Positions 1-64,000 of a stretch of DNA of 64,000 nucleotides are shown here, piece after piece (the stretch's first letter is position 1; every line of letters starts with the position of its first letter). The stretch is from Acidobacteriota bacterium (GTDB taxonomy: Bacteria; Acidobacteriota; Terriglobia; Bryobacterales; Bryobacteraceae), in contig JANXSF010000063.1 in NCBI GenBank assembly GCA_025352795.1, positions 1 through 64,000 of the forward strand, written 5' to 3'. The translations under genes were made by a program, and so were the position numbers. The notes under the pieces were generated by a model, which worked only from the letters and a program-made list of their open reading frames with translations, was not told the origin of the DNA and ran no database searches.

Positions 1-207
1 GCTCGAGTCGTTCAACAGCTTCGCACGGAATGATTTTGTTGGCCGCTGATCTTTGACATTCTAATTCTTGTATCAGGCTGGTGCGGATTGTTGTGCTTAC
101 TCGCGCCGACAACCAATGGTTCTACTCGTTTCTCTATCAAAGCCAGCTTTCGTCAAGGGCGGAGGATGACATTTCGATGGTTAATAATTCTTCATGAGAA
201 ATACGGG

Positions 208-591
208 CTAAAGCCCGAAGTTTGCGCTCGCCCCAGAGCCAATGTTGAGATTGGAACTCACAAGAGTATTTCCGTCGACAGCAAAATCAATACGCAGAGT
301 TCCAGAAGAAGCTCCGAGGATTAGATCTTCAGAAAAACCAGAAATTGCGTAAGAAGATGCTCCTAAATTTCCAAAGGTACTATCTGCGCTCGCGCGTAAC
401 ACCCCGAAGTCGGTTGTGGCGTTTAATTGAATGGTGGAGAGAGTTGTTAAAGAATTTGTCACAGGTCCGGTGGGGGAATTTGTGATTATGTGGGCACACC
501 CGGTGTTGTTTGCGCAAAGATCGACATTCACAAACGAAGCCTCCATGGAAGTCGGTATAAGCAGCGCTAAGGCCGTCATGGCCCTGTTCAT
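208..591 (-). CDS. Small secreted protein, not recognised
   Basis: About 127 residues. The ATG at 591 is preferred because GAGG lies 9 nt upstream; another ATG sits two codons earlier at 597. The N-terminus (MNRAMTALALLIPTSMEA) looks like a short signal peptide. The rest is rich in Ser, Thr, Ala and Gly with one Cys-x5-Cys pair (CANNTGC), the composition of an extracellular beta-rich domain such as those of PEP-CTERM proteins. No PEP motif or second hydrophobic segment follows. The stop codon lies inside the palindrome GGGCTTTAGCCC, so the C-terminus may have been cut off by a repeat insertion. Function unknown. Confidence 0.45.
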   Translation of the reverse strand: MNRAMTALALLIPTSMEASFVNVDLCANNTGCAHIITNSPTGPVTNSLTTLSTIQLNATTDFGVLRASADSTFGNLGASSYAISGFSEDLILGASSGTLRIDFAVDGNTLVSSNLNIGSGASANFGL

Positions 592-711
592 TTTCATTTT
601 CCTCGTTACGTTAGATGGGGGAACGACCAAACGAAGTACGATTCCACTTACTTTAATCCTAGAAAATGGCAGATAAACAAAAACCATTCAAATGGATGAT
701 TTTTCGTCTTT

Positions 712-969
712 TCATTTTACTTTTGATGTCCCAGGTTGTGAGTTCAGTCGCGCTGACAGCGAAACCAATTCCTGCTGCCGTTTGGTTCCTGTCTTTCCCA
801 GCGCCCGTTTCAAATGGGTCCGTACCGTTTTTACGGAAACAAACAGAAGCTTCGCCGTTTCATTCACTGTCGATCCCTGGCCAATCAACGCGGCAACTTG
901 TGCCTCTGCTTTGGTCAACCCAAAAATGTTCTTAGGGTTGCAGAGCGATGAACGAACAAGAAAGATCAT
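712..969 (-). pseudogene. Remnant of a LuxR-type transcriptional regulator (HTH domain only)
   Basis: Only the C-terminal DNA-binding domain of a LuxR/FixJ-type regulator is left: FGLTKAEAQVAALI, then the recognition-helix region SVKTVRTHLKRALGKTGT and RQQELVSL. This matches the subgroup whose HTH reads 'GLTPAEA...ARTHLK..F.KTGT.RQAELV'. Upstream in frame the similarity runs only about 11 more codons (AYRRLKR) before a stop at 1003-1005, so the sensory half typical of the family is missing. The ATG at 969 has no obvious ribosome binding site. Most likely a decaying gene; a free-standing HTH protein is possible. Confidence 0.6.
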
Positions 970-1008
970 TCTCTTCAGCCGTCTGTACGCGCCAGCAAAA
1001 ATTCATCC

Positions 1009-1185
1009 CTAAGTCCGGTCCTGCTCCAAAATTAGACCGCTATCCATCGTTGTTGGTCCACTCATAATCAACGCCTCCCGATCTGGCATGAGTTGCATCC
1101 CGCAGGTGGACGATTCGCCCTTAGCCACTGGCGGACGATACTCGCTGGACTTCAAATAGAGCTCGCGGACGGTGGGGCGATTCAT
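1009..1185 (-). CDS. Possible 58-residue ORF, unknown
   Basis: An ATG-to-TAG ORF of 58 codons (MNRPTVRELYLKSSEYRPPV...) fills the gap between the LuxR remnant and the divergent secretin gene. Third codon positions look GC-rich, as in neighbouring genes, which is the main argument for coding. No domain, membrane segment or clear Shine-Dalgarno site is seen. It could equally be chance or part of the same decay as the LuxR remnant. Confidence 0.2.
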   Translation of the reverse strand: MNRPTVRELYLKSSEYRPPVAKGESSTCGMQLMPDREALIMSGPTTMDSGLILEQDRT

Positions 1186-1308
1186 GTGTCACAGAGCTGC
1201 CAAAATTTTGTCCTCAACGGCATGAAACCGAATTGCGTCAATAGCTTATGTGGAACTCGTAAATAACACACTCCCAAGCCTTTATCCCAGCGCAACCAGG
1301 GCGGGAAA

Positions 1309-3648
1309 ATGACCCGGTATATGCCAACGAAAGCAATTCTTTTCAAGCAGTTATGCAGTGTCTGGCTGATTGTAGCAATGGTTGGACAAGGCCTTCCCCT
1401 GGACGCTAAAAATCGTAAAGGAGATAAACTTCTTAACGAAGGCCGTAAGATAGAAGCCGGTCGGGACTTTGAAAAGGCCTTAGAACTCTACGAGCAAGCC
1501 CTTAAAGAAGATGCCGGGGATGTCTCTTACCAGATTGCCGCTCGCCGGGCGCGCTTCGAATCTTCGCAGATTTATGTGAAAAAAGGTCAGAAGCTGCGTG
1601 AAGCGGGGAACCTGGAAGAAGCCCTGCAAATGTTTTCCAAAGCGATTGTGCTTGATCCTTCCTCAACCATTGCCCTACAGGAACTGCGCCGCACCAAGGC
1701 TATGTTGGATGAAGAGGCTGTCAAAGCGGGTAAGCCCAGTGCCTCCACACGCGGACTTACCCCTGCCCAACGTGGGAAGCGTGAATCTGAGGAGCGCATT
1801 GCATCGCTGATGCCAGTGCCCGAATTGAAACCGCTTAACCGCGATATTCGTTCGCTGAAAATGAACAACCAAACCGTGCGGGTTATGTTTGAAACCGTGG
1901 GTAAGCTGGCTGGTATCAATGTCATTTTCGACCCCGAATATCAGCAGGGTGCCACGCGCAATTACAGCGTGGATTTGGCCAACACAACACTGGAAGAATC
2001 GCTTGAATACTTAAGCCTGATGACGAAGTCCTACTGGAAGCCGCTTTCTTCCAACGCCATTTTTGTTACCAACGATAATATTGCCAAGCGGCGCGACCAT
2101 GAGGAAAACGTGGTTCGGGTTTTTTATTTGAATAACGTCAATTCCATTCAGGAGTTACAAGAAGCAGTTGTAACGGTACGGTCGGCGCTGGAAGTTCGAC
2201 GTATGTTCACTTACAATCCGCAGAACGCCATTGTAGTTCGCGGAACAGTGGACCAGATGTTACTCGTGGAAAAGTTGTTGGCCGATTTGGACAAGCCGAA
2301 AGCGGAAATTGTGATTGACGTGATTGTGATGGAAACCGCCACGGGTCGCACGCGCGACTTGATCGCCACGCTGGCCAGCGGAACCACTCCGGGCTTGAAC
2401 GCAACCATATCTCCAACGCTGGGCGGCATCAATGCCGTTGCCGCCAAAGATGCGGTAACCAGTGCACTTACTTTGCCGAAGCTCAAAAATCTGACCACAA
2501 AAGATTTCTCTGTCTCCTTGCCCAGCTACCTGTTGAGCGCGGTGATGGCAGATCGCAGCACCAGTGTGAAGCAGAGCCCACAAATCAGGATGGCCGATGG
2601 CATGAAAGGTTCCCTGCGTGTCGGCGATAAAGTTCCCACCGCCAGCGGTAGTTTCCAGCCGGGCATTGGTTCCGTCGGCGTCAGCCCGCTGGTGAACACT
2701 CAGTTCCAGATGATTGAAGTGGGTGTAAACGTGGACATCACTCCGCGCGTCGTATCTGAAGATGAAGTGTACATGCACGTGGAAATTGAAATTTCGAACG
2801 TGAAAGAGCGCATCGATATCGGCGGCATTAAGCAGCCGGTCATTGGGCAGCGTAAAGTGATTGACGATTTGCGCGTCAGGGAAGGCGAGATGAGTATCAT
2901 TGGCGGGCTGGTCCAATATCAGGATAATAAGACCACCAGTGGCGTTCCTGGTTTGATGAATATTCCTGGTCTGCGCCGTTTATTTTCCAGCGAATCCATT
3001 GATAGGTCACAAAGTGAACTGGTGATTGCACTGGTTCCGCATATTGTACGGTCGTCCGACATTACGGCGTCTAACCTGAAAGGTGTGGCGTCAGGCTTCG
3101 ATCAGGTTCTGCGCGTTCAACAGACTCTTAGGAAAGACAGCGGGGCTCCTTCAACAATGCCTGCGGCTACGCCAGTTGATTCAGGGACGGCACCGCAGAT
3201 TCCCGATGGTCCTAGAATGAAACCGGCAGCTGCGCCAGTGAAACTATCTTTTCAACCAAATGGCGTGGTTACCAAAGCTGGATCGCCAATTGTTGTCAGC
3301 CTGCATGTGGAAGGGGCCGATGATTTAGCATCCACTCCCATGAAAATAAAGTACGATCCGAAACGGCTGAAGCTGGATGCCGTCACGCCGGGAGCATTTT
3401 TGGGTAGCGACGGCCAACGTCCTAACTTCAAAGAAAATGTCCGTAACGACGATGGCGAAGCAACCATAACGTTGAGCCGTTTGCCAGGCAGTAAAGGGCT
3501 AACGGGTACGGGTGCGATTCTGGGTTTAACGTTCACTACACTGATGCCAGGAAACACCACTGTTTCTGTGTTGGAACCGAGTTTGAAAACATCGGAGGAT
3601 CGGCCTGTGCCGGCAAATTCACCGTCGCTCAACGTGGAGATCCGTTAG
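1309..3648 (+). CDS. Secretin (GspD/PilQ-like) with N-terminal TPRs and C-terminal cohesin-like domain
   Basis: A 779-residue outer-membrane secretin of the type II secretion/type IV pilus group. An N-terminal hydrophobic stretch (KQLCSVWLIVAMVGQG) acts as export signal. Two or three TPR-like repeats follow (about residues 34-140), then a short N-domain around 195-330 (FETVGKLAGINVIFDP; NAIVVRGTVDQM), and the secretin domain (about 400-590) with VGVNVDITPRV and the terminal ELVIALVPHIVRS. From about 644 a beta-rich module (VKLSFQPNGV... to the end) resembles cohesin domains. Two pseudopilin genes follow at 10 nt and by overlap, so this is one secretion operon, but ATPase and inner-membrane genes are not in the window. 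ATG 1309 has AGGGCGGG upstream; ATG 1321 is an alternative. Confidence 0.85.
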   Translation: MTRYMPTKAILFKQLCSVWLIVAMVGQGLPLDAKNRKGDKLLNEGRKIEAGRDFEKALELYEQALKEDAGDVSYQIAARRARFESSQIYVKKGQKLREAGNLEEALQMFSKAIVLDPSSTIALQELRRTKAMLDEEAVKAGKPSASTRGLTPAQRGKRESEERIASLMPVPELKPLNRDIRSLKMNNQTVRVMFETVGKLAGINVIFDPEYQQGATRNYSVDLANTTLEESLEYLSLMTKSYWKPLSSNAIFVTNDNIAKRRDHEENVVRVFYLNNVNSIQELQEAVVTVRSALEVRRMFTYNPQNAIVVRGTVDQMLLVEKLLADLDKPKAEIVIDVIVMETATGRTRDLIATLASGTTPGLNATISPTLGGINAVAAKDAVTSALTLPKLKNLTTKDFSVSLPSYLLSAVMADRSTSVKQSPQIRMADGMKGSLRVGDKVPTASGSFQPGIGSVGVSPLVNTQFQMIEVGVNVDITPRVVSEDEVYMHVEIEISNVKERIDIGGIKQPVIGQRKVIDDLRVREGEMSIIGGLVQYQDNKTTSGVPGLMNIPGLRRLFSSESIDRSQSELVIALVPHIVRSSDITASNLKGVASGFDQVLRVQQTLRKDSGAPSTMPAATPVDSGTAPQIPDGPRMKPAAAPVKLSFQPNGVVTKAGSPIVVSLHVEGADDLASTPMKIKYDPKRLKLDAVTPGAFLGSDGQRPNFKENVRNDDGEATITLSRLPGSKGLTGTGAILGLTFTTLMPGNTTVSVLEPSLKTSEDRPVPANSPSLNVEIR

Positions 3649-3657
3649 AACGGAAAC

Positions 3658-4131
3658 ATGAAACGTCGTCGACAACAACAAGGTGGATTCACGCTGGTAG
3701 AGATCATTGTGGCATTCACCATTTTGACTCTGCTCAGCGCCATGGCCGTGCCCCTTGCGCGAGGTAAAGTGCGACGCGACCGGGAACGGGAATTGCGCTA
3801 TGCGCTGGTTGAAATGCGCAAAGCGATTGATAAATACAAGGACGCAGCGGACCGCGGAGACTTTGGTCAGGTGAAGGCCGATACGCAAGGCTATCCCGAA
3901 TCGCTGGATGTTTTAGTGGATGGCGTGAAGTTGGCTCAAGGCGATGCGAAGATGAAATTCCTGCGACGCATCCCTAGAGATCCATTTACTAAATCAACCA
4001 CGTGGGGGGTACGCAGCATGGAGGACGATCCGAAATCGCCTGGCGGTGGAGGTGCGGGAAAGCATGTGTTCGACGTGTATAGCAAGACCTCGGAGAAAGC
4101 CCCAGATGGAACAGCATATGCAGAGTGGTGA
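3658..4131 (+). CDS. Type II secretion/type IV pilus pseudopilin (GspG-like)
   Basis: 157 residues with a class III prepilin leader: basic MKRRRQQQG followed by the cleavage/methylation site G-FTLVEI and a hydrophobic helix FTILTLLSAMAVPLA. The body (RDRERELRYALVEMRKAID, then FLRRIPRDPFT) is typical of acidobacterial GspG-like pseudopilins, whose conserved 'IP.DPFT' lies near the C-terminal sheet. After processing by a prepilin peptidase it would sit in the inner membrane and assemble into a pseudopilus. It starts 10 nt after the secretin stop and overlaps the next pseudopilin by 14 nt. Confidence 0.85.
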   Translation: MKRRRQQQGGFTLVEIIVAFTILTLLSAMAVPLARGKVRRDRERELRYALVEMRKAIDKYKDAADRGDFGQVKADTQGYPESLDVLVDGVKLAQGDAKMKFLRRIPRDPFTKSTTWGVRSMEDDPKSPGGGGAGKHVFDVYSKTSEKAPDGTAYAEW

Positions 4132-4555
4132 ACAAATTGTGCCCGATTATGTGAAGCCGCAGCGAGCAAACAGTAAGCGCGGCTTCACGCTGATTGAGTT
4201 AATGGTAGTGATGGGGATCATCACGGTAATCATTTCAATCGCCGTGCCAATGTATCAAAAGTCAATTCTGCGCGGCAAAGAAAGTGTTTTGCGGAGTAAC
4301 TTGTTCACCATGCGCCAAGTGATTGATGAGTACACTTACGATAAGCAGAAAGCTCCCCCGGCGTTAGAAGATTTGGTGAAAGAAGGTTACTTACGACAAG
4401 TACCCATGGACCCGATCACCGGACAAAACAGTAGTTGGAAGATCATCATGGAAGATGCCGCAGGCAGCGCTTCTACAACGGAGCCGGGCATTTTCGATGT
4501 GCGCAGTGGGTCGGAACGGCAGAGTTTAGAGGGTACGCCGTATTCTGATTGGTAA
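4118..4555 (+). CDS. Second pseudopilin (GspG-like)
   Basis: 145 residues from ATG 4118, overlapping the preceding gene by 14 nt; ATG 4106 is an alternative start. A longer than usual hydrophilic leader ends in KRGFTLIELMVVMGIITVI, the canonical type IV prepilin processing site (after G, before F, with E at +5). The soluble part carries ALEDLVKEGYLRQVPMDPIT, closely parallel to the first pseudopilin, so the two are paralogues produced by tandem duplication. Same secretin operon. Confidence 0.85.
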   Translation: MQSGEQIVPDYVKPQRANSKRGFTLIELMVVMGIITVIISIAVPMYQKSILRGKESVLRSNLFTMRQVIDEYTYDKQKAPPALEDLVKEGYLRQVPMDPITGQNSSWKIIMEDAAGSASTTEPGIFDVRSGSERQSLEGTPYSDW

Positions 4556-4571
4556 CTGTTAAACTGATCCC

Positions 4572-5225
4572 ATGAATAATCCGAAAACGGCAGTGGTGGC
4601 AGGCGCCAGCGGATTGGTAGGATCGCACCTGTTGCAAGCCCTGCTGCAATCACCCGGCTACGGGCAAGTTGTCGCATTGGTTCGCAAACCTTTGGGTGTA
4701 ACCCACAGCAAGTTACGCGAAGTGCCAATGGATTTCGATACTCTCAACCTTCCTGTGGATGATGTCTTCTGCGCATTGGGAACAACCATTCGCAAGGCCG
4801 GGTCAAAGGAAGCCTTCCTTAAAGTAGACAAGGAACTGCCGCTGGCTCTGGCAAAGTGGGCACTGGCCCACGGGGCGGGGCAATTTGCATTGGTCTCTTC
4901 AGTCGGCTCCGACGTTGCATCGGGCAACTTCTACTTACAAGTGAAAGGCACGTTAGAAGCGGAACTCAATGCGATGCTGTTTCGCAGCGTCCACGTGGCC
5001 AGGCCCTGTTTCTTGTTAGGTGACCGTGGCGAGGTGCGGATAGGGGAAAAGCTCGCCATTGGTGCGGCCACCTTACTGCAACCATTTCTAATGGGTGGTC
5101 TACGAATTTATCGTTCTATTCCGGCTGAAACAGTAGCCAGGGCATTAGTCAATGCCGCTATAGGAAGCAAGCCTGGACGATTCGTTTATCATTACGACGA
5201 ATTACAGCTGATGTCTAATTCGTAA
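4572..5225 (+). CDS. NAD(P)-binding Rossmann-fold protein (HTATIP2/TIP30-like)
   Basis: 217 residues. An N-terminal Rossmann motif VAGASGLVGSHLLQALL binds a dinucleotide. Then come FCALGTTIRKAGSKEAF and VSSVGSD, features of the HTATIP2/atypical SDR group; the YxxxK position is represented by YLQVKG. No signal peptide, so cytoplasmic. It begins 16 nt after the pseudopilin stop and may be co-transcribed, but nothing links it functionally to secretion. Substrate unknown. Confidence 0.75.
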   Translation: MNNPKTAVVAGASGLVGSHLLQALLQSPGYGQVVALVRKPLGVTHSKLREVPMDFDTLNLPVDDVFCALGTTIRKAGSKEAFLKVDKELPLALAKWALAHGAGQFALVSSVGSDVASGNFYLQVKGTLEAELNAMLFRSVHVARPCFLLGDRGEVRIGEKLAIGAATLLQPFLMGGLRIYRSIPAETVARALVNAAIGSKPGRFVYHYDELQLMSNS

Positions 5226-5342
5226 TCATTCCCCGCTTTACTCTCACTAACAAATCAAATACAATCCTTGTCATGCGACTGGCCAGCTTTGTATTTGCGT
5301 TTCTAAGCCACCGTTTGCTTAAACAAGAGGGAGATTGACTTA

Positions 5343-7520
5343 GTGCCAACCATATCTATTGGTGACCAGTTTGGTGTTGAACTGCTTACTGCAGAAGCTG
5401 GTCCTGGTTCGGGGATCGCGAAGTACTTCAAAGGAAATCTGGCTGGCTTCATCGCGTCGGCTGATCTTGTAACGCTGTTCAACAAGCCGCTGGCCAGCGT
5501 CGGTTTCTCACCCATGGGACTGGGGTTCACTTTCAAGAATCCTGGCAGTTTTGGTTCCAGTGGAATTGAATGGACTTTCGGAGCCGGTGCCCGTTCGGTG
5601 ATTCAAACCAACCAGGCAGGCAGTACCTTATTCGGCGAAGCTGTGTTTGGAGATCCTTTAAAAGTACGCGCAGGCCAAGCGTTTCTTTCTGTGGCATTCA
5701 CCCCTTCCTTGTCTATTGGTGCTGCTAGAACCGACGGCGATCTTAGCTTCGGATTCGCTGCTGGTGGATCGCTGGAACTGCGCACAGGAAGGGCTTTTGA
5801 CGTAACCGGAGCAGCAATGCCATCGCTTGCCAGCGCCCTGAAAGAAGTTCTTTCCAGCGTCACAATCCCTGGTGATGTAGAAGATTTAAAAACGATGAAG
5901 CCAGGGGATGTGGCTGCGGTAAGTGGTTCCGGCCAATTCAAAGTATCGGCATCGTTCAACCTTGCTGCCGCCTTGAATCCGCTAGCTACTCCTACACTTG
6001 GACTTGCGGCCATCGGTGCATTGCAGTTAAAGGCAGGGGCTTCGCTAGTGGTGGGCGCATCCATCGGCATCAGCGGCGGCTATCAGATTCGTGTAACCAA
6101 ACTTGACGAATCCCGTGTGCGGCTCGGCTACCACAAAATGTCCGGGTCCGAATTCAGACTGGATGTAACGGCTTCTGGCGGCGTTTCAGCGACTCTTGGC
6201 AAGCGTGAGTTCTTGACCATGTTGATCGGCAAACTCTCCACCGCTCCTCAGGAAAATGTTCAGGAGCTGATGAACGATGGGCTTTCCAACCAACAAATTC
6301 AGGATATTCAAGATGCCATCACGGCCAGTATTCAACGTTCTCTCTCCCTTTCACTAGCCGCATCGTTCGCCGCTAGCCGCAAAGACACGGCTGCCTTCGA
6401 ATACGAATTCGATCTTACCGCGCTGGATAGTTCGGGCACAGAAGCATTGCACATGGCCCTGGATGGGGACTTGAGTCCATTGACCGTGCTGGCACCGGAG
6501 ATGCTGCCAGTGGGCGTGAAGATGCTTCGCAGTGAGTTGGATACCATTCGGAAGAAGTCCATCAGTTGGAAAATTAACCTGTTGGGAATCGTCAATGTGT
6601 TCCACTTGACGGAACTGATCCAGACCGGCAAGGTGATGTTCGACGCCACCTCTGGGGAACTGCTCATCACGGATTCCATCACTCAAAAAAGCATTTTCGT
6701 AAAGACGCGTCCGCTGGAAGTGGATACAGAAAAAGTTCGCAAGGTGTTGATGCAGTCCATGGTGCTGACTGCCGCCTATCGCGTAACGGGCATGCGCGAT
6801 TTCCTCAACTTCAATTGTTCCCAAACTTATTTCGATCAAACAGCCAATGCCCGTGCACAAAACGTCGCTGATCTTTTGGACAACTTTGTTGCGTTGGATC
6901 TGATTGATGCTGCGGGGAAGGATGCATTTCTGGCGAATCCAGTATCAGGCACCGCCAGCCTATTTCTTGAACTCAGCCTGGGCGACGCTGCCTTTCAACG
7001 AATGTTCCGCGACGCAGCAGGCGTGCCGTTATCGCAAGAAGCCTACGATGCAATCGGTCGCAAATGCGTTAGTTTATTAGTTCTGAAAGAAGACGAAAAC
7101 GCCTTTCGTCGAACCCCGATGGAAGACGATGCGTTGTGGCTACTGATGACTGACGCGGGTCCGGCAAGTATGCGCTTTGTGCTGCCAGAGGCCCTCCGAA
7201 AGGACAATACGTTTGCCCTTATCCAGCACGATTACATTGTGATCCGCTGGTGGTCCGCAGCAATGAGCAAGACTGCCGAACGGATTGATTCCATGCTGAA
7301 GTTTCTGCAAGGTGCTGATCCGGAAACATTGAAAGACAACAATGAATTCAAGAAGCGACGCAGTGATTTGTCAGACGCTTTAACTGACATTGTAAAAAAC
7401 TCTCAGCCCGATTTTTTAGATGCATGGGGTCTCATTGCGATGGACCAGGCATCACACCAACAAGGCACTGTGCGCGGGATTTTAATGACGAAGACTGCGG
7501 CTTTAGTGAAGGATCGATGA
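5343..7520 (+). CDS. Large protein of unknown function (725 aa)
   Basis: GTG start at 5343 with AGGGAG about 10 nt upstream; no ATG gives a comparable start. I do not recognise the family. There is no signal peptide and no clear membrane helix. Residues 1-280 are glycine-, alanine- and serine-rich and alternate like beta strands (GASLVVGASIGISGGYQIRV). Residues 300-350 contain a helical SLSLAASFAASRK stretch. The C-terminal 300 residues look globular and helical with several charged segments (MSKTAERIDSMLKFLQGADP). The gene stands alone between an SDR-like gene and a hydrolase gene, with 60 nt to the next start. The ORF is long, uninterrupted and has neighbour-like codon use, so it is a real gene. 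Confidence 0.75.
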   Translation: MPTISIGDQFGVELLTAEAGPGSGIAKYFKGNLAGFIASADLVTLFNKPLASVGFSPMGLGFTFKNPGSFGSSGIEWTFGAGARSVIQTNQAGSTLFGEAVFGDPLKVRAGQAFLSVAFTPSLSIGAARTDGDLSFGFAAGGSLELRTGRAFDVTGAAMPSLASALKEVLSSVTIPGDVEDLKTMKPGDVAAVSGSGQFKVSASFNLAAALNPLATPTLGLAAIGALQLKAGASLVVGASIGISGGYQIRVTKLDESRVRLGYHKMSGSEFRLDVTASGGVSATLGKREFLTMLIGKLSTAPQENVQELMNDGLSNQQIQDIQDAITASIQRSLSLSLAASFAASRKDTAAFEYEFDLTALDSSGTEALHMALDGDLSPLTVLAPEMLPVGVKMLRSELDTIRKKSISWKINLLGIVNVFHLTELIQTGKVMFDATSGELLITDSITQKSIFVKTRPLEVDTEKVRKVLMQSMVLTAAYRVTGMRDFLNFNCSQTYFDQTANARAQNVADLLDNFVALDLIDAAGKDAFLANPVSGTASLFLELSLGDAAFQRMFRDAAGVPLSQEAYDAIGRKCVSLLVLKEDENAFRRTPMEDDALWLLMTDAGPASMRFVLPEALRKDNTFALIQHDYIVIRWWSAAMSKTAERIDSMLKFLQGADPETLKDNNEFKKRRSDLSDALTDIVKNSQPDFLDAWGLIAMDQASHQQGTVRGILMTKTAALVKDR

Positions 7521-7579
7521 GTGGGCGGGAGAACACTTACTCAAGCCAATGCAACCGATTTTTCCAATATACTGTCTCA

Positions 7580-8686
7580 ATGCGCTTTCTGATCCTCAAC
7601 CTGATCGCTCTCTTCACCGCCTTTGGCGAAGACAGCAGACATATTCTGCGGGTGGATCATTTTGTGCAGGTGAAATCTGCGGTCCCTTCCATCATGGGAC
7701 AAATCACTCCCATCTATGTGCGCGAGGTTGTCCAAGCTGGAATCGCGCTACGGAACACCACTTCCGATAAGGTTGTACTCTTCGTCCACGGTGCCGGGAC
7801 GCCCGCAGAGGTGGCTTTCGACGTTCCCCATTCCAATTACAGTTGGATGGAATTTCTGGCCAATGCCGGTTACGATGTGTTCGCCATGGACATGACTGGC
7901 TACGGTCGTTCTACTCGTCCCGCTCTAATGAATGATCCCTGCAGTTTGGCCAAGGAACAGCAAGCCGCAGTCACGTCCACTCCATGCCCCGCCGCCGATA
8001 CGCGGAACCTCACCACCATCGCTTCCGATTGGAACGACATTGGCTCGGTTGTGGATCACTTGCGAACGTTGCGCCATGTGGATAAGGTCAACCTGATCGG
8101 ATGGTCGTTAGGCGGTCCGCGCGCTGGTGGCTACACTGCGCAGAATCCCACAAAAGTGAATAAGCTGATCCTGCTTTCACCTGCCTATGTTCGTGGCACT
8201 GTAGAAGCTAGCCCCGCCATGCAAGCTGCTTCCGGGGCGGTGATGAACACCCAGTCACTGGAAGAGTTTACTGCGAATTGGGATCGCCAGGTGGGTTGCG
8301 CCGACCAATTTGATCCTGCCGTTGCCAAGGTTGTCTGGTCAGAAATGCTCGCATCAGATCCGGTAGGTGCCACTTGGGGAAGCGGCGTTCGTAGAGCACC
8401 ACTGGTAACCAGTCGCGGTGGCTGGGACACAGCAGCCGCAGCCAAAGTGCTGATGCCAGTATTGCTGTTCGCTCCGGTGCATGATAAGCAGGTGACGCCG
8501 GAAGGGGTTCGCCGTCTGTTTGACGATCTGGGCACGCGTCAGAAAGTTTATGCCGATCTGGCCTGTAGTTCTCACAACGCCTTATGGGAAAAGAACCACT
8601 TGCTGATGTTCCGCGCCTCGCTGGAATGGTTAGCCAAAGGCTCAGTAAACGGCAACAAAGAAGGAACAGTCAAGCTAGGATACTGA
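7580..8686 (+). CDS. Secreted alpha/beta hydrolase
   Basis: 368 residues from ATG 7580, chosen because it places a short signal peptide (MRFLILNLIALFTAFGEDS) at the N-terminus; the open frame upstream to 7424 overlaps the previous gene. The alpha/beta-hydrolase core is clear: oxyanion segment VLFVHGAGT, a strand with FAMDMTGYGRST, nucleophile elbow NLIGWSLGGPRAGG (Ser in GWSLGG), an Asp region PVLLFAPVHDKQVTPEG and a C-terminal His (SSHNALWEK). Exported or periplasmic esterase/lipase-like; substrate not predictable. Confidence 0.8.
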   Translation: MRFLILNLIALFTAFGEDSRHILRVDHFVQVKSAVPSIMGQITPIYVREVVQAGIALRNTTSDKVVLFVHGAGTPAEVAFDVPHSNYSWMEFLANAGYDVFAMDMTGYGRSTRPALMNDPCSLAKEQQAAVTSTPCPAADTRNLTTIASDWNDIGSVVDHLRTLRHVDKVNLIGWSLGGPRAGGYTAQNPTKVNKLILLSPAYVRGTVEASPAMQAASGAVMNTQSLEEFTANWDRQVGCADQFDPAVAKVVWSEMLASDPVGATWGSGVRRAPLVTSRGGWDTAAAAKVLMPVLLFAPVHDKQVTPEGVRRLFDDLGTRQKVYADLACSSHNALWEKNHLLMFRASLEWLAKGSVNGNKEGTVKLGY

Positions 8687-8696
8687 CACGGAGTTA

Positions 8697-8793
8697 GTGG
8701 GATAGGCATCCTTGCCTGTCCAGCCCTAATGCGCAAACTGCCGCTCATAATATTTCCTCACTTAAAAAGGACAGGCAAAGATGCCTATCCCAC
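8697..8793. repeat. REPIN-like inverted pair of REP sequences
   Basis: Two 25-bp arms face each other (8697-8721 and 8769-8793) and match as inverted repeats at 24 of 25 positions. Each arm carries the core GGCATCnTTGCC, which can form its own small hairpin. Related single copies occur at 29651-29675 and 32051-32075. This is the architecture of a REP doublet (REPIN). It lies between the hydrolase stop and the ECF sigma gene, in the leader region of the sigma operon. Confidence 0.75.
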
Positions 8794-8869
8794 CAGAACG
8801 GCCTCCACAAAATATTCATGGAAGAAAACCGTGCCCCGCTCCGTCTATTCAGATGAGAGCAGACACACC

Positions 8870-9400
8870 ATGCAAACAGCCGCGATAGCATTAATAGCAG
8901 AGCCCCCTATTTTGCCCCCCACATCACCACCGTCAGCCACCTTCCAGGATTTCTATCAACTCCACTCGGCAACCGTCTATCGTACGGCGTTGCGAGTCAC
9001 AGGGAAACAAGCTGATGCAGAAGACGTTATGCAAACCGTTTTCATGCGTATTCTCAATTTGTCCGCTCCGCCTGATTTGAAAGACATTTCAGAAAGCTAC
9101 ATGCGTCGTGCGGCAACCAATGCGTCCATTGACATTTTGCGTCAGCGAAATTCGCGCGCTGAATCGCCACTGGATGGTGGGCCAGAGCATCCCGGACCAG
9201 CCAGTAACTTTATCCTGAAAGAAATTCTACGACGCGCCATGGCTCGCTTGAAACCAGACGATGCCGAATTATTTACCCTGCGCAGTGTGGAAGGCCTCTC
9301 CTACGACGAACTGGCGGAACAATTTGGCATTGAACGGGGCACGGTGGCAAGCCGTTTGCATCGCATTCGGGAATCACTTTTGAAGGCATTGAAACGGTAA
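8870..9400 (+). CDS. ECF-family RNA polymerase sigma factor
   Basis: 176 residues from ATG 8870; the open frame upstream passes through the REPIN and is probably not translated. Region 2 (FQDFYQLHSATVYRTALRVT, then DAEDVMQTVFMRIL) and region 4 (RSVEGLSYDELAEQFGIERG, TVASRLHRIRESLLKAL) are both present, so it can bind core polymerase and a -35 element. The anti-sigma gene follows after 18 nt, the usual arrangement for an ECF sigma with its own regulator. Confidence 0.88.
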   Translation: MQTAAIALIAEPPILPPTSPPSATFQDFYQLHSATVYRTALRVTGKQADAEDVMQTVFMRILNLSAPPDLKDISESYMRRAATNASIDILRQRNSRAESPLDGGPEHPGPASNFILKEILRRAMARLKPDDAELFTLRSVEGLSYDELAEQFGIERGTVASRLHRIRESLLKALKR

Positions 9401-9418
9401 GGAAAAGGATCAATCACC

Positions 9419-11809
9419 ATGAACGAAGAACAATTTGACAACACTTTAGATGAGATCCGCCAACAGGATGTGACGCCGCTGGAACTGGCTGCTGCCCAGC
9501 AACGAGTTTGGGAAAAGATTTCTGTACCCGTGTTGTGCCAGGAATTTCGGGCGCAGTTTGTGGCCTATCGCGATGGCCAACTAACTTCCCAAAAACAGAT
9601 GTTGATGCAGGACCATTTGACACGGTGCGTAGATTGCCGCCGTGCTTTTGCTGATTTCGAAGGCCGCAATAACGTAGTCGTCATGCCTGTTGCGCGCCCC
9701 CGCCGATCCTCCGTTCCCTATTGGGCCATTGCTGCAGGGCTGGCCTTAGCAGCCGCTTTGACTACCGGTAAAGATCGCCTGGATACCATGCTTGCTCCCA
9801 GTGGACCACGCGCCACCGTGCAATCTGTTACCGGCGTCGCCTATGGCATGAATGGCAATGGACTGGCCGCAGGCGCGGCTTTGGATGAGGCGCAAGTGAT
9901 TCGCACCGGCGCTGGATCACGAGCCATGTTGCTGTTAACCGATGGCTCCACCGTGGAAGTGAATGAACGAACTGAGCTATTTGTGCGAGCAGCTTGGAGC
10001 GGGGAATCCATCCACCTGGAACGTGGTGACGTGATTGTGCAAGCGGCCAAGCAACGCCGCGGAAAGCTGCGGGTGATCACTCGCGATTCTGTTGCATCGG
10101 TGAAAGGCACAGTCTTCACGGTTTCCACGGGGAACTCCGGTTCCCTGGTTGGTGTGGTGGAAGGGTCGGTGGCGGTGGATCAGGCCAACAGCAATCGTTT
10201 GCTGAAACCTGGCGAACAGACCACCACGAATCCTTCTATGGCCGGAATCACGGTGCAGGAAGCAGTGGCGTGGAGTCCAAATTCAGAAAAGTATTTCACA
10301 TTGCTTGCGGAACTGGCAGCGATTGAAAAGAAGCTGCCTGCCGCAGCTGCGCGCACGGAGCCTCGGTTGTTGAACGCCTTGCCGCTGGATGCTGTAATCT
10401 ATGGTGCCGTGCCGAACCTGGGTCCAACCATTAATCAGGCCGTAACCATGATTGAGCAACGCTCCACGGAGAGTGCGGTATTAAAGGAATGGTGGCAGTC
10501 AGCCGGCGCGACGGAGATCAAGGATCTGGTTAGCCGGGTGAAGGTCTTGTATCCGTTGCTGGGTGATGAGATTGTTTTTGTGCTGCTTCGACCCAGTGGC
10601 ACTTCTGAACTGCCAGCCCTTATGGCGGAAGTGAAGGGTGGCCAGCAGGCGGCGGTGAAACTGGCGATAGACAAACTGACGTCAGGCACCGTGTTCTATC
10701 AATTTGCTGGGAGTTTATTGGTTGTATCCGATACTCAGGTGCATCTCACCACCGTTGTGGGTCAACTTGGTAAAGGTGCTGCTACTGCCTTTGCCGCGGA
10801 GATTGCCAACCATTACAAGCGCGGTGTTTCGTCTCTTTTGGCGGTGAACTTGGCTAGCTTCCAGCAAGGCACCTTCAAGTCAAAGGAGTTGGACTTAGCA
10901 GGCTTCAACAACATGCGTTACTTGTTTGTGGAACAACGGAATCCTGCAAGCGGTGAAGAAAACGAAGCATCGCTGAATTTCGCCGAACCTCGTACCGGGC
11001 CCGCATCCTGGTTGGCCACTCCAGCCGCTGCCGGATCAGCCGAGTATGTTTCCAGTGATGCCTTGTTTGCTATCTCCGCGGGTACTAGAAATCCACGGCA
11101 AATCTTCGATGAAATGGTGTCGATGATGGACCGTCTGGATCCTAATTTCACCAAGAGCTTGCGCGAAGCTGAAGCCAAGACGGGCGTGCAATTCTCAACC
11201 GATTTAGCAGCCGCCTTAGGTACTGATTTCACGTTGGCTGTGGAATCGGCGACTATTCCAATTCCTGGTTGGTTTGCGGCAATGGAAGTGTATCGGCCAG
11301 AGCTGTACAACGCCACGATCAAGAACTTAGTGAACGCATTCAATCGCGAAAACGTTGGCAATATGTCACTTACTCTGACTGAGGAAATGGTCAACGGTCG
11401 CACGTGGACTAAATTACAATTAGCCGGTCAGCCATTTAGTTTGAACTGGACTTTTGATCGTGGCTATCTGGTGCAAGGTTCAGATCGCACGCTGGTGCTG
11501 CGGGCCATCAATACTCGAACAAGCGGCTTCCCACTGGTGCGTTCAGCTTTGTATCGTGATCATCTGCCCACCGCATCGGGTTTGCATCAATCTGGATTCG
11601 TATGGGCAAACCTGGGTGGTGTGCTGGCAGATTTTTCAAACATGGCCCCTAATCCAAGCTTGCAAAAACTTATGGCTACTCGCGAACCGGCATTGCTAAC
11701 TTTTACGGGAGAAACGGAACGAATCAGTTCAGCATCTCGTACTCGTTTATCAAGCGTGTTATTCGATATGTTGTTGGTACAATCCAAGCCGGACCTTAAA
11801 AATAAATGA
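9419..11809 (+). CDS. Membrane anti-sigma factor with FecR domain and large C-terminal extension
   Basis: 796 residues. The cytoplasmic N-terminus has a zinc-binding anti-sigma signature, C40...H66-x3-C70-x2-C73 (HLTRCVDC). A single membrane helix at about 101-117 (YWAIAAGLALAAALTTG) is followed by a FecR domain around 150-290 (LTDGSTVEVNERTELFV; DSVASVKGTVFTV). The remaining 500 periplasmic residues resemble DUF3352-type proteins. Ordinary zinc-finger anti-sigmas are about 100-250 residues, so this one combines a sigma inhibitor with a large envelope sensor. It follows the ECF gene and its stop overlaps the ABC ATPase start (ATGA). Confidence 0.8.
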   Translation: MNEEQFDNTLDEIRQQDVTPLELAAAQQRVWEKISVPVLCQEFRAQFVAYRDGQLTSQKQMLMQDHLTRCVDCRRAFADFEGRNNVVVMPVARPRRSSVPYWAIAAGLALAAALTTGKDRLDTMLAPSGPRATVQSVTGVAYGMNGNGLAAGAALDEAQVIRTGAGSRAMLLLTDGSTVEVNERTELFVRAAWSGESIHLERGDVIVQAAKQRRGKLRVITRDSVASVKGTVFTVSTGNSGSLVGVVEGSVAVDQANSNRLLKPGEQTTTNPSMAGITVQEAVAWSPNSEKYFTLLAELAAIEKKLPAAAARTEPRLLNALPLDAVIYGAVPNLGPTINQAVTMIEQRSTESAVLKEWWQSAGATEIKDLVSRVKVLYPLLGDEIVFVLLRPSGTSELPALMAEVKGGQQAAVKLAIDKLTSGTVFYQFAGSLLVVSDTQVHLTTVVGQLGKGAATAFAAEIANHYKRGVSSLLAVNLASFQQGTFKSKELDLAGFNNMRYLFVEQRNPASGEENEASLNFAEPRTGPASWLATPAAAGSAEYVSSDALFAISAGTRNPRQIFDEMVSMMDRLDPNFTKSLREAEAKTGVQFSTDLAAALGTDFTLAVESATIPIPGWFAAMEVYRPELYNATIKNLVNAFNRENVGNMSLTLTEEMVNGRTWTKLQLAGQPFSLNWTFDRGYLVQGSDRTLVLRAINTRTSGFPLVRSALYRDHLPTASGLHQSGFVWANLGGVLADFSNMAPNPSLQKLMATREPALLTFTGETERISSASRTRLSSVLFDMLLVQSKPDLKNK

Positions 11810-12786
11810 CTCCAGTAGTTTCAATTGACAATCTTCACGTGCACTTGGGTCGGCGGGAAATCCTCCAAGGGATCACCTGCCGTCTTGGTGCATCGGGCGT
11901 AGGCAAAGCCATTGGCTTGCTTGGTCCCAACGGGGCGGGGAAGTCCACGCTGATTCAGACGCTGCTGGGCTTTCACAAACCCTCCGCCGGTTCAGCACAG
12001 ATCCTGGGAATGGATTGCCACAAGGAATCGGCAAAGGTGAAAGCCGCCATCGGCTACATGCCGGAAAACGATTCGTTCATCGCTGACATGACCGCCGTTT
12101 CCTTCTTAAGATTGATGGGTGAAATCTCTGGCTTGCCTCCTGCTGCTGCGTTGGAAAAAGCACATGAGACACTGTTCCACGTGGGCTTGGGAGAAGCGCG
12201 CTATCGCACTGTGGGTACTTACTCTCTGGGTATGAAGCAGATGGCTAAGTTAGCGCAAGCTATTATTCATGGACCGCAGTTGGTGATTCTGGATGAACCT
12301 ACCAACGGCCTTGATCCGGCAGCACGCCAACGAATGTTAGTGCTGATTAAGGAAATGAAGGAGCAGCATGGGATGAATGTTCTGCTCTGCTCCCATCTAC
12401 TGCGCGATGTGGAAGAAGTCTGTGATGAGGTGGTGATTCTGAAAGACGGCAAGATTGTTCATCAAGCTGACCTTGAAGCGGAGCGCAGCACCAATCGTCG
12501 TTTTGTTCAATTGGAAGTAACCGGGGATGACCGGGGCTTTGCCGCAGTGTTGCACGAAATTGGTGCCGAAGGTGTTTCTGAAAGCGCTGGTAACTGGCGC
12601 ATTGTACTGCCAAAGGAAATTGAAATCGGCGCGTTATGGCGCATCACTTCCCGTGAGCATTTGCGGATTACCAAGTTGGCTTACCGTCGCGACTCGCTGG
12701 AAGAAATCTTCCTTAAAGCCGTGGGGCATTTGCGTCCCGCACCGCTTGCAACTACCCAGGAGGCACCAGTCCATGGCGGTATTTAG
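11806..12786 (+). CDS. ABC transporter ATP-binding protein
   Basis: 326 residues. Walker A GPNGAGKST, signature YSLGMKQMAKLAQA, Walker B LVILDEPTNGLDP and the switch His in LLCSHLLRD are complete, so it should hydrolyse ATP. The C-terminal 100 residues form the extra domain typical of ABC-2 type ATPases of the CcmA/DrrA kind. It starts inside the stop of the FecR gene and overlaps its permease by 14 nt. Confidence 0.9.
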   Translation: MTPVVSIDNLHVHLGRREILQGITCRLGASGVGKAIGLLGPNGAGKSTLIQTLLGFHKPSAGSAQILGMDCHKESAKVKAAIGYMPENDSFIADMTAVSFLRLMGEISGLPPAAALEKAHETLFHVGLGEARYRTVGTYSLGMKQMAKLAQAIIHGPQLVILDEPTNGLDPAARQRMLVLIKEMKEQHGMNVLLCSHLLRDVEEVCDEVVILKDGKIVHQADLEAERSTNRRFVQLEVTGDDRGFAAVLHEIGAEGVSESAGNWRIVLPKEIEIGALWRITSREHLRITKLAYRRDSLEEIFLKAVGHLRPAPLATTQEAPVHGGI

Positions 12787-13645
12787 ACGAGGGTACGAAC
12801 GTTACAACGGACCACTTACTGGAACGGCTGCCCGTTTGTTAGTGATGCCGCGCTTTGCCTGGGAGCGGATACTTAGTCACCGATTCGTAGTGGTGTTGTT
12901 GATGGCATCCATGTTTTGGCCGCTTGCTTGCATCGCATTCATTTACGTATCGAACCATGCCGATACGTTACTAGGTGCAACTGGCGTTAGTAGCGGATTT
13001 TCTAAGATGCTGGAAATCAACGGCAAATTCTTCAACGTATTCATGTCCGTGCAGGTAGTGTTTGGAATGATTCTGGCAGCAGTAGCAGGCCCCGGTTTAA
13101 TTGCGCCGGACTTAGCAAACAACGGCCTGCCGCTATACTTCGCGCGTCCTCTTTCGCGATGGACTTACGTGCTGTCACGGATGATTGTCCTGTTGGGTTT
13201 GTTATCGCTAGTGACCTTGATTCCAGGGTTACTTGTCTTCGGCATGCAAGTAAGTATGGCAGGCACCACTTGGCTCAGCAATCACTGGTCAATAGGCGGG
13301 GCCATGGTATTTGGCTTCCTGCTTTGGATGGTGATAGTGAGCCTGGTGGCCATCACGTCATCCGCTTATGTGAAGTGGCGGGTAGTGGCCGGGGCATTGG
13401 TGTTGGCCTTCTTTTTTGTAACCGCTGGGGCCGCCACCATCGTAAATCAAGTGCTGCGCGTGCAATGGGGTTCTTTATTCAATCCTGGTTATGCAATCGG
13501 ATTTGTGTGGAGCGCCACGCTTGGCCTGGAACCTCCTGAAGATGGCCCAGGTGTGTATCAATATGTGCTTTCCTTGTCCGTCACCATTGTCATTCTCGGT
13601 GCCATACTCATGCGCAAATTGCGACCAGTTGAGGTGGTCTCATGA
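12773..13645 (+). CDS. ABC-2 type transporter permease
   Basis: 290 residues from ATG 12773, which has a perfect AGGAGG at 12758-12763, 9 nt upstream; the frame is open much further 5' but that part overlaps the ATPase gene. Six or so membrane helices (FVVVLLMASMFWPLACIAFI; MIVLLGLLSLVTLIPGLLVF; VVAGALVLAFFFVTAGAATI). It is the membrane partner of the preceding ATPase; its stop overlaps the next ATPase start (ATGA). Confidence 0.85.
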   Translation: MAVFRRGYERYNGPLTGTAARLLVMPRFAWERILSHRFVVVLLMASMFWPLACIAFIYVSNHADTLLGATGVSSGFSKMLEINGKFFNVFMSVQVVFGMILAAVAGPGLIAPDLANNGLPLYFARPLSRWTYVLSRMIVLLGLLSLVTLIPGLLVFGMQVSMAGTTWLSNHWSIGGAMVFGFLLWMVIVSLVAITSSAYVKWRVVAGALVLAFFFVTAGAATIVNQVLRVQWGSLFNPGYAIGFVWSATLGLEPPEDGPGVYQYVLSLSVTIVILGAILMRKLRPVEVVS

Positions 13646-14574
13646 ACAGCGACGTCATCCTGTTTGAGAACGTCTCAAAATTTTACGGCGAAGTACTGGG
13701 CGTCAATAAGGTCAATTTGCACATTCCATCGGGCATCACCAGCCTGGTTGGTCCCAATGGTTCCGGCAAGACAACGCTGATGAATTTGATGACCGGCCTG
13801 GTGCACCCTGGCAGTGGAAAAATTACGGTTCGCGGCATCTCACCCTTCGCTCCTGAAAAGCTGATGCGCATTATGGGCTACGCCACCCAATACGACGCAG
13901 CACCGCGTGGTGTCACCGGCTATGACTTTGTATTGGCGGGCTTGTTGCTGTATGGCTATGCTCCCGGTGAAGCTGAAAAGCGCGCTTGGAAAGCCATTGA
14001 AACGGTATCATTGACGCAATCCGCCGAACGGAAAGTGGCGGCATATTCGAAGGGCATGCGCCAACGTATCCGACTGGCCCAAGCCATTGCCCATGAACCG
14101 CAAGTGCTGATTCTGGATGAGCCGCTCAATGGGCTTGACCCTTTGGTTCGTGCTGAAACTATCGCCATGTTTCGTAACTACGCATCGGAGGGTCGCCATG
14201 TGATTCTATCGAGCCACGTGCTGCAGGAAGTGGATGTTTTCAGTGATCAGGTGATCCTCATCGCCAACGGCATGATTTTGGCTGAAGGCGAAATCAAGAA
14301 TGTGCGTGAAGAGATTCATGAGCATCCCAGTCAGTTCCTGCTGCATTGTCAGGAACCATCGCGAGTGGCCGCCATGTTGTTTGAAGGTGGTCAAGTTACC
14401 GAAGTGAAACTGGACCCGCAAGGCAGAGGCGTGCTGGTGCTGACCCGGCAGCGCGATGCGTTTGCTGAAGCCATTGAACGAATTGCACTGTCGGGCATTG
14501 AGATTGATGGGGTGATTCCAACCGATGAAAACGTGGATGCCCTGTATGAGTATTTGATTGGAGGTGGCCGATGA
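13642..14574 (+). CDS. ABC transporter ATP-binding protein (second)
   Basis: 310 residues. Walker A GPNGSGKTT, signature YSKGMRQRIRLAQA, Walker B VLILDEPLNGLDP and His-switch LSSHVLQEV are intact. C-terminal extension as in ABC-2 exporters. Overlaps both neighbours by 4 nt, so strictly coupled to the second permease. The operon therefore encodes two ATPase/permease pairs that may work as separate exporters or as one heterotetramer. Confidence 0.9.
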   Translation: MNSDVILFENVSKFYGEVLGVNKVNLHIPSGITSLVGPNGSGKTTLMNLMTGLVHPGSGKITVRGISPFAPEKLMRIMGYATQYDAAPRGVTGYDFVLAGLLLYGYAPGEAEKRAWKAIETVSLTQSAERKVAAYSKGMRQRIRLAQAIAHEPQVLILDEPLNGLDPLVRAETIAMFRNYASEGRHVILSSHVLQEVDVFSDQVILIANGMILAEGEIKNVREEIHEHPSQFLLHCQEPSRVAAMLFEGGQVTEVKLDPQGRGVLVLTRQRDAFAEAIERIALSGIEIDGVIPTDENVDALYEYLIGGGR

Positions 14575-15662
14575 GCCCGCTTGCACAAATCTGGACCATC
14601 GCCAAGCTGGAAATTGGCCGCGCGTTTTTCTCACGAAGAGCATTGTGGGTCTACTTACTGGCCCTGTTTCCCGCAGTGATTTTCATCGGTCATGGGTTGG
14701 ACGCCAAAATCAAGCGCGACCGTTGGACGGGACGCAGTATTGCATCCCCAGTTGCCATCGACAGCCTCTCCCCCGGAATGTCACCCGAGCAGGTCATAGA
14801 GAAAGTAGGTAACCCTCAGGACAATCGGACATGGCAGGGCCGTCACCGAGTTGAGAGTAAAGACAACGACAAAGTGATCATCGAAAAGACCGAAATGCGT
14901 TCCATGTTCTACTTCGATGGCACGCGACGCAATGACTTACGATTTGAAAATGGCAAGCTGAATCGCATCAGTAAGAATCAGTTCGTTTCATTTGAAGAGG
15001 ATCGCAAAGTATACGCCGCCGTTTTTCAATACTTCTACCTGCGCCTGGCCATCTTCTTTGGATGCCTGGGCATCTTCATCAATTTGTTTCGCGGAGAGAT
15101 GCTGGATAAGTCACTGCACTTCTGGTTTCTGGCACCTGTGCGTCGCGACGTATTGCTGCTTGGTAAATACTGTGCCGGATTAATTGCCGCCAGTGTGATC
15201 TTCGGCAGCGGGGCACTCATTAGCTTTTGTGCGATGGTCGGATTCCAGGATCCAACGCAAATTCAAAGCTATTCACAGGGCGAGGCCGCAATACATTTGG
15301 GCTGGTACGTTCTGTCAGCAGTGCTTGGATGCGTAGGTTACGGCAGCGTTTTCCTGGCAGCCGGATTGTTACTGCGCAACCCAATCATTCCGGCAGTGGT
15401 GGTGCTGTTATGGGAATCCATCAACGGCTTTCTGCCCGACCTGTTACAAAAGCTAAGTGTGCTGCATTACTTACAATCCATTTGTCCGATACCTGCACCA
15501 GTGGATGACAACGTTCCGCCAGTGCTGCGTATGATACTCTCCCCAGCAGCCCCCTCATCGGCATGGGTAGCAATCTTAGGACTGCTTGCTTTCACAGCTC
15601 TGGTGCTTTTTGCAGCAACTCATGCAATCCGTCGTCTGGAAATCAACTACGGCACCGAGTGA
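14571..15662 (+). CDS. ABC-2 type permease with a BamE/SmpA-like periplasmic insert
   Basis: 363 residues. One membrane helix near residues 27-42 is followed by a soluble insert (about 65-132) and then a block of at least five helices from about 155. The insert reads LSPGMSPEQVIEKVGNPQD, then MFYFDGTRRNDLRFENGKL, which is the pattern of the SmpA/OmlA (BamE) fold: 'G(M)s..eV....G.P' followed by a hydrophobic strand pair. Ordinary ABC-2 permeases lack it. Last gene of the sigma operon. Confidence 0.8.
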   Translation: MSPLAQIWTIAKLEIGRAFFSRRALWVYLLALFPAVIFIGHGLDAKIKRDRWTGRSIASPVAIDSLSPGMSPEQVIEKVGNPQDNRTWQGRHRVESKDNDKVIIEKTEMRSMFYFDGTRRNDLRFENGKLNRISKNQFVSFEEDRKVYAAVFQYFYLRLAIFFGCLGIFINLFRGEMLDKSLHFWFLAPVRRDVLLLGKYCAGLIAASVIFGSGALISFCAMVGFQDPTQIQSYSQGEAAIHLGWYVLSAVLGCVGYGSVFLAAGLLLRNPIIPAVVVLLWESINGFLPDLLQKLSVLHYLQSICPIPAPVDDNVPPVLRMILSPAAPSSAWVAILGLLAFTALVLFAATHAIRRLEINYGTE

Positions 15663-15779
15663 GGGAAGCTTTACCAAACATGAACCGCCAGCACTTTCGG
15701 AGGTCCAGAAAAGCCGTCAATGACATCAGTGCCCGAACCCGTCGCGGACTGCAATGTTGGCTGGGTGTGCTTTAAGTGT

Positions 15780-16070
15780 CTACTTAGCTTCCAGCCACTT
15801 AATACTAATCGGGATGGAACGTCCGCAAGCCATAGAATCGGTCATGCCAGAAGATATTTGCGCACAGGCATTGTCCGATGCCGTCCGCAGTGCGCCTTCT
15901 TTATCCGCACCCGACGCCGAACGGCAGGCAGTTCTACCGTCATATGCCATACAAACTTCAACCCGGTATGCAGTCAAACCCCTGGCCGAATAAATCGCCA
16001 AAGCCAACAGCCCCACCATAAAAAGTGCAATCAACCAACCCGTTTTCTTCGTTACTTTGTGATCTGCCAC
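15780..16070 (-). CDS. Small membrane-anchored protein downstream of accA
   Basis: 96 residues. A single N-terminal membrane helix (GWLIALFMVGLLALAIYSA) and a short domain outside with four Cys residues (VEVCMAYDGRTACRSASG; DNACAQISSGMTDSMACG), which could form two disulfides. It begins 3 nt after the accA stop on the same strand, so it is co-transcribed with accA. I believe this pair recurs in other acidobacteria but cannot check it here. Function unknown. Confidence 0.65.
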   Translation of the reverse strand: MADHKVTKKTGWLIALFMVGLLALAIYSARGLTAYRVEVCMAYDGRTACRSASGADKEGALRTASDNACAQISSGMTDSMACGRSIPISIKWLEAK

Positions 16071-16073
16071 GGC

Positions 16074-16934
16074 TTAGCCCACTTCCTCAAAAAAGTTGCC
16101 CATCTTACGAAATTTATCGTATCGTTGGTCAACCAATTGTTTGGCTGTCCAGGAACTCATCCCGTCCAAAGACTTCTTAATCGCATCGGAAAGATAGGTA
16201 GCGGAAAGATCAAAATCGTTGTGCGCTCCACCAGGGGGCTCAGCGATAATGCCATCGATCAAGCCCAGTTCCAACAAGTCTGGAGCAGTAAGTCGCAGTG
16301 CCGCTGCCGCCAATTCTGCTTTGCCCGAATCCCGCCAAATAATGGCCGCACAACTTTCCGGGCTGATCACACTGTAAACCGTGTTCTCCATCATGTAAAC
16401 GCGATTCGCAACACCCATGGCCAGCGCCCCGCCACTGCCCCCTTCCCCGATAATGACACTGATTACCGGAACCGGCAGACGAGCCATTTCACGCAAACTA
16501 ATCGCAATCGCTTCCGCCTGACCCCGCTCTTCCGCATCCAGTCCCGGATAGGCACCAGGCGTATCGAGAAGACAAATAATAGGACGCTTGAACTTCGCCG
16601 CTAGGTTCATCACCCGCATTGATTTGCGGTAGCCTTCCGGCTTCGGCATACCGAAATTACGGTGGAGTTTTTGCTTTGTATCGCGACCCTTTTCCTGACC
16701 AAGTGCCATTACTGGCTGGCCATTGAAAAAGCCCATGCCGCAAACAATCGCCGGATCGTCGCCAAAAAATCGGTCCCCATGAATCTCACTGAATCCTGTG
16801 AAAAGTCGTTGGAAATAATCCAGGGTATGGGGTCGCTTCGCATGGCGAGCCAATTGAACCCTTTCCCAAGCTGGATCTTTGCGAGGAACCGCAACATCCA
16901 TGCCTAAAGGGTATCCTTCCGGTGAGTCTTGCAT
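16074..16934 (-). CDS. accA: Acetyl-CoA carboxylase carboxyltransferase subunit alpha
   Basis: 286 residues, slightly shorter than the usual ~317 because the N-terminal coiled region is reduced. It transfers the carboxyl group from biotin to acetyl-CoA together with AccD, making malonyl-CoA for fatty acid synthesis. Family motifs are clear: WERVQLARHAKRPHTLDY, IHGDRFFGDDPAIVCG, FGMPKPEGYRKSMRVM, FIDTPGAYPG-type segment LLDTPGAYPG, IGEGGSGGALA and YSVISPESCA. accD and the biotin subunits are not in the window. The start at 16934 (MQDSPEGYPL) leaves little room for a longer N-terminus. Confidence 0.93.
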   Translation of the reverse strand: MQDSPEGYPLGMDVAVPRKDPAWERVQLARHAKRPHTLDYFQRLFTGFSEIHGDRFFGDDPAIVCGMGFFNGQPVMALGQEKGRDTKQKLHRNFGMPKPEGYRKSMRVMNLAAKFKRPIICLLDTPGAYPGLDAEERGQAEAIAISLREMARLPVPVISVIIGEGGSGGALAMGVANRVYMMENTVYSVISPESCAAIIWRDSGKAELAAAALRLTAPDLLELGLIDGIIAEPPGGAHNDFDLSATYLSDAIKKSLDGMSSWTAKQLVDQRYDKFRKMGNFFEEVG

Positions 16935-16955
16935 TACTCTTTAGTCTACTTTGTT

Positions 16956-17179
16956 TTAGGGCGCAGACCAGTGCAGTAATGCCGCATAGTATTCCCGCAT
17001 CCCTGTAGAATCTCCAATCTTTGTTGGGATAACTGGTGGTTGAAAAACCGCTCCCTCGCGGTCACGGCTCTGTAGAATAAGTATGCTACCGAGCCGTGAC
17101 CGCGAGGGAGCGGTTTTTCAAAGTCCTGATACGCTTCGTTCCAACACTTGAAGCTGTCCGATTGCGGTCCGCGCCCTAA
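16956..17179. repeat. Palindromic repeat element with terminal inverted repeats (copy 1)
   Basis: A 224-bp element between the peroxidase and accA. At its ends TTAGGGCGCAGACC (16956-16969) and GGTCCGCGCCCTAA (17166-17179) are inverted repeats with one mismatch. Its centre holds a perfect 31-bp inverted repeat, 17040-17070 against 17091-17121, with a 20-nt loop; in RNA this would be a very strong hairpin. The inner part (16987-17167) recurs at 54443-54626. No ORF inside, so a non-autonomous (MITE- or REP-like) element. Confidence 0.75.
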
Positions 17180-17188
17180 CCGACTACA

Positions 17189-18889
17189 TCAACTTAACGC
17201 TTTCGTAATCAAATCGCCCATCGTGCGGATGGTTGCCGGCTTCCAATTTGGTGCTTGTTGCAAATAGGAATGGCCGTCAGCCCACAAAAGCCCAATCAAA
17301 GTTTCCGCCACAATGCGACCGCCAACCGTCCCCAAGTGCAGCGGTTCTTCATTCCCCTTGCCCGTAATGGACTGCGCCTTTTGAATCCACTCATACTGAG
17401 CTTCAGCCAAAACGTAATACCAAAGTGGCGCTTTCTCAGCGAAACTAGGATGTACCGCCGTCAACCTTGTATTGGTTGCCCAATCTGCCACCTGCGCTTT
17501 CCCCACGCGTAAATTATCGTCAGCAATTGGGGTTAGTCCCATCGCTCTGGCGACGTCCTGTCCACTGGGAAGGCACATAGACCTTCCTCGCAATAAGTTG
17601 CGAGTAGCCAAGTTGGAAGGGCTGTTCACAGAATCCTTCGGCTTCGCTTGCAGATCCTCAACCGTCAACGGTGGATTCGATGGAGCAGCCGGAAGTGAAA
17701 ACTCAGGCAAGAACCCCAGAGGATTCACTAAAGACGTGTCGATCTTGTAAGAAGGCTGAGCCCGCAGCTTCCCTAATTTCGTATTGGAACCGTTGATGTC
17801 GAAATACAAACTCCAATCAATAGCCCATTGCTCAGGAAAAGCATCGAACCCATTCAGCCCACGCTGCTGAACTCCGGCAAATATGAAGAACCGTCCATCC
17901 AAGCCACGGGCCACTTCATCGGGACTCGCTTGCAGAGGATTATCGCCCCCATTCAACCGCGTATTCAAGCGGTAAATCGGCCGCACCATGGAGTGTCCAA
18001 AACGGTAAGCTGCCACAGAAAATTCAACCGGCATGAAGGCGTCTTCGTGTGGATGATAGAACGCGAACTTCGGCAGATTTTTCCAAATCGGTTCGTTCTT
18101 ATCCAAGTGCGGCAGAATCTCATTGACCACTTTTTTACCGCAAATTTTCACCAGAAAATCGTTCACCACCACCCATTGATAATGCCAGCGCACCTGTTGT
18201 TGAATATCGCGGAACGACGCAGCGGGATCCTCATCCACTAACTTGTTGTGAAACTGCATCATGGCCGAATGCAACTGCGAAATAATCACGTTTTCATCAT
18301 TGCGTTTATCGCCAATTAAAGCGCGCCTGGGGCCCATTGGATCTTGTTCGTCATGGAACCGTGGCAAGTCGCGGGAATTCGTCGCTTGATCCAGTTCCAT
18401 TAACGGTCGACCTAAACGGAACTTGTTGCCGTTATACATGTACGGCTGATCATCAGGGCCACGGCCGTAGACCGAATCCAAATCCAACCGCGGGGTCCTG
18501 AAATCCACCAGCGCATTGGGATCATTTTTCTGCTGCAGGCTGGAAGCCGGATCAAAGGTAATATCATGATCAATGAATTGCCCCAAATACGTATAGCCAG
18601 CCGGAATCCCAGAGTTTTCTTCATCGTCCTGAATGTGCTTTTTGGGATCTTCTTTTGAGGCAGAAGGCAACGTGGGGTTATTGGCATCCACTTCAGGCTT
18701 CGACGTCATCTCTACGCCCAGCGCATTCAGCGCCTCGGTTGGCCATTCGGCAGGCGGCAGCGATCTAAAAATCCGGCCAAAGCGGCCCACAAATAGCGAG
18801 GACTCAGCAGTGAACTTGTCCCCTCGAATTCCTCCGCCATGCGCGGACGGACGTTTCTTAGTAGTGATACTTACACCAGGTCTTGGCAT
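17189..18889 (-). CDS. Animal-type haem peroxidase
   Basis: 566 residues of the peroxidase-cyclooxygenase superfamily. The distal haem pocket motif YLGQFIDHDITFDP (about 101-114) carries the distal His and the Asp that binds haem; the segment RNDENVIISQLHSAMMQFH holds the conserved Arg/Glu region; AYRFGHSMVRPIYRLN contains the proximal His. No signal peptide is visible, so it may be cytoplasmic or use another route. Expected chemistry is H2O2-dependent oxidation; the substrate cannot be told. Flanked downstream by the repeat element and accA. Confidence 0.85.
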   Translation of the reverse strand: MPRPGVSITTKKRPSAHGGGIRGDKFTAESSLFVGRFGRIFRSLPPAEWPTEALNALGVEMTSKPEVDANNPTLPSASKEDPKKHIQDDEENSGIPAGYTYLGQFIDHDITFDPASSLQQKNDPNALVDFRTPRLDLDSVYGRGPDDQPYMYNGNKFRLGRPLMELDQATNSRDLPRFHDEQDPMGPRRALIGDKRNDENVIISQLHSAMMQFHNKLVDEDPAASFRDIQQQVRWHYQWVVVNDFLVKICGKKVVNEILPHLDKNEPIWKNLPKFAFYHPHEDAFMPVEFSVAAYRFGHSMVRPIYRLNTRLNGGDNPLQASPDEVARGLDGRFFIFAGVQQRGLNGFDAFPEQWAIDWSLYFDINGSNTKLGKLRAQPSYKIDTSLVNPLGFLPEFSLPAAPSNPPLTVEDLQAKPKDSVNSPSNLATRNLLRGRSMCLPSGQDVARAMGLTPIADDNLRVGKAQVADWATNTRLTAVHPSFAEKAPLWYYVLAEAQYEWIQKAQSITGKGNEEPLHLGTVGGRIVAETLIGLLWADGHSYLQQAPNWKPATIRTMGDLITKALS

Positions 18890-18934
18890 TCCATTTTCCT
18901 CCGAAAATTAGTGTGTAAATGCTTCTTGAATGTA

Positions 18935-19651
18935 TTAGTGCGTTCTGAGGTCCTTCCGTTTCAAGTAATTTATTAACTCTGCCGGATAGTCGGTTTGAAT
19001 CCCGCTGGCACCGCGTTCAATGGCCAGTTGCCACATTGCTTCGTTATCCGTCGTGCCTAACCGATCCACGTAAATATCCACTTTTGCTGCCTTAGCCACG
19101 GCAATGGTTTCGTCATTAAAATCCCTGGCATCAAACGCCACCACCTTCAAAGGTAAATCCGCCAGCAGCCCGCACAAGTTGGCCGCACTCCCCGCTTCTG
19201 GCATGATCCTCATCTTCGGGCGCATTGCCGCAACCTGCTTTAGATACGATGCACTGCCGTAAATAACCACGTGATCCTGCATCTGATGCCGTTCAATGGC
19301 CGCCACCGCATCTGCTGCCGATACATTTTTGCTGTCCACATAAACGCCAACACGACCCCGGGCCAATGCCAAAGCCTCATCAAAGGTTGGAATTGTTCCA
19401 CCACCCTTGACGTTCAGTTTCTGTAATTGCTCCAAGGTCAATTTCGCCACTTCACCAGTGCCATCGGTCATCCGGTCAACCGTCGAATCGTGCATCAATA
19501 CCAACTTGCCGTCACTCGATGTTCGAACATCCAACTCAAAGTAATCGGCCCCGGAATCAATGGCTGCACGGAACGCTGTCAACGTGTTCTCCGGGTGGTG
19601 CAAGTGTTCCCCGCGATGGGCAATCACCACAATGAAAAGGTATTTATGCAT
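18935..19651 (-). CDS. Glycerophosphodiester phosphodiesterase
   Basis: 238 residues. The GDPD TIM-barrel motifs are all there: IAHRGEHLHHPENTL (catalytic His, HRG..PENT), YFELDVRTSSDGKLVLMHD (metal-binding E-x-D and second His) and TIPTFDEAL. It hydrolyses deacylated phospholipids to glycerol-3-phosphate and an alcohol. No signal peptide, so a cytoplasmic UgpQ-like form. It stands between the peroxidase and an SDR on the same strand. Confidence 0.88.
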   Translation of the reverse strand: MHKYLFIVVIAHRGEHLHHPENTLTAFRAAIDSGADYFELDVRTSSDGKLVLMHDSTVDRMTDGTGEVAKLTLEQLQKLNVKGGGTIPTFDEALALARGRVGVYVDSKNVSAADAVAAIERHQMQDHVVIYGSASYLKQVAAMRPKMRIMPEAGSAANLCGLLADLPLKVVAFDARDFNDETIAVAKAAKVDIYVDRLGTTDNEAMWQLAIERGASGIQTDYPAELINYLKRKDLRTH

Positions 19652-19729
19652 AGCAGGCTAACTGATAATTTCGGTCCAACACGCGCCGCTGTGAATTCGT
19701 CATCCCGCTAGTATATTCGCTTCAACACA

Positions 19730-20509
19730 CTAGCGGATTGTCAGGGTTCCGCCATCCACAGGCAAACCAGTACCGGTGATGAAGGCAGCTTCATCGGAAC
19801 AGAGGAACAATGCCGCGTAAGCAATTTCCTCAGGCTGCGCCATGCGACCAATAGGCTGCGCTTTAGATAACTTTTCGAACATCTCCGCTTCCCGGCCCGG
19901 ATAGTTTTTGGCTATGAAGCCATCTACAAATGGCGTGTGAACCCGGCCCGGCAGCAGTGCATTGCAACGAATATTGCTGGCCAGAAAATCTTTGGCCACG
20001 GCGTAAGTCATCGCCAAAACGGCACCTTTGCTTGTGGCATAAGCGAAGCGATCGGGAATGGCCATCACCGATACGCAAGAAGCAAGATTCAAAATTGCTC
20101 CTCCGCCATCGTTCACCATAAACGGCAAGGTAGACCGCAAACAATTCGCCGGGCCAAATACGTTCACCCGCTGCACCCGCTCAAAATCTTCCGGCGTAGT
20201 GGTAAGCGCATTGCCAACGTGCGCAATGCCCGCATTGTTCACTAGAATGTGAATCCGACCGCGTCGCGCGTGAATGCGACCAATCACATCGTTCACAGCT
20301 TTCGAATCGGCAACATCGCATTCCTCTGCATCTGCCGTTCCTCCCGCAGCGCGAATCTCCGCCACTGCGCGATCCATTTCCTGAACATTACGATCCAGAA
20401 TATCGACGGCTGCGCCTTCTCTGGAAAAAAGCTTGGCGATGGCTAATCCTATACCGGATGCACCTCCGGTGATAATTACGTTTTTAGATTCTAATCTTGG
20501 CATTCGCAT
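19730..20509 (-). CDS. Short-chain dehydrogenase/reductase
   Basis: 259 residues. Classical SDR: cofactor motif TGGASGIGLA, NNAG in ILVNNAGIAHVGN, catalytic Ser region NLASCVSV, YATSK catalytic Tyr/Lys, and the C-terminal ITGTGLPVDGG. Asp following the second strand (DILDRN) favours NAD over NADP. The alternative start MPRLES lies two codons in. Substrate unknown. Confidence 0.88.
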   Translation of the reverse strand: MRMPRLESKNVIITGGASGIGLAIAKLFSREGAAVDILDRNVQEMDRAVAEIRAAGGTADAEECDVADSKAVNDVIGRIHARRGRIHILVNNAGIAHVGNALTTTPEDFERVQRVNVFGPANCLRSTLPFMVNDGGGAILNLASCVSVMAIPDRFAYATSKGAVLAMTYAVAKDFLASNIRCNALLPGRVHTPFVDGFIAKNYPGREAEMFEKLSKAQPIGRMAQPEEIAYAALFLCSDEAAFITGTGLPVDGGTLTIR

Positions 20510-20592
20510 TTAATCATGCCAGTCCGCAGGGCTCAGTGTCACTTCGATTCGTTAGAAAATCGCATTCCGTCCAAACTAAAGAAATTGTATCC

Positions 20593-22420
20593 CTAAGGAT
20601 TCTGGCGGACAGTCACCTTGAGCCCACCCACAACAAGCGACGTTGTCCTGGCCGACGTCCCAGTGTACGCAGGCACGGTGTAGGTAGCCATACCAGGCCC
20701 ACTGCCTGAAAATCTCGACGTAACATTCAACCAGCTTGCAGAAATTCCGGTCATCCAAAAGCAACTGCCGGGTGCGGCCACAGTTACCGTGCCAACTCCA
20801 CCGTTGTGATCAAACGTTGCGTTGAGTGGAGTAACGCTTGAAATACAGCGCGGACTTGCCAGCGGAATTCCTGTACTACCGGGAACCACACCCTGCGTTG
20901 CCTGATAAACAGCAGAAGCATCGGCACCAACATCCTTGCCATCTGTAGCGGCCCGCTAGTAAGGGCTGGACGGCTTCAAGCGAAGATCGCGAAGAGTAAG
21001 ATCGGCATAGCCAATATCATTCAAAGTGGCTGGGAAAAAGTTACCCGTCGGGAATCTGGCAGCCGTGCCCCCTTGAATCGCATTGCCGCGAAAGGTGTAT
21101 CCCAAAGGGGCAGCAGCGTTCAAAGCATCAATATCAAACAGCGATTCACTCCAGGAGATTCCTTGCTGGTTGTGCTGAAGCAAGTTGTTCTCTACTCGAT
21201 ATCCTTGCCCTAAATCCAGCAAGTGCAAAAAGATGTTGCGGCCTTGACCAATGTAGGTGTTGTGCAGAATCTGAACATCTTCAGCGCCAGAATGAACGGT
21301 TGCAAGAACCCCGCAGTATTAAAACCCGGTTGTGAATTCGATTCCAAAATGTCAATGAATAGGTTGTTTTCAACGCGCACGCGGCGCAGCGCACCAGTGT
21401 TTCCGGCCAATTCATCGCGCCCGAAAATCAACAGACCCGCACCCAGATTGCGCAAAATGTTTCGGGTGATTTGGATGTCTTCAATCACCGCATCGGGCAC
21501 TGCATTGTTCTGTGTTCTTACTCCTAGACCGATTGCCCGTCCTGCCAAAGGAGGGCCAGGAGTTGTCAAAAACATTTCCATCCACCAGAACCCGCCGTCC
21601 GAATTTCATTTCAAAATGATATTTCACCGCGTAGGGAACACCACCATAGGAAACATGGTTGGGATTCCAGGTCAGCGGCTTGAAGAAATGGTTTTGCCTA
21701 ATTTCAATATCGGATGGAAGCACACCCGGAAAATTTGGTATGGCTCCACCAAATAAAATGGTGACTCCAGCCGCTTCCAGATGATTGTTAATGATGCGGT
21801 AGGGCCCCGGTCCAGTCCATCCCCCAATGGTATAGGTCTTCTGGAACAGGTCCTTAAATTCAGCCAAATAGGAATTCTGAATCGTGACTGCAATTCCATT
21901 CAGAGCGATCCCTCGCTTGCCCCTACAATTGAATCTCCGTGAATATAACAACGGTCAATTTCAATGTCGTGAGGTAATTGGGATATTTGCGCTTCAAAAG
22001 TACCAATGCGAATCAGGTCAAAAGTGTAAACCCCAGGCGCGGGCCGCACTTCAATTCCAATCATTTTATAGTGATGACCACCGAATGAAAAATCAATCCG
22101 GGCAGTGCGAAAGGTGCCACAATCGCCGCCATCTGCGGGGCATCGGAAGGGCTCACCCGAGTTCCAACACGGGCTCGCAATTCCGCTGAAGAAGTTTGAA
22201 TCGTTATCCATCCACTGCCCGTTTTTGGGCTCGCAATATAATTGCCTGTAAATACGCTACCGGCTTGAAGAGTAACCGTGTCTCCCAATTGGGCCGCGTC
22301 CAGCGCAGCTTGCAAATCGCCCCCTGCTGCAACAAAAATATCCGCGCCAAAGGCAGCACCAATGGTCATCAGTCCCAGGCAAACACGCGGCAACCAACGT
22401 TTCCAAGTTCGCCGCAGCAT
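20593..22420 (-). pseudogene. Right-handed parallel beta-helix secreted protein, broken by four frameshifts and a stop
   Basis: Read across frames the protein is a typical acidobacterial secreted beta-helix (pectate-lyase-like) protein. It has a signal peptide (WLPRVCLGLMTIGAAFGA), then DIFVAAGGDLQAALDAAQLG, helix rungs such as IDRCYIHGDSIVG, GKRGIALNGIAVTIQNSYL, RRVLVDGNVFDNSW and VRVENNLFIDILE, and a C-terminal part with LRDLRLKPSSPY and CISSVTPLNATFDH (BACON/Ig-like). The frame changes near 22112, 21925, 21552 and 21295, and an in-frame TAG lies at 20956-20958, after which the same frame continues with RAATDGKDVGADASAVY. Flanking genes are intact, so real decay is likelier than sequencing error. 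Confidence 0.85.
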
Positions 22421-22935
22421 CATCGTCAAGCCAAAGAAGGTGAATAGAAAGGTGGATGGTTCCGGAACTAAGCTACTAATTTGAAGATCCAAATAGTAGT
22501 TCGTCCCATCCAAAGCGCCACCCAGAGTAGGACCAATCGGAAGATTCTGATTCGCCGAAATAGCCAGGATATGTTGCCACTGGCGAGGGCTGAAAACTGA
22601 AGTGTGGAATCGCCACAAAAAGGATTGGTCGTTGCTGGTGGGCAATCGCCATCATCGTTGTATCCCACCATGGTTGCCGAAGCGTTGTTCCCAAAGAACA
22701 GCGTTAGTACTGAGTCAATTCCACCGGGCAACAAAATCCCGTTGCCGCCGAACTGATAGGTTTGTATGTTCACTCCAGAAACGGTAGGAAGATTGAAAGT
22801 ATACTGAACCACATCATCAGCTAAAGACAAGTTACCAACAATAATCGTCGCAAAGCTAATGCCGGGTATGTAAAGCAGCAGTAGCAGCACAGAGCAAATA
22901 GCTCTGTTAAGAAATAGCCTTGCAAACATTGTCAT
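22397..22935 (-). pseudogene. PEP-CTERM protein, frameshifted and fused to the following gene
   Basis: The N-terminus has a signal peptide (RAICSVLLLLLYIPGISFA) and a beta-rich domain. The frame shifts near 22555: one frame ends in LASGNISWL, another resumes with AISANQNLPIGPTLGGALDG and NYYLDLQISS. The resumed frame ends in the sorting signal VPEPSTFLFTFFGLTMMLRR (PEP, hydrophobic helix, basic tail), which directs exosortase processing. No stop follows it; the frame runs straight into the signal peptide of the beta-helix pseudogene. Confidence 0.75.
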
Positions 22936-22985
22936 GCTGACATGTTACAACAAAATATTAAGTAACTGGTTGCGGAGTCAGCCCA

Positions 22986-23855
22986 CTATGGCTCACGTGC
23001 CGGACGGAATCCAACCATACGAAATGCTTGAAAAGAAGGCCATGCTGCCGAACGCGCGTAAGTGCGCAGGTCCAGTCCTTCAAAGAAGAATGACCCCCCG
23101 CGCAGCACTCGATACGCACCTTTTGCTGGACCTTTGGGGTTCTTCTTTGGCGATACCGTATAGTAAGTGCGGCTATACCAATCCTGACACCACTCCATAA
23201 CATTGCCAGACATTTCCATGGCACCGTATGGCGAAGCACCGTTGTGTGTTTGAAAGTCACCACGCATACTGCCATCGTAGTAACCCACTAACTGACCTGT
23301 ATCAAATTTTTGCGATCCAGCGAAGTTAGCGTAAGAGGGATCAATGCTGTTGCCCCATGGAAAGCGACGTTGATCCGTCCCCCGTGCAGCCTTTTCCCAC
23401 TCGGCCTCAGTAGGCAAATGATATTTCTTGCCAGTCTTCGCAGACAGCCAATTACAGTAAGCAGTGGCCGCATCCCAATTGATTCCCAACACAGGATAAT
23501 TGTCGCTATCAGGGGTTGCCCCACCATGATTTTGACGTTGCGTCCAGTACGGGCTTTGATCTTTCGGCACCGGTCGGGCACCAGGCCAAAATTTAGGATC
23601 GTCATAACCTGGATCGTTTTGAAACTTCTTCCAGTCCGCATTCGTAACTTCAAATTTGCCGATGTAATAAGCGTCCAGCTCCACCGAATGTACTGGCTTT
23701 TCGCGCGATTCGCCATCGCCGAAGTTGTCACCCATCTTGAACGATCCTGCCGCTACGTACAGGAAATCGCCATAGCCGTCATTCACAGTTTTCGGAGCAT
23801 CGGCGGCCATTAGCAAGGTGCTGGCAGTGAGTAAAAGTAGAAAAAAACGCATCAC
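22986..23855 (-). CDS. SUMF1/EgtB/PvdO-family protein (formylglycine-generating enzyme-like)
   Basis: 289 residues with a signal peptide (FFLLLLTASTLLMAADA), so exported. Family motifs in order: FLYVAAGSFKMGDN, KPVHSVELDAYYIGKFEVTN, YPVLGINWDAATAYCNWL, KYHLPTEAEWEKAARG, FPWGN, EMSGNVMEWCQDWY and RVLRGGSF. The Cys pair of true formylglycine-generating enzymes is not evident, so it is more likely one of the many lectin-fold family members of unknown role. It lies immediately downstream of a secreted hydrolase gene on the same strand. Confidence 0.82.
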   Translation of the reverse strand: MMRFFLLLLTASTLLMAADAPKTVNDGYGDFLYVAAGSFKMGDNFGDGESREKPVHSVELDAYYIGKFEVTNADWKKFQNDPGYDDPKFWPGARPVPKDQSPYWTQRQNHGGATPDSDNYPVLGINWDAATAYCNWLSAKTGKKYHLPTEAEWEKAARGTDQRRFPWGNSIDPSYANFAGSQKFDTGQLVGYYDGSMRGDFQTHNGASPYGAMEMSGNVMEWCQDWYSRTYYTVSPKKNPKGPAKGAYRVLRGGSFFFEGLDLRTYARSAAWPSFQAFRMVGFRPAREP

Positions 23856-24680
23856 TTACTTGGTCCTCTCAAAGAAATGATTGAGGTCCAAAAAGTGTTT
23901 CAAAGCATCCATCCACGGTCCAAATTCAGGACTGGTAGTTGCCGCTCCAAAGCCATGACGACCGCGTTGGAAAATGTGCAGTTCAGCCACCCCGCCCGCT
24001 TTGTTAATGTCCAGAAAAAACTGCGCCGTGCCATTGGCAGCCCCCGTATCAGCGGCGGCAGATAGCAGAAAGGTGGGCGGAAAGTTCTTCAAATTCTCAT
24101 TGGCAGTTGCCCGACCAGGTCCGTAAACCATCACCACCGAATGTGGTTTCGAGTTGGATTGATCAACCGGATCAGCCGCGTTGGGGTCGCCCGGTCCAGC
24201 AGCCGCAACCACCGCCCGGGCCATGCTGGAACCAGCGGAAAATCCCGCAAAGCTTATGCGATTCGGATCAATGTTCCATTCCTTAGAGCGTGCCCGAACC
24301 AGTCGCATGGCTCGATTACCATCCAACACTCGTGCATCTTCTTTGTAGCGCGGCGACAAGCGGTAAGTCAGCACAAAAGCCACCGTACCCCAGTCATTCA
24401 TACGTTCGGCCACTTCCACCCCTTCCAATCCATACATCAACATAATGTTGGATCCGCCAGGAGCAATCACCACAGCAGACCCGTTCCGCTTATTTGCAGG
24501 TGGCGCAAAAACAGTAAGAAATGGCTGATCTAACGGACCATCGCCAACAGCCAGCGGAACTTTTCCGGGCTCCCATAAATGAATGTTGTAGTTATCATCT
24601 TGAGCAACAAGATGAGGCGTCAGAAATAAACAGGCGGCCAGCACAACCAGCCCAGTGGATGAAAATACATGTTTCAGCAT
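23856..24680 (-). CDS. Secreted alpha/beta hydrolase (esterase, BD-FAE/xylanase-associated type)
   Basis: 274 residues from ATG 24680, which gives a clean signal peptide (LVVLAACLFLTPHLVA). Motifs: VVIAPGGSNIM in place of HGGG for the oxyanion hole, nucleophile elbow ISFAGFSAGSSM, and the catalytic His in GRHGFGAATTSPEFGPWMD, which together are typical of acetyl-xylan or related carbohydrate esterases. Its stop is directly followed by the SUMF1-like start, so the two are probably co-expressed. Role inferred: extracellular polysaccharide de-esterification. Confidence 0.8.
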   Translation of the reverse strand: MLKHVFSSTGLVVLAACLFLTPHLVAQDDNYNIHLWEPGKVPLAVGDGPLDQPFLTVFAPPANKRNGSAVVIAPGGSNIMLMYGLEGVEVAERMNDWGTVAFVLTYRLSPRYKEDARVLDGNRAMRLVRARSKEWNIDPNRISFAGFSAGSSMARAVVAAAGPGDPNAADPVDQSNSKPHSVVMVYGPGRATANENLKNFPPTFLLSAAADTGAANGTAQFFLDINKAGGVAELHIFQRGRHGFGAATTSPEFGPWMDALKHFLDLNHFFERTK

Positions 24681-24743
24681 CGCTTTTGTAGTCTCTACCG
24701 CGCGACGTATAGATGTCAAGAGACCCAAATTGCAGCGCTCGTG

Positions 24744-24778
24744 TTATCTGCGTTGATCTGCGCCATCTGCGGATAAAT
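24744..24778. repeat. Short 'ATCTGCG' intergenic repeat
   Basis: The intergenic DNA upstream of the hydrolase contains TTATCTGCG and CGCCATCTGCGGATAA, almost the same text as one arm of the inverted pair at 61012-61096. It is a short dispersed palindromic repeat with no coding capacity. Confidence 0.5.
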
Positions 24779-24784
24779 GCCTTG

Positions 24785-27100
24785 TTACTTCTTAGTCTTC
24801 GCCTTGCGCTTCAGCGTACTCAACGCCCGTTGCGTCAAAACACCATCCACCAGTAACCGATCATCAGCGGAAAACCACGTCAGCTTCTGACCCTTGGTTG
24901 TCCCATGCAAACTATCAACCAGCATTGGATTCCCGCCTTCCATCGTCACCTTTTCTTCAGCGACTTCATATAGTGCAGTGTTCCCAGTGGATGTCCGCGT
25001 CCGTGCCGCAGCCCCCTTCACTGGTAGCGATGTCTGATATATTCTGACCGTCCCTTCCGCCAGCGCATGGTCCAGTTGCGTCTCTTTTTCCGTCTTATTA
25101 AACCAAGCCCGCAATTCATCCGACTTCACGTTCATATCCGGTCGATCCAACACCACTGATTGCGTATAGTGCGCCAACTTATCCACGTCAGAGTAAGTCA
25201 TATCCATCGCCCGAACCACTGTATAAACCGGCGGCGTCGACGTCTTTGACTTACCATCTTTCAACTTGTCATCTTTTGACTTGTCCAGAAACTGACTGAG
25301 CACAGAACCTTTAGCCACCAACTCCTGCTTCTTACGATCAATATCAATCCGATCCGCCTCAATCCGATTCGACGATTGCCACATCACCGCCTTGCCTTCG
25401 TACAGAACCTTATCGCGCTTATCGCGAGTCGTCATCTTCTGCGCCGTGGCTTGCGTGGGTTCACCGGGTTCCAACATTGACCCCGGCTTGGGCTTCGCTT
25501 CCGGTTGTCGAGTAGACGTCACGTTACCTTCCGCCACCATGTCGCCGCTCTTCTGATCCATCGCGATTTTGTCCGCAGTGGTCGCTCCAGTCGGATCCCA
25601 AATATTGGCCTTCCCATCCAGAAACACCATATTTTGCGCCTGTTCCATGCGTGCCTTGGTTGCCCGCGCCTCACGTGTGCCTTCTTTATAGCGGAAGTCC
25701 GTCCACTGTTCCAAAGTCTGCATTTGTCCGGTCTTGGGGTCGAACTTCGCCAGTAACTCGCCACTTGTCGTAGTCACATCTGGCGTGGCTTCTTTCGTTC
25801 CTTTCTTCGGTTCACCTTTTGTAAACGTATTCACCTTGGTGCCACGAAATGTCTCCAGTTGATTCTTCAACGCATAATCAAGATAGATCCGATCCCCATT
25901 CATCCGACGATACCGATCCGCAGGCTTGTTCGGAATGAATTCAATCTCACCCGGTGTGTGCGTCTGCACACTTTCAATCTCTTCCCCACCAGCCCGCATT
26001 TTCATTTCCACCACTTCGCTTTTCAAAATACGATTCGGTGGAAAGTTCGTTCCCGTCGCCAATGGTTTCGACGTCACAATGGTGTTGCCATGCGCCATGG
26101 CTATTGCCAACTGACTCTGCTTTTCCTTTTCCAGCAGCGTAAAGTGAAGGTCAATCCGATCCGTAGTCACGTTGGTATCGCCAGTAACGGAATGCGCTGC
26201 CAGGCTGGCGTTCGCCTCACCTGTAATGCGTTCAATCAAATTCTGCTTGCCGAAAATCATCTGCAGTTTATCCGCCGCGTAAGTCAGTTCCCGCGTGGGT
26301 AACTTATCCACACCTGTCGCTTTTTCCGCTTCCACCAATTGAATATTGCCCTTCTCCAAAGTCACCACCGATGGACCAGCGTTCATCGTCATCGTGTCCC
26401 GCTTCATCTTCGCCCAAGGCCGCAGCAACACTTTCGATTCGCTCTCCAAGTAGACCGCTTCGCCCGCTTCCACTTCCATATCTTTACCTTGCGGAGTGGC
26501 AGCTTTCCAATGGATCAGCACCTGACTTTTCAGGCTGATCTGGTGGATTCCTGGATCATACACAGCACCCACAGCCTGGCCAAACCCACGGTCAAAATCG
26601 AAATGAGTTAAACGATCCGTAGTCGCCGTCTGCGCCTGCGTATCAAAGCGAACTCCAGAAGATTTAATCTTCAACATACGCCCTGAAGGAATAATTTCTT
26701 CAGGCTTGTCTGGATTCACTTTCACGCCCAGGGTCATATCCACAGCGCCTTCAGAGAACAGGATACTATCCTGCATCCGCAATTCCGCATGGTCACACTT
26801 CACCAAATCAAAGGTGGTGCCGCCCTTATGAAATATTTTCAGCGTCACGTGTTCCAGTTCCACACGCGGCGGATTTTCAACCTGCTTCATGTCCTGTGCG
26901 CAAACTTCAGTCACCGTACGCTTGCCATCGTTTTGAGCCCAACACCAGTCTTTGGCTTGGCCTGTTGTGTTCGCCGTCATCTGGCCGGGCCTTGCCGGAG
27001 CGTTGGCTGTCTGAAGAAGTTTCTGCTTCCAGTAAAGGTAGCCAATACTGCCAGAGAGTAGGAAGACTGCAGCTAAGAGAAGCCACCCGAAACGACGCAT
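24785..27100 (-). CDS. LptC/LptA (OstA)-like lipopolysaccharide transport protein, very long
   Basis: 771 residues. N-terminal membrane anchor (FGWLLLAAVFLLSGSIGYLYW), an LptC-like segment, then several OstA/LptA-type beta-jellyroll repeats recognisable from 'A...D...D..' phrases: ATTDRLTHFDFDRG, EVEAGEAVYLESESKVLL, ATKARMEQAQNMVFLDGKA, TTADKIAMDQKSGDMVAEG, RIEADRIDIDRKKQELVAKG. Normal LptA or LptC proteins are about 180-190 residues, so this is a fused or multiplied bridge protein, expected to carry LPS across the periplasm. No other lpt genes are adjacent. Confidence 0.75.
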   Translation of the reverse strand: MRRFGWLLLAAVFLLSGSIGYLYWKQKLLQTANAPARPGQMTANTTGQAKDWCWAQNDGKRTVTEVCAQDMKQVENPPRVELEHVTLKIFHKGGTTFDLVKCDHAELRMQDSILFSEGAVDMTLGVKVNPDKPEEIIPSGRMLKIKSSGVRFDTQAQTATTDRLTHFDFDRGFGQAVGAVYDPGIHQISLKSQVLIHWKAATPQGKDMEVEAGEAVYLESESKVLLRPWAKMKRDTMTMNAGPSVVTLEKGNIQLVEAEKATGVDKLPTRELTYAADKLQMIFGKQNLIERITGEANASLAAHSVTGDTNVTTDRIDLHFTLLEKEKQSQLAIAMAHGNTIVTSKPLATGTNFPPNRILKSEVVEMKMRAGGEEIESVQTHTPGEIEFIPNKPADRYRRMNGDRIYLDYALKNQLETFRGTKVNTFTKGEPKKGTKEATPDVTTTSGELLAKFDPKTGQMQTLEQWTDFRYKEGTREARATKARMEQAQNMVFLDGKANIWDPTGATTADKIAMDQKSGDMVAEGNVTSTRQPEAKPKPGSMLEPGEPTQATAQKMTTRDKRDKVLYEGKAVMWQSSNRIEADRIDIDRKKQELVAKGSVLSQFLDKSKDDKLKDGKSKTSTPPVYTVVRAMDMTYSDVDKLAHYTQSVVLDRPDMNVKSDELRAWFNKTEKETQLDHALAEGTVRIYQTSLPVKGAAARTRTSTGNTALYEVAEEKVTMEGGNPMLVDSLHGTTKGQKLTWFSADDRLLVDGVLTQRALSTLKRKAKTKK

Positions 27101-27201
27101 GAATCATCAGGATAGCAGGGGGTATATCAATGGGTACAGCAGAGGCACTGTAAACTCTGTGAATCTGCACCATCGCAGTGCAAGATCAATTAACATAAAA
27201 C

Positions 27202-27954
27202 GTGACAGCACTCATACTCTCTGGCGGCGGCATGTTCGGCGCTTGGCAGGCCGGTGCCTGGCAAGTAATTCAACCAAAGGTTCCGAAGCCCGATTGGGTC
27301 ATTGGCGCATCTGCCGGATCCCTCAACGCCTGGGCGATTGCTGGCGGCTTAGACCCCCAAATCCTCATTGATCGTTGGCTGCATCTGGAAGCATACCGCC
27401 ATTTTCATTGGCGATTTCCCACAAGTTTCAAAAGCAGCTTGCTGGATCCAGCTCCAGTCTGGGCCGATGTGGAAGAAGTTTATTCCCGCTGCAAACCGAA
27501 AACAAATATCGGCATCGCCATCACTCGCCTGCCTGGGTTGCAAGTGGAAATGGTGGTCAATGAACAAATTACAGCCCGCCACTTAATGGCCTCCTGCGCT
27601 GTGCCGGGTTTGTTGCCTCCGGTCAAAGTGAACGGACATTGGTATTGGGATGGCGGTTTAATGGACGGCCTTCCTCATCGCTTTGGACGCGAAGTAGGTG
27701 CCCAACGGTTAATCTGCATGAACGTCTGGGTGGGTCTGCCTTGGTGGTGGTCGTTGAAAGGAAGTCTATTGCATCGCCTGCATTTAATGCGCCAAGGCAG
27801 CATCGCCGAACCGAACAAGGCCAATTGGATTTACCTGGCACCACCCGCCATGCCCGGCACCTTTCGCGATGCCGCAGTCTGGTCACGCGACAATGCCGAA
27901 AGGTGGATTGATCAGGGCCGCAAAGCAGGCCAGGCAGCACTTACACAGCTATGA
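27202..27954 (+). CDS. Patatin-like phospholipase
   Basis: 250 residues from a GTG at 27202. Oxyanion hole LSGGGMFGAWQAG, nucleophile GASAGSLNAW (G-x-S-x-G) and the catalytic dyad Asp in WDGGLMDGLP. No signal peptide, so a cytoplasmic acyl hydrolase. It stands divergent to the LPS transport gene. Its last codons overlap tail-to-tail by 6 bp with the extended DedA-rhodanese gene (27949-27954). Confidence 0.87.
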   Translation: MTALILSGGGMFGAWQAGAWQVIQPKVPKPDWVIGASAGSLNAWAIAGGLDPQILIDRWLHLEAYRHFHWRFPTSFKSSLLDPAPVWADVEEVYSRCKPKTNIGIAITRLPGLQVEMVVNEQITARHLMASCAVPGLLPPVKVNGHWYWDGGLMDGLPHRFGREVGAQRLICMNVWVGLPWWWSLKGSLLHRLHLMRQGSIAEPNKANWIYLAPPAMPGTFRDAAVWSRDNAERWIDQGRKAGQAALTQL

Positions 27955-28875
27955 AAATTGTTCCGTAGGATAGCCATGCTCCACCCAGCCATCAAACCCG
28001 CCTTCCAGTGGACGCACTTTCATAATCCCTTTACGATTCAGCATAAGCGCCGCACGGGCGCTGGATTTTTCATCCGGTCAAGAACAGTACAGAACAATTT
28101 CCTGGTCGCGTGGAATTTCTACATGCCGCACTTCCAGGTCGCTAAAACTCATTTGTCGCGCACCTGGAATTAGCGATGTCCGCTTAATCTCCCAAAGATC
28201 GCGCATGTCAATAATAAAGAAATCGTGCTGCTCGGAATTCATGCTCTGGTAAAGATCTTCTACACTCAGACGGTTTACCCGAAGCAGATGTAAGAAGCGT
28301 CGTCGCTGATAATACTTCCAGCTTACATACACAAAAAGAATCAGCCCCAACGCCAAGCCCAAGCCCAAACCCAATTTTGCAGCACGCTCCGCAGCCCACT
28401 CCAGTTGACGATGGAACACCATCCCGGTGCCAAGTAACGACCCGGCCCACAGCAGCGATCCTGCTGAATCAGCCAATAAAAAGCGCGTCGTAGACATCCC
28501 CGTCATCCCGGCCAAAGGTGGTGCCGCAGTGGATAGGCCCGGTAAAAATTTCGCCCCAAGCAGCGTGCCCCAGCCGTATCTTTGAAATCCACGCTCTGTA
28601 GTTTTGACGCAGGAATCAGGTTCTAGTGAAAGTCGGCAAAGCAGTTTCAATACTCCACGGCCTTTGGTTCGGCCAAGAAGGAACCACGCGAAATCAGGAA
28701 TCAGACATGCCACCAGCGCACCCAACAAGGCCGTGGGCCATCCATAAAAACCTTGCCCAATCAGGGCACCCATTCCCAGCAGAACAGGCACGGCTGGAAT
28801 CGGAAGGCCTGCCTGTTCTGCAAGCACCCAAATAAAAACCACTGCGTATCCGTATTGAAGAATGAAGTGTTGCAT
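27949..28875 (-). CDS. DedA membrane protein with C-terminal rhodanese; in-frame UGA at the catalytic Cys (candidate selenoprotein)
   Basis: ATG 28875 (TTG 28887 is an alternative). Residues 1-200 are a DedA/SNARE-associated protein: VFIWVLAEQAGLPIPAVPVL, GRTKGRGVLKLLCRLSLEP, FLPGLSTAAPPLAG and four or five helices. From about 215 comes a rhodanese domain (HDFFIIDMRDLWEIKRTSLI; EIVLYCS). At 28078-28080 the frame has UGA, then continues in the same frame for 42 codons (PDEKSSARAALMLNRKG, KVRPLEGGFDGWVEHGYPT) to TAG at 27949. The family normally reads CSCPNE..SA here. UGA takes the second Cys, the one that fits the C-x5-S-A active-site loop. So residue 266 is either selenocysteine or a nonsense mutation. 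It is 9 nt downstream of pirin. Confidence 0.75.
28046..28062 (-). promoter_or_regulatory. SECIS-like hairpin after the in-frame UGA
   Basis: In the mRNA a 6-bp stem AGCGCC/GGCGCU with a 5-nt loop CGUGC begins 15 nt after the UGA (28078-28080), placing the loop 21 nt downstream. Known bacterial SECIS elements have their apical loop about 16-37 nt after the UGA with a G in the first two loop positions, both met here. The stem also codes for conserved residues, so it could be coincidental. Confidence 0.45.
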
Positions 28876-28883
28876 AGTTAAAA

Positions 28884-29582
28884 TCAAGCCAGATCAAACA
28901 ATATAAGGCTGGCTTGTTCAAGGCCAGTAAGATCCAGCTTACTCTCTTCGGACATCGCCGCGCCGTCCCCTTCATCCAGTTGCATGCCATTCAACATCAC
29001 TGAACCACGGGTCACTTGCAGCCACGCAAAGCGGGCCGAATCTAATTGCCGTTCCAACTTTGCTCCCGCAGCAAGGTCCGCAATATAAACATTGGCATCT
29101 TGCGCAATCGGTGGAGTGCCATCGTGTCCATCCCCCGACGCCACCAGTTGCCACTTGCCTTGCCGACCCTCCACCGCAAATTCACGATCTTCAAATCGTG
29201 GCTCAATTCCCTTTTCTGCCGGTTGAATCCACACCTGATAAAAATGCACAGGCTCAGTTTTTGAGTAGTTGTTTTCACTGTGCTGAATGCCCGTACCTGC
29301 AGACATCCGTTGAATCATCCCAGGCTTAAGAACAGCCCGCGCACCAGTGGAATCCTCATGTTCTAATGCACCTTCAAGCACAAAGGTAAGGATCTCCATA
29401 TCGCGATGACCATGGCGCCCAAAGCCTGCTCCAGCCGTAACGCGGTCGTCATTCATCACTCGCAACGAACGAAATCCCATATGGTTGGGGTCGTGGAATT
29501 GGTTGAAGGAAAACGTGTGGCGGCTATCCAGCCAGCTAATGCTGGATCTTCCTCGCTCAACAGACGGACGGATGGTAATCAT
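28884..29582 (-). CDS. Pirin family protein (bicupin)
   Basis: 232 residues. Pirin/quercetinase-type motifs: SFNQFHDPNHMGFRSLRVMN, metal ligands in GFGRHGHRDMEILTFVLEG and GTGIQHSENN, with the conserved FYQVWIQPAEKGIEPRFE. Cytoplasmic iron-binding cupin; members act as quercetin dioxygenases or redox-sensing cofactors. The DedA-rhodanese gene follows 8 nt downstream and is probably in the same transcript. Confidence 0.88.
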   Translation of the reverse strand: MITIRPSVERGRSSISWLDSRHTFSFNQFHDPNHMGFRSLRVMNDDRVTAGAGFGRHGHRDMEILTFVLEGALEHEDSTGARAVLKPGMIQRMSAGTGIQHSENNYSKTEPVHFYQVWIQPAEKGIEPRFEDREFAVEGRQGKWQLVASGDGHDGTPPIAQDANVYIADLAAGAKLERQLDSARFAWLQVTRGSVMLNGMQLDEGDGAAMSEESKLDLTGLEQASLILFDLA

Positions 29583-29650
29583 AGGATTCAGCTCCTTAAT
29601 ATTCGTGGTAACGAACTACTTGGATGCAAAGAAGAACGCTTTCGATTCAG

Positions 29651-29675
29651 GTGGGACAGGCATCCCTGCCCGTCC
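29651..29675. repeat. REP sequence, single copy
   Basis: A 25-bp match to the arms of the REPIN at 8697 (core GGCATCCCTGCC), located between the serine hydrolase stop (29684) and the pirin start (29582). The self-complementary core can form a small hairpin. Confidence 0.65.
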
Positions 29676-29683
29676 TACCTAAC

Positions 29684-30880
29684 CTAATCAACAACCGCAG
29701 CGTTAGCCATACCCATAAACGCATACTTCACATCTGCTGTACCCGTAGCATTCTGAATCAGAAAAATGCCGATCATGTCTTTCTTCCTATCAATCCACCC
29801 GTGCGTGTTGAACGCCCCACCATGCCCGAATGTCCCCGCAGAAAGTAAGTGGATTTCCCCCAATCCTTCCGGTCGTACCACTTCCCAAGTAAGTCCGAAA
29901 GCAGTGCCAGGCATGTGTCCGGAACGAAGGTCCGCTGTATGAGCACTGGTCATCATGTCCACCGCAGCTCGCGAAAGTAACTGGCGTCCCCCAGATTTTC
30001 CACCGTTCAGCATCATCTGATAAAACTGTAGTAAGTCAGTAGCGGTGGTGTACATTCCCCATTCCGGCGCAGGATATTTTGCACCTTTGCGGAACTGCAG
30101 CGGGTCCCCACCCAGAATGGTGCCATCCGCTTTCGTCAGCTTGCCGTCCATCAATCGGTACACCGGGGCCAAGCGTCCCTGCTTATCTATAGGTAGGAAG
30201 AAATGGCTATCCTTCATCCCCAGCGGCTGAAAAATGCGCGATTCAATAAATCCTTCAAACGGCATGCCTGAGGCCACTTCAATGATACGACCCAAAACAC
30301 TAATGCCAGCGTTGGAATACTGCCACTTGGAGCCAGGTTCAAATTCCAATGGCTGCTGGGAATACATCAGCATGGCTTCGGCCAGCGTTTTATCCATCTT
30401 CTGATTCAGTTCCGCAAAGCCTGTAAAAGGTCCGGAAGACATGCCCGATGTGTGCGTCATGCAATCGCGCACAGTGATGGTGCGCCCAGGTTTATGCAAC
30501 GTCTTTACACCGTCTTTCACTTCAACCATCATCTGCCCACGAAACTCCGGCAAATACTTTTCTACCGGATCACTAATCACCACTTTGCCTTCATCGACCA
30601 ACATCATAATGGCCACTCCCACAAAGGGTTTGGTCATGGACATGATTTGAAAAATCGAATCCTTCGCCATGGGCTTGCCTGCTTCCATATCCTGCATTCC
30701 CACTGCATCAAACTCGGCAATAGTACCGTGCCGAGCAATCAATGTCACCGCACCGGCAATGCGTTTCTGGTCCACAAAGGCCTTCATGCGTTGGGGGATC
30801 TTCGCCAGTTGCGCCGGAGACATTCCCGTATCAGCACCCATTGCCAACGTGGCCAAACATAGGAGCACAAGTGCTTTCAT
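29684..30880 (-). CDS. Class C beta-lactamase-like serine hydrolase (tandem copy 3)
   Basis: 398 residues with signal peptide (MKALVLLCLATLAMGA). Catalytic S-x-x-K in MSMTKPF (Ser about 81), the second motif Y-S-N in WQYSNAGISVLGR, and the third motif H-G-G in FGHGGAFNTHG, as in DD-peptidases, esterases EstB and class C beta-lactamases. The sequence SGMSSGPF lies after the DCMTHTSG segment. Third in a row of paralogues that share MSMTKP, THTSG, LPEF..GSKWQYSN and GHGGA. Periplasmic; substrate unknown. Confidence 0.88.
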   Translation of the reverse strand: MKALVLLCLATLAMGADTGMSPAQLAKIPQRMKAFVDQKRIAGAVTLIARHGTIAEFDAVGMQDMEAGKPMAKDSIFQIMSMTKPFVGVAIMMLVDEGKVVISDPVEKYLPEFRGQMMVEVKDGVKTLHKPGRTITVRDCMTHTSGMSSGPFTGFAELNQKMDKTLAEAMLMYSQQPLEFEPGSKWQYSNAGISVLGRIIEVASGMPFEGFIESRIFQPLGMKDSHFFLPIDKQGRLAPVYRLMDGKLTKADGTILGGDPLQFRKGAKYPAPEWGMYTTATDLLQFYQMMLNGGKSGGRQLLSRAAVDMMTSAHTADLRSGHMPGTAFGLTWEVVRPEGLGEIHLLSAGTFGHGGAFNTHGWIDRKKDMIGIFLIQNATGTADVKYAFMGMANAAVVD

Positions 30881-30886
30881 AGTAAG

Positions 30887-32044
30887 TTAATCCTTAACGG
30901 CTGAAGCCGCAATTTCACGGAACATTTTCTGTTCCGCGAGTGAAGTCAAGGGGAATCGCTGAATCAACAAAATGCCAATCAAGTCTTTACCCGGATCAAG
31001 AAAAGCATCGGTACCGTAAGCACCGCCATGCCCGTAAGCTCCCACTGCTTGCAAAGTAGTTGTGGCCCGTGCATCTTTGGCGACGGTCCAGGTGAGCCCA
31101 TAACCCATGCCAGGACCATGTCCAGCAGGATCAATTGAACCAGTATGCAAGCCCGTCATCGTTTCAATAGATGCTTTAGACAAAAGCTGTTTACCCATGT
31201 AGGAACCGTGGTTCAGCATCATTCGATAAAAAACAACAAGGTCACCAGCGGTGGAATACATGCCGCCTTCAGGCATTGCATACTTCGCCCCCTTGCGGAA
31301 AACGCCGTCACCCAAATCAAACAGCTTGCCGTTCATTGGGGAATACACACGCGCGATCCGCGCGTAGTGTTCAGGCTTTGGAAAGAAGAAACTGTCCTTC
31401 ATGCCTAGCGGTTCAAAAATGCGTTTGGCAAGAAATTGTTCGTAAGGTTGACCACCCACAACTTCAACAATACGCCCTAGCGCAGCCAGACCAGTGTTGG
31501 AATATTGCCACTGCGTACCCGGTTCAAATTTCAAGTTGAGTTGCGAATTGAGCAGGGTAACTTCAGCCAGAGAACGATTCATCAAGGTATAGATATTCGC
31601 CAATGCCGGAGGTCCAAATTCAGGTAACCCGGAAGTGTGAGTCATCAAATCATGAATCGTGATTTTACGCAGCGGAGGACGAAGCTTACCGTTGTCTAAA
31701 AGCTGAAGTCCACGAAATTCCGGCAAGATAGTTTCCACCGGATCGCTAATCGCCAGACGCCCTTCCTCCACCAACATCATGATTGCCGCCCCAGTGAACG
31801 GCTTGGTCATAGACATGATTTCGAAGATCGTGTCCGCGCGCATCGCTGTTTTATTGGCAACGTCGGCAAACCCCGTAGCCGAAAGCTGAACAATCTTTCC
31901 TTGATGTTCCACCAGCGTCACCGCCCCGGCAATTTGTCCCTTGGCAACAAACTCATTCATTCGTTGCGGAATCAAAGCCAGCCGCGCTTCATCCATGCTC
32001 GCCGCAGTAGCCACACTGGCCATCACCACCCATAGACCAATCAA
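30887..32044 (-). CDS. Class C beta-lactamase-like serine hydrolase (tandem copy 2)
   Basis: Active-site motifs MSMTKPF, WQYSNTGLAALGR and GHGGAYGTDAF are intact. The start is uncertain. The frame is open to 32161, inside the upstream gene, but the only plausible signal peptide (LIGLWVVMASVATAAS) begins without an ATG; I placed the start at TTG 32044. The ATG at 32023 would remove the signal. A REP sequence (32051-32075) sits exactly where the original start and ribosome site should be, so it may have disrupted initiation. The end is 6 nt before copy 3. Confidence 0.8.
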   Translation of the reverse strand: MIGLWVVMASVATAASMDEARLALIPQRMNEFVAKGQIAGAVTLVEHQGKIVQLSATGFADVANKTAMRADTIFEIMSMTKPFTGAAIMMLVEEGRLAISDPVETILPEFRGLQLLDNGKLRPPLRKITIHDLMTHTSGLPEFGPPALANIYTLMNRSLAEVTLLNSQLNLKFEPGTQWQYSNTGLAALGRIVEVVGGQPYEQFLAKRIFEPLGMKDSFFFPKPEHYARIARVYSPMNGKLFDLGDGVFRKGAKYAMPEGGMYSTAGDLVVFYRMMLNHGSYMGKQLLSKASIETMTGLHTGSIDPAGHGPGMGYGLTWTVAKDARATTTLQAVGAYGHGGAYGTDAFLDPGKDLIGILLIQRFPLTSLAEQKMFREIAASAVKD

Positions 32045-32050
32045 AAAGCA

Positions 32051-32075
32051 GTGAAACAGGCATCCCTGCCTGTCT
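32051..32075. repeat. REP sequence at the start of a serine hydrolase gene
   Basis: A 25-bp relative of the REPIN arms (core GGCATCCCTGCCTGTC) in the 52-bp gap upstream of the second serine hydrolase. It forms a hairpin ACAGGCA-GGGA-TGCCTGT over the likely translation start region. Confidence 0.65.
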
Positions 32076-32096
32076 TGTAAAGAATTCAACAATCGC

Positions 32097-33299
32097 CTAG
32101 TCAAGTGCCGCCGCCTCCGCCATAGCCCGGAATGAGTCCCGTTCCGTTGGCGTCCCACCAAAATTTCTTTGAATCAAAAATATGCCAATAACCCCACGAG
32201 TAGGATCAACAAACGCATCCGTTCCAAACGCTCCGCCATGCCCGTAAGTCCCTTCAGAACGAAGGTCGGTGGTACCTTGAGCATCTTTCACCACCGTCCA
32301 GGTAAGTCCATAACCCATACCCGCGCCATGCCCTGCGGGGTCAATCGTTCCTGTATGAAGTTGCGTCATAGTATCCACCGACGCTTTCGATAACAGACGC
32401 TTCCCTCCAAATTCACCGCCATTCAGCATCATTGAATAGAACTTCACCAAATCGCCAGCAGTAGAAAAAAGCCCGCCAGCCGGACCAGCCATCTTCGCAC
32501 CTTTGCGCGTGTAATCCACATCAGCCTTCTGTAACTTTCCATCAATCAATGAGTAAGTCATACTCACTCTATTTTGCTTTTCAATCGGTGGAGCATAGTG
32601 AGTATCTTTCATGCCCAACGGGTCGAAAATGCGCCGCTGCACAAACATTTCGTAAGGCTGATCAGACACCACTTCAATAATCCGACCCAGTGTAGCAAGG
32701 CCGGTGTTGGAGTAATTCCATTTCGACCCTGGTTCAAATTCAAGTGGGAGTTGCGAGGCAATGTCCACCAATTCCGTCAGCGTACGTTGATATCGGGTAT
32801 CCTGCACGGGCTTGGGGAAATCAGTAGGCAGGCCGGAAGTATGCGTCATCAAGTCTAGAATTGTGATTGGCCTTGGAGCTTTCTTAATTGTGAACGTCTT
32901 TTCGTCAATCTTGGTTGCCACAAATTTCTCGCGAAATTCCGGCAGATACTTTTCCACCGGATCACTAATGGCCACCTTGCCTTCCTCCACCAACAATTGA
33001 AGTGCCACGCCCGTCACTGGCTTAGTCATGGACATGATTTGAAAAATGGTGTCCGCCTTCATCGGCTTCTTCGCTTCCAGATCCCGATAGCCAACCGCAG
33101 AGACGCGCCCCAAAACCCCATCGCGCGCCACCAGCGTAACGGCCCCCGCAATGGAGCCACGATCAACATAAGTTTGCATCCGCGCTTCAATCGCCTCAAG
33201 ACGCAAAGGGTCAAGTTTGCGAGGCACCGCCGGAGGTGCCGCAAGCAGCAGCGCAGGGAAGGCAGCAACAAGGAAGAATTTGAGTCGCATTTGGAGCAT
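32097..33299 (-). CDS. Class C beta-lactamase-like serine hydrolase (tandem copy 1)
   Basis: 400 residues; signal peptide MRLKFFLVAAFPALLLAA (start MRLKF at 33290 is as likely as MLQ at 33299). Motifs MSMTKPVTG (S-x-x-K), WNYSNTGLATLGR and GHGGAFGTDAF. First gene of the tandem trio; it reads away from the DUF1549 gene with a 259-bp divergent spacer. Likely a secreted esterase or peptidoglycan-related DD-peptidase. Confidence 0.88.
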   Translation of the reverse strand: MLQMRLKFFLVAAFPALLLAAPPAVPRKLDPLRLEAIEARMQTYVDRGSIAGAVTLVARDGVLGRVSAVGYRDLEAKKPMKADTIFQIMSMTKPVTGVALQLLVEEGKVAISDPVEKYLPEFREKFVATKIDEKTFTIKKAPRPITILDLMTHTSGLPTDFPKPVQDTRYQRTLTELVDIASQLPLEFEPGSKWNYSNTGLATLGRIIEVVSDQPYEMFVQRRIFDPLGMKDTHYAPPIEKQNRVSMTYSLIDGKLQKADVDYTRKGAKMAGPAGGLFSTAGDLVKFYSMMLNGGEFGGKRLLSKASVDTMTQLHTGTIDPAGHGAGMGYGLTWTVVKDAQGTTDLRSEGTYGHGGAFGTDAFVDPTRGVIGIFLIQRNFGGTPTERDSFRAMAEAAALD

Positions 33300-33543
33300 T
33301 ATAACGCTGATGACCGCTATACTTGCGCATATTAAAACGTAAACAGTTGAATCGTCTTTGCTGCAACCAATTGCCGGGTGGTGAAAAACGTTAATCCAAC
33401 AAGCTCCTTCCCAATGTAAACGAGACTATTTTACCCGCCGTCCAACTCGAAGCAATGCCCGAAACAAGCCGTAATTCCGGGGCAAATCCGTCGACGGGCG
33501 TCCATCGGCTCACCCAGCAAATCCAGCAGCTCTAGGCTCGGTA

Positions 33544-33549
33544 TATAAT
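33544..33549 (+). promoter_or_regulatory. Possible -10 element close to the DUF1549 start
   Basis: A perfect TATAAT ends 9 bp before the ATG at 33559. Transcription would begin about 2-3 nt before the ATG, giving an almost leaderless message; no Shine-Dalgarno sequence is seen. No good -35 element lies 17 bp upstream. The rest of the 259-bp divergent gap (33300-33558) shows no gene. Confidence 0.35.
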
Positions 33550-33558
33550 CTGAACAGC

Positions 33559-35541
33559 ATGAAACGTTTTATTTTAGCGAGCCTCCTCCCTCTCGCCTTC
33601 GCCGAATCCGTCGCGCCGCTTGGCACCTATACTCCACTCGAACGAAAACACTGGGCATTTCAACCTCACGCGAACCCTGCTGTCCCCTCATTTCAGACAC
33701 CAGAAGATCGCAACTGGGCCAGGAATCCAATTGACGCCTTCATCCTCGCCAAGCTCCAAAAAGAAGGGATGCGCCCCGCACCTCCTGCCGCCAAGGAAGC
33801 GTTGCTGCGACGAGTTTCCATGGACCTCACTGGCCTTCCGCCCACTCCCGCTGAAATTCGCGCGTTCCTTGCCGACGGTTCGGCCAAGGCTTACGAACAT
33901 GTTGTCGACCGGCTGCTGGCCAGTCCTCGCTATGGCGAACGTTGGGGTCAGCATTGGTTGGACGTAGCACGGTTTTCTGAAACCGATGGCTTTGAGTATG
34001 ATGCGCATCGCAACGGGGCATGGAGATTTCGCGATTGGGTAATCGCATCGCTCAACAGTGATAAACCCTATAACGAATTCATTTTGGAACAGTTGGCTGG
34101 CGATGAGATTGCCGCAAATGATCAGGCAAAGCAGTCCGCTGCTGGGTTCCAACGCCTCGGCCCCTTGCGCAAGAACGCTGGCAATCAGGAAGTAGCCAGT
34201 TCGCGCAATGAAGTTTTGACTGAGATGACCAACGCCGTGGGGTCCTCCTTTTTAGGAGTCACGCTGGGATGCGCACGCTGTCACGATCATAAATTCGACC
34301 CCATTCGTCAATCGGATTATTACCGGATACAAGGTTACTTCGCCGCCACCTGGGAAAAAGATGTGGACCTGGCCACCCCCGCTGAACGGGACGCCTGGAA
34401 TAAATTATCAGCCAAAACAACCAAAGAAATCCGAACTTTGAAAGAGGAAATGAAGGGCAAGATGGGGTCTGAGTTGGCTGACCTGGAAAAGAAAATGGAA
34501 GATTTGAACGACCAGTTGCCACCACCGCCACCGGCTTTGTTCACCGTAGAAAACAAGTTCGATAAAGTGTCGCCAATCAACTTGCTTCCCAGAGGCGATT
34601 ACAGCAAGCCCGGCGACAAAGTGGGTATGCGTCCGCTTGGAGTATTGCTCCCCGATGGGACTGCGGAAAAGACCAGCCTGGAAAATCCACGCACCAAACT
34701 GGCCGAATGGATTACCGATGTCGCCAATCCACTGCCCTCACGTGTGATGGTCAACAGATTATGGCTAGGACATTTTGGAAGAGGGCTGGTCGCAACACCA
34801 AACGATTTCGGTCGCATGGGCGAGAAGCCATCGCATCCTGATCTGCTGGATTACCTTGCCAATCAGTTCATCGCTGGTGGCTGGAAAATGAAGCCAATGC
34901 ATAAGATGCTGGTGATGAGCAACACCTACCGCCAATCTTCGCACTCACCGAATGAGAAAGTAGCCGACGAACAGGATCCTGAAAACAAGCTTTTGTGGCA
35001 CTTTGGAAGGCGACGTTTGGAAGCAGAAGAAATGCGCGATGCAATGCTTGCAGCCAGCGGCCTGCTGAATACGAAAATGGGTGGGGCCGGTGTAATTGTG
35101 CCTGTCGAGAAAGATCTAATCAATCTTCTATACAAGCCGTCGCAATGGACTGTTGCAGCGGACAAAACCGAGCATGACCGTCGCAGCGTCTACCTCATCG
35201 CCAAACGGAATTTGCGATTACCTTTCATGGAAGTTTTCGACGCACCTGATTTGCAAAGTAGTTGCGCCAGACGCGAAGCTTCCACCCACGCTCCTCAGGC
35301 CCTGGAATTGATGAATGGCGAACTTTCCAATCGCTTGGCGGAAGCTCTGGCCGCTCGCATCACCAAAGAAGCCGGACCGGATCGTTCCAAGCAACTAAGT
35401 CTTGCCTACTTACTAACAGCAGGCCGTGAGCCTAAGCCCAAGGAAAGGGAACTGGCTCTGGCGTATCTCAACGGAAGCAACTCCATGCGAGAATTTGCTT
35501 TGACCTTATTGAATTTGAATGCCTTTTTGTACTTGGAGTAA
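33559..35541 (+). CDS. DUF1549/DUF1553 (PSCyt2-PSD1) domain protein
   Basis: 660 residues with a short signal peptide (MKRFILASLLPLAFAE). Residues about 50-245 form DUF1549 (NPIDAFILAKLQKEGMRPAP, RRVSMDLTGLPPTP, WGQHWLDVARFSETDGFEYD) ending in a CARCHDHKFDPI haem-like C-x-x-C-H. The C-terminal half is DUF1553 (PSRVMVNRLWLGHFGRGLV; RRRLEAEEMRDAML). Such proteins pair with DUF1501 proteins in Planctomycetes and Acidobacteria; their biochemistry is unknown, though a role in polysaccharide breakdown has been suggested. The partner follows 5 nt downstream. Confidence 0.92.
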   Translation: MKRFILASLLPLAFAESVAPLGTYTPLERKHWAFQPHANPAVPSFQTPEDRNWARNPIDAFILAKLQKEGMRPAPPAAKEALLRRVSMDLTGLPPTPAEIRAFLADGSAKAYEHVVDRLLASPRYGERWGQHWLDVARFSETDGFEYDAHRNGAWRFRDWVIASLNSDKPYNEFILEQLAGDEIAANDQAKQSAAGFQRLGPLRKNAGNQEVASSRNEVLTEMTNAVGSSFLGVTLGCARCHDHKFDPIRQSDYYRIQGYFAATWEKDVDLATPAERDAWNKLSAKTTKEIRTLKEEMKGKMGSELADLEKKMEDLNDQLPPPPPALFTVENKFDKVSPINLLPRGDYSKPGDKVGMRPLGVLLPDGTAEKTSLENPRTKLAEWITDVANPLPSRVMVNRLWLGHFGRGLVATPNDFGRMGEKPSHPDLLDYLANQFIAGGWKMKPMHKMLVMSNTYRQSSHSPNEKVADEQDPENKLLWHFGRRRLEAEEMRDAMLAASGLLNTKMGGAGVIVPVEKDLINLLYKPSQWTVAADKTEHDRRSVYLIAKRNLRLPFMEVFDAPDLQSSCARREASTHAPQALELMNGELSNRLAEALAARITKEAGPDRSKQLSLAYLLTAGREPKPKERELALAYLNGSNSMREFALTLLNLNAFLYLE

Positions 35542-35546
35542 CTGCA

Positions 35547-36971
35547 ATGCCCGAACATGTTCGACTAACTAGAAATCGCCGTGAGTTTTTGACCGATGCC
35601 TTCTGCGGTTTTGGTGGAATGGCCTACGCCGCCATGTTGGCTGAACAACAGGCCAGTGCTGCTGGGGTAAATCCATTGGCCCCCAAGCCGCCGCACATGC
35701 CCTCCAAAGCCAAAGCGAAGTCCGTGATTTTTCTCTTCATGGCCGGTGGTCCCAGCCATATGGAAACGTTCGATCCAAAGCCGTTGCTCAATCAATTAAA
35801 CGGCCAGAAAAGACCGGCCAGCTTCGGCGAAGCCAAGTATCAATTCGTCCAAAAAACAGCCACATTACTGGGTACCAAGCGGACGTTTGCGAAGTATGGA
35901 AAATCAGGCATTGAAGTTTCCGACCTGATGCCCCACACTCAAAAAATTGTCGATGAACTGGCGGTAATCCGATCTTGTCATGGCGATATGGTGGTGCATT
36001 CCGCTGCCCAATATCAGTTGATGACGGGGCGCATTTTGCCAGGATTTCCCAGCATGGGTTCGTGGGTGATGTACGGCCTGGGAACGGAAAGTCAATCCCT
36101 GCCAGGCTACGTCGTATTGCCTGATCCGAAAGGTGCCCTGGAAGCAGGGCAACCGATGTATACCCAAGGATTTCTTCCAGCAATTTACCAGCCCAGTATG
36201 TTCCGCCCAGGCAACAAACCTGTATTGAATCTCGACTTACCCAAGGGAGTAAGTATGGTGGAGCGTCGCAAGACTTTGCAGTTACTCAAAGGTTTGAATG
36301 AAGCGAACATGACCGCAGGCGATCTGGAATTTGAAGCCCGCCTTTCCGCTTATGACTTAGCATTCAAAATGCAAGTGGAAGCACCGGAAGTGTTCGATAT
36401 CAATCGCGAATCCGAAGCAACTCGCACGATGTACGGAGTAGGTAGCGCGAAGACGGATGATTACGGACGCCGTTGTTTATTGGCTCGTCGTCTGGTGGAA
36501 CGCGGTGTTCGATTTGTAACTGTGGTAGCTGGTGGTGGACCCGGCAACTTACAGTGGGACGCACACGATGATATCGAAGAAAATCATCTGCGCATGGCCG
36601 GACATACAGATCAGCCAGTGGCGGCGTTAATTCAGGATCTGAAACAGCGCGGGTTGCTGGACCAGACCCTGGTTGTGTGGGGCGGCGAGTTTGGTCGTTC
36701 CCCAGAAAGTCAGGGGAACAAGGGTCGCGATCATCACAATCTTGGTTTCAGCATGTGGATGGCCGGTGGTGGCGTGAAAGGTGGAACGGTGGTGGGTGCG
36801 ACTGACGATATCGGCCTGCGAGCCGTTGAAAAACCATACCACTTCCGCGATATTCATACGACCGTATTGAACCAGTTAGGGCTCAATCAGGATGCATTGA
36901 GCTTTCTGCACTTGGGCCGAAAGGAGCGGCTGACAGAAATTCAAGGCAAGGTGATTGAAGAAATTGTCTAA
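35547..36971 (+). CDS. DUF1501 family protein
   Basis: 474 residues. N-terminus RNRREFLTDAFCGFGG fits a twin-arginine signal, so folded export is likely. Sulfatase/alkaline-phosphatase-like DUF1501 motifs: VIFLFMAGGPSHMETFDPKP, HGDMVVHSAAQYQLMTG, WDAHDDIEENH and VVWGGEFGRSPESQ with HHNLGFSMWMAGGGVKGG. Transcribed with the DUF1549/DUF1553 gene. Its 3' end overlaps the convergent PIN gene by 4 bp. Confidence 0.93.
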   Translation: MPEHVRLTRNRREFLTDAFCGFGGMAYAAMLAEQQASAAGVNPLAPKPPHMPSKAKAKSVIFLFMAGGPSHMETFDPKPLLNQLNGQKRPASFGEAKYQFVQKTATLLGTKRTFAKYGKSGIEVSDLMPHTQKIVDELAVIRSCHGDMVVHSAAQYQLMTGRILPGFPSMGSWVMYGLGTESQSLPGYVVLPDPKGALEAGQPMYTQGFLPAIYQPSMFRPGNKPVLNLDLPKGVSMVERRKTLQLLKGLNEANMTAGDLEFEARLSAYDLAFKMQVEAPEVFDINRESEATRTMYGVGSAKTDDYGRRCLLARRLVERGVRFVTVVAGGGPGNLQWDAHDDIEENHLRMAGHTDQPVAALIQDLKQRGLLDQTLVVWGGEFGRSPESQGNKGRDHHNLGFSMWMAGGGVKGGTVVGATDDIGLRAVEKPYHFRDIHTTVLNQLGLNQDALSFLHLGRKERLTEIQGKVIEEIV

Positions 36972-37351
36972 CTGCAAATTGTCTGCATATAGTGCTTCTG
37001 AATCTTTTCATCCGCAGTGATTAAAAAAGAATTTTGGGCACATCGGGCTTGGCTGACAATGATGCGATCAAAAGCATCTCGGGTCCAGGACTCCAACAAT
37101 GCGGCACTGGCAATATGTTCGAAGGGAAGCTGACAAATTTGAAGATCAATTGTCCGCTGCAGGTGCTTGAAAATGGCTTCTGCCTGCCTTATCATGCGTT
37201 TGATTTCAAACGCATATTGAAGCTCCACCAAAACCATTGGCGAAATCAGCAGATCATAGCGATCCATGGCTTGTTGGGCCTCTTTGCTGATCTTACTTAA
37301 ATCCCCAATCGCCAACCGTATCACTACGTTGGTATCCAGATAGGCTTTCAT
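36968..37351 (-). CDS. PIN-domain ribonuclease toxin (VapC-like)
   Basis: 127 residues. PIN acidic residues are in place: AYLDTNVVIRL (Asp6), VLVELQYAF (Glu), SWTRDAFDRIIVSQA (Asp) and LITADEKI (Asp). These bind Mg/Mn for RNA cleavage. Preceded 9 nt upstream by a small gene with the features of its antitoxin. A type II toxin-antitoxin module. Confidence 0.87.
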   Translation of the reverse strand: MKAYLDTNVVIRLAIGDLSKISKEAQQAMDRYDLLISPMVLVELQYAFEIKRMIRQAEAIFKHLQRTIDLQICQLPFEHIASAALLESWTRDAFDRIIVSQARCAQNSFLITADEKIQKHYMQTICS

Positions 37352-37360
37352 GAGGGGAAA

Positions 37361-37612
37361 TTATAACGGTCGATTGTCCCAATTGGTCATTTCTGTAGCG
37401 TGTACCTGCTTCAACGCTGCGTCCAAGTCTTCAAAGCTAGTACCTTTAGCAAGGATATCTAGTGGTTCAATCCTGGAAAGCTTTGAGGCTTTCAAATCTG
37501 CAACTAAACGAATTGTTGTTCCCTTGTAATCGAATTCCACGCGCTCCCCCTTGGATGCTGCTGCAGCGAATGCAAACAGATTTTGCCTGACATTGGATAT
37601 CTTGTTGCTCAC
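37361..37612 (-). CDS. Antitoxin of the PIN-domain toxin (Phd/VapB-like)
   Basis: 83 residues from a GTG at 37612; no other start codon is available in frame. The N-terminal half (NLFAFAAAASKGERVEFDYKG) resembles Phd/YefM-type DNA-binding folds; the C-terminal tail (FEDLDAALKQVHATEMTNWD) would wrap the toxin. An inverted repeat overlapping its promoter suggests autorepression. Confidence 0.78.
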   Translation of the reverse strand: MSNKISNVRQNLFAFAAAASKGERVEFDYKGTTIRLVADLKASKLSRIEPLDILAKGTSFEDLDAALKQVHATEMTNWDNRPL

Positions 37613-37618
37613 TGGTTA

Positions 37619-37661
37619 AGGATAGTTTGGTTTGTACGGAATGTCAAGAGGGAATGTACAA
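37619..37661 (-). promoter_or_regulatory. Promoter and putative operator of the toxin-antitoxin pair
   Basis: On the minus strand TTGACA (37642-37647) and TATCCT (37619-37624) are separated by exactly 17 bp, a good sigma-70 promoter. The -35 box lies inside the inverted repeat TTGTAC...GTACAA (37632-37661), which also contains GGAATGT twice, a likely binding site for the antitoxin. The start point predicted from the -10 box falls on the GTG itself, so the message may be leaderless. Confidence 0.6.
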
Positions 37662-37673
37662 CAAATGTATTCT

Positions 37674-38384
37674 TTAGGTTGAGTCCCCATCATCAAGACG
37701 GTAGCCGACACCTGGCTCGGTTATGAAAAATTTCGGCTGTGCGGGATCAGTTTCCAACTTTCGTCGGATTTGCGCCATGTAAACGCGCAAATAATGTGCT
37801 TGGTCCGAATGGTTGGTCCCCCAAACTTCCTTCAACAGTTCCCGCTGTGTGAGCACCCTTCCGGGGTGGCGTACCAGCATGGAAAGCAACTTGAATTCAT
37901 GGGGCGTTAAGTGGACTTCTTCACCGCCTTTTTTTACGATCCGTTTAGCCAGGTCGACAATTACGGTTCCAAAGCAATATTCGCTGCTGTTGTTTTCCGC
38001 GGCTAGTTGCGCTGTGCGACGAACAGCGGCGCGGATTCTTGCGGAAAGTTCACCCATGCTGAAGGGTTTGGCGACGTAGTCATCGGCACCCAAATCCAGA
38101 GCAGCAATTTTGTCTTTATCGTTGTCACGGGCCGAGAGCACAATAATGGGAACACGGCTGGATTGGCGTACTTGACGGATCACGTCCAGCCCATCGCCAT
38201 CGGGCAATCCGAGGTCCAACAGAATCAAATCTGGCAGGCGAGCGGTGGCTTGAATCATGCCTTCGGCGGCGGTGAAAGCTTCAATCAACTTATATTGATC
38301 GGCGAGCAAGGAGGCACGAAGAAAACGGCGGATTTGCGAATCGTCTTCAATGAGCAGGATTTCTATGGGTACGCTGTCAGGCAT
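37674..38384 (-). CDS. kdpE: Response regulator KdpE
   Basis: 236 residues from ATG 38384 (MPDSVPIEILLIEDD), overlapping the kdpD stop by 8 nt; the open frame further upstream lies in kdpD. Receiver domain with LIEDDSQIRRFL and phosphoacceptor LILLDLGLPDGDG, the Thr/Ser in IVLSARDN and the Lys in VAKPFSMGE. OmpR-type winged helix (HEFKLLSMLVRHPGRVLTQR; YLRVYMAQIRRKLE). With KdpD it normally controls the kdpFABC potassium transporter. Confidence 0.9.
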   Translation of the reverse strand: MPDSVPIEILLIEDDSQIRRFLRASLLADQYKLIEAFTAAEGMIQATARLPDLILLDLGLPDGDGLDVIRQVRQSSRVPIIVLSARDNDKDKIAALDLGADDYVAKPFSMGELSARIRAAVRRTAQLAAENNSSEYCFGTVIVDLAKRIVKKGGEEVHLTPHEFKLLSMLVRHPGRVLTQRELLKEVWGTNHSDQAHYLRVYMAQIRRKLETDPAQPKFFITEPGVGYRLDDGDST

Positions 38385-41070
38385 CGGCTGGCTCCGTAAT
38401 GATGGGTGGATGGGTAGGCTGAGGTAAGCGGATGCGAACCAGTGCTCCATTGCTATTTTCGGCTTCAATTTCTCCGTGATGAGCATCAACAATGGCTCGG
38501 CAGATGGCTAGGCCAAGACCGGAACCACGACCGGTAGAATCAGGCCCACGGTAGAACTTTTCGAACACGCGCTTTTCATTCTCAGCGGGAAAACCGGGTC
38601 CGTGATCGGCTATTTGAATTTGCATGGTGTCTGCGCTAGTGCGCGCGTTGATCTCAATGGGCGTTGCTGAGGGGGTGTAACGGGCAGCGTTTTCCAGCAA
38701 GTTCACCAGCACCTGTTCAAACAGTACTGCGTCCACATAAAGAAGGGGAAGGTTGTCAGCAATTGTGACCTTAACTGGGTGATCTTTGAGGATGTTTTTC
38801 AAACGACGAAGGGCAGAGCCGATGATTTCTTCAAAGGGGTGCCAGTCAAGATGCGGAACCATACCACCGGCTTCAAGACGAGTCATATCGAGTAAGTTAT
38901 TCACTAATCGACTGAGGCGTTCGGCCTCTTCGACAATGCTTGTAAGAAGATCGTTTTGGGTGCCTGTATCAAGCCGCCCGGATTGTTGTTGTAGGGTGGT
39001 GGCGGCACCGGTGATGGAAGCAAGTGGTGTTCGAAGATCATGGGAAACAGCGCTGAGCAGCGAGTTGCGCAATCGTTCTGTTTCAATTTCCAGTTCACTG
39101 GTGCGCATGGTTTGCTGCGTGGCCGCCCGTTCCAGGGCCAGCCCCACTTGCTGGCAAAGTGTGTCGAGTAAGTTATGTTCTTCAACGGAGAACGGCACAT
39201 TGTCATGGGTCGGCAAGAGTGCCAGAACTCCTCTAACGTTTTGACGTGCGGCCAAAGGGAAGTACAGAGCCTTGGAACCGCTTAAGGTGGCAAGTCCATG
39301 ACCCGCTTTTTGATTGTGATCGTAAACCCACTGGGCAATGGATTCTTCAGCCTGGGGCAAGGGGAGTTGGTAGGATGTTCGGCGATTGAAGGAGACTTGA
39401 TTTTCCATTCCAGGCAGGAAGATGATGGCCTTTGCTGGAAACCCATCTTCAATCAGTCTTGCTGCTTCGGTGGCAATAGGAAGACTTTCCTCCTCGCGGG
39501 CCAGGCGCTTGGATAACAGGTAAAGAATTTGAGTGCGAGCTTCTCGCGAAGCGATTTGAGAAATCTGTTCTCGACCGCGTGCGGTAAGGTCGGCAATGAT
39601 CAGTGAAACAGTCAACATGGCGGCGAAAGTGATTAGATATTCTGTGTCCGATACGGCGAAGTCGCCATAAGGCGGGACACAGAAAAAATCGAAAGAAGCG
39701 ACTAACAAAAAAGCTGCTACGGTAGAAACGCGGCGGGAACAGCGCACAGAAATGGCTACGGCACCCAGCAAGTAGATCATGGCCAGGTTTGTAGCAGCAA
39801 GAAAAGGACGCAGCAGAAAGGCGACAATTGTTGCCGCAACCAGTACCGCGACAGAAAAGAGAAGTTCGCTTTTAGGAATGGGACTGGATAAAGCGGCGAC
39901 CTGTGGGGCCGAGGGCTCCACGGCACCGGTTACAGGGGCAATCAAATCGACCTGGATTGTCCCGCTTTCCTCAATCAATTCCTGAGTAAGTGTTTGTTGA
40001 AAGAAACGCTTCCAGGAAGGTTGGATACTTTTGCCGGCAATGATGCGAGTTACATTGCGAGCTCGGGCATATTCGATTAAGGCCTGACCGGCGTTGTTTG
40101 CGGTCAGCGTTACTGTTTGAGCACCTAACTCTTCCGCCAATTGGATAGTGGACAGAATGCGCTGCCGCGTCTGTTCGGGGTAGCGAGCATAGCCTGGCGT
40201 TTCAACGAAAGCGGCGATCCATTGCGCATTCAAGCGTTGCGCGGAGCGGCTGGCGGAGCGGACAAGGTTAGCAGAATTTGGGCTAGGGCCGACTGCCACC
40301 AGAATTCGTTCTGAAACGGGCCAGGTGTTGTCTATGGAGTGGCCCTTGCGATAGGCCAACATCTGCACATCGACACTTTCAGCAGTGCGGCGCAAGGCCA
40401 ATTCACGCAGGGCGCTGAGGTTGCCGGGACGAAAGAAACTTTGTTTGGCGCGCTGCGCTTGTTCAGAAAAATAGACCTTGCCGGCATTCATACGGTCCAG
40501 CAGTTCGTTTACGGGAAGATCAATCAAGGCGATTTCATCGGCTTCAGCCAGGACGGAATCTGGAACAGTCTCGCGAACCTGGACACCGGTGATGGCAGTC
40601 ACAACATCGTTGAGGCTTTCCACGTGTTGCACGTTGAGAGTGGTGTAGACGTTGATGCCAGCTTGCAGCAGTTCCTGGATATCCTGCCAGCGTTTGGAGT
40701 GACGGGAACCCGGGGCGTTGGTGTGGGCCAGTTCATCGACAAGGATAAGTTGTGGATGTCTGGCAAGAGCGGCGTTCAGATCGAACTCTTCCAAGTCAAT
40801 GCCGCGATGCTTCATGCGACGGCGCGGGAGAATTTCAAGGCTTTGAAGGAGAGCTTCCGTTTCCGCGCGTTTGTGTGTTTCCACTAGGCCTACCAGGACT
40901 TCCACCTGTTTATCCTGTTGCACACGACCAGCCTGGAGCATGGAAAACGTTTTGCCAACGCCTGGAGAAAAGCCGAAGAAGATCTTCAAGCGTCCGCGAC
41001 CGGCGGACGAGAGTTCGTCGTTTTTGACTCGAAGCAGGAGCTGATCTGGGTTCGGGCGGACAGGTTCCAT
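38377..41070 (-). CDS. kdpD: Sensor histidine kinase KdpD
   Basis: 897 residues from ATG 41070; ATG 41127 would add 19. N-terminal KdpD domain with Walker A GFSPGVGKTFSM and LILVDELAHTNAPGSRH, a UspA-like domain (ERILVAVGPSPNSANLV; IIAGKSIQPSWKRF), four membrane helices in the DUF4118 region (about 395-500), a GAF domain, then HisKA with SAVSHDLRTPLASI and the ATP-binding motifs DHGPGFP and GRGSGLGLAI. All catalytic features are intact. kdpE follows by overlap. kdpFABC are absent from the window. The 5' end is overlapped out of frame by the upstream ORF. Confidence 0.9.
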   Translation of the reverse strand: MEPVRPNPDQLLLRVKNDELSSAGRGRLKIFFGFSPGVGKTFSMLQAGRVQQDKQVEVLVGLVETHKRAETEALLQSLEILPRRRMKHRGIDLEEFDLNAALARHPQLILVDELAHTNAPGSRHSKRWQDIQELLQAGINVYTTLNVQHVESLNDVVTAITGVQVRETVPDSVLAEADEIALIDLPVNELLDRMNAGKVYFSEQAQRAKQSFFRPGNLSALRELALRRTAESVDVQMLAYRKGHSIDNTWPVSERILVAVGPSPNSANLVRSASRSAQRLNAQWIAAFVETPGYARYPEQTRQRILSTIQLAEELGAQTVTLTANNAGQALIEYARARNVTRIIAGKSIQPSWKRFFQQTLTQELIEESGTIQVDLIAPVTGAVEPSAPQVAALSSPIPKSELLFSVAVLVAATIVAFLLRPFLAATNLAMIYLLGAVAISVRCSRRVSTVAAFLLVASFDFFCVPPYGDFAVSDTEYLITFAAMLTVSLIIADLTARGREQISQIASREARTQILYLLSKRLAREEESLPIATEAARLIEDGFPAKAIIFLPGMENQVSFNRRTSYQLPLPQAEESIAQWVYDHNQKAGHGLATLSGSKALYFPLAARQNVRGVLALLPTHDNVPFSVEEHNLLDTLCQQVGLALERAATQQTMRTSELEIETERLRNSLLSAVSHDLRTPLASITGAATTLQQQSGRLDTGTQNDLLTSIVEEAERLSRLVNNLLDMTRLEAGGMVPHLDWHPFEEIIGSALRRLKNILKDHPVKVTIADNLPLLYVDAVLFEQVLVNLLENAARYTPSATPIEINARTSADTMQIQIADHGPGFPAENEKRVFEKFYRGPDSTGRGSGLGLAICRAIVDAHHGEIEAENSNGALVRIRLPQPTHPPIITEPADA

Positions 41071-42034
41071 TGGGGATGCTGTTCTTATTGTGACTGGTTT
41101 CAGGCATGGTTGGACCTTGGCCAGCATGGGCTGCGGCTTCTTTTATGGGTTGGGGCAAGCGGTTGGCAAATTGCTGTGAAATGTGAGTGCAGAGTGCTGC
41201 AAACAGGCCTGGCATTGGAGGACGCTGGCATTGGGTAATTTCTAGAGTAAGTGACTGTCCGGATCGCTTAATGGCGGATTCATTAGTGTAGATAACTGGT
41301 TGGGTAAGTCGTCGTAACCCATCGTTTAGCCGACTGACTTCTGGAAAGATCAGTAAGTGGAACCCACTTGTTTCTGGCTGCAGATGGGCGCGGGAGGGGT
41401 TCTGGAAAGGAGTCAGCGCGGGGTCTATGAGATCGCGCAGCAGGTGGGCCGTCTGGTGGCGGGCGGCGCCGGTAAGGATTAAAGGAGTGCACGGATAAGG
41501 CGTAGGCTGGCAGGCTTCAGCGATCCAATCGGCGATTTGTGCGGCAGCAGCAAGTGGAAGTGCAAGGGCATTAGCCAGTAAGTCAGTGAAGCTTGTTTGG
41601 ATACTTTCGGGCACGGGCAAGGGGCGCTGCAGGCGAGGGCTGAGCCACGCTGTTTGATAATCCTCCACAATGGACCAGCCTTCGGCGTTGATGGCGACGA
41701 CGTTCGCGTGATCGCCCAGGTCTACGAAGAGGGTGTTTTGGGAATGATGGAATCGCAGAGGTGTGGGTCGCGATGGATGTTGACAAAACGTGGCTGAGGC
41801 GATGGCGGGGCGGAGTGCTTGACGGATTTGAGCGGTGGTGGGAAGCAAGCCTAGCTTTTCCTGGGCGGTCACCAGAAGCCATTGTTCCATTTCCTTCGAC
41901 TCAAGCGGCAGAGCCATTTGTCGACCAGGGCCTTGGGGGACGCGGGTGAAGGGCACGCCAAGAGAGCGGAAGATTTCAAGGTGGTTGAGGATGGATTGGA
42001 TTCGTTGGCTGGGGGTGGGCCGTGGCTTTGGCAT
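40910..42034 (-). CDS. Primase/helicase-like protein with degenerate ATPase motif
   Basis: 374 residues from ATG 42034, which has AGGAAG 8 nt upstream. The central part follows the layout of D5/phage-type ATP-binding proteins: LFVDLGDHANVVAINAEGW, then DWIAEACQPTPYPCTPLIL, a Walker A position reading TGAARHQTAHLLRDLIDP (no G-K-S/T), and VIYTNESAIKRSGQSLTLE. The P-loop is therefore degenerate and ATP binding unlikely. The last ~55 codons overlap kdpD in another frame and look like chance translation, so the true stop was probably lost. Likely a phage- or plasmid-derived relict. Confidence 0.5.
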   Translation of the reverse strand: MPKPRPTPSQRIQSILNHLEIFRSLGVPFTRVPQGPGRQMALPLESKEMEQWLLVTAQEKLGLLPTTAQIRQALRPAIASATFCQHPSRPTPLRFHHSQNTLFVDLGDHANVVAINAEGWSIVEDYQTAWLSPRLQRPLPVPESIQTSFTDLLANALALPLAAAAQIADWIAEACQPTPYPCTPLILTGAARHQTAHLLRDLIDPALTPFQNPSRAHLQPETSGFHLLIFPEVSRLNDGLRRLTQPVIYTNESAIKRSGQSLTLEITQCQRPPMPGLFAALCTHISQQFANRLPQPIKEAAAHAGQGPTMPETSHNKNSIPNGTCPPEPRSAPASSQKRRTLVRRSRTLEDLLRLFSRRWQNVFHAPGWSCATG

Positions 42035-42131
42035 GGGTTGTCTTCCTGAATTCAGGATGACTGGCAATGTCAAGAATTTTGGGGCAGTTTTGGGGGAAGT
42101 TGTTGAAGGGATTAGGGTATTTATGTGGTGA

Positions 42132-42956
42132 CTATGCGGCGTACCCGACGCGGAGGGCCCGAATCCGTGGAGTTGGAAATCCTTCCCAGCGGAATTCGTA
42201 GAACAAACCAGGGCGGACGTTCTCTACCATTTTGGGTCGGAAACAGGCCAGGCATTCCCCGGTTTCATGACGAACACTGCGGTAGACAATGCCGTTTGCC
42301 CCGTCGGCTAGTAGCTCTGCTGCCAACAACTGAGAAGCAGTATAGCTTTCTGAATGATGATAAGGTTCGTTGGCTGGGGTGGCTGGACGGGCGTCGTGGA
42401 CTTCGCCTTCAAAATCGGAGTAGTAAGCTCGCATTTGGACGAAGGTTTCAAAAACTCCGACTTCCGCTAGCTCTTTTGTCCGATGAAACGCGATTTCCGC
42501 TTGTGCTGTTTCGAGGGTTAGCGCAGTATACCAGGCACCCCGATCCCTGGAATTGAACCTGCCGCCACTTGGTCGGGCATGGCAAAAAGCCGCCATGATG
42601 ACACTTGAGAATGCTCTTCCGTTAACCCATTCCGACTTTGGTAGTCGGTGAAGGGTGCCCAGTTCCGTGCGTATTCGGTCATTGGTCCAACTTTCCAACT
42701 CAATCATCATGTCCAGATCAGTGGAGCTGGCAATCTGATCCAGAATACCGATAGAAGAATATCGACTAGGAATGAGGCGGCACGTGTTTGTCCAGTGGAT
42801 ATCGACCAGCGGTGGAAAGATCAGGTAAGATCCGCTCCTCGACGGCCATCGATGAGCCGTCGGACTTGATAAAGACCATCCATGCCACCATCGGTCATTA
42901 AGGAAAGGGCTGGTTTGCCCCCGAACAGCGGATTGGAATTCGGCAAACGAACCCAA
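42132..42956 (-). CDS. RES-domain toxin (NAD+ phosphorylase family)
   Basis: RES motifs: CRLIPSRYSSIGILDQIA, the TNDRIRTELG region, GGRFNSRDRGAWYTALTLET with AEIAFHR, and a C-terminal YTASQLLAAELLADGANGIV plus YRSVRHETGEC. RES toxins degrade NAD+ when not held by their Xre-type antitoxin. The frame opens at a TTG (42956) inside the antitoxin gene; the next standard start is the ATG at 42713, which would cut into conserved sequence. Translation is therefore probably coupled to the antitoxin, with an unusual start near 42830. Confidence 0.85.
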   Translation of the reverse strand: MGSFAEFQSAVRGQTSPFLNDRWWHGWSLSSPTAHRWPSRSGSYLIFPPLVDIHWTNTCRLIPSRYSSIGILDQIASSTDLDMMIELESWTNDRIRTELGTLHRLPKSEWVNGRAFSSVIMAAFCHARPSGGRFNSRDRGAWYTALTLETAQAEIAFHRTKELAEVGVFETFVQMRAYYSDFEGEVHDARPATPANEPYHHSESYTASQLLAAELLADGANGIVYRSVRHETGECLACFRPKMVENVRPGLFYEFRWEGFPTPRIRALRVGYAA

Positions 42957-43237
42957 TGATCTGCCAGTGCCGGATCATTGTAAAGGATGTGTAGGCCTTT
43001 ATAAATTCCTAAAATCAATGAGATACGAGTAAGGACATCGATCGAAAGAGGGCCCACTTGCCCCGCTTTGTACTTAAAGTAAGTGGATTGAGATGGGCTT
43101 CCAAGCAAGGTCCGCTGAGTTTCCACCGGAAGCTGCCAAGCCTCTGCAATATTTAGAAAAGTGCGGATGCCCGCTTCGGAAAGCTGTCCACGATCAGTAT
43201 TTTCTGCGAGTTGAAATTGAACGGCTGGGGATGACAT
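42821..43237 (-). CDS. Xre/MbcA/ParS-type antitoxin of the RES toxin
   Basis: 138 residues. An N-terminal helical DNA-binding region (GIRTFLNIAEAWQLPVETQR, TLLGSPSQSTYFKYK) and the C-terminal toxin-binding domain (TRISLILGIYKGLHILYND, WVRLPNSNPLFGGKPALSLM) match the DUF2384/MbcA family. Directly upstream of, and overlapping, the RES gene. The spacer 43238-43387 is AT-rich with a (TA)n run at 43265-43275 that may hold its promoter. Confidence 0.85.
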   Translation of the reverse strand: MSSPAVQFQLAENTDRGQLSEAGIRTFLNIAEAWQLPVETQRTLLGSPSQSTYFKYKAGQVGPLSIDVLTRISLILGIYKGLHILYNDPALADHWVRLPNSNPLFGGKPALSLMTDGGMDGLYQVRRLIDGRRGADLT

Positions 43238-43387
43238 GGTGTGGTTGGGGTTAGGCTATGTATCTATATATATATTAGTGAGTGGAGGGGGGAAAGTCAA
43301 GATGAAAATGTTTTTGGAGTAGGGGAATACTTTTTTTGGAGTTGCATCTCTAGATGTAGTGTTGAATTTGCTAGTATTGCAGGTTTA

Positions 43388-43639
43388 CTATTTGAATGGA
43401 AAGTGGCCTCCGGCTTGACGAGCTTTCCGAATCGCAGTAAACGCCCACCAATTTTTTGCTTCGCCGGAGCGAGCCTGGTGGATGATTTGCCAATTTCCGT
43501 TTTGATCGACTTGAGCGGTGCGGTTCAGAATGCTAACCGTGCAATTTTCGTTCAATTGAGCAAGCGCCGGGCGTGACAAAACACACAGGAGTGTCAAAAG
43601 TATCCGATTGCAAAAAAAGCGCCGAAACAACAGGTTCAT
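43388..43639 (-). pseudogene. Chimeric ORF: signal peptide of a secreted protein joined to the C-terminus of Cdd1
   Basis: From ATG 43639 the first ~50 residues are a signal peptide (RRFFCNRILLTLLCVLSRPA) and the opening of an acidobacterial secreted protein (NENCTVSILNRTAQVDQNGN). After about 43497 the text becomes IIHQARSGEAKNWWAFTAIR, which fits the C-terminus of Cdd1 (Pathogenicity locus) proteins, whose N-terminal half lies at 44439-44654. So this is the 3' junction of an insertion or rearrangement, unlikely to be functional. Confidence 0.6.
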
Positions 43640-43781
43640 CCTCAGACTCCTCACTTACTTATCACAGCACGCATCCGCCACCGCTTGATTCCCACACAAA
43701 ACACATTCGAGTTACCGTGAAAAGCACCGGCTGGCCCGGAGCGGGCGTCCGGGCTTTGCGCCGTTCGTGGACTAGCTAGCA

Positions 43782-44414
43782 TTATTTTCTTGATCGGACG
43801 GTTAATGGTGCGGTTTCCTTGCATTCAGCACGCGTCCTGTCGCTCATTGGGCCAGTCGGAAAATATAAAAGGGAGCGAACAATTACCTTCGCAGTTCCCT
43901 GTTGTCCAGGATCTGTCAAAGCAATCTCAGGGACATAGGCGCGGAAAGCGGCCCGTATCCGAACGGCTTGGCCCGGCTTCAGAGGTATCACGCTGCCGGG
44001 TATCGATCCGGAACCCAGTAATCGGATTGGATCCGATTTGTATACCTGGCCCGGCCGTACTTCAAAATTCACCGACATCATGGCGGTCACACTATCTGGC
44101 CTGTCTAATAGCCGCCAGTTGAGCGTTTGGGGAAAGGCGATAACCTGCGTTCCTCTGTTCCACACGGAAAACTCGACGATGATTTTGTCCCCGTTAAGAA
44201 CTTCGGGCGTTTCAGTTCGGATTGCGCCAAGTTCCATTGGCAGTGGAAGAGGCCGACTGTGGAAATTGGTGTGCGGCGAGGAAAGGCTTCCCGTGCCACT
44301 GGCCGGAGCATCCATCTCAGGCGCCTTGAGTTTGGTGACATCCACTAGCGTTCCTTGGGCGTGCGCCATTGCAGTCACTGCAAATATCATCGAAGCTGTT
44401 ATTCGTTTTATCAT
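43782..44414 (-). CDS. Secreted protein of unknown function
   Basis: 210 residues from ATG 44414, giving a signal peptide (KRITASMIFAVTAMAHAQ). The open frame continues upstream into the Cdd1 fragment because the Cdd1 stop is gone. The mature part is beta-rich with no Cys pairs in the core (IIVEFSVWNRGTQVIAFPQT; VYKSDPIRLLGSGSIPGSVI), like an Ig- or CARDB-type fold. It lies entirely inside the segment that splits Cdd1. Confidence 0.6.
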   Translation of the reverse strand: MIKRITASMIFAVTAMAHAQGTLVDVTKLKAPEMDAPASGTGSLSSPHTNFHSRPLPLPMELGAIRTETPEVLNGDKIIVEFSVWNRGTQVIAFPQTLNWRLLDRPDSVTAMMSVNFEVRPGQVYKSDPIRLLGSGSIPGSVIPLKPGQAVRIRAAFRAYVPEIALTDPGQQGTAKVIVRSLLYFPTGPMSDRTRAECKETAPLTVRSRK

Positions 44415-44438
44415 AGACAACCTAGGGAGGACACACCA

Positions 44439-44654
44439 CGTTGCAGTAAAAACATCCCATACGCAGGGGTCCTGATGCTGACCACTTCGACGTTGAAGTT
44501 CAAGGTAGAGGACGTCTGGTTCGCATTCGCGCAATTGAGCTATGGTCTCAATACCAAGAACAGCGAAATCAGCAAGTGTCGCTTTTCCAACGTTGCGCAG
44601 GTCAGAAAGTTGGATAGCCTGAGGAAAGGATGTAGGCTGAGGTTGGGCAGTCAT
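44439..44654 (-). pseudogene. N-terminal part of a Cdd1 (Pathogenicity locus) helix-hairpin-helix protein
   Basis: From ATG 44654: IQLSDLRNVGKATLADFAVL, GIETIAQLRECEPDVLYLEL and HQDPCVWDVFTA, the helix-hairpin-helix and signature Cys of the Cdd1 family. After about 44439 the family similarity stops and the frame runs through unrelated codons into the signal peptide of the next gene. The missing C-terminus (HQARSGEAKNWWAFT) is found at 43388-43496. Confidence 0.65.
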
Positions 44655-44720
44655 TTGAGCGCCGCTATGGTGGTGGGAAACCGTTGATGCGGGGGAACGC
44701 ACCACATCAACGGCGGGTAT

Positions 44721-45044
44721 TTACAGCGTCTTTAAGTAAGCCACGAGATTAGTTTTCTCGTCCTTGCTCAACATTTCTTCGTAACCAGGCATACCGTTAC
44801 CGCCTTGGTCGATTTTGGTCTGGACACTTTTTTCAGTGACCTTTGTCTTTCCGTCAGCCAAGGTGGCTTTTTTGAACAGGCCCTTCAAACCGGGACCCAT
44901 CTTTTTCTCATCGCTATCAGCGTTATGGCAAACCGAACATTGTTCAAAAACTTCTTTGCCCTTGGCGGCGTCTGCCGCTTTTAAGGACATTCCGTTTACC
45001 AACAACATTCCCATCGCCAAACTAGCAAAATTAAAACCCTTCAT
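44721..45044 (-). CDS. Class I c-type cytochrome, periplasmic
   Basis: 107 residues with a signal peptide (ASLAMGMLLVNGMSLKAADA). One haem site CSVCH and the distal Met in GNGMPGYEEML, with the helix DEKTNLVAYLKTL closing the fold. Small soluble electron carrier of the cytochrome c family. Divergent from the transferase gene at 45101. Confidence 0.9.
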   Translation of the reverse strand: MKGFNFASLAMGMLLVNGMSLKAADAAKGKEVFEQCSVCHNADSDEKKMGPGLKGLFKKATLADGKTKVTEKSVQTKIDQGGNGMPGYEEMLSKDEKTNLVAYLKTL

Positions 45045-45100
45045 TTCGAGGCAGCCTCCTGAGATCTTATTACGTCACTTATTTATCTTACAATTCTTAC

Positions 45101-45742
45101 ATGCGGCCCGTCTTGATCCTATTCGCAAAAGCTCCTGACCCGGGCAGGGCAAAAACCCGATTGGCCAAGACAATAGGTAAAAATAACGCCGCCAAACTCC
45201 ACTACGCTTTTGTGGGAGATACTCTTCAAAAAGCTATCGAACTAACCCGACGAAGCGTAATTGATGTGGAAATTCATACCGACGTGGAGACAGACGTGTG
45301 GCCTTCGAATCAGGTTACACATCGGCTGCAAGCCCCCGGTGACTTGGGTGAACGAATGTACTATGCCATTCAGGAAGCGCTGTTAAAAGGGCGACCCCAA
45401 GCGATGATTATTGGGACCGATTCCCCCACGCTGCCACCATCCCATTTATTAAATTTGCTGGAGTTACCGGAGGATGCAGCTTTCGGCCCGTGCGCCGATG
45501 GTGGTTACTACGCCATTTCCTGCCGACGCATTGCACCGGAAGTTTTTCGATCAGTAAAGTGGTCGTCGGCATCCACTTTGGAGGACACGCGAGCAGCCTG
45601 GCAGCGGGCGGGATTTTCTACAGCAATCGGCCCAATGTGGTTTGATGTGGATGAAGCGGAAGATCTGGACCGTTTGCGTAACGAAGCAAATTTGCCACCC
45701 CTGACCCGGGCGGCGCTAAAGGAGATTTATGGAATTGATTGA
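45101..45742 (+). CDS. TIGR04282 (DUF2064) glycosyltransferase-like protein
   Basis: 213 residues. Nucleotide-sugar binding signature ILFAKAPDPGRAKTRLA at the N-terminus, GERMYYAIQEAL, IIGTDSPTLPPSHL, and FGPCADGGYYAIS. The family was first defined by co-occurrence with radical-SAM/selenodomain genes and is linked to arsenosugar-type lipids. It overlaps the peroxiredoxin by 14 nt. Confidence 0.88.
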   Translation: MRPVLILFAKAPDPGRAKTRLAKTIGKNNAAKLHYAFVGDTLQKAIELTRRSVIDVEIHTDVETDVWPSNQVTHRLQAPGDLGERMYYAIQEALLKGRPQAMIIGTDSPTLPPSHLLNLLELPEDAAFGPCADGGYYAISCRRIAPEVFRSVKWSSASTLEDTRAAWQRAGFSTAIGPMWFDVDEAEDLDRLRNEANLPPLTRAALKEIYGID

Positions 45743-46184
45743 AGGAATGAAGGCCCCGGAAATTAGTTTGCCAGATGATGCCGGGAACAGTTTCAACCTC
45801 AAAGCGCTGATGGGGAAAACGGTGGTGCTGTTTTTCTATCCCAAAGCGGATACACCCGGCTGCACCAAGGAAGCTTGCGAGTTCCGTGATGCTGGCCCTA
45901 CGTTTGGAAAGAAAGTCACGGTGATTGTTGGAATTTCGCCAGATGACAATAAAGCGCAAGCCAAATTTAAAACCAAGTTCGGGTTGCCATACACTCTGTT
46001 GTGCGACACGGACCATGCCGTGGCTGAAGCCTATGGCGTTTGGAAAGAAAAGAGCATGTATGGGAAGAAGTACATGGGCATTGAGCGGACTACTTTCGTG
46101 ATTGGACCAGACGGAAAGTTGGTGAAGATTTTCGCCAAGGTGAAGCCAGAAGGTCACGCGGCGGAAGTGCTGGCGGCTTTGTAG
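45729..46184 (+). CDS. bcp: Thioredoxin-dependent peroxiredoxin (Bcp/PrxQ type)
   Basis: 151 residues. Peroxidatic site FFYPKADTPGCTKEACEFRD, with the second Cys five residues after the first as in PrxQ/BCP proteins, ISPDDNKAQAKF, and the Arg in GIERTTFVIGPDGK. Reduces H2O2 and organic peroxides in the cytoplasm. Translationally coupled to the upstream transferase. Confidence 0.93.
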   Translation: MELIEGMKAPEISLPDDAGNSFNLKALMGKTVVLFFYPKADTPGCTKEACEFRDAGPTFGKKVTVIVGISPDDNKAQAKFKTKFGLPYTLLCDTDHAVAEAYGVWKEKSMYGKKYMGIERTTFVIGPDGKLVKIFAKVKPEGHAAEVLAAL

Positions 46185-46240
46185 GGAAAGGTCCCAGGAT
46201 TTCGCAACAGTTCACTACTGTAATCATTTACACTATCAGT

Positions 46241-47434
46241 ATGCGGTCCATCCTACATTGGGACGGCGATGCCTTCTTCGCTTCCATTGAGCAGGCTGCC
46301 GATAAACGTTTGCGTGGTCGACCGGTGGTTATCGGTGGGGACCGGCGCGGAGTGGTGCTTTCGTCCTCTGTTGAAGCTCGGCGATTCGGGATTCGGCCTG
46401 GGCTGACCATGACTCGGGCTCGGCGACTTTGCCCTACGCTACTGGTGCTGCCCGGTCATTTTGATCGTTACGAGCAGTTCTCAAAACAGATCCTCTGTTT
46501 ATGCCAGGAAGAAACGCCGTTGGTTGAACCGGTGGGAGTTGGCGCAGCTTGGGCGGACCTTACCGGCATGGGTAAATTGAAGGGGCGTACGCCTGAAGAA
46601 ACTGTGATTCAATTGCGACGTACGGTATGGGATTGGCTGCGCGTTTCCATTTCTGTTGGCCATGGTGCCAACAAAACGGTAGCCCGCATTGCATCGCGAC
46701 TGCGCAAACCAGGAGCGTTGATTCATGTTGCCAAAGGCGATGAGGCAAACTTTCTAGCGCCGCTGCCCGTGAATCTGCTGCCCGGTGTGAACTACAGCCT
46801 GCGATCCACGCTGGAGGTGGCGGGCATTTTACGAGTGGGCCAATTGGCGCATGCACCGTTGGAAATGATTCATGCGGCGATGGGTCAGCAAACTCCGCCG
46901 AAGGCGGCGATTCTGCTGCAACGTCGCGCTCAGGGTGTGGATGAAGATCCGGTGCGTCCGCCCAAAACAGTGGACCCGCAATGGCGCGAGACTCATGAAT
47001 TTGCGGAGGACGTATGGGATGAACCGCTGATTCTACAAACTCTCAAAACGATGTGCGACCGGCTGATGAGCCGACTGCGCATGGCAAATTCGGAAATCCG
47101 TAGAATGACGTTGACCATCACTTACACGGATCGTGACGAATGCTATCGCACTGCTTGTCTGCCTGAACCGACATCGGTGGAAACCGATTTTTATTCACAG
47201 CTTCAGCCGACGTTAAAAAGTGCCTGGGCTCGTCGTGTTCGGCTGCGGGCGCTGATGCTTACGGCGGGCACGCTTTATAAATCTTCCCCGCAACTTTGCT
47301 TATTCGGAGAAGGCAAAGATCAGGTGAATTCGGCACCCAAGGCCGCACTATCGCGGGCACTGGACACGTTGCGATTGGCCTATGGTGAAGGCGCTGTGAC
47401 CACGGCCGATCGGTTGCCCATGAATAAAACCTAA
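46241..47434 (+). CDS. Y-family DNA polymerase homologue lacking catalytic residues (ImuB/DinB-like)
   Basis: 397 residues along the DinB fold: LHWDGDAFFASIEQ (first carboxylate, Asp8, kept), RGRPVVIGGDRRGVVLSSS, RRFGIRPGLTMTRARRLCP, then EPVGVGAAWADLTG where DinB has 'EPLSLDEAYLDVT'. So the catalytic Asp-Glu pair is Gly101-Ala102 here. The little finger domain follows and a canonical beta-clamp motif QLCLF lies at about 351. Loss of catalysis with clamp binding kept is the hallmark of ImuB, the accessory protein of DnaE2 mutagenesis; imuA and dnaE2 are not nearby. Confidence 0.8.
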   Translation: MRSILHWDGDAFFASIEQAADKRLRGRPVVIGGDRRGVVLSSSVEARRFGIRPGLTMTRARRLCPTLLVLPGHFDRYEQFSKQILCLCQEETPLVEPVGVGAAWADLTGMGKLKGRTPEETVIQLRRTVWDWLRVSISVGHGANKTVARIASRLRKPGALIHVAKGDEANFLAPLPVNLLPGVNYSLRSTLEVAGILRVGQLAHAPLEMIHAAMGQQTPPKAAILLQRRAQGVDEDPVRPPKTVDPQWRETHEFAEDVWDEPLILQTLKTMCDRLMSRLRMANSEIRRMTLTITYTDRDECYRTACLPEPTSVETDFYSQLQPTLKSAWARRVRLRALMLTAGTLYKSSPQLCLFGEGKDQVNSAPKAALSRALDTLRLAYGEGAVTTADRLPMNKT

Positions 47435-47460
47435 ATAGGGCCTGCTATCCTGAAGTTTTC

Positions 47461-48888
47461 ATGCTCAGAGTACGTTTTGCCCCATCGCCTACCGGTTATC
47501 TGCACATTGGTAGTGCCAGAACTTTCATCTTCAACTGGATGTACGCACGTCGTAACGGCGGAACCATGATTTTGCGCATCGACGATACCGATGTGGAACG
47601 CAATAGCGAAGCTTCGCTCAATTCCATTTTTGAAGGGCTGAACTGGCTGGGCCTGGGATGGGATGAACAGTATCGCCAAAGTGAACGGCTTGATCTGCAT
47701 CGGCGGATGGCTCAGGCGATATTTGAAAAAGGCCACGCTTATCGCGACTTCACGCCTGCGCAGACGGGCTCTGTGGATGCGGAAGAGAAAAACGAAGGTG
47801 GTCAATGGGTGGCTAATGCGGGGATGCGCGAACTGAACGTGACTGAAAGCGATGCGCGCGCCACCGCTGGGGAACCCTTTGTTCTGCGCTTCCGGGTGCC
47901 GCGTGGGGAAGGCCGTGCCGTGAAATTTGAGGATGGAGTGTACGGTGCCCAATCGAAGGAAGCTGACGATATTGAAGACTTCGCGCTGTTGCGCAGCAAT
48001 GCCATGCCCACTTACCACATGGCTTCCTGCGCCGACGATGCGGACTTGAAAATCAGCCAGATCATCCGCGGTCAGGATCATCTTTCGAACACCTTCAAGC
48101 ACATTCTGATTTTTGAAGCGTTGGGTGTTGCTGTGCCGAAATTTGCGCACCTGCCGCTGCTGATTGCCCCCGATGGGGCCAAGCTATCGAAGAGGAAGCA
48201 TGGCCCGGTGGTATCGGTCACCACCTATCGTGATCACGGATTTCTGCCGCATGGATATGTCAATTTTCTATGTCTGTTGGGTTGGTCTCCGAAAGATAAT
48301 CGTGAACAGATGAGTCGTCAGGAAATTCAGGACATCTTCAGTTTTGAAGGAATCAACCGGGCGAATGCAGTGGTTAATTTCACTGAAGCAGATCCGATTG
48401 ATCCAAAAGCTTTGTGGCTCAACGGGCAGATCTTACGCAGCATGCCCATTGCTGAGTTGGTGCCACTGGTGAAGCAACGTCTGGAAACTGCGGGGCTGGA
48501 CTTTCCCGAAGACATGGGCCAACTGGAAAGCATCGTCGATATTATTCGCGCGCGGTACCAGACTCTGGATGATTTTCCGACGCGCGGACTTCCTTATTTT
48601 GCCGATGAATTTCCCATGGAACCAGCGGCTATGGCTCGTTTGGAAGAAGCTGGGGCAAGGGAATTAGTAAGGAAACTTGGGGTTCGGCTGGAAGCTTCTG
48701 CAGATTTTTCTGAACCGGCCATTGAAGCGGAGCTTCGAAAGTTAGCGGCAGAAAAAGGGGTTAAGGCAGGAGTGTTGATCAACGGATCGCGCGCTGCGCT
48801 TACCGGGCAAGCCGTTGGACCCGGTGCATTTCACTTGTTCACTGCGATTGGCCGTCAGCGTTCCATCGCCCGGTTGAAGGGAGTTTAA
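47461..48888 (+). CDS. gltX: Glutamyl-tRNA synthetase
   Basis: 475 residues, normal length. Class I signatures: FAPSPTGYLHIGSARTFIFN (HIGH) and the KMSKS loop GAKLSKRKHG, with LRIDDTDVERN and the second lobe IRGQDHLSNTFKHI, and the anticodon-binding helical C-terminus. It charges tRNA-Glu in the cytoplasm. Follows the polymerase gene by 26 nt and precedes the carbamoyltransferase by 4 nt. Confidence 0.95.
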   Translation: MLRVRFAPSPTGYLHIGSARTFIFNWMYARRNGGTMILRIDDTDVERNSEASLNSIFEGLNWLGLGWDEQYRQSERLDLHRRMAQAIFEKGHAYRDFTPAQTGSVDAEEKNEGGQWVANAGMRELNVTESDARATAGEPFVLRFRVPRGEGRAVKFEDGVYGAQSKEADDIEDFALLRSNAMPTYHMASCADDADLKISQIIRGQDHLSNTFKHILIFEALGVAVPKFAHLPLLIAPDGAKLSKRKHGPVVSVTTYRDHGFLPHGYVNFLCLLGWSPKDNREQMSRQEIQDIFSFEGINRANAVVNFTEADPIDPKALWLNGQILRSMPIAELVPLVKQRLETAGLDFPEDMGQLESIVDIIRARYQTLDDFPTRGLPYFADEFPMEPAAMARLEEAGARELVRKLGVRLEASADFSEPAIEAELRKLAAEKGVKAGVLINGSRAALTGQAVGPGAFHLFTAIGRQRSIARLKGV

Positions 48889-48892
48889 CGCT

Positions 48893-50401
48893 ATGACGAT
48901 CCTTGGAATTGGAGCTATTCTAAGTGACGCTTCCGCCGCGCTGGCCCGGGATGGTGTGCTGCTGGCGGCTGTTGAACAGAAGAAAATTGCCCGTCGTTTG
49001 AGACCAGGGGAGTTGCCCGTTGAGGCGATTGAAAGCTGCCTGGAAATCGGCGGCATCAGCGCGCTTCAGGTGGATTGCGTAGCCGTTGCCCGCCCGGTAG
49101 CGCGCAATGCGCAAACGGAATTTCTGGAAGATTTACGACATCGTTTCCCGAATGCCAGAGTGGTGGCGGTGGACCATCATTTGGCCCATGCCGCATCAGC
49201 CTATTACGCCAGTGGATTTGAGGAAGCAACGGTATTGACGCTAGACCGTTCTGGCGATTTCCGCTGCGGAGCGCTTTGGAAGGCCACAGGCACGCAGTTG
49301 GAAGCAGAAAAGGAATTATACTTTCCCGATTCCCCCGGTGAACTGTACGGTCGTGTGACAAAACTTTTGGGCTATGAGCCACGAGCGGAAGAACACAAAG
49401 TGCAGTGGATGAGCACTGGTGGAGAGCCTGAATTTATGGACGCGCTATCGGCTGCGCTCCCCCTGGATGATTCTGGTTGGCCGACCAAGGGATTGCATGC
49501 GCAGCTTGAGTTCCCGTCGGCACATGCACTGAACATCGCCGCCAGCCTCCAGAAATTTATTAATCGCACGGTGATAGCAATGGCGGGCAAAGGTGAAAAT
49601 TTATGTCTGGCCGGGGGACTGTTTTTGAATGCCTTAACCGTGGCCGCCCAGGAACGTGCGGGCAACTTCAAGCGAGTTTTTGTACAGCCTGCGGCGGGTA
49701 ATTCTGGAACGGCGTTAGGTGCCTTGTTTTATGCGTGGCACAGTGTGTATGGACAGAAGAAGCGGATCCCGTTTCACGATCTGAATCTGGGACCGGAGTA
49801 CAATGCCGAACAGATTAAGAAGGTGGTGGAAAATTGCAAACTGCGCTTCCGTTACCTGGGCACTTCTGAGGAAACGATTGAAGCGGCCATCGTCGATTTA
49901 GCGCAGGACCGCATTGTGGCGTGGATGCATGGTCGCATGGAGTTTGGCCCACGGGCATTGGGGAATCGAAGTATTTTGGCCAGTCCGATGAGCCCTTACT
50001 CTACAGAGAATCTGAATGTGTTTATCAAGCATCGTGAACCCTTCCGCAAATTCGCCGCATCTGTACCGGAAGAGGAAGCTGCGAAGTATTTTGAGGTCGG
50101 CGAAAATGGGCGGTTCCTGGCAACAGTTGGTCGTGTGAAGCCGGAATATAAAGAGCGTTTTGGCGCAGCGATATTGGGTGATGATCTGGTGCGCGTTCAT
50201 ACGGTGAGGCGCGAGGATAACCCACTGTATTGGAAATTGTTGCATGCTGCGGCCAAGCCTTTTGGTGCGCCAGTATTGTTCAATACCTCATTCAACTTAT
50301 TTGGTGATCCACTGGTTTGTTCTCCGCGCGATGCTGTGCGGAGTTTCTATTCTTCAGGGATTGACGCTATGTTTATAGGGCAGTTTTATCTTGAGAAATA
50401 A
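48893..50401 (+). CDS. Carbamoyltransferase (NodU/CmcH/TobZ family)
   Basis: 502 residues. Adenylate-forming O-carbamoyltransferase: VDHHLAHAASAYYASG (metal-binding His pair), CLAGGLFLNALTVA, MEFGPRALGNRSILASP and VLFNTSFNLFGDP. It transfers a carbamoyl group from carbamoyl phosphate via carbamoyl-AMP to a hydroxyl of a sugar or secondary metabolite. The acceptor cannot be told; no biosynthetic cluster is next to it. A TTG-initiated small gene overlaps its last 11 nt. Confidence 0.9.
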   Translation: MTILGIGAILSDASAALARDGVLLAAVEQKKIARRLRPGELPVEAIESCLEIGGISALQVDCVAVARPVARNAQTEFLEDLRHRFPNARVVAVDHHLAHAASAYYASGFEEATVLTLDRSGDFRCGALWKATGTQLEAEKELYFPDSPGELYGRVTKLLGYEPRAEEHKVQWMSTGGEPEFMDALSAALPLDDSGWPTKGLHAQLEFPSAHALNIAASLQKFINRTVIAMAGKGENLCLAGGLFLNALTVAAQERAGNFKRVFVQPAAGNSGTALGALFYAWHSVYGQKKRIPFHDLNLGPEYNAEQIKKVVENCKLRFRYLGTSEETIEAAIVDLAQDRIVAWMHGRMEFGPRALGNRSILASPMSPYSTENLNVFIKHREPFRKFAASVPEEEAAKYFEVGENGRFLATVGRVKPEYKERFGAAILGDDLVRVHTVRREDNPLYWKLLHAAAKPFGAPVLFNTSFNLFGDPLVCSPRDAVRSFYSSGIDAMFIGQFYLEK

Positions 50402-50792
50402 TTTCGCACAAAGTTATACCAATGCCTGGTGCAGTCAAAATGCAGCGAGCGTAGCCGCGCATTACTCACCGGAAGGATCGCTGCGCGTCAATGATAGAGC
50501 GGCTGCAATGGGGCGAAGTGCCATTGCCGCAGTGGCGCAAGCGTTCATGACGGCGTTTCCTGATATGAAAATATTTATGGATGAATTGTTTGTTGAAGAA
50601 GAACGAACTTTTTATCACTGGACGCTGACGGGCACAAACACCGGCCCAGGCGGCAAAGGGAAGCGGGTTCGCATCAGCGGATTCGAGGAATGGCGCATGG
50701 ATGCTGAGGGACTGATTGCAGAATCACGGGGCCATTTCGACCAAGCTGAATATCAACGACAGTTGGAATACGGAATTGGGAATCGACGGTAA
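50391..50792 (+). CDS. SnoaL-like/NTF2-fold protein (ester cyclase-like)
   Basis: 133 residues from a TTG at 50391, overlapping the carbamoyltransferase end. The pattern 'W...D...A..Y.PD' (NAWCSQNAASVAAHYSPEGS), GRSAIAAVAQAFMTAFPDMK and FYHWTLTGTNTGPGGKGKRV, then SGFEEWRMD, matches SnoaL-like polyketide cyclase/ester cyclase members, a cone-shaped small-molecule pocket. No catalytic residue can be assigned. Confidence 0.75.
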   Translation: MRNNFAQSYTNAWCSQNAASVAAHYSPEGSLRVNDRAAAMGRSAIAAVAQAFMTAFPDMKIFMDELFVEEERTFYHWTLTGTNTGPGGKGKRVRISGFEEWRMDAEGLIAESRGHFDQAEYQRQLEYGIGNRR

Positions 50793-50967
50793 GCGCTTAG
50801 CGGACTTCAGTTCCAGTCAGAAAGGTTGAAAGTGAATTTGCGTGCGTCCTCTTTTAGCTTGGCCAACCATCCAGCTAGCGGGCTTGGCAGGCGGAATCGT
50901 CTGCCCCACCAGAGCAACTCCAGGTCTGAATACTGCTGCCCTTCTATGATATTTTCAATTTAGAAAA

Positions 50968-50989
50968 GGACAAGCTGGGCATGTCCCAC
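50968..50989. repeat. REP-like palindrome
   Basis: GGACAAGCTGGGCATGTCCC (then AC) is a relative of the REP family that ends in GTGGGAC. It lies in the 202-bp gap between the SnoaL-like gene and the membrane protein gene, just 6 bp beyond the latter's stop, and may act as a terminator. The rest of the gap (50793-50967) shows no gene. Confidence 0.4.
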
Positions 50990-50994
50990 CGGGA

Positions 50995-52443
50995 TTATTT
51001 GTCGACCCATAGGCGGATGCTTGGGTTCCCGTGCCCATCGTTGAAAACCACTTGTTTCCGATGCTCCAAATGGGATTTGACGGCGTCTTTGCTGCCGGGG
51101 AAAAAGGGGTCGCCGTCGGACCATTCTATTAGGCAGGCGTCGTGCTTTTCGGCTCGTTGAACGGCGCGGGCTTGTTCGGTGACGGGCAATGGATTCAGCC
51201 ACCATTGATCTGCTGCGCTATCTACGAAATACTTTCCAGCTCCTAACGCATTCAGGTTGTCGCTGAACCCCCAATCCAATGCGTAGACTCCACCTTTGCA
51301 AACACCTGGCTGCTGCAGGTAAGTCACTACTTTGGTGGATGCATCCGTCCATTCGCGACGTGGGCCATTGAATTTTGCGGCAACAAAGTAAGGGTGCCAA
51401 GCGGCAATTTGCAGAAACAATACGCAAGCTGCCGTCACGATGAAAATCCAGCGGGGCCATCGCAATGGTTGCAGTGCTGTGCAGATGAAGCAGGAAAGCA
51501 GAGGCCAGACAAGCATGTGATGATGCGCCGACCCGCCAGCGCCCGTAGTGAATAACATCAGCGTAAGCGGGATGGCCATTGCCAGTGCAAAGAAGCCGGT
51601 GATGCGGCGTGGATGTGTAATGGCAGCCAGCATCATGAGCAGCAGAAAGATCAGCAATCCCACCTGGCCTGGTTGCGCATCGGTGCGGAACAGATACGAA
51701 AGCATAGCCGACCCATCGAGCGTGCCGCGCAAGGCCATCACCTTGTCATACAACCCTCCGGAACTTAAGTGAGCTTGCGTGGCCATGACGATTTGACGCA
51801 TTTTCCAGTAGTAATAAAGATAGGGAAGCGCACCAAGAACAAGGCCAGTGAAGAAGCGCCAACCAAGCACTTTACGCAGCTCTTGACGATAAAAAATCGC
51901 CGCTGACACGGTGACGCCGGTGAGCACCCATACGGCCACCGCTTTATCCCAAATCATCAACCCGGCGCACAAGCCAACCAGCCCGTACCAACCGCGTCGC
52001 CAAGCGTGAAGGCCAAGGCTGGTGAGCAATAGCTGCAAGGCCACCGGACCCCAATCCAGCACGATGGTCAATACGAATATTGGATGGAAACTGGCAAAGG
52101 CAATGACGATAGCGACAATTTCCAGCCGAGCCAGACGGCACCAAAGACGGATCATCAACAGCGTGAAACCACAGAGCAACACGATCATGGGCAGGCGCAA
52201 CGAAAGCGGTGTAACCGGTGCCACCTTTAAGTAGACGGTGTAAATGGCGGCCTTCAGAGCACCTACGTAAGGCATAATCATCAAGGCGATTTTGCCGTGC
52301 TTGATGGAAAACTGGCAATTGCTGGGGGAATAAATAGCTTTCAAAAAAAGCGCTTCGTCTTGATGCAGGCCACACCAACCGGCAACGATGAATCCGAGAA
52401 TGGCAAGAGTAAGGACAGTGATGGCGAAAAAAGATCGCGTCAT
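50995..52443 (-). CDS. GT-C/ArnT-type membrane glycosyltransferase-like protein
   Basis: 482 residues with about ten membrane helices (FFAITVLTLAILGFIVAG; VLTIVLDWGPVALQLLLTSL; VGLLIFLLLMMLAAI). After the first helix comes GLHQDEALFLKAIY, whose acidic pair (DE) is the catalytic motif of GT-C enzymes that use polyprenyl-phosphate sugars. C-terminal ~150 residues form a periplasmic domain. It follows the O-methyltransferase gene by 7 nt. Confidence 0.75.
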   Translation of the reverse strand: MTRSFFAITVLTLAILGFIVAGWCGLHQDEALFLKAIYSPSNCQFSIKHGKIALMIMPYVGALKAAIYTVYLKVAPVTPLSLRLPMIVLLCGFTLLMIRLWCRLARLEIVAIVIAFASFHPIFVLTIVLDWGPVALQLLLTSLGLHAWRRGWYGLVGLCAGLMIWDKAVAVWVLTGVTVSAAIFYRQELRKVLGWRFFTGLVLGALPYLYYYWKMRQIVMATQAHLSSGGLYDKVMALRGTLDGSAMLSYLFRTDAQPGQVGLLIFLLLMMLAAITHPRRITGFFALAMAIPLTLMLFTTGAGGSAHHHMLVWPLLSCFICTALQPLRWPRWIFIVTAACVLFLQIAAWHPYFVAAKFNGPRREWTDASTKVVTYLQQPGVCKGGVYALDWGFSDNLNALGAGKYFVDSAADQWWLNPLPVTEQARAVQRAEKHDACLIEWSDGDPFFPGSKDAVKSHLEHRKQVVFNDGHGNPSIRLWVDK

Positions 52444-52450
52444 GCTGGAC

Positions 52451-53476
52451 TTATTTATAAGCGATGACGGCGCTGGATGGGCCTGCCAGATGCATCACTT
52501 CAAAACGTTGGAAGCCCGCTTCCAGGCACCACGTTCGGAAATCAGCAGCGGAATAATCGAAGGCATCGCCGAATTCAATGAGCATGTTCAAGGACATGAG
52601 TAATCCGAAGGCGTTCTCACGACGGGCATCATCAATGAGCGCTTCAATGGCCACCAGTGCACCACCGGGGGGCAGGGCATTGTAGGCGGCTCGGATCAGG
52701 TGCATCTTCTTTTCCAGATTCCAATCGTGGAGGATCATGCCCATGGTGATGAGGTCGGCCTTGGGCAAGGGATCGGCAAAGAAATCACCTGCCGCAGTAG
52801 TGATGCGATCATTGAGCCCGGCGGCGGCAATGTGTTTTTGGGCCACTGGTTGGACTGGTGGAAGATCGAACGAGATGCACGCAAGATGTGGCTGTTTCCG
52901 GGCTACTTCAATACAAAGCAGACCCGTGGCCCCACCCACATCGCAGAGAGTTTTGAAGTTTGAGAAATCAAACTTTTCGGCGAAGGCTTCGAAGTTCATG
53001 CGGGAAAGGCCGGTCATGGAATTAAGGAACTGTTCCAGTTTCGGCAGCTCGGAATAAAGCTCCTCGAAAATCCCTTTCTGCCCGTGCTTCACTTCGTTCT
53101 GCGGCTTGCCCGTGCGCAATGCCTCAGGAAGATCGTTCCAGTATTTGAAAAGCCGGGCGTTGAGCATGACCAGTACTCCACCGATGTAGCGAGGACTTTC
53201 ACTGCACAGATACAGTTCGCCTGAGGGCGTGTTGCGATACTTTGCGGAGGGGCCGTCGCCTTCGCGGTCGAGAAACTTCATGGCCACCAGGGCGTCGAAG
53301 AAATCGCTGATGGCCCTTGGGTGGAGTCCAAGTTCAGCGCCGAGTTCCGACCCGGTTAGGTGTCTATCGCCGAGAGTGGTGAACAAGCCGAACTCCACGG
53401 CAGTGAGGAGAACTTTGGAGGACCAAAAACCGAAGGCTGTTTGGAGGATGGGGCTGGGATCGAGTTGTGTGCTCAT
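52451..53476 (-). CDS. SAM-dependent O-methyltransferase (hydroxyindole/caffeate type)
   Basis: 341 residues from ATG 53476 (MSTQLDPSP). N-terminal winged-helix dimerisation domain (LLTAVEFGLFTTLGDRHLTG, ELGLHPRAISDFFDALVAMK) and a Rossmann SAM domain with LCDVGGATGLLCIE, SFDLPPV, AAGDFFADPLPKADL. The catalytic His is in MGMILHDWNLE. Family 2 methyltransferases act on small hydroxylated aromatics, quinones or polyketides. Its real substrate is unknown; operon partner is a membrane glycosyltransferase. Confidence 0.88.
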   Translation of the reverse strand: MSTQLDPSPILQTAFGFWSSKVLLTAVEFGLFTTLGDRHLTGSELGAELGLHPRAISDFFDALVAMKFLDREGDGPSAKYRNTPSGELYLCSESPRYIGGVLVMLNARLFKYWNDLPEALRTGKPQNEVKHGQKGIFEELYSELPKLEQFLNSMTGLSRMNFEAFAEKFDFSNFKTLCDVGGATGLLCIEVARKQPHLACISFDLPPVQPVAQKHIAAAGLNDRITTAAGDFFADPLPKADLITMGMILHDWNLEKKMHLIRAAYNALPPGGALVAIEALIDDARRENAFGLLMSLNMLIEFGDAFDYSAADFRTWCLEAGFQRFEVMHLAGPSSAVIAYK

Positions 53477-53516
53477 GCTTCGGAAAGAATAGCACGTCTT
53501 ATGCAGGGTCCCACTG

Positions 53517-54296
53517 CTATCCGGCGGTGTACCCGCCATCAATGGAGAAGATTCCGCCGGTGCAGTACGACGAGTCCTCGCATGCCAGAAATAGGGCCAT
53601 GCGGGCCACTTCTTCGTTTGTTCCGTAACGCTTCAAGGGAATCTGCGCCTTAAGGCCTTCGGACACCAGGCCAGGGTCATCTGGCGACAATTGCGTTTCA
53701 ATGGATTGGACCATTCGATTGTCAATGGGTCCAGGTGCAATGGCATTGACTCGTATCCCTGACGGTGCCAATTCCAGTGCCGCCGACTTCACCATGCCGC
53801 AGACAGCGTGTTTGCTGGCGACGTATGGGGTGCAATTGGCGAAGCCACGTAATCCAGACATGGAGGCCATGGCGATCATGGAACCGCCGCCGCGCTGCTG
53901 CATGGGTTCCACGCAATATTTCATGGCCAGCCAAACGCCTGCAACATTGGTGCGCAGTACTTGTTCAAATTCGGCAAATGTTAGCGTATCCATCGGCTTG
54001 AACGTCCCTTCTGTACCGGCGTTAGCCAGCAGAATATCCAAGCCTCCAAAGGCTTTCACTGTGGCTGCTACCGCCGCAGCCGTCGCTTGTTCATCAGCGG
54101 CATCGGCTACAAAATGCGAGAGACGTTCTGCGCCCAGTTTTACAACCAGCCTGCTGCGTGTTTCGGCCAACTTTTCAGCGGAGCGACCAACCAACATGAC
54201 GCTGGCACCTTCCTGCAAAAAAAGCTTTGCGGTAGCTTCACCAATACCGCCTGTCGCTCCGGTGATGAGCGCTATCTTTCCGTGGAGTTTTGCCAT
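53517..54296 (-). CDS. Short-chain dehydrogenase/reductase
   Basis: 259 residues from ATG 54296 (MAKLHGK). TGATGGIGEATAKLF cofactor motif, LLANAGTEG, catalytic Ser in ASMSGLRG, YVASKHAV (Tyr/Lys), and ending GGIFSIDGGYTAG. Arg in LVGRSAEKL suggests NADP preference. Starts 41 nt before the methyltransferase gene. Confidence 0.88.
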   Translation of the reverse strand: MAKLHGKIALITGATGGIGEATAKLFLQEGASVMLVGRSAEKLAETRSRLVVKLGAERLSHFVADAADEQATAAAVAATVKAFGGLDILLANAGTEGTFKPMDTLTFAEFEQVLRTNVAGVWLAMKYCVEPMQQRGGGSMIAMASMSGLRGFANCTPYVASKHAVCGMVKSAALELAPSGIRVNAIAPGPIDNRMVQSIETQLSPDDPGLVSEGLKAQIPLKRYGTNEEVARMALFLACEDSSYCTGGIFSIDGGYTAG

Positions 54297-54442
54297 TTGG
54301 GTTAGTGTAGCAGGTGTAAAAAGGTTGCTTATATGTGGAGGGGTTTTCCGCAGGTTCACTCTAAGTGATGTAGTTTTTTGGGGATCGGAATGAAAACTTC
54401 GCTCGCAAAGATAGCTGGCAGTCGGAATCGCCCGAGGTCACT

Positions 54443-54626
54443 TAGTATGCCTGCAGCCCTGTAGAATCTCAAACGTCTTTGTTGGGATAATCTGTGGTTA
54501 AAAGACCGCTCCCTTGCGGTCACGGCTCGGTAACATGCTGATTCTACGGAGTCTTGACCGGGAGGGAGCGGTTTTTCAAAGGGCCTGATACGCTTCGCTC
54601 CAACACTTGAAGCTGTCCGATTGCGG
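54443..54626. repeat. Palindromic repeat element (copy 2)
   Basis: A second copy of the inner part of the element at 16956-17179. It shares CCTGTAGAATCT near the left end, the ACCGCTCCC...GGGAGCGGTTTTTC central palindrome (arms now mismatched), and a 43-bp right part, ending in GCTGTCCGATTGCGG, that differs at one position. The 14-bp terminal repeats of copy 1 are not present here. It sits between an SDR gene and a membrane protein gene (convergent/terminator position). Confidence 0.75.
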
Positions 54627-54679
54627 GAAAACTAAGTGGCATTGGGCGATTCCGCCTAGCAGACTTTTTTCATTCTGGA

Positions 54680-56194
54680 TTAGATTCCGCTTTTCAGCCC
54701 ATTTTCCAGACGGGTAAGCAGGACGCTGGTTTTGTCGCGATGCTGCACTGACCAGTGCCCTTCTCTTTCCAGTAACTCGATCAGCGGTGTTCCTGGAGGT
54801 ACCAGCACGATATCGACGGCGTAACGCGTCAAAGCTTCCTGCCAACCGGGCTTGCCTTCGGAGATGGTTAGATAATCGGCGCCTACTTTTTCCTGAAAGA
54901 AATCGCTGCGGCCATCCATAAAATTGCGCTGTTTGGGGTAGTTCACCCACAGCAGATAATCGCCCCACTGGTCTGTCGTAAAGACACGATTCGTGGCCAA
55001 TGAAACAGCGTATCGACGCACCACATCGCGGGGGAAATATTTGTCGGAAAGGTCTTTTGGCCAACGGTCGGCACTGGTGAACAACACCACGGCAGCCAAG
55101 CCAACGGCAGCCCACACGCTGATTGGTTGGAACTTCCCGGTAACCTTATCGGACATTTCCCGCAGCACTCCCAGCGTTACTTTGCGCGATTGCCCGCGGG
55201 TTAATTCTTCCCACAATTCTGTCAGTGCCACGCCGATCAAAGGCAACACTGTAATCAGAAATAGAGGGACGTGCCGCGCGGAAACCAGCGACCCCATTCC
55301 CAGGAATAAAATCCAGCCGCATTCCGTCCATTCCTTTTTGGCGAAGTGCTTGGCACACACCATCATGGCGACAAAGAGAATGGCCATATAGGAATACATT
55401 GCCTCAGACCGGAACACTGGCGATTGATATTCGTTGATGTTATCCATGGCCCACTTATTGTTCAGGAATTTGGAAATGTGCTGATACAGCGCAAAGCCGT
55501 TGGGATTTAACAATGTGGCCCCAGCCGATAGAACAACCAATGCACCGTAGCGTTTCACATTCGGCCAATCCTGATGCAGGAATGCTCCGCCAGCAAGAAT
55601 GCCGATCAAGGCGAGCATCACTGGAAATCCGCTGTGCAGATTCGCCCAAAGAGCCATCATCGGCAGCACCAACCACAGGTGCCAGGATTGAGCTTCGCGG
55701 TCACGGGCAATGAGATAGTTTCCGCACGCCAGAAATAGCAGAGTAAATAGATGAGGTCGAGCATGATAGTGAATTGCCGCAGCGTTGCAACCCAGCATTA
55801 CCAGTAGAATGGCGATCAAACCATTGGCCCCACGACGCACCATATCGCGAGCAACAATCACCTGATAGAGAGCGATGATTACACCGCATAGCAACACGAT
55901 TCCCTTTAATCCAACCCAACGATTGAGCAGGGCGAAAATCAACCCGGTACCCCATTGAAAGGCGAACCACCTTTCCCCAGGCAATGTGAATGAGAACGGA
56001 TCAATTTTCGGGACATGGCCGTTATCTAAAATGAAATCGCCAACGCGAGTGTGCAGCGCGGTATCCCCATCAAACAGCAAGCGTTCCCAACCAGAAGGGT
56101 CAGCCAGGAATAGCCAGAACAGCAGCGTGAGGAAGAAGAAATCAGTCAAGGATGGCTTCCAAAGACTGGAAAAGGTTCTGGATTGGGTTGTCAT
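54680..56194 (-). CDS. Multi-pass membrane protein, GT-C-like
   Basis: 504 residues, about eleven membrane helices (FFFLTLLFWLFLADPSGW; FPVMLALIGILAGGAF). The first loop holds FDGDTALHTRVGDFIL with DPFSFTLPG, which resembles the acidic first-loop motif of GT-C glycosyltransferases. The C-terminal domain (RVFTTDQWGDYLLWVNYP; KQRNFMDGRSDFF) is soluble and periplasmic. Stand-alone gene; substrate unknown. Confidence 0.7.
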   Translation of the reverse strand: MTTQSRTFSSLWKPSLTDFFFLTLLFWLFLADPSGWERLLFDGDTALHTRVGDFILDNGHVPKIDPFSFTLPGERWFAFQWGTGLIFALLNRWVGLKGIVLLCGVIIALYQVIVARDMVRRGANGLIAILLVMLGCNAAAIHYHARPHLFTLLFLACGNYLIARDREAQSWHLWLVLPMMALWANLHSGFPVMLALIGILAGGAFLHQDWPNVKRYGALVVLSAGATLLNPNGFALYQHISKFLNNKWAMDNINEYQSPVFRSEAMYSYMAILFVAMMVCAKHFAKKEWTECGWILFLGMGSLVSARHVPLFLITVLPLIGVALTELWEELTRGQSRKVTLGVLREMSDKVTGKFQPISVWAAVGLAAVVLFTSADRWPKDLSDKYFPRDVVRRYAVSLATNRVFTTDQWGDYLLWVNYPKQRNFMDGRSDFFQEKVGADYLTISEGKPGWQEALTRYAVDIVLVPPGTPLIELLEREGHWSVQHRDKTSVLLTRLENGLKSGI

Positions 56195-56253
56195 GGCGAT
56201 AAGCTGCTCGTCATGATGGCTATCGTCAGATTAAGGGAAAATCCTTAATTACA

Positions 56254-57375
56254 TCAATCCACATAAACCCGTTCGACTCTGGCACTGATTCCGCACAGAA
56301 GACTGTAGGAAATCTCTCCGGCCATCTTGGCCATCTGTTGTGCATCAATGGACGCGTCGCCTTCTTTACCTAAAAGAGTCACTACATCCCCGGCTTTGGC
56401 CTGCTCTACGTGAGTTATATCAATGGTGGTCAAATCCATGGAAACTGCGCCGATGACGTTGCAGAACTGGCCGTGCACAATCACCCTGCCTTTGTTGCCC
56501 ATGCCATGTGGCAACCCGTCGGCATAACCGGCGGCCAGCACGGCAATGCGCATTGGTTTGGGTGCGCGGAACATGCCGCCGTAGCCGATCTGCGCACCTT
56601 TTGGGACATCTTTGACGGCCAGGACTCGAGTCTTCCAACACAAAGCCGGGCTGACGTTCAGCAATCGTGGTGGCGATTCGCCGCGAGCTGGGGAAATATA
56701 ACCGTAAATTGCGTGACCGGGACGAACGAAGTTGCCCCAAGCCTCTTGCCGATTGTAGGCAATGGCAATGGTACTGGCCAAATGCAGATATCGCGGATGG
56801 ACGCCCATTCCATGGAGGGCCGTTGTAATGGAACGGAATTGTGCGATCTGCTCCTCAGTCTGCATGGAAATGTAATCCGCTGCCGAAGCGAAGTGTGTCA
56901 TGAGGCCTTCTAATTGGGCATGGACAGCGGAAGCTACGGCGGCGTGAATTTCAGTAGCGGCGGAACGTGTTCCCAGCCGACCCATGCCGCTATCAATCTT
57001 CAAATGATAGGGCGCAGTGACGGCACGTTCGCGGGCCATCTCCTCAAAACTGGCAATGTCTTCTAAAGAGTGCAGGGCAGGGGTCAGGCTGTATTCGAAC
57101 AAGGCTTCGCGTTCGCTGGGGAGGAAATCGGCCATCACCAGCAGACGTGCGGTAATGCCCGCTTCGCGCAGAAGAACTGCTTCGCCGACGCTGGAAACGC
57201 CCATCCATTTTGCGCCGCAATTGGCCAGTACAGCGGCCACTTCACGCGAGCCATGACGGTAGGCATCGGCCTTAACCACGGGCATCACTTCTACGTTGGA
57301 ACCCACAACGTCGCGTACTGCTTGAAAATTACGGGCGATCTGGCTAAGTGAAACTTCAACCCAACAGCGGTGCAT
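56254..57375 (-). CDS. alr: Alanine racemase
   Basis: 373 residues. PLP-lysine in VMPVVKADAYRHGSREV (Lys35), where the usual '.AYGHG' reads AYRHG; the catalytic Tyr in AQIGYGGMFRAP; the substrate-binding AAGYADGLPHGM; and VSMDLTTIDIT. Makes D-alanine for peptidoglycan. The distance to the divergent serine hydrolase start is 56 nt. Confidence 0.92.
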   Translation of the reverse strand: MHRCWVEVSLSQIARNFQAVRDVVGSNVEVMPVVKADAYRHGSREVAAVLANCGAKWMGVSSVGEAVLLREAGITARLLVMADFLPSEREALFEYSLTPALHSLEDIASFEEMARERAVTAPYHLKIDSGMGRLGTRSAATEIHAAVASAVHAQLEGLMTHFASAADYISMQTEEQIAQFRSITTALHGMGVHPRYLHLASTIAIAYNRQEAWGNFVRPGHAIYGYISPARGESPPRLLNVSPALCWKTRVLAVKDVPKGAQIGYGGMFRAPKPMRIAVLAAGYADGLPHGMGNKGRVIVHGQFCNVIGAVSMDLTTIDITHVEQAKAGDVVTLLGKEGDASIDAQQMAKMAGEISYSLLCGISARVERVYVD

Positions 57376-57431
57376 ACTTCATTTTGGCAAAATAACGGGG
57401 AACTTTGACATAAGGAACCCGTATTCAAAAC

Positions 57432-58631
57432 ATGAACAAATGTGGGTTAGCCACAGCAGTGTTGTTGACCTTGCCGTTTCTGAACGGTGAAACCCGCAGT
57501 ATCCGACGTTTAGACGGGACGTCAATTACTACGGAACGGGCGGCAGCTTTCGCCAAAAATACCTTGGAGGCGACGCATGTGACTGGAGCGCAGATCGTGG
57601 TGATGGAAGGTGGTCGCATGGTTTGGAGCTGGGCGTTTGGGCTTCGTCGCAAAGACCCAGATCTGACTATGGATCGACAAACTGCCCTGTGGGCAGCTTC
57701 CATTACTAAAGGAATATTTGCCACTTACGTGATGAAGTTAGTGGAACGTGGCGAGTTCCAGTTAGATTTACCAGTGGTCAAGCAATTGGCACTACCTCTG
57801 GATCAATATGACGCGTATCGCAAGATTGCATCCGCTGTGGTGAAGGATCCAGCTTGGGCCACAGTGACTCCGCGCATGTTGCTTGCGCACTCTTCAGGCC
57901 TTGCTAACTTTGCCTTCGTCGAGCCTGACAAATTAATGCACCTGCATTTCAAGCCTGGAACGCAATATAACTATTCGGGTGAGGGCCTGAACCTGTTGCA
58001 GTTTGTGATTGAAAATAGGAAAGGTCAACCGTTGGATCAGTTAATGCAGGAAGCACTGTTTCAACCTTTTGGAATGGAACAAACTGGCTTAATATACCGC
58101 CCGGAGTTCGCCTCCAATGTAGTGGATCGCTTCGGGAAAGACGGGCAGTTCCTGGCTAGAACCCAACGATTTCCTGCCCGAGCTGCTGGCTCCATGACGG
58201 CATCGGCGGAAGATTTGGGGCGTTTCACAGCGGCGCTCTTCGCTGGAAAAATTGTCAAGCGTAAAACGATGAAAGCCATGCTCGCTCCAGCAGTGGAAAT
58301 TCGTGCCATACATCAATTCGCACTGACATCCGACGAAGGCCTTGGGTTGGATGCGGCTAATGTCGGCTTGGCATATGGGATGGGTTGGGGGTTACTTACT
58401 AAGACTCTTTTCGGGCGGGCATTCTTCAAGGAAGGTCATGGTGATGGTGCGCAGAATTACATGATCTGCTTTGAGAAGCGGCAGGCTTGCATGATCCTAC
58501 TGACCAATAGCGACAATGGGGAACTGGCGTTCCGGCCTTTGCTCGAAACTATTTTTGGCGATACAGTGACACCTTGGGAGTGGGAAGGTTATACGCCCAC
58601 TTACATAAATCAGAGCCGCAAGAATCAGTAA
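57432..58631 (+). CDS. Class C beta-lactamase-like serine hydrolase (dispersed copy)
   Basis: 399 residues with signal peptide (CGLATAVLLTLPFLNGE). S-x-x-K in AASITKGIFATYVMKL, second motif YNYSGEGLNLLQ (Y-S-G), and EGHGDGAQNYMICF replacing the usual H-G-G as H-G-D. Distantly related to the tandem trio at 29.7-33.3 kb. Divergent from alr, which may hint at a cell-wall role. Confidence 0.85.
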   Translation: MNKCGLATAVLLTLPFLNGETRSIRRLDGTSITTERAAAFAKNTLEATHVTGAQIVVMEGGRMVWSWAFGLRRKDPDLTMDRQTALWAASITKGIFATYVMKLVERGEFQLDLPVVKQLALPLDQYDAYRKIASAVVKDPAWATVTPRMLLAHSSGLANFAFVEPDKLMHLHFKPGTQYNYSGEGLNLLQFVIENRKGQPLDQLMQEALFQPFGMEQTGLIYRPEFASNVVDRFGKDGQFLARTQRFPARAAGSMTASAEDLGRFTAALFAGKIVKRKTMKAMLAPAVEIRAIHQFALTSDEGLGLDAANVGLAYGMGWGLLTKTLFGRAFFKEGHGDGAQNYMICFEKRQACMILLTNSDNGELAFRPLLETIFGDTVTPWEWEGYTPTYINQSRKNQ

Positions 58632-58636
58632 GTCGA

Positions 58637-58682
58637 ACACAATGCCTGCCCCACTAAGAAAGTCGTGGGGCAGGCATTGTGT
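58637..58682. terminator. Long perfect hairpin between convergent genes
   Basis: Two 18-bp arms (58637-58654 and 58665-58682) are perfect inverted repeats around a 10-nt loop (TAAGAAAGTC). The stem core TGCCTGCCCCAC resembles the REP family. It lies 5 bp after the serine hydrolase stop and 20 bp before the DUF4331 stop and could end both transcripts, although no U-run follows. Confidence 0.65.
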
Positions 58683-58701
58683 CGTACAAAGTTACTTCAA
58701 T

Positions 58702-60267
58702 TTACGGCAGCGGAATATCAGGCACAGGAGGAGTGTTCACTCCGCCATGACCTTGCAACAGACCTTGATGAGCCGGTGCCAGGAATGGGAACCTGCTCAA
58801 AAAGTTCTTATCGTTGACTTCCGTTCCCTTGGCCAAACCGGCGTTGGGATTACCAGCCACAATCAAGCTGATCAAGACTGTGTTGACGTTCACTTGATGC
58901 CGATTCGGTGCGGTCCCGCCACCTAGCCGACGTCCATTGGGAAAGCTGGAATCAATGGATGCGTCAATGGTCAGTACGTCACCGGTGGAGCCATCTTCAA
59001 TCGGAATGGGCCGCCCCAGGTTGATGGCATTAATGATGTCTAAACGTGGCCCACGTAACGCAGCCACAGAGGCAGCGGGAACGCCTAGCGCTTTGTAAAT
59101 GCCCAGGGCATCGGCATCACGCACCAGCACTGGATACAGGATATCTGCACCAAAGTTGGTTACATCATTCATTGGACTGGAACGCAGGTAAACAATCTGC
59201 CGTTGGGTTCCAACCAGGCCTGCATCGAACAGAGGCAGGGCATTGCGACCGACTTGCGCAAAATCGCCAGAACCTTTCAGTCCGGTAATGATGTTGGTTA
59301 TATCCAGAGTTTGCGTTTGTTGACGGCTGATGCTGGACCAGACGCGGAGCAGGCTATCGGTGGAAGTGGCTTGCAGCACACCGTTGTGCGGAATGCCTGC
59401 CGGGAAGATGTCGGTCATCGGGATTTCCATGGCGATGGAAAAGATGTTGAAGCCGGTGAATATATCCTTTCCTGGAGGACGACGTGCGCCGGAAATTCCA
59501 CCCAGGTCGTCACGATTCAAGTTGACCAGATCGAAAATCCCTTTCTCATCCAACTGATATGGATCGTCGAATTGACCAGCAATAATGCGGCCTCCGTTGG
59601 ATAACGGTTGAATGAATCTATCGACAAAGGCCTGATCATAGAGGCCCACTTCGCGGCTTGTAGGATCGCCTGAATCGTAACCTTTGAAGGGTCCAAGTCC
59701 ATATACCAGCCGGTCCGTTTGAGGACCGTGATTGTTGGGGAGCACGTTCAGGTTATCAGCAAGCACGGTGACGTTACCGCCACGCGCGGCGCGATCACTG
59801 TTGTTATCGGCTGAACCCACAATGCGGGTTATTTTCATTTTCTCAGTGCCGCCAGTTAACTGCCAAAGTATCTCATTGCCACCTCCCAGTGCATCATTCG
59901 GGCCAGGGGCCTTTGCCGGATTAATGTTGTTGGTGAACTCAACGCGATACAGAACGCGATCCTTCAGGCTGGTGCCCATGCCAATGTGGAACTCATAACG
60001 ATAGCCGTTGCAAGCACGCAAGCCCTGATTGCCTTGGCCTGGTTCATGTAACGGGTTAAAGTTCATGATCAGATAAAGCTTGTCGTGCGCGCCAGGTGCA
60101 ACCCAGGCGTAAGTGTCGGTGTTATCGGCACAGGGCTCGTTTAGAATGGCCAGCGCCTCGCGATGGCTGGAACCATAGGTTGTTGTTACCGCAGCAGCGA
60201 ATAAAGCGGCTGATATTGCGACTTTAGAAAATCGTTTCCAAATGCTTGTTGTTGAATTTTGTAGCAT
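58702..60267 (-). CDS. DUF4331 family secreted protein
   Basis: 521 residues from ATG 60267, chosen for GGGAGAG just upstream and for the signal peptide it yields (ISAALFAAAVTTTYG). The mature N-terminus SSHREALAILNEPCADNTDT and AYVFVSP-like AYAWVAPGAHDK are diagnostic of DUF4331; more family text is LYLIMNFNPLHEPGQGNQG and TGFNIFSIAMEIP. Function unknown; exported. Confidence 0.9.
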   Translation of the reverse strand: MLQNSTTSIWKRFSKVAISAALFAAAVTTTYGSSHREALAILNEPCADNTDTYAWVAPGAHDKLYLIMNFNPLHEPGQGNQGLRACNGYRYEFHIGMGTSLKDRVLYRVEFTNNINPAKAPGPNDALGGGNEILWQLTGGTEKMKITRIVGSADNNSDRAARGGNVTVLADNLNVLPNNHGPQTDRLVYGLGPFKGYDSGDPTSREVGLYDQAFVDRFIQPLSNGGRIIAGQFDDPYQLDEKGIFDLVNLNRDDLGGISGARRPPGKDIFTGFNIFSIAMEIPMTDIFPAGIPHNGVLQATSTDSLLRVWSSISRQQTQTLDITNIITGLKGSGDFAQVGRNALPLFDAGLVGTQRQIVYLRSSPMNDVTNFGADILYPVLVRDADALGIYKALGVPAASVAALRGPRLDIINAINLGRPIPIEDGSTGDVLTIDASIDSSFPNGRRLGGGTAPNRHQVNVNTVLISLIVAGNPNAGLAKGTEVNDKNFLSRFPFLAPAHQGLLQGHGGVNTPPVPDIPLP

Positions 60268-60420
60268 TTCTCTCCCGAAGGAACCCAAGGCTCTGTTGAG
60301 CTGGTCCTAGGTGATATACGCTGAGTACTACGGTACCGGATTTACTGCCGGACACAATTTTTCTATTGCATCAGAACAAATCTTCATAACATTAGTTACA
60401 CACGGCTATGATGGTTCTGA

Positions 60421-60981
60421 ATGCCGATGAACCCGTTGCGAATTGCTGCTTTTGGTGCGTACCTTGGTTCGTGGCTGGTGTTGGCGTCGGCAGCGATTGT
60501 AAGTGCATTGCCCAGGCTTCGGCAGGTAAGTGGTGCGGTCAACATGGGTGTAAGTGCGCCAGTGTTGATGGGCACACTGATGCAAACTTCGGCGGCGGCC
60601 ATCATTACACTATCCATGAACTCGAGCCCACTGCATCCTGAGAGTTGGGAATTGGTGGCCGCGTTGCTACTGGCTCCGTTCGGCGCAGCATTGTTTGTGT
60701 GGGCCATTCGGTCGGCACCAAGTGATGCTGATGTACTAGTCACGGTGGGAGCATACCGATGTCTGCGGCATCCAATGTATCTATCGCTCTTCGCAATGCT
60801 ATTGGCAACTGGACTCCTAGCTTCAAGCGGCATGATATCGCTGGCGGCGGCTGCATGTTACTTAGTAGGGTCGAAACTAAGGATCGATTCGGAAGAGGCG
60901 GAGTTAGTACGCAAGTTTCCGATTGAATTTCCGCAGTACCGCCTGCGCACACCATGGCGCTGTTTGCCAGGTTTGTGGTGA
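60421..60981 (+). CDS. Isoprenylcysteine carboxyl methyltransferase-like membrane protein
   Basis: 186 residues and about five helices. The C-terminal half carries the methyltransferase signature VTVGAYRCLRHPMYLSLFAM (R-H-P-x-Y) and the acidic/aromatic EEAELVRKFPIEFPQYRLRT found in ICMT and phospholipid N-methyltransferase families, which bind SAM at the membrane face. Substrate unknown. Divergent from DUF4331 across a 153-bp gap. Confidence 0.8.
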   Translation: MPMNPLRIAAFGAYLGSWLVLASAAIVSALPRLRQVSGAVNMGVSAPVLMGTLMQTSAAAIITLSMNSSPLHPESWELVAALLLAPFGAALFVWAIRSAPSDADVLVTVGAYRCLRHPMYLSLFAMLLATGLLASSGMISLAAAACYLVGSKLRIDSEEAELVRKFPIEFPQYRLRTPWRCLPGLW

Positions 60982-61011
60982 TTTGTCAGCGGCACATCAC
61001 AGGCAAGACAT

Positions 61012-61096
61012 ATTATCCGCAGATGCCGCAGATAAAACCAAATCAGGATTTGTCTTGGTTCTCATCTGCGCCATCTGCGTCATCTGCGGATTAATC
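61012..61096. repeat. Inverted pair of 'ATCTGCGG' repeats
   Basis: Left arm (TTATCCGCAGATGCCGCAGA...) and right arm (...CATCTGCGTCATCTGCGGAT) are inverted around AAATCAGGATTTG and include several copies of CATCTGCG. One arm recurs at 24744-24778. It forms a long imperfect hairpin in the leader region of the Oar-like gene. Confidence 0.6.
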
Positions 61097-61177
61097 TTCC
61101 GCGCTTACCCCCTTGCTGAAATTTGTAATGTGTGATTAACTATCAGACCAATGACTTTTCAGTGCGAGGCCCCCCTC

Positions 61178-64000
61178 ATGCGAATCTCTGTTTTGATCCC
61201 GCTGCTGTTGCTTTCTTCAGTCACCTATGCGCAATCAACAGGCAGCGCCACTTTGGTTGGTACCGTAACTGACTCCAGTGGCTCCTTGCTTCCAGGCGCT
61301 AAGTTGACGGTGCTCAATATGGGCACTTCATTCCTTTCCGAATCTGCTACGACCACGGAAGGATCTTACTATGTCCCGAATTTGATTCCGGGCACTTACC
61401 GACTTACTATTGAGGCCGCTGGATTTAAGAAACATGTGCGGGAAGGAATTACGCTCCGCACCAACGAAACTCCACGCATCGACGTGATGATGGAAATTGG
61501 CACGCTTTCCGATACGATCAACGTGGCTGCATCAACGCCTTTGCTGGAAACAGAAACTTCCGCATCGGGCCAAATTATGGATGGTGAAACGGTGGTCAAA
61601 ATGCCCGTGATGCAGAAAGGCATCAAGCGGATGACGCTCTATATGCCGGGTCTGAACGTCGTCAACGGGCTGCATGGCGTGGGTCAACGCGAACGTTCGT
61701 TGGGCATTACGTTGGATGGTGTAAGTGGTAAGGAACCAGTGCGCGGCGCAGTGAATGATGATCAACGCATAATGACTGGCACCTTGGATATGATCCAGGA
61801 ATTCAAAATGTGGAACACCGGGTTGCCCGCAGAATTCGGCCACACAGGTGGCGGCGTTTTATCGGCAGTGTATAAAAGCGGAACCAATTCATTTCATGGT
61901 TCCATGGAAGATCGCTACCTCAATGGCAGCCTGGTGCATCGGCAATACTTCGATCAGTTGAAGCGTTGCGACGTAGGCCTGCCTTGCAATCCGTGGAGTT
62001 ATCACGAAATGTCAGCCACTGCCGGGGGCCCTGTTTATATCCCCAAAATCTATAACGGCAAGGACAAGACGTTCTTCTTTTTCGGATTCCAACGGCACCA
62101 TGAAAAGGTATCGGAAACAGCCATTACCAACGTCCCGACGCAAGATATGTTCAATGGCGACTTCACTTTTGGCGGCAAAGGATTTCCTATTTATGACCCA
62201 TCCACGACTCGTCAGGACGCGAACGGCAAATGGATAAGAGACCCTTTCCCAGGGAACCGTTTACCGGTATCCCAAATTGATCCGGTGGTGAAAAAATTCC
62301 TGAGTTTCAATCCCTGGACTCCGTCGAACAGGCCCGGAACAGTTACGCCCACCGGGGTTACGCAGGATTTGGTGTTGCCCACCAAAGGCCGCTATTACTT
62401 CACCCGTTTTGACACCAAGATTGATCATCAGTTCACCACCAACCACCGTATTTTCAGCCGCGTTTCGCGCATGCGCAATCGGGCCCCAGGCCGCTATTCA
62501 ACAGACATCGCCTGGCAGGATTTTGACCCGGTGATGGTGCAGCCCAATGATTTTACTAACGTGGTTGTATCAGACACAAACACGCTGCGACCAACGCTGA
62601 TCAATGAATTTCGTCTGGGTTACAACCGTCGTCATGAAACCAAGGATCCGGTTACATATGGAACAAATGTCGGGCAACAACTAGGCATGCCCAATGTGGA
62701 TGCGGCAACCTTTCCCAAATTCGTTACAGGTTACAACGGTGGGCCTGGCGGACGTTTCCAGAATGTTTCTGAAGATTTCACTTTGCAGGAAAACATGACC
62801 AAAGTTTCCGGCAAGAATACTTTCAAATTTGGTTACGAAGTGGTTCGCACACGCTATAACGGTTTAAGCGAAGCATTGCCAAGTGGCACTTATAACTTCG
62901 GCGGCACGGAACTTCCATTCGCCCCCAATACTGGAAACACCTTTGCCAGTTTCCTGTTGGGCAACGTTGCCAGTGCCCAGTTCACACGCAACCAAGGAAC
63001 CTGGCTGCCACGTTGGTGGAGCCATGCGTTCTACCTGCAGTCTGATTACCGTCCCATGAAAAATGTAACGTTGAACCTTGGCCTGCGCTGGTCTTATGAA
63101 TCGCCGTTTGCCACCAAGTACAATCAGCAATCGCAGTTTGACCCCACTGTGACGGATTCTATTTCAGGATTCAAGGGTGCAATCGTTCACCCTAGCGGAC
63201 AATTGGCGCGCAAGGATTTGAATAATTTTCAACCTCGCATTGGCCTGGCCTGGAACTTCAAACAGAACGTTGTGTTCCGGTCCAGCTTCACCATGATCAG
63301 CAGTGATCTGATGACCAACGACGTGAATCAGAACTTTGAAGAGTATTTGGCAACAGCCAATATTCAAGCGCCAACCGGCGATCCTCGAACTGTGTTTAAG
63401 CTTTCGCAAGGGCCTCCGACGGTGAAATTTACCAGCAACGCAGACGGCAGCGTTCCCTACGTGGGCACAAACTTTGGTGCCCGAAACGCCACCTGGTACG
63501 ACCCGAACATGCAGACGCCTTACGTGATGAGCTGGTCTGGAGGCTTGCAGTGGCAGTTTAAGACCAGTTGGCTTTTGGACGCAAGCTATCAGGGGTCGGC
63601 TGGCGTGAAGTTAATGAATGCCTGGAATATTAACGTGCAGCCCATCAACTGGTTCCCAACGGACACAGCGCGGCTGGATGCCATAAGAATCGGATTCCAG
63701 AACTTCAAGCCGTATCCCCAGTTTGGGAACGTCAACCTGATTAGTAACTTCGGACACAACACATACCACGCGAGTACATTGCGAATTGAACGGCGCTATG
63801 CGTCTGGATACACGCTCAACTCCTTCTATACTTGGTCCAAAACGTTGAATAACTCTGATGATGATGGCAACGCCACGGGCATCACTTACTTCAATCGCAG
63901 TCTGGAAAAAGGTCGCGCCAATTACGATGTTCACCATCGTTGGGTAACTTCTATGACTTATGAATTACCCTTTGGAAAAGGACGCCGGTTCCTGAACAGT
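61178..64000 (+). CDS. TonB-dependent receptor, Oar-like with carboxypeptidase-regulatory domain (3' end outside window)
   Basis: 941 codons, open to the last base, so partial. ATG 61178 gives a signal peptide (RISVLIPLLLLSSVTYA). Residues about 20-110 form the Ig-like carboxypeptidase-regulatory domain (GTVTDSSGSLLPGAKLTV; NLIPGTYRLTIEAAGFKKH), then a plug domain (ERSLGITLDGVSGKEP; GLPAEFGHTGGGVLSAV) and beta-barrel segments (TFFFFGFQRHH; LRWSYESPFATKYNQQ; YELPFGKGRRF). The large family of such proteins in Solibacteres is thought to take up oligomeric substrates. The repeat hairpin at 61012-61096 lies in its 5' region. Confidence 0.9.
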   Translation, partial: MRISVLIPLLLLSSVTYAQSTGSATLVGTVTDSSGSLLPGAKLTVLNMGTSFLSESATTTEGSYYVPNLIPGTYRLTIEAAGFKKHVREGITLRTNETPRIDVMMEIGTLSDTINVAASTPLLETETSASGQIMDGETVVKMPVMQKGIKRMTLYMPGLNVVNGLHGVGQRERSLGITLDGVSGKEPVRGAVNDDQRIMTGTLDMIQEFKMWNTGLPAEFGHTGGGVLSAVYKSGTNSFHGSMEDRYLNGSLVHRQYFDQLKRCDVGLPCNPWSYHEMSATAGGPVYIPKIYNGKDKTFFFFGFQRHHEKVSETAITNVPTQDMFNGDFTFGGKGFPIYDPSTTRQDANGKWIRDPFPGNRLPVSQIDPVVKKFLSFNPWTPSNRPGTVTPTGVTQDLVLPTKGRYYFTRFDTKIDHQFTTNHRIFSRVSRMRNRAPGRYSTDIAWQDFDPVMVQPNDFTNVVVSDTNTLRPTLINEFRLGYNRRHETKDPVTYGTNVGQQLGMPNVDAATFPKFVTGYNGGPGGRFQNVSEDFTLQENMTKVSGKNTFKFGYEVVRTRYNGLSEALPSGTYNFGGTELPFAPNTGNTFASFLLGNVASAQFTRNQGTWLPRWWSHAFYLQSDYRPMKNVTLNLGLRWSYESPFATKYNQQSQFDPTVTDSISGFKGAIVHPSGQLARKDLNNFQPRIGLAWNFKQNVVFRSSFTMISSDLMTNDVNQNFEEYLATANIQAPTGDPRTVFKLSQGPPTVKFTSNADGSVPYVGTNFGARNATWYDPNMQTPYVMSWSGGLQWQFKTSWLLDASYQGSAGVKLMNAWNINVQPINWFPTDTARLDAIRIGFQNFKPYPQFGNVNLISNFGHNTYHASTLRIERRYASGYTLNSFYTWSKTLNNSDDDGNATGITYFNRSLEKGRANYDVHHRWVTSMTYELPFGKGRRFLNS

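Follow-up and report, generated by a model that had tools for sequence, protein, structure and literature searches.

An in-frame UGA within a DedA-rhodanese gene

The locus raises the question of whether a UGA codon inside the rhodanese domain of a DedA-family gene ends the protein or is read as selenocysteine (Sec). We analyzed a 64,000-nucleotide stretch of an acidobacterial contig (hereafter, the window), in which this gene occupies 27949..28875 on the minus strand. With the UGA read as an amino acid, it encodes 308 aa from an ATG at 28875 to a TAG at 27951-27949; an alternative TTG start is at 28887, 12 nt upstream of the ATG. Pfam detected a VTT_dom (DedA, PF09335) at residues 26-151 (28423..28800, minus; E 3.3e-13, 50.6 bits, cut-off 33.9) and a Rhodanese domain (PF00581) at residues 204-299 (27979..28266, minus; E 9.2e-13, 49 bits, cut-off 22.2). 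The DedA domain is already complete upstream of the UGA, and the rhodanese domain is interrupted by it. Based on codon comparison among homologues, the UGA (28078..28080, minus) is codon 266 and forms a CxU motif, Y-C264-S-U266-P-D-E. The frame reads ...EIVLYCS-UGA-PDEKSSARAALMLNRKGIMKVRPLEGGFDGWVEHGYPTEQFS-TAG, and the 42 codons from UGA to TAG are as given in the original prediction, with the rhodanese domain spanning the UGA at a score above the Pfam cut-off. The chance of an open frame of 42 codons is about 0.15.

A pirin-family gene (28884..29582, minus; Pfam) lies immediately upstream, and the other flank is occupied by a convergent patatin gene (Pfam), the end of which is overlapped by 6 nt (27949-27954) when the 3' end is read through Sec. 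The pirin, DedA-rhodanese and patatin order was also found at the nearest relative (L149), where the neighbours were named by their likeness to those of the window. UGA is the stop codon of 12 of the 36 long ORFs in the window, the DedA-rhodanese gene included; whole-genome recoding of UGA was considered and is unlikely because UGA ends 11 other long ORFs. A haem peroxidase-like gene (17189-18889, minus) has 80 open codons beyond its TGA; its Pfam match (residues 123-309) stops well short of that TGA, and no match was found beyond it. An Rfam scan of the window returned 0 matches. Three adjacent genes of the beta-lactamase (PF00144) serine hydrolase family are encoded at 29684-33299 on the minus strand, the second and third ORFs overlapping.

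The UGA alternates with cysteine codons and is followed by conserved sequence

Homologues were taken from 70 loci of related genomes and 80 loci of a named genome collection, the sequences being mostly from MAGs. The named loci were retrieved with a pair of peptide patterns, the first requiring Cys at 264 and 266 and the second Cys at 80, and rows were kept if they matched a motif with Cys at 264 and Cys or Sec at 266; the invariance of Cys264 among the kept rows is thus built in. One relative locus (L079) had no match and 15 of the other 69 were dropped, namely five full-length homologues without Cys or Sec at 266 (L057, L059, L061, L062 and L063), one matching the DedA half only (L060), two partial matches, both with UGA (L071 and L074), and seven matching mainly the rhodanese part (L075-L078 and L080-L082). 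The 134 genes kept were reduced to 121 distinct genes (68 Sec and 53 Cys) by removal of 13 duplicates of the 105-nt site region.

In the best 80 of 372 places in the named collection, codon 266 was TGA in 39, TGC in 26 and TGT in 15, thus UGA or Cys (39 versus 41), though one retrieval pattern demanded Cys, so codons other than TGA and Cys could be under-sampled. Among the genome itself and 120 relatives, 37 of 121 had a near full-length match with an internal TGA, which fell in a YCxU or FCxU motif in all 37; the match in G062 has a TAG in addition. The original prediction would have been refuted if close relatives had Cys here and UGA occurred nowhere else. The UGA is kept in the sole same-genus genome searched (G001; 70% identity) and in 35 other relatives. 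A sequencing error is very unlikely, the TGA being present at this site in dozens of separate assemblies.

By the MAG names as deposited, the named Sec loci belong to Acidobacteriota (27), Rokuibacteriota (7), Myxococcota (3) and Methylomirabilota (2), and the named Cys loci to Nitrospirota (25), Acidobacteriota (7), Verrucomicrobiota (7) and Pseudomonadota (2). On a tree of the 121 distinct proteins, built with the site masked, at least 14 switches between Sec and Cys were counted, five of them forced by starred branches. Compared with L149, the 36 codons past the UGA had a dN of 0.133 and a dS of 1.98 (near saturation), and dN was higher, at 0.33, in the 70 codons before the UGA. Judged from these substitution rates, purifying selection persists beyond the UGA and the stretch after it is translated.

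The genome encodes a complete selenocysteine system

The original prediction depended on the presence of selA, selB, selC and selD in the genome, and all four components were detected: a tRNA-Sec (67.6 bits; anticodon UCA, ARAGORN), SelA (493 bits), SelB (387 bits) and SelD (365 bits), each protein above its curated cut-off. The SelD gene (L125:1501-2424, C79) is itself a selenoprotein gene, with an in-frame TGA near the N terminus (KAAG-U-ASK; codon 15, 1531-1533) followed by a strong hairpin (z -3.78).

A tRNA-Sec was found in 32 of the 37 genomes with the UGA-form gene. The other five (G038, G053, G062, G072 and G075; completeness 64-92%) had no convincing tRNA-Sec and had SelB, which in G075 was in two pieces and below the cut-off. 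Matches just above the tRNA-Sec cut-off (48-50 bits, in G046, G053, G062 and G072) were left out of the count because a tRNA-Ser of the window's own genome also passes it, at 47.5 bits. Two Cys-only genomes that are 99-100% complete (G100 and G115) had no convincing tRNA-Sec and no SelB above the cut-off. A tRNA-Sec is present in several Cys-only genomes (e.g., G008, G009 and G064), showing that Sec is not indispensable.

A hairpin downstream of the UGA is tied to the Sec form

A SECIS-like hairpin had been proposed to begin 15 nt past the UGA, with a 6-bp stem (AGCGCC/GGCGCU) and a CGUGC loop (28056-28052), and these coordinates (28046..28062, minus) are correct. Its folding was borne out in part. 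The hairpin is within the minimum-energy fold of a 48-nt stretch, which is not unusual by energy (z -1.42), but in the 82-nt stretch originally suggested for folding (28081-28000, minus) another structure wins (z -0.34). Relative to codon-resampled controls, the mean z was -0.77 for Sec genes and -0.34 for Cys genes. Energy-based folding alone was rejected as SECIS evidence, since the 48-nt fold outdoes its shuffles only modestly and the hairpin is lost in the 82-nt fold. As neither the open frame nor a single-sequence fold is decisive, the case is built on comparative data and on the specific stem and loop.

The inner 5 bp can form in 67 of the 68 Sec genes versus 16 of the 53 Cys genes, and an NG[G/U]NN loop is present in 68/68 versus 23/53; both occur together in 67/68 and 9/53, respectively. 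The exception among the Sec genes (L157) has lost one pair, with GA at columns 20-34. When the amino acids were held to SAR[AV]A, stem and loop were found in 60 of 61 Sec genes and 2 of 10 Cys genes (the latter a small set), and they arose together in 3% of synonymous-codon resamplings of the Sec genes. The hairpin is therefore conserved beyond what the protein requires, which upholds its description as a SECIS-like element. The SECIS constraint can be read from synonymous codons because the Cys forms encode nearly the same residues without the hairpin.

Alignment-based statistics, which are inflated by the relatedness of the sequences, gave a mixed picture: 97.8% of cells were paired in the Sec genes versus 16.9-64.5% when the structure was slid, and changes on both sides of the stem (C-G to U-A and G-C to A-U) affected two pairs in four sequences (L154; L065, L067 and L068), a level reached by 3 of 500 shuffles. 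The covariation score at a slide of -3 (0.102) exceeded that of the structure itself (0.052), further pair types were not above shuffles (85/500), and a tree-based paired test yielded five supported pairs (p 0.06). RNAalifold recovered the hairpin stem from the 68 Sec rows and found no consensus fold in 52 Cys rows. The Cys alignment also had 81.7% of cells paired and beat most shuffles (8/500), because the amino acids favour the stem.

In the available text of PMC1088965, a bacterial SECIS is described as a hairpin just downstream of the UGA with a small apical loop containing G, a description that fits 67 of the 68 Sec genes. The hairpin is thus a good SECIS candidate. One acidobacterial Cys (TGT) homologue (L216:2986-3960) retains the complete hairpin, possibly reflecting a recent Sec-to-Cys change.

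Decoding of the UGA

Given the Sec system, the shared TGA, the purifying selection and the conserved hairpin, selenocysteine insertion, as first proposed for this gene, is strongly supported, and the UGA almost certainly encodes Sec at position 266. The ribosome would decode it by means of SelB, tRNA-Sec(UCA) and the downstream hairpin. A fresh nonsense mutation (TGC or TGT to TGA) or a sequencing error would instead leave a pseudogene or a truncated DedA; Cys codons are one base away, the UGA splits the rhodanese domain and the species is represented by one genome. Such an accident is hardly credible, since TGA occupies this codon in 39 of the best 80 named loci (of 372 places) as well as in 67 further distinct genes, selection past the UGA is purifying and the hairpin is tied to the TGA form.

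UGAC is a leaky stop context, and a near-cognate tRNA (for Trp, Cys or Arg) could read the UGA into the long open frame behind it with no selenium involved. The context, to which the original prediction had given weight, says little, as a C directly follows codon 266 in 66/68 Sec genes and also in 50/53 Cys genes, the next codon usually being CCN. The complete Sec system, the alternation of TGA with Cys codons (other codons possibly under-sampled), the conservation of the hairpin at synonymous sites and the 11 other long window ORFs that end in UGA likewise make near-cognate reading very improbable. The UGA could also serve both as a codon and as a selenium switch, giving a 265-residue DedA protein with a broken rhodanese at low selenium and the full enzyme when selenium is available. 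Both products follow from the anatomy of the gene, with DedA complete before the UGA, but this property would be common to bacterial selenoproteins generally, and we consider a dedicated switch quite unlikely.

Conserved cysteines and an altered site in the DedA domain

The AlphaFold2 model had a mean pLDDT of 90.1 and was least sure at residues 81-90 and 261-270 (74). The matches from the structure search were filled by the rhodanese part, for which the best solved match was 3tp9 (Z 17.4, rmsd 1.4 over 106 residues). From the homologue alignment, a cysteine pair was identified in the DedA part, Cys80...Cys89 (CRLSLEPDSC; 28609..28638, minus). Both cysteines are present in 121/121 homologues with Cys or Sec at 266, of which only the 42 distinct unnamed loci are free of selection by a Cys pattern, and in 0/2 of the genome's DedA-only paralogues; three of the rows dropped earlier, also free of that selection, have Cys80 in 3/3 and Cys89 in 2/3. 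Lys and Arg abound around Cys80/Cys89 and again ahead of the rhodanese domain, on which ground both stretches probably face the cytoplasm.

The second re-entrant segment is AKFLPGLS (residues 108-115; 28531..28554, minus). With positions 109 and 115 placed by the two DedA-only paralogues of the genome, Lys109 occurs in 120/121 homologues and Arg115 in 0/121 (mainly Ser, Asn or Gly, and Ser in the window protein), and position 115 is Arg in both paralogues. Two such Arg residues are essential in COG0586 DedA proteins according to the text available for PMC10127716, and the absence of Arg115 makes a plain undecaprenyl phosphate (UndP) flippase doubtful. E20 (112/121) and D61 (121/121) are retained and, in our reading, may correspond to Glu39 and Asp51 of YghB, the acidic residues of the first re-entrant helix.

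Cys264 and Sec266 as a CxU pair

According to the original prediction, the UGA replaces the catalytic Cys of the rhodanese. Solved rhodaneses are divided on this point: HMMER aligned the Cys of both 6mxv domains with Sec266, and those of 6pfz and 3tp9 with Cys264. By our count against the GlpE loop, the distance to the next helix speaks for Sec266 as the catalytic position. As the alignments to solved rhodaneses disagree, we describe the site as a CxU pair and not as Sec in the catalytic place. The five dropped full-length homologues have Gly or Ser in place of Sec, and Cys264 is kept in four of them, the exception being L061.

These observations bear on whether the protein could be a classical sulfur transferase, with Cys264 as the persulfide carrier, Sec266 tuning or resolving it, and the DedA part acting as a canonical UndP flippase gated by the rhodanese. 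The 6pfz and 3tp9 alignments, the retention of Cys264 in 4/5 homologues without Cys or Sec at 266 and that of E20 and D61 agree with this arrangement, but the 6mxv alignment places the Cys on Sec266, and position 115, which matches an Arg reported to be essential in COG0586 flippases in the accessible part of PMC10127716, is Arg in both DedA-only paralogues and in 0/121 homologues. On balance, we find classical sulfur transfer rather doubtful.

A possible thiol/persulfide redox relay

To profile genomic neighbours, the two ORFs closest to the gene on either flank were clustered for the 80 named loci, with one representative per cluster scanned. With Sec and Cys loci pooled, recurrent clusters were represented by pirin (7 loci), nitroreductase (5 loci), a response regulator with a pyridine nucleotide-disulphide oxidoreductase (5 loci) and YceI (4 loci), and single cases beside Sec genes included DoxX, OsmC, FMN reductase and a DsbA-like thioredoxin. 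Unrelated genes flank some loci as well, among them a thiamine-pyrophosphate enzyme, a short-chain dehydrogenase and, at 5 loci, a dCTP deaminase cluster. The redox-type set suits a role in thiol or electrophile stress. In 17 named Cys loci (e.g., L185:1339-2967 and L197:53-1183), a cluster represented by a BT1-family transporter precedes the fusion gene, and in 12 the next ORF upstream falls in a cluster with a di-haem cytochrome c peroxidase as its representative.

Cys80/Cys89 and the redox-type genes that recur nearby suggest that the protein forms a membrane-bound relay for thiol/persulfide redox chemistry. The product would be a DedA-fold membrane protein (by the predicted fold), with the rhodanese domain and its Cys264-Ser-Sec266 probably on the cytoplasmic side. 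Its most likely chemistry would be thiol/persulfide redox, in which the selenolate takes up sulfane sulfur or reduces an oxidised thiol, a peroxide or an electrophile. Cys264 would then resolve the selenolate as a Cys-Sec bond, and the Cys80/Cys89 pair would pass sulfur or electrons to the membrane domain or take them from it. We infer the relay, its direction and its substrate, and a relay from Sec266/Cys264 to Cys80/Cys89 is offered tentatively, as one possibility. More speculative is the wider proposal of an integral-membrane selenoprotein family, in at least four named phyla, whose selenium center and Cys relay link cytosolic persulfide/thiol chemistry with a DedA fold that handles lipids and has an altered phosphate site; membrane lipid traffic or repair would thereby depend on selenium and redox state.

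Comparison with known selenoproteins and DedA fusions

A CxU rhodanese-like selenoprotein (form 3) is listed in the available texts of PMC13188914 and PMC9312934. The model for this form, NF041203 (rhodanese_LYCAU), has the same C-x-U motif in a rhodanese domain and is a single domain of 126 positions, whereas that of the window protein is fused to DedA; the window protein scored 70.3 bits against it and three relatives 81.5-83.4, with a cut-off of 115. Four of the rhodanese-part-only matches (L075, L076, L077 and L078, from G105, G095 and G103) have in-frame TGA codons in YCTU, FYUQSG and YCWGHDUQLS contexts, resembling the published CxU, UxxG and UxxS forms.

DedA-rhodanese fusions (COG0586 with PF00581) are reported in PMC10127716 and PMC12893004, as far as these texts are available. 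Pseudomonas aeruginosa PA1209, as described there, has the same two domains in the identical order. The first of these texts calls the link between rhodanese and UndP unclear; in it, "selen" was found only in the title of a cited work on selenite resistance, and in the available text of the second not at all. The terms DedA, SNARE, VTT and PF09335 were absent from the accessible text of PMC13188914, and DedA and SNARE from that of PMC9312934. A Sec-containing DedA or DedA-rhodanese was not found in the literature covered, with subscription papers and supplements outside the search, in agreement with the original statement that selenoprotein rhodaneses are known but that none is known to be fused to DedA. 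The gene thus combines a known Sec site with a known fusion, a combination not found in the texts searched. When the UGA is taken as a stop, the second domain is cut, and the family has probably been recorded as DedA with a broken rhodanese.

If the Sec reading is true, a membrane protein is added to the prokaryotic selenoproteome, and why DedA proteins carry rhodanese domains becomes testable because selenium can be traced. Another selenoprotein in which a rhodanese is joined to a different domain is TsoB (NF045694), described as rhodanese/DsbD fusion-like in the available text of PMC13188914. TsoB has two Sec in a UxxxxU motif and a DsbD-like partner, unlike the CxU and DedA of the window protein, which scored 20.9 bits against the rhodanese stretch of NF045694 (cut-off 805). 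The rhodanese fold is also common to Escherichia coli GlpE-type thiosulfate sulfurtransferases (1gmx; Z 14.6, rmsd 2.4 over 106 residues). GlpE has one Cys and a shorter loop, unlike the CxU motif of the window protein. Set beside these systems, the window gene appears to belong to a widespread family of membrane proteins that contain selenium and have so far gone unremarked.
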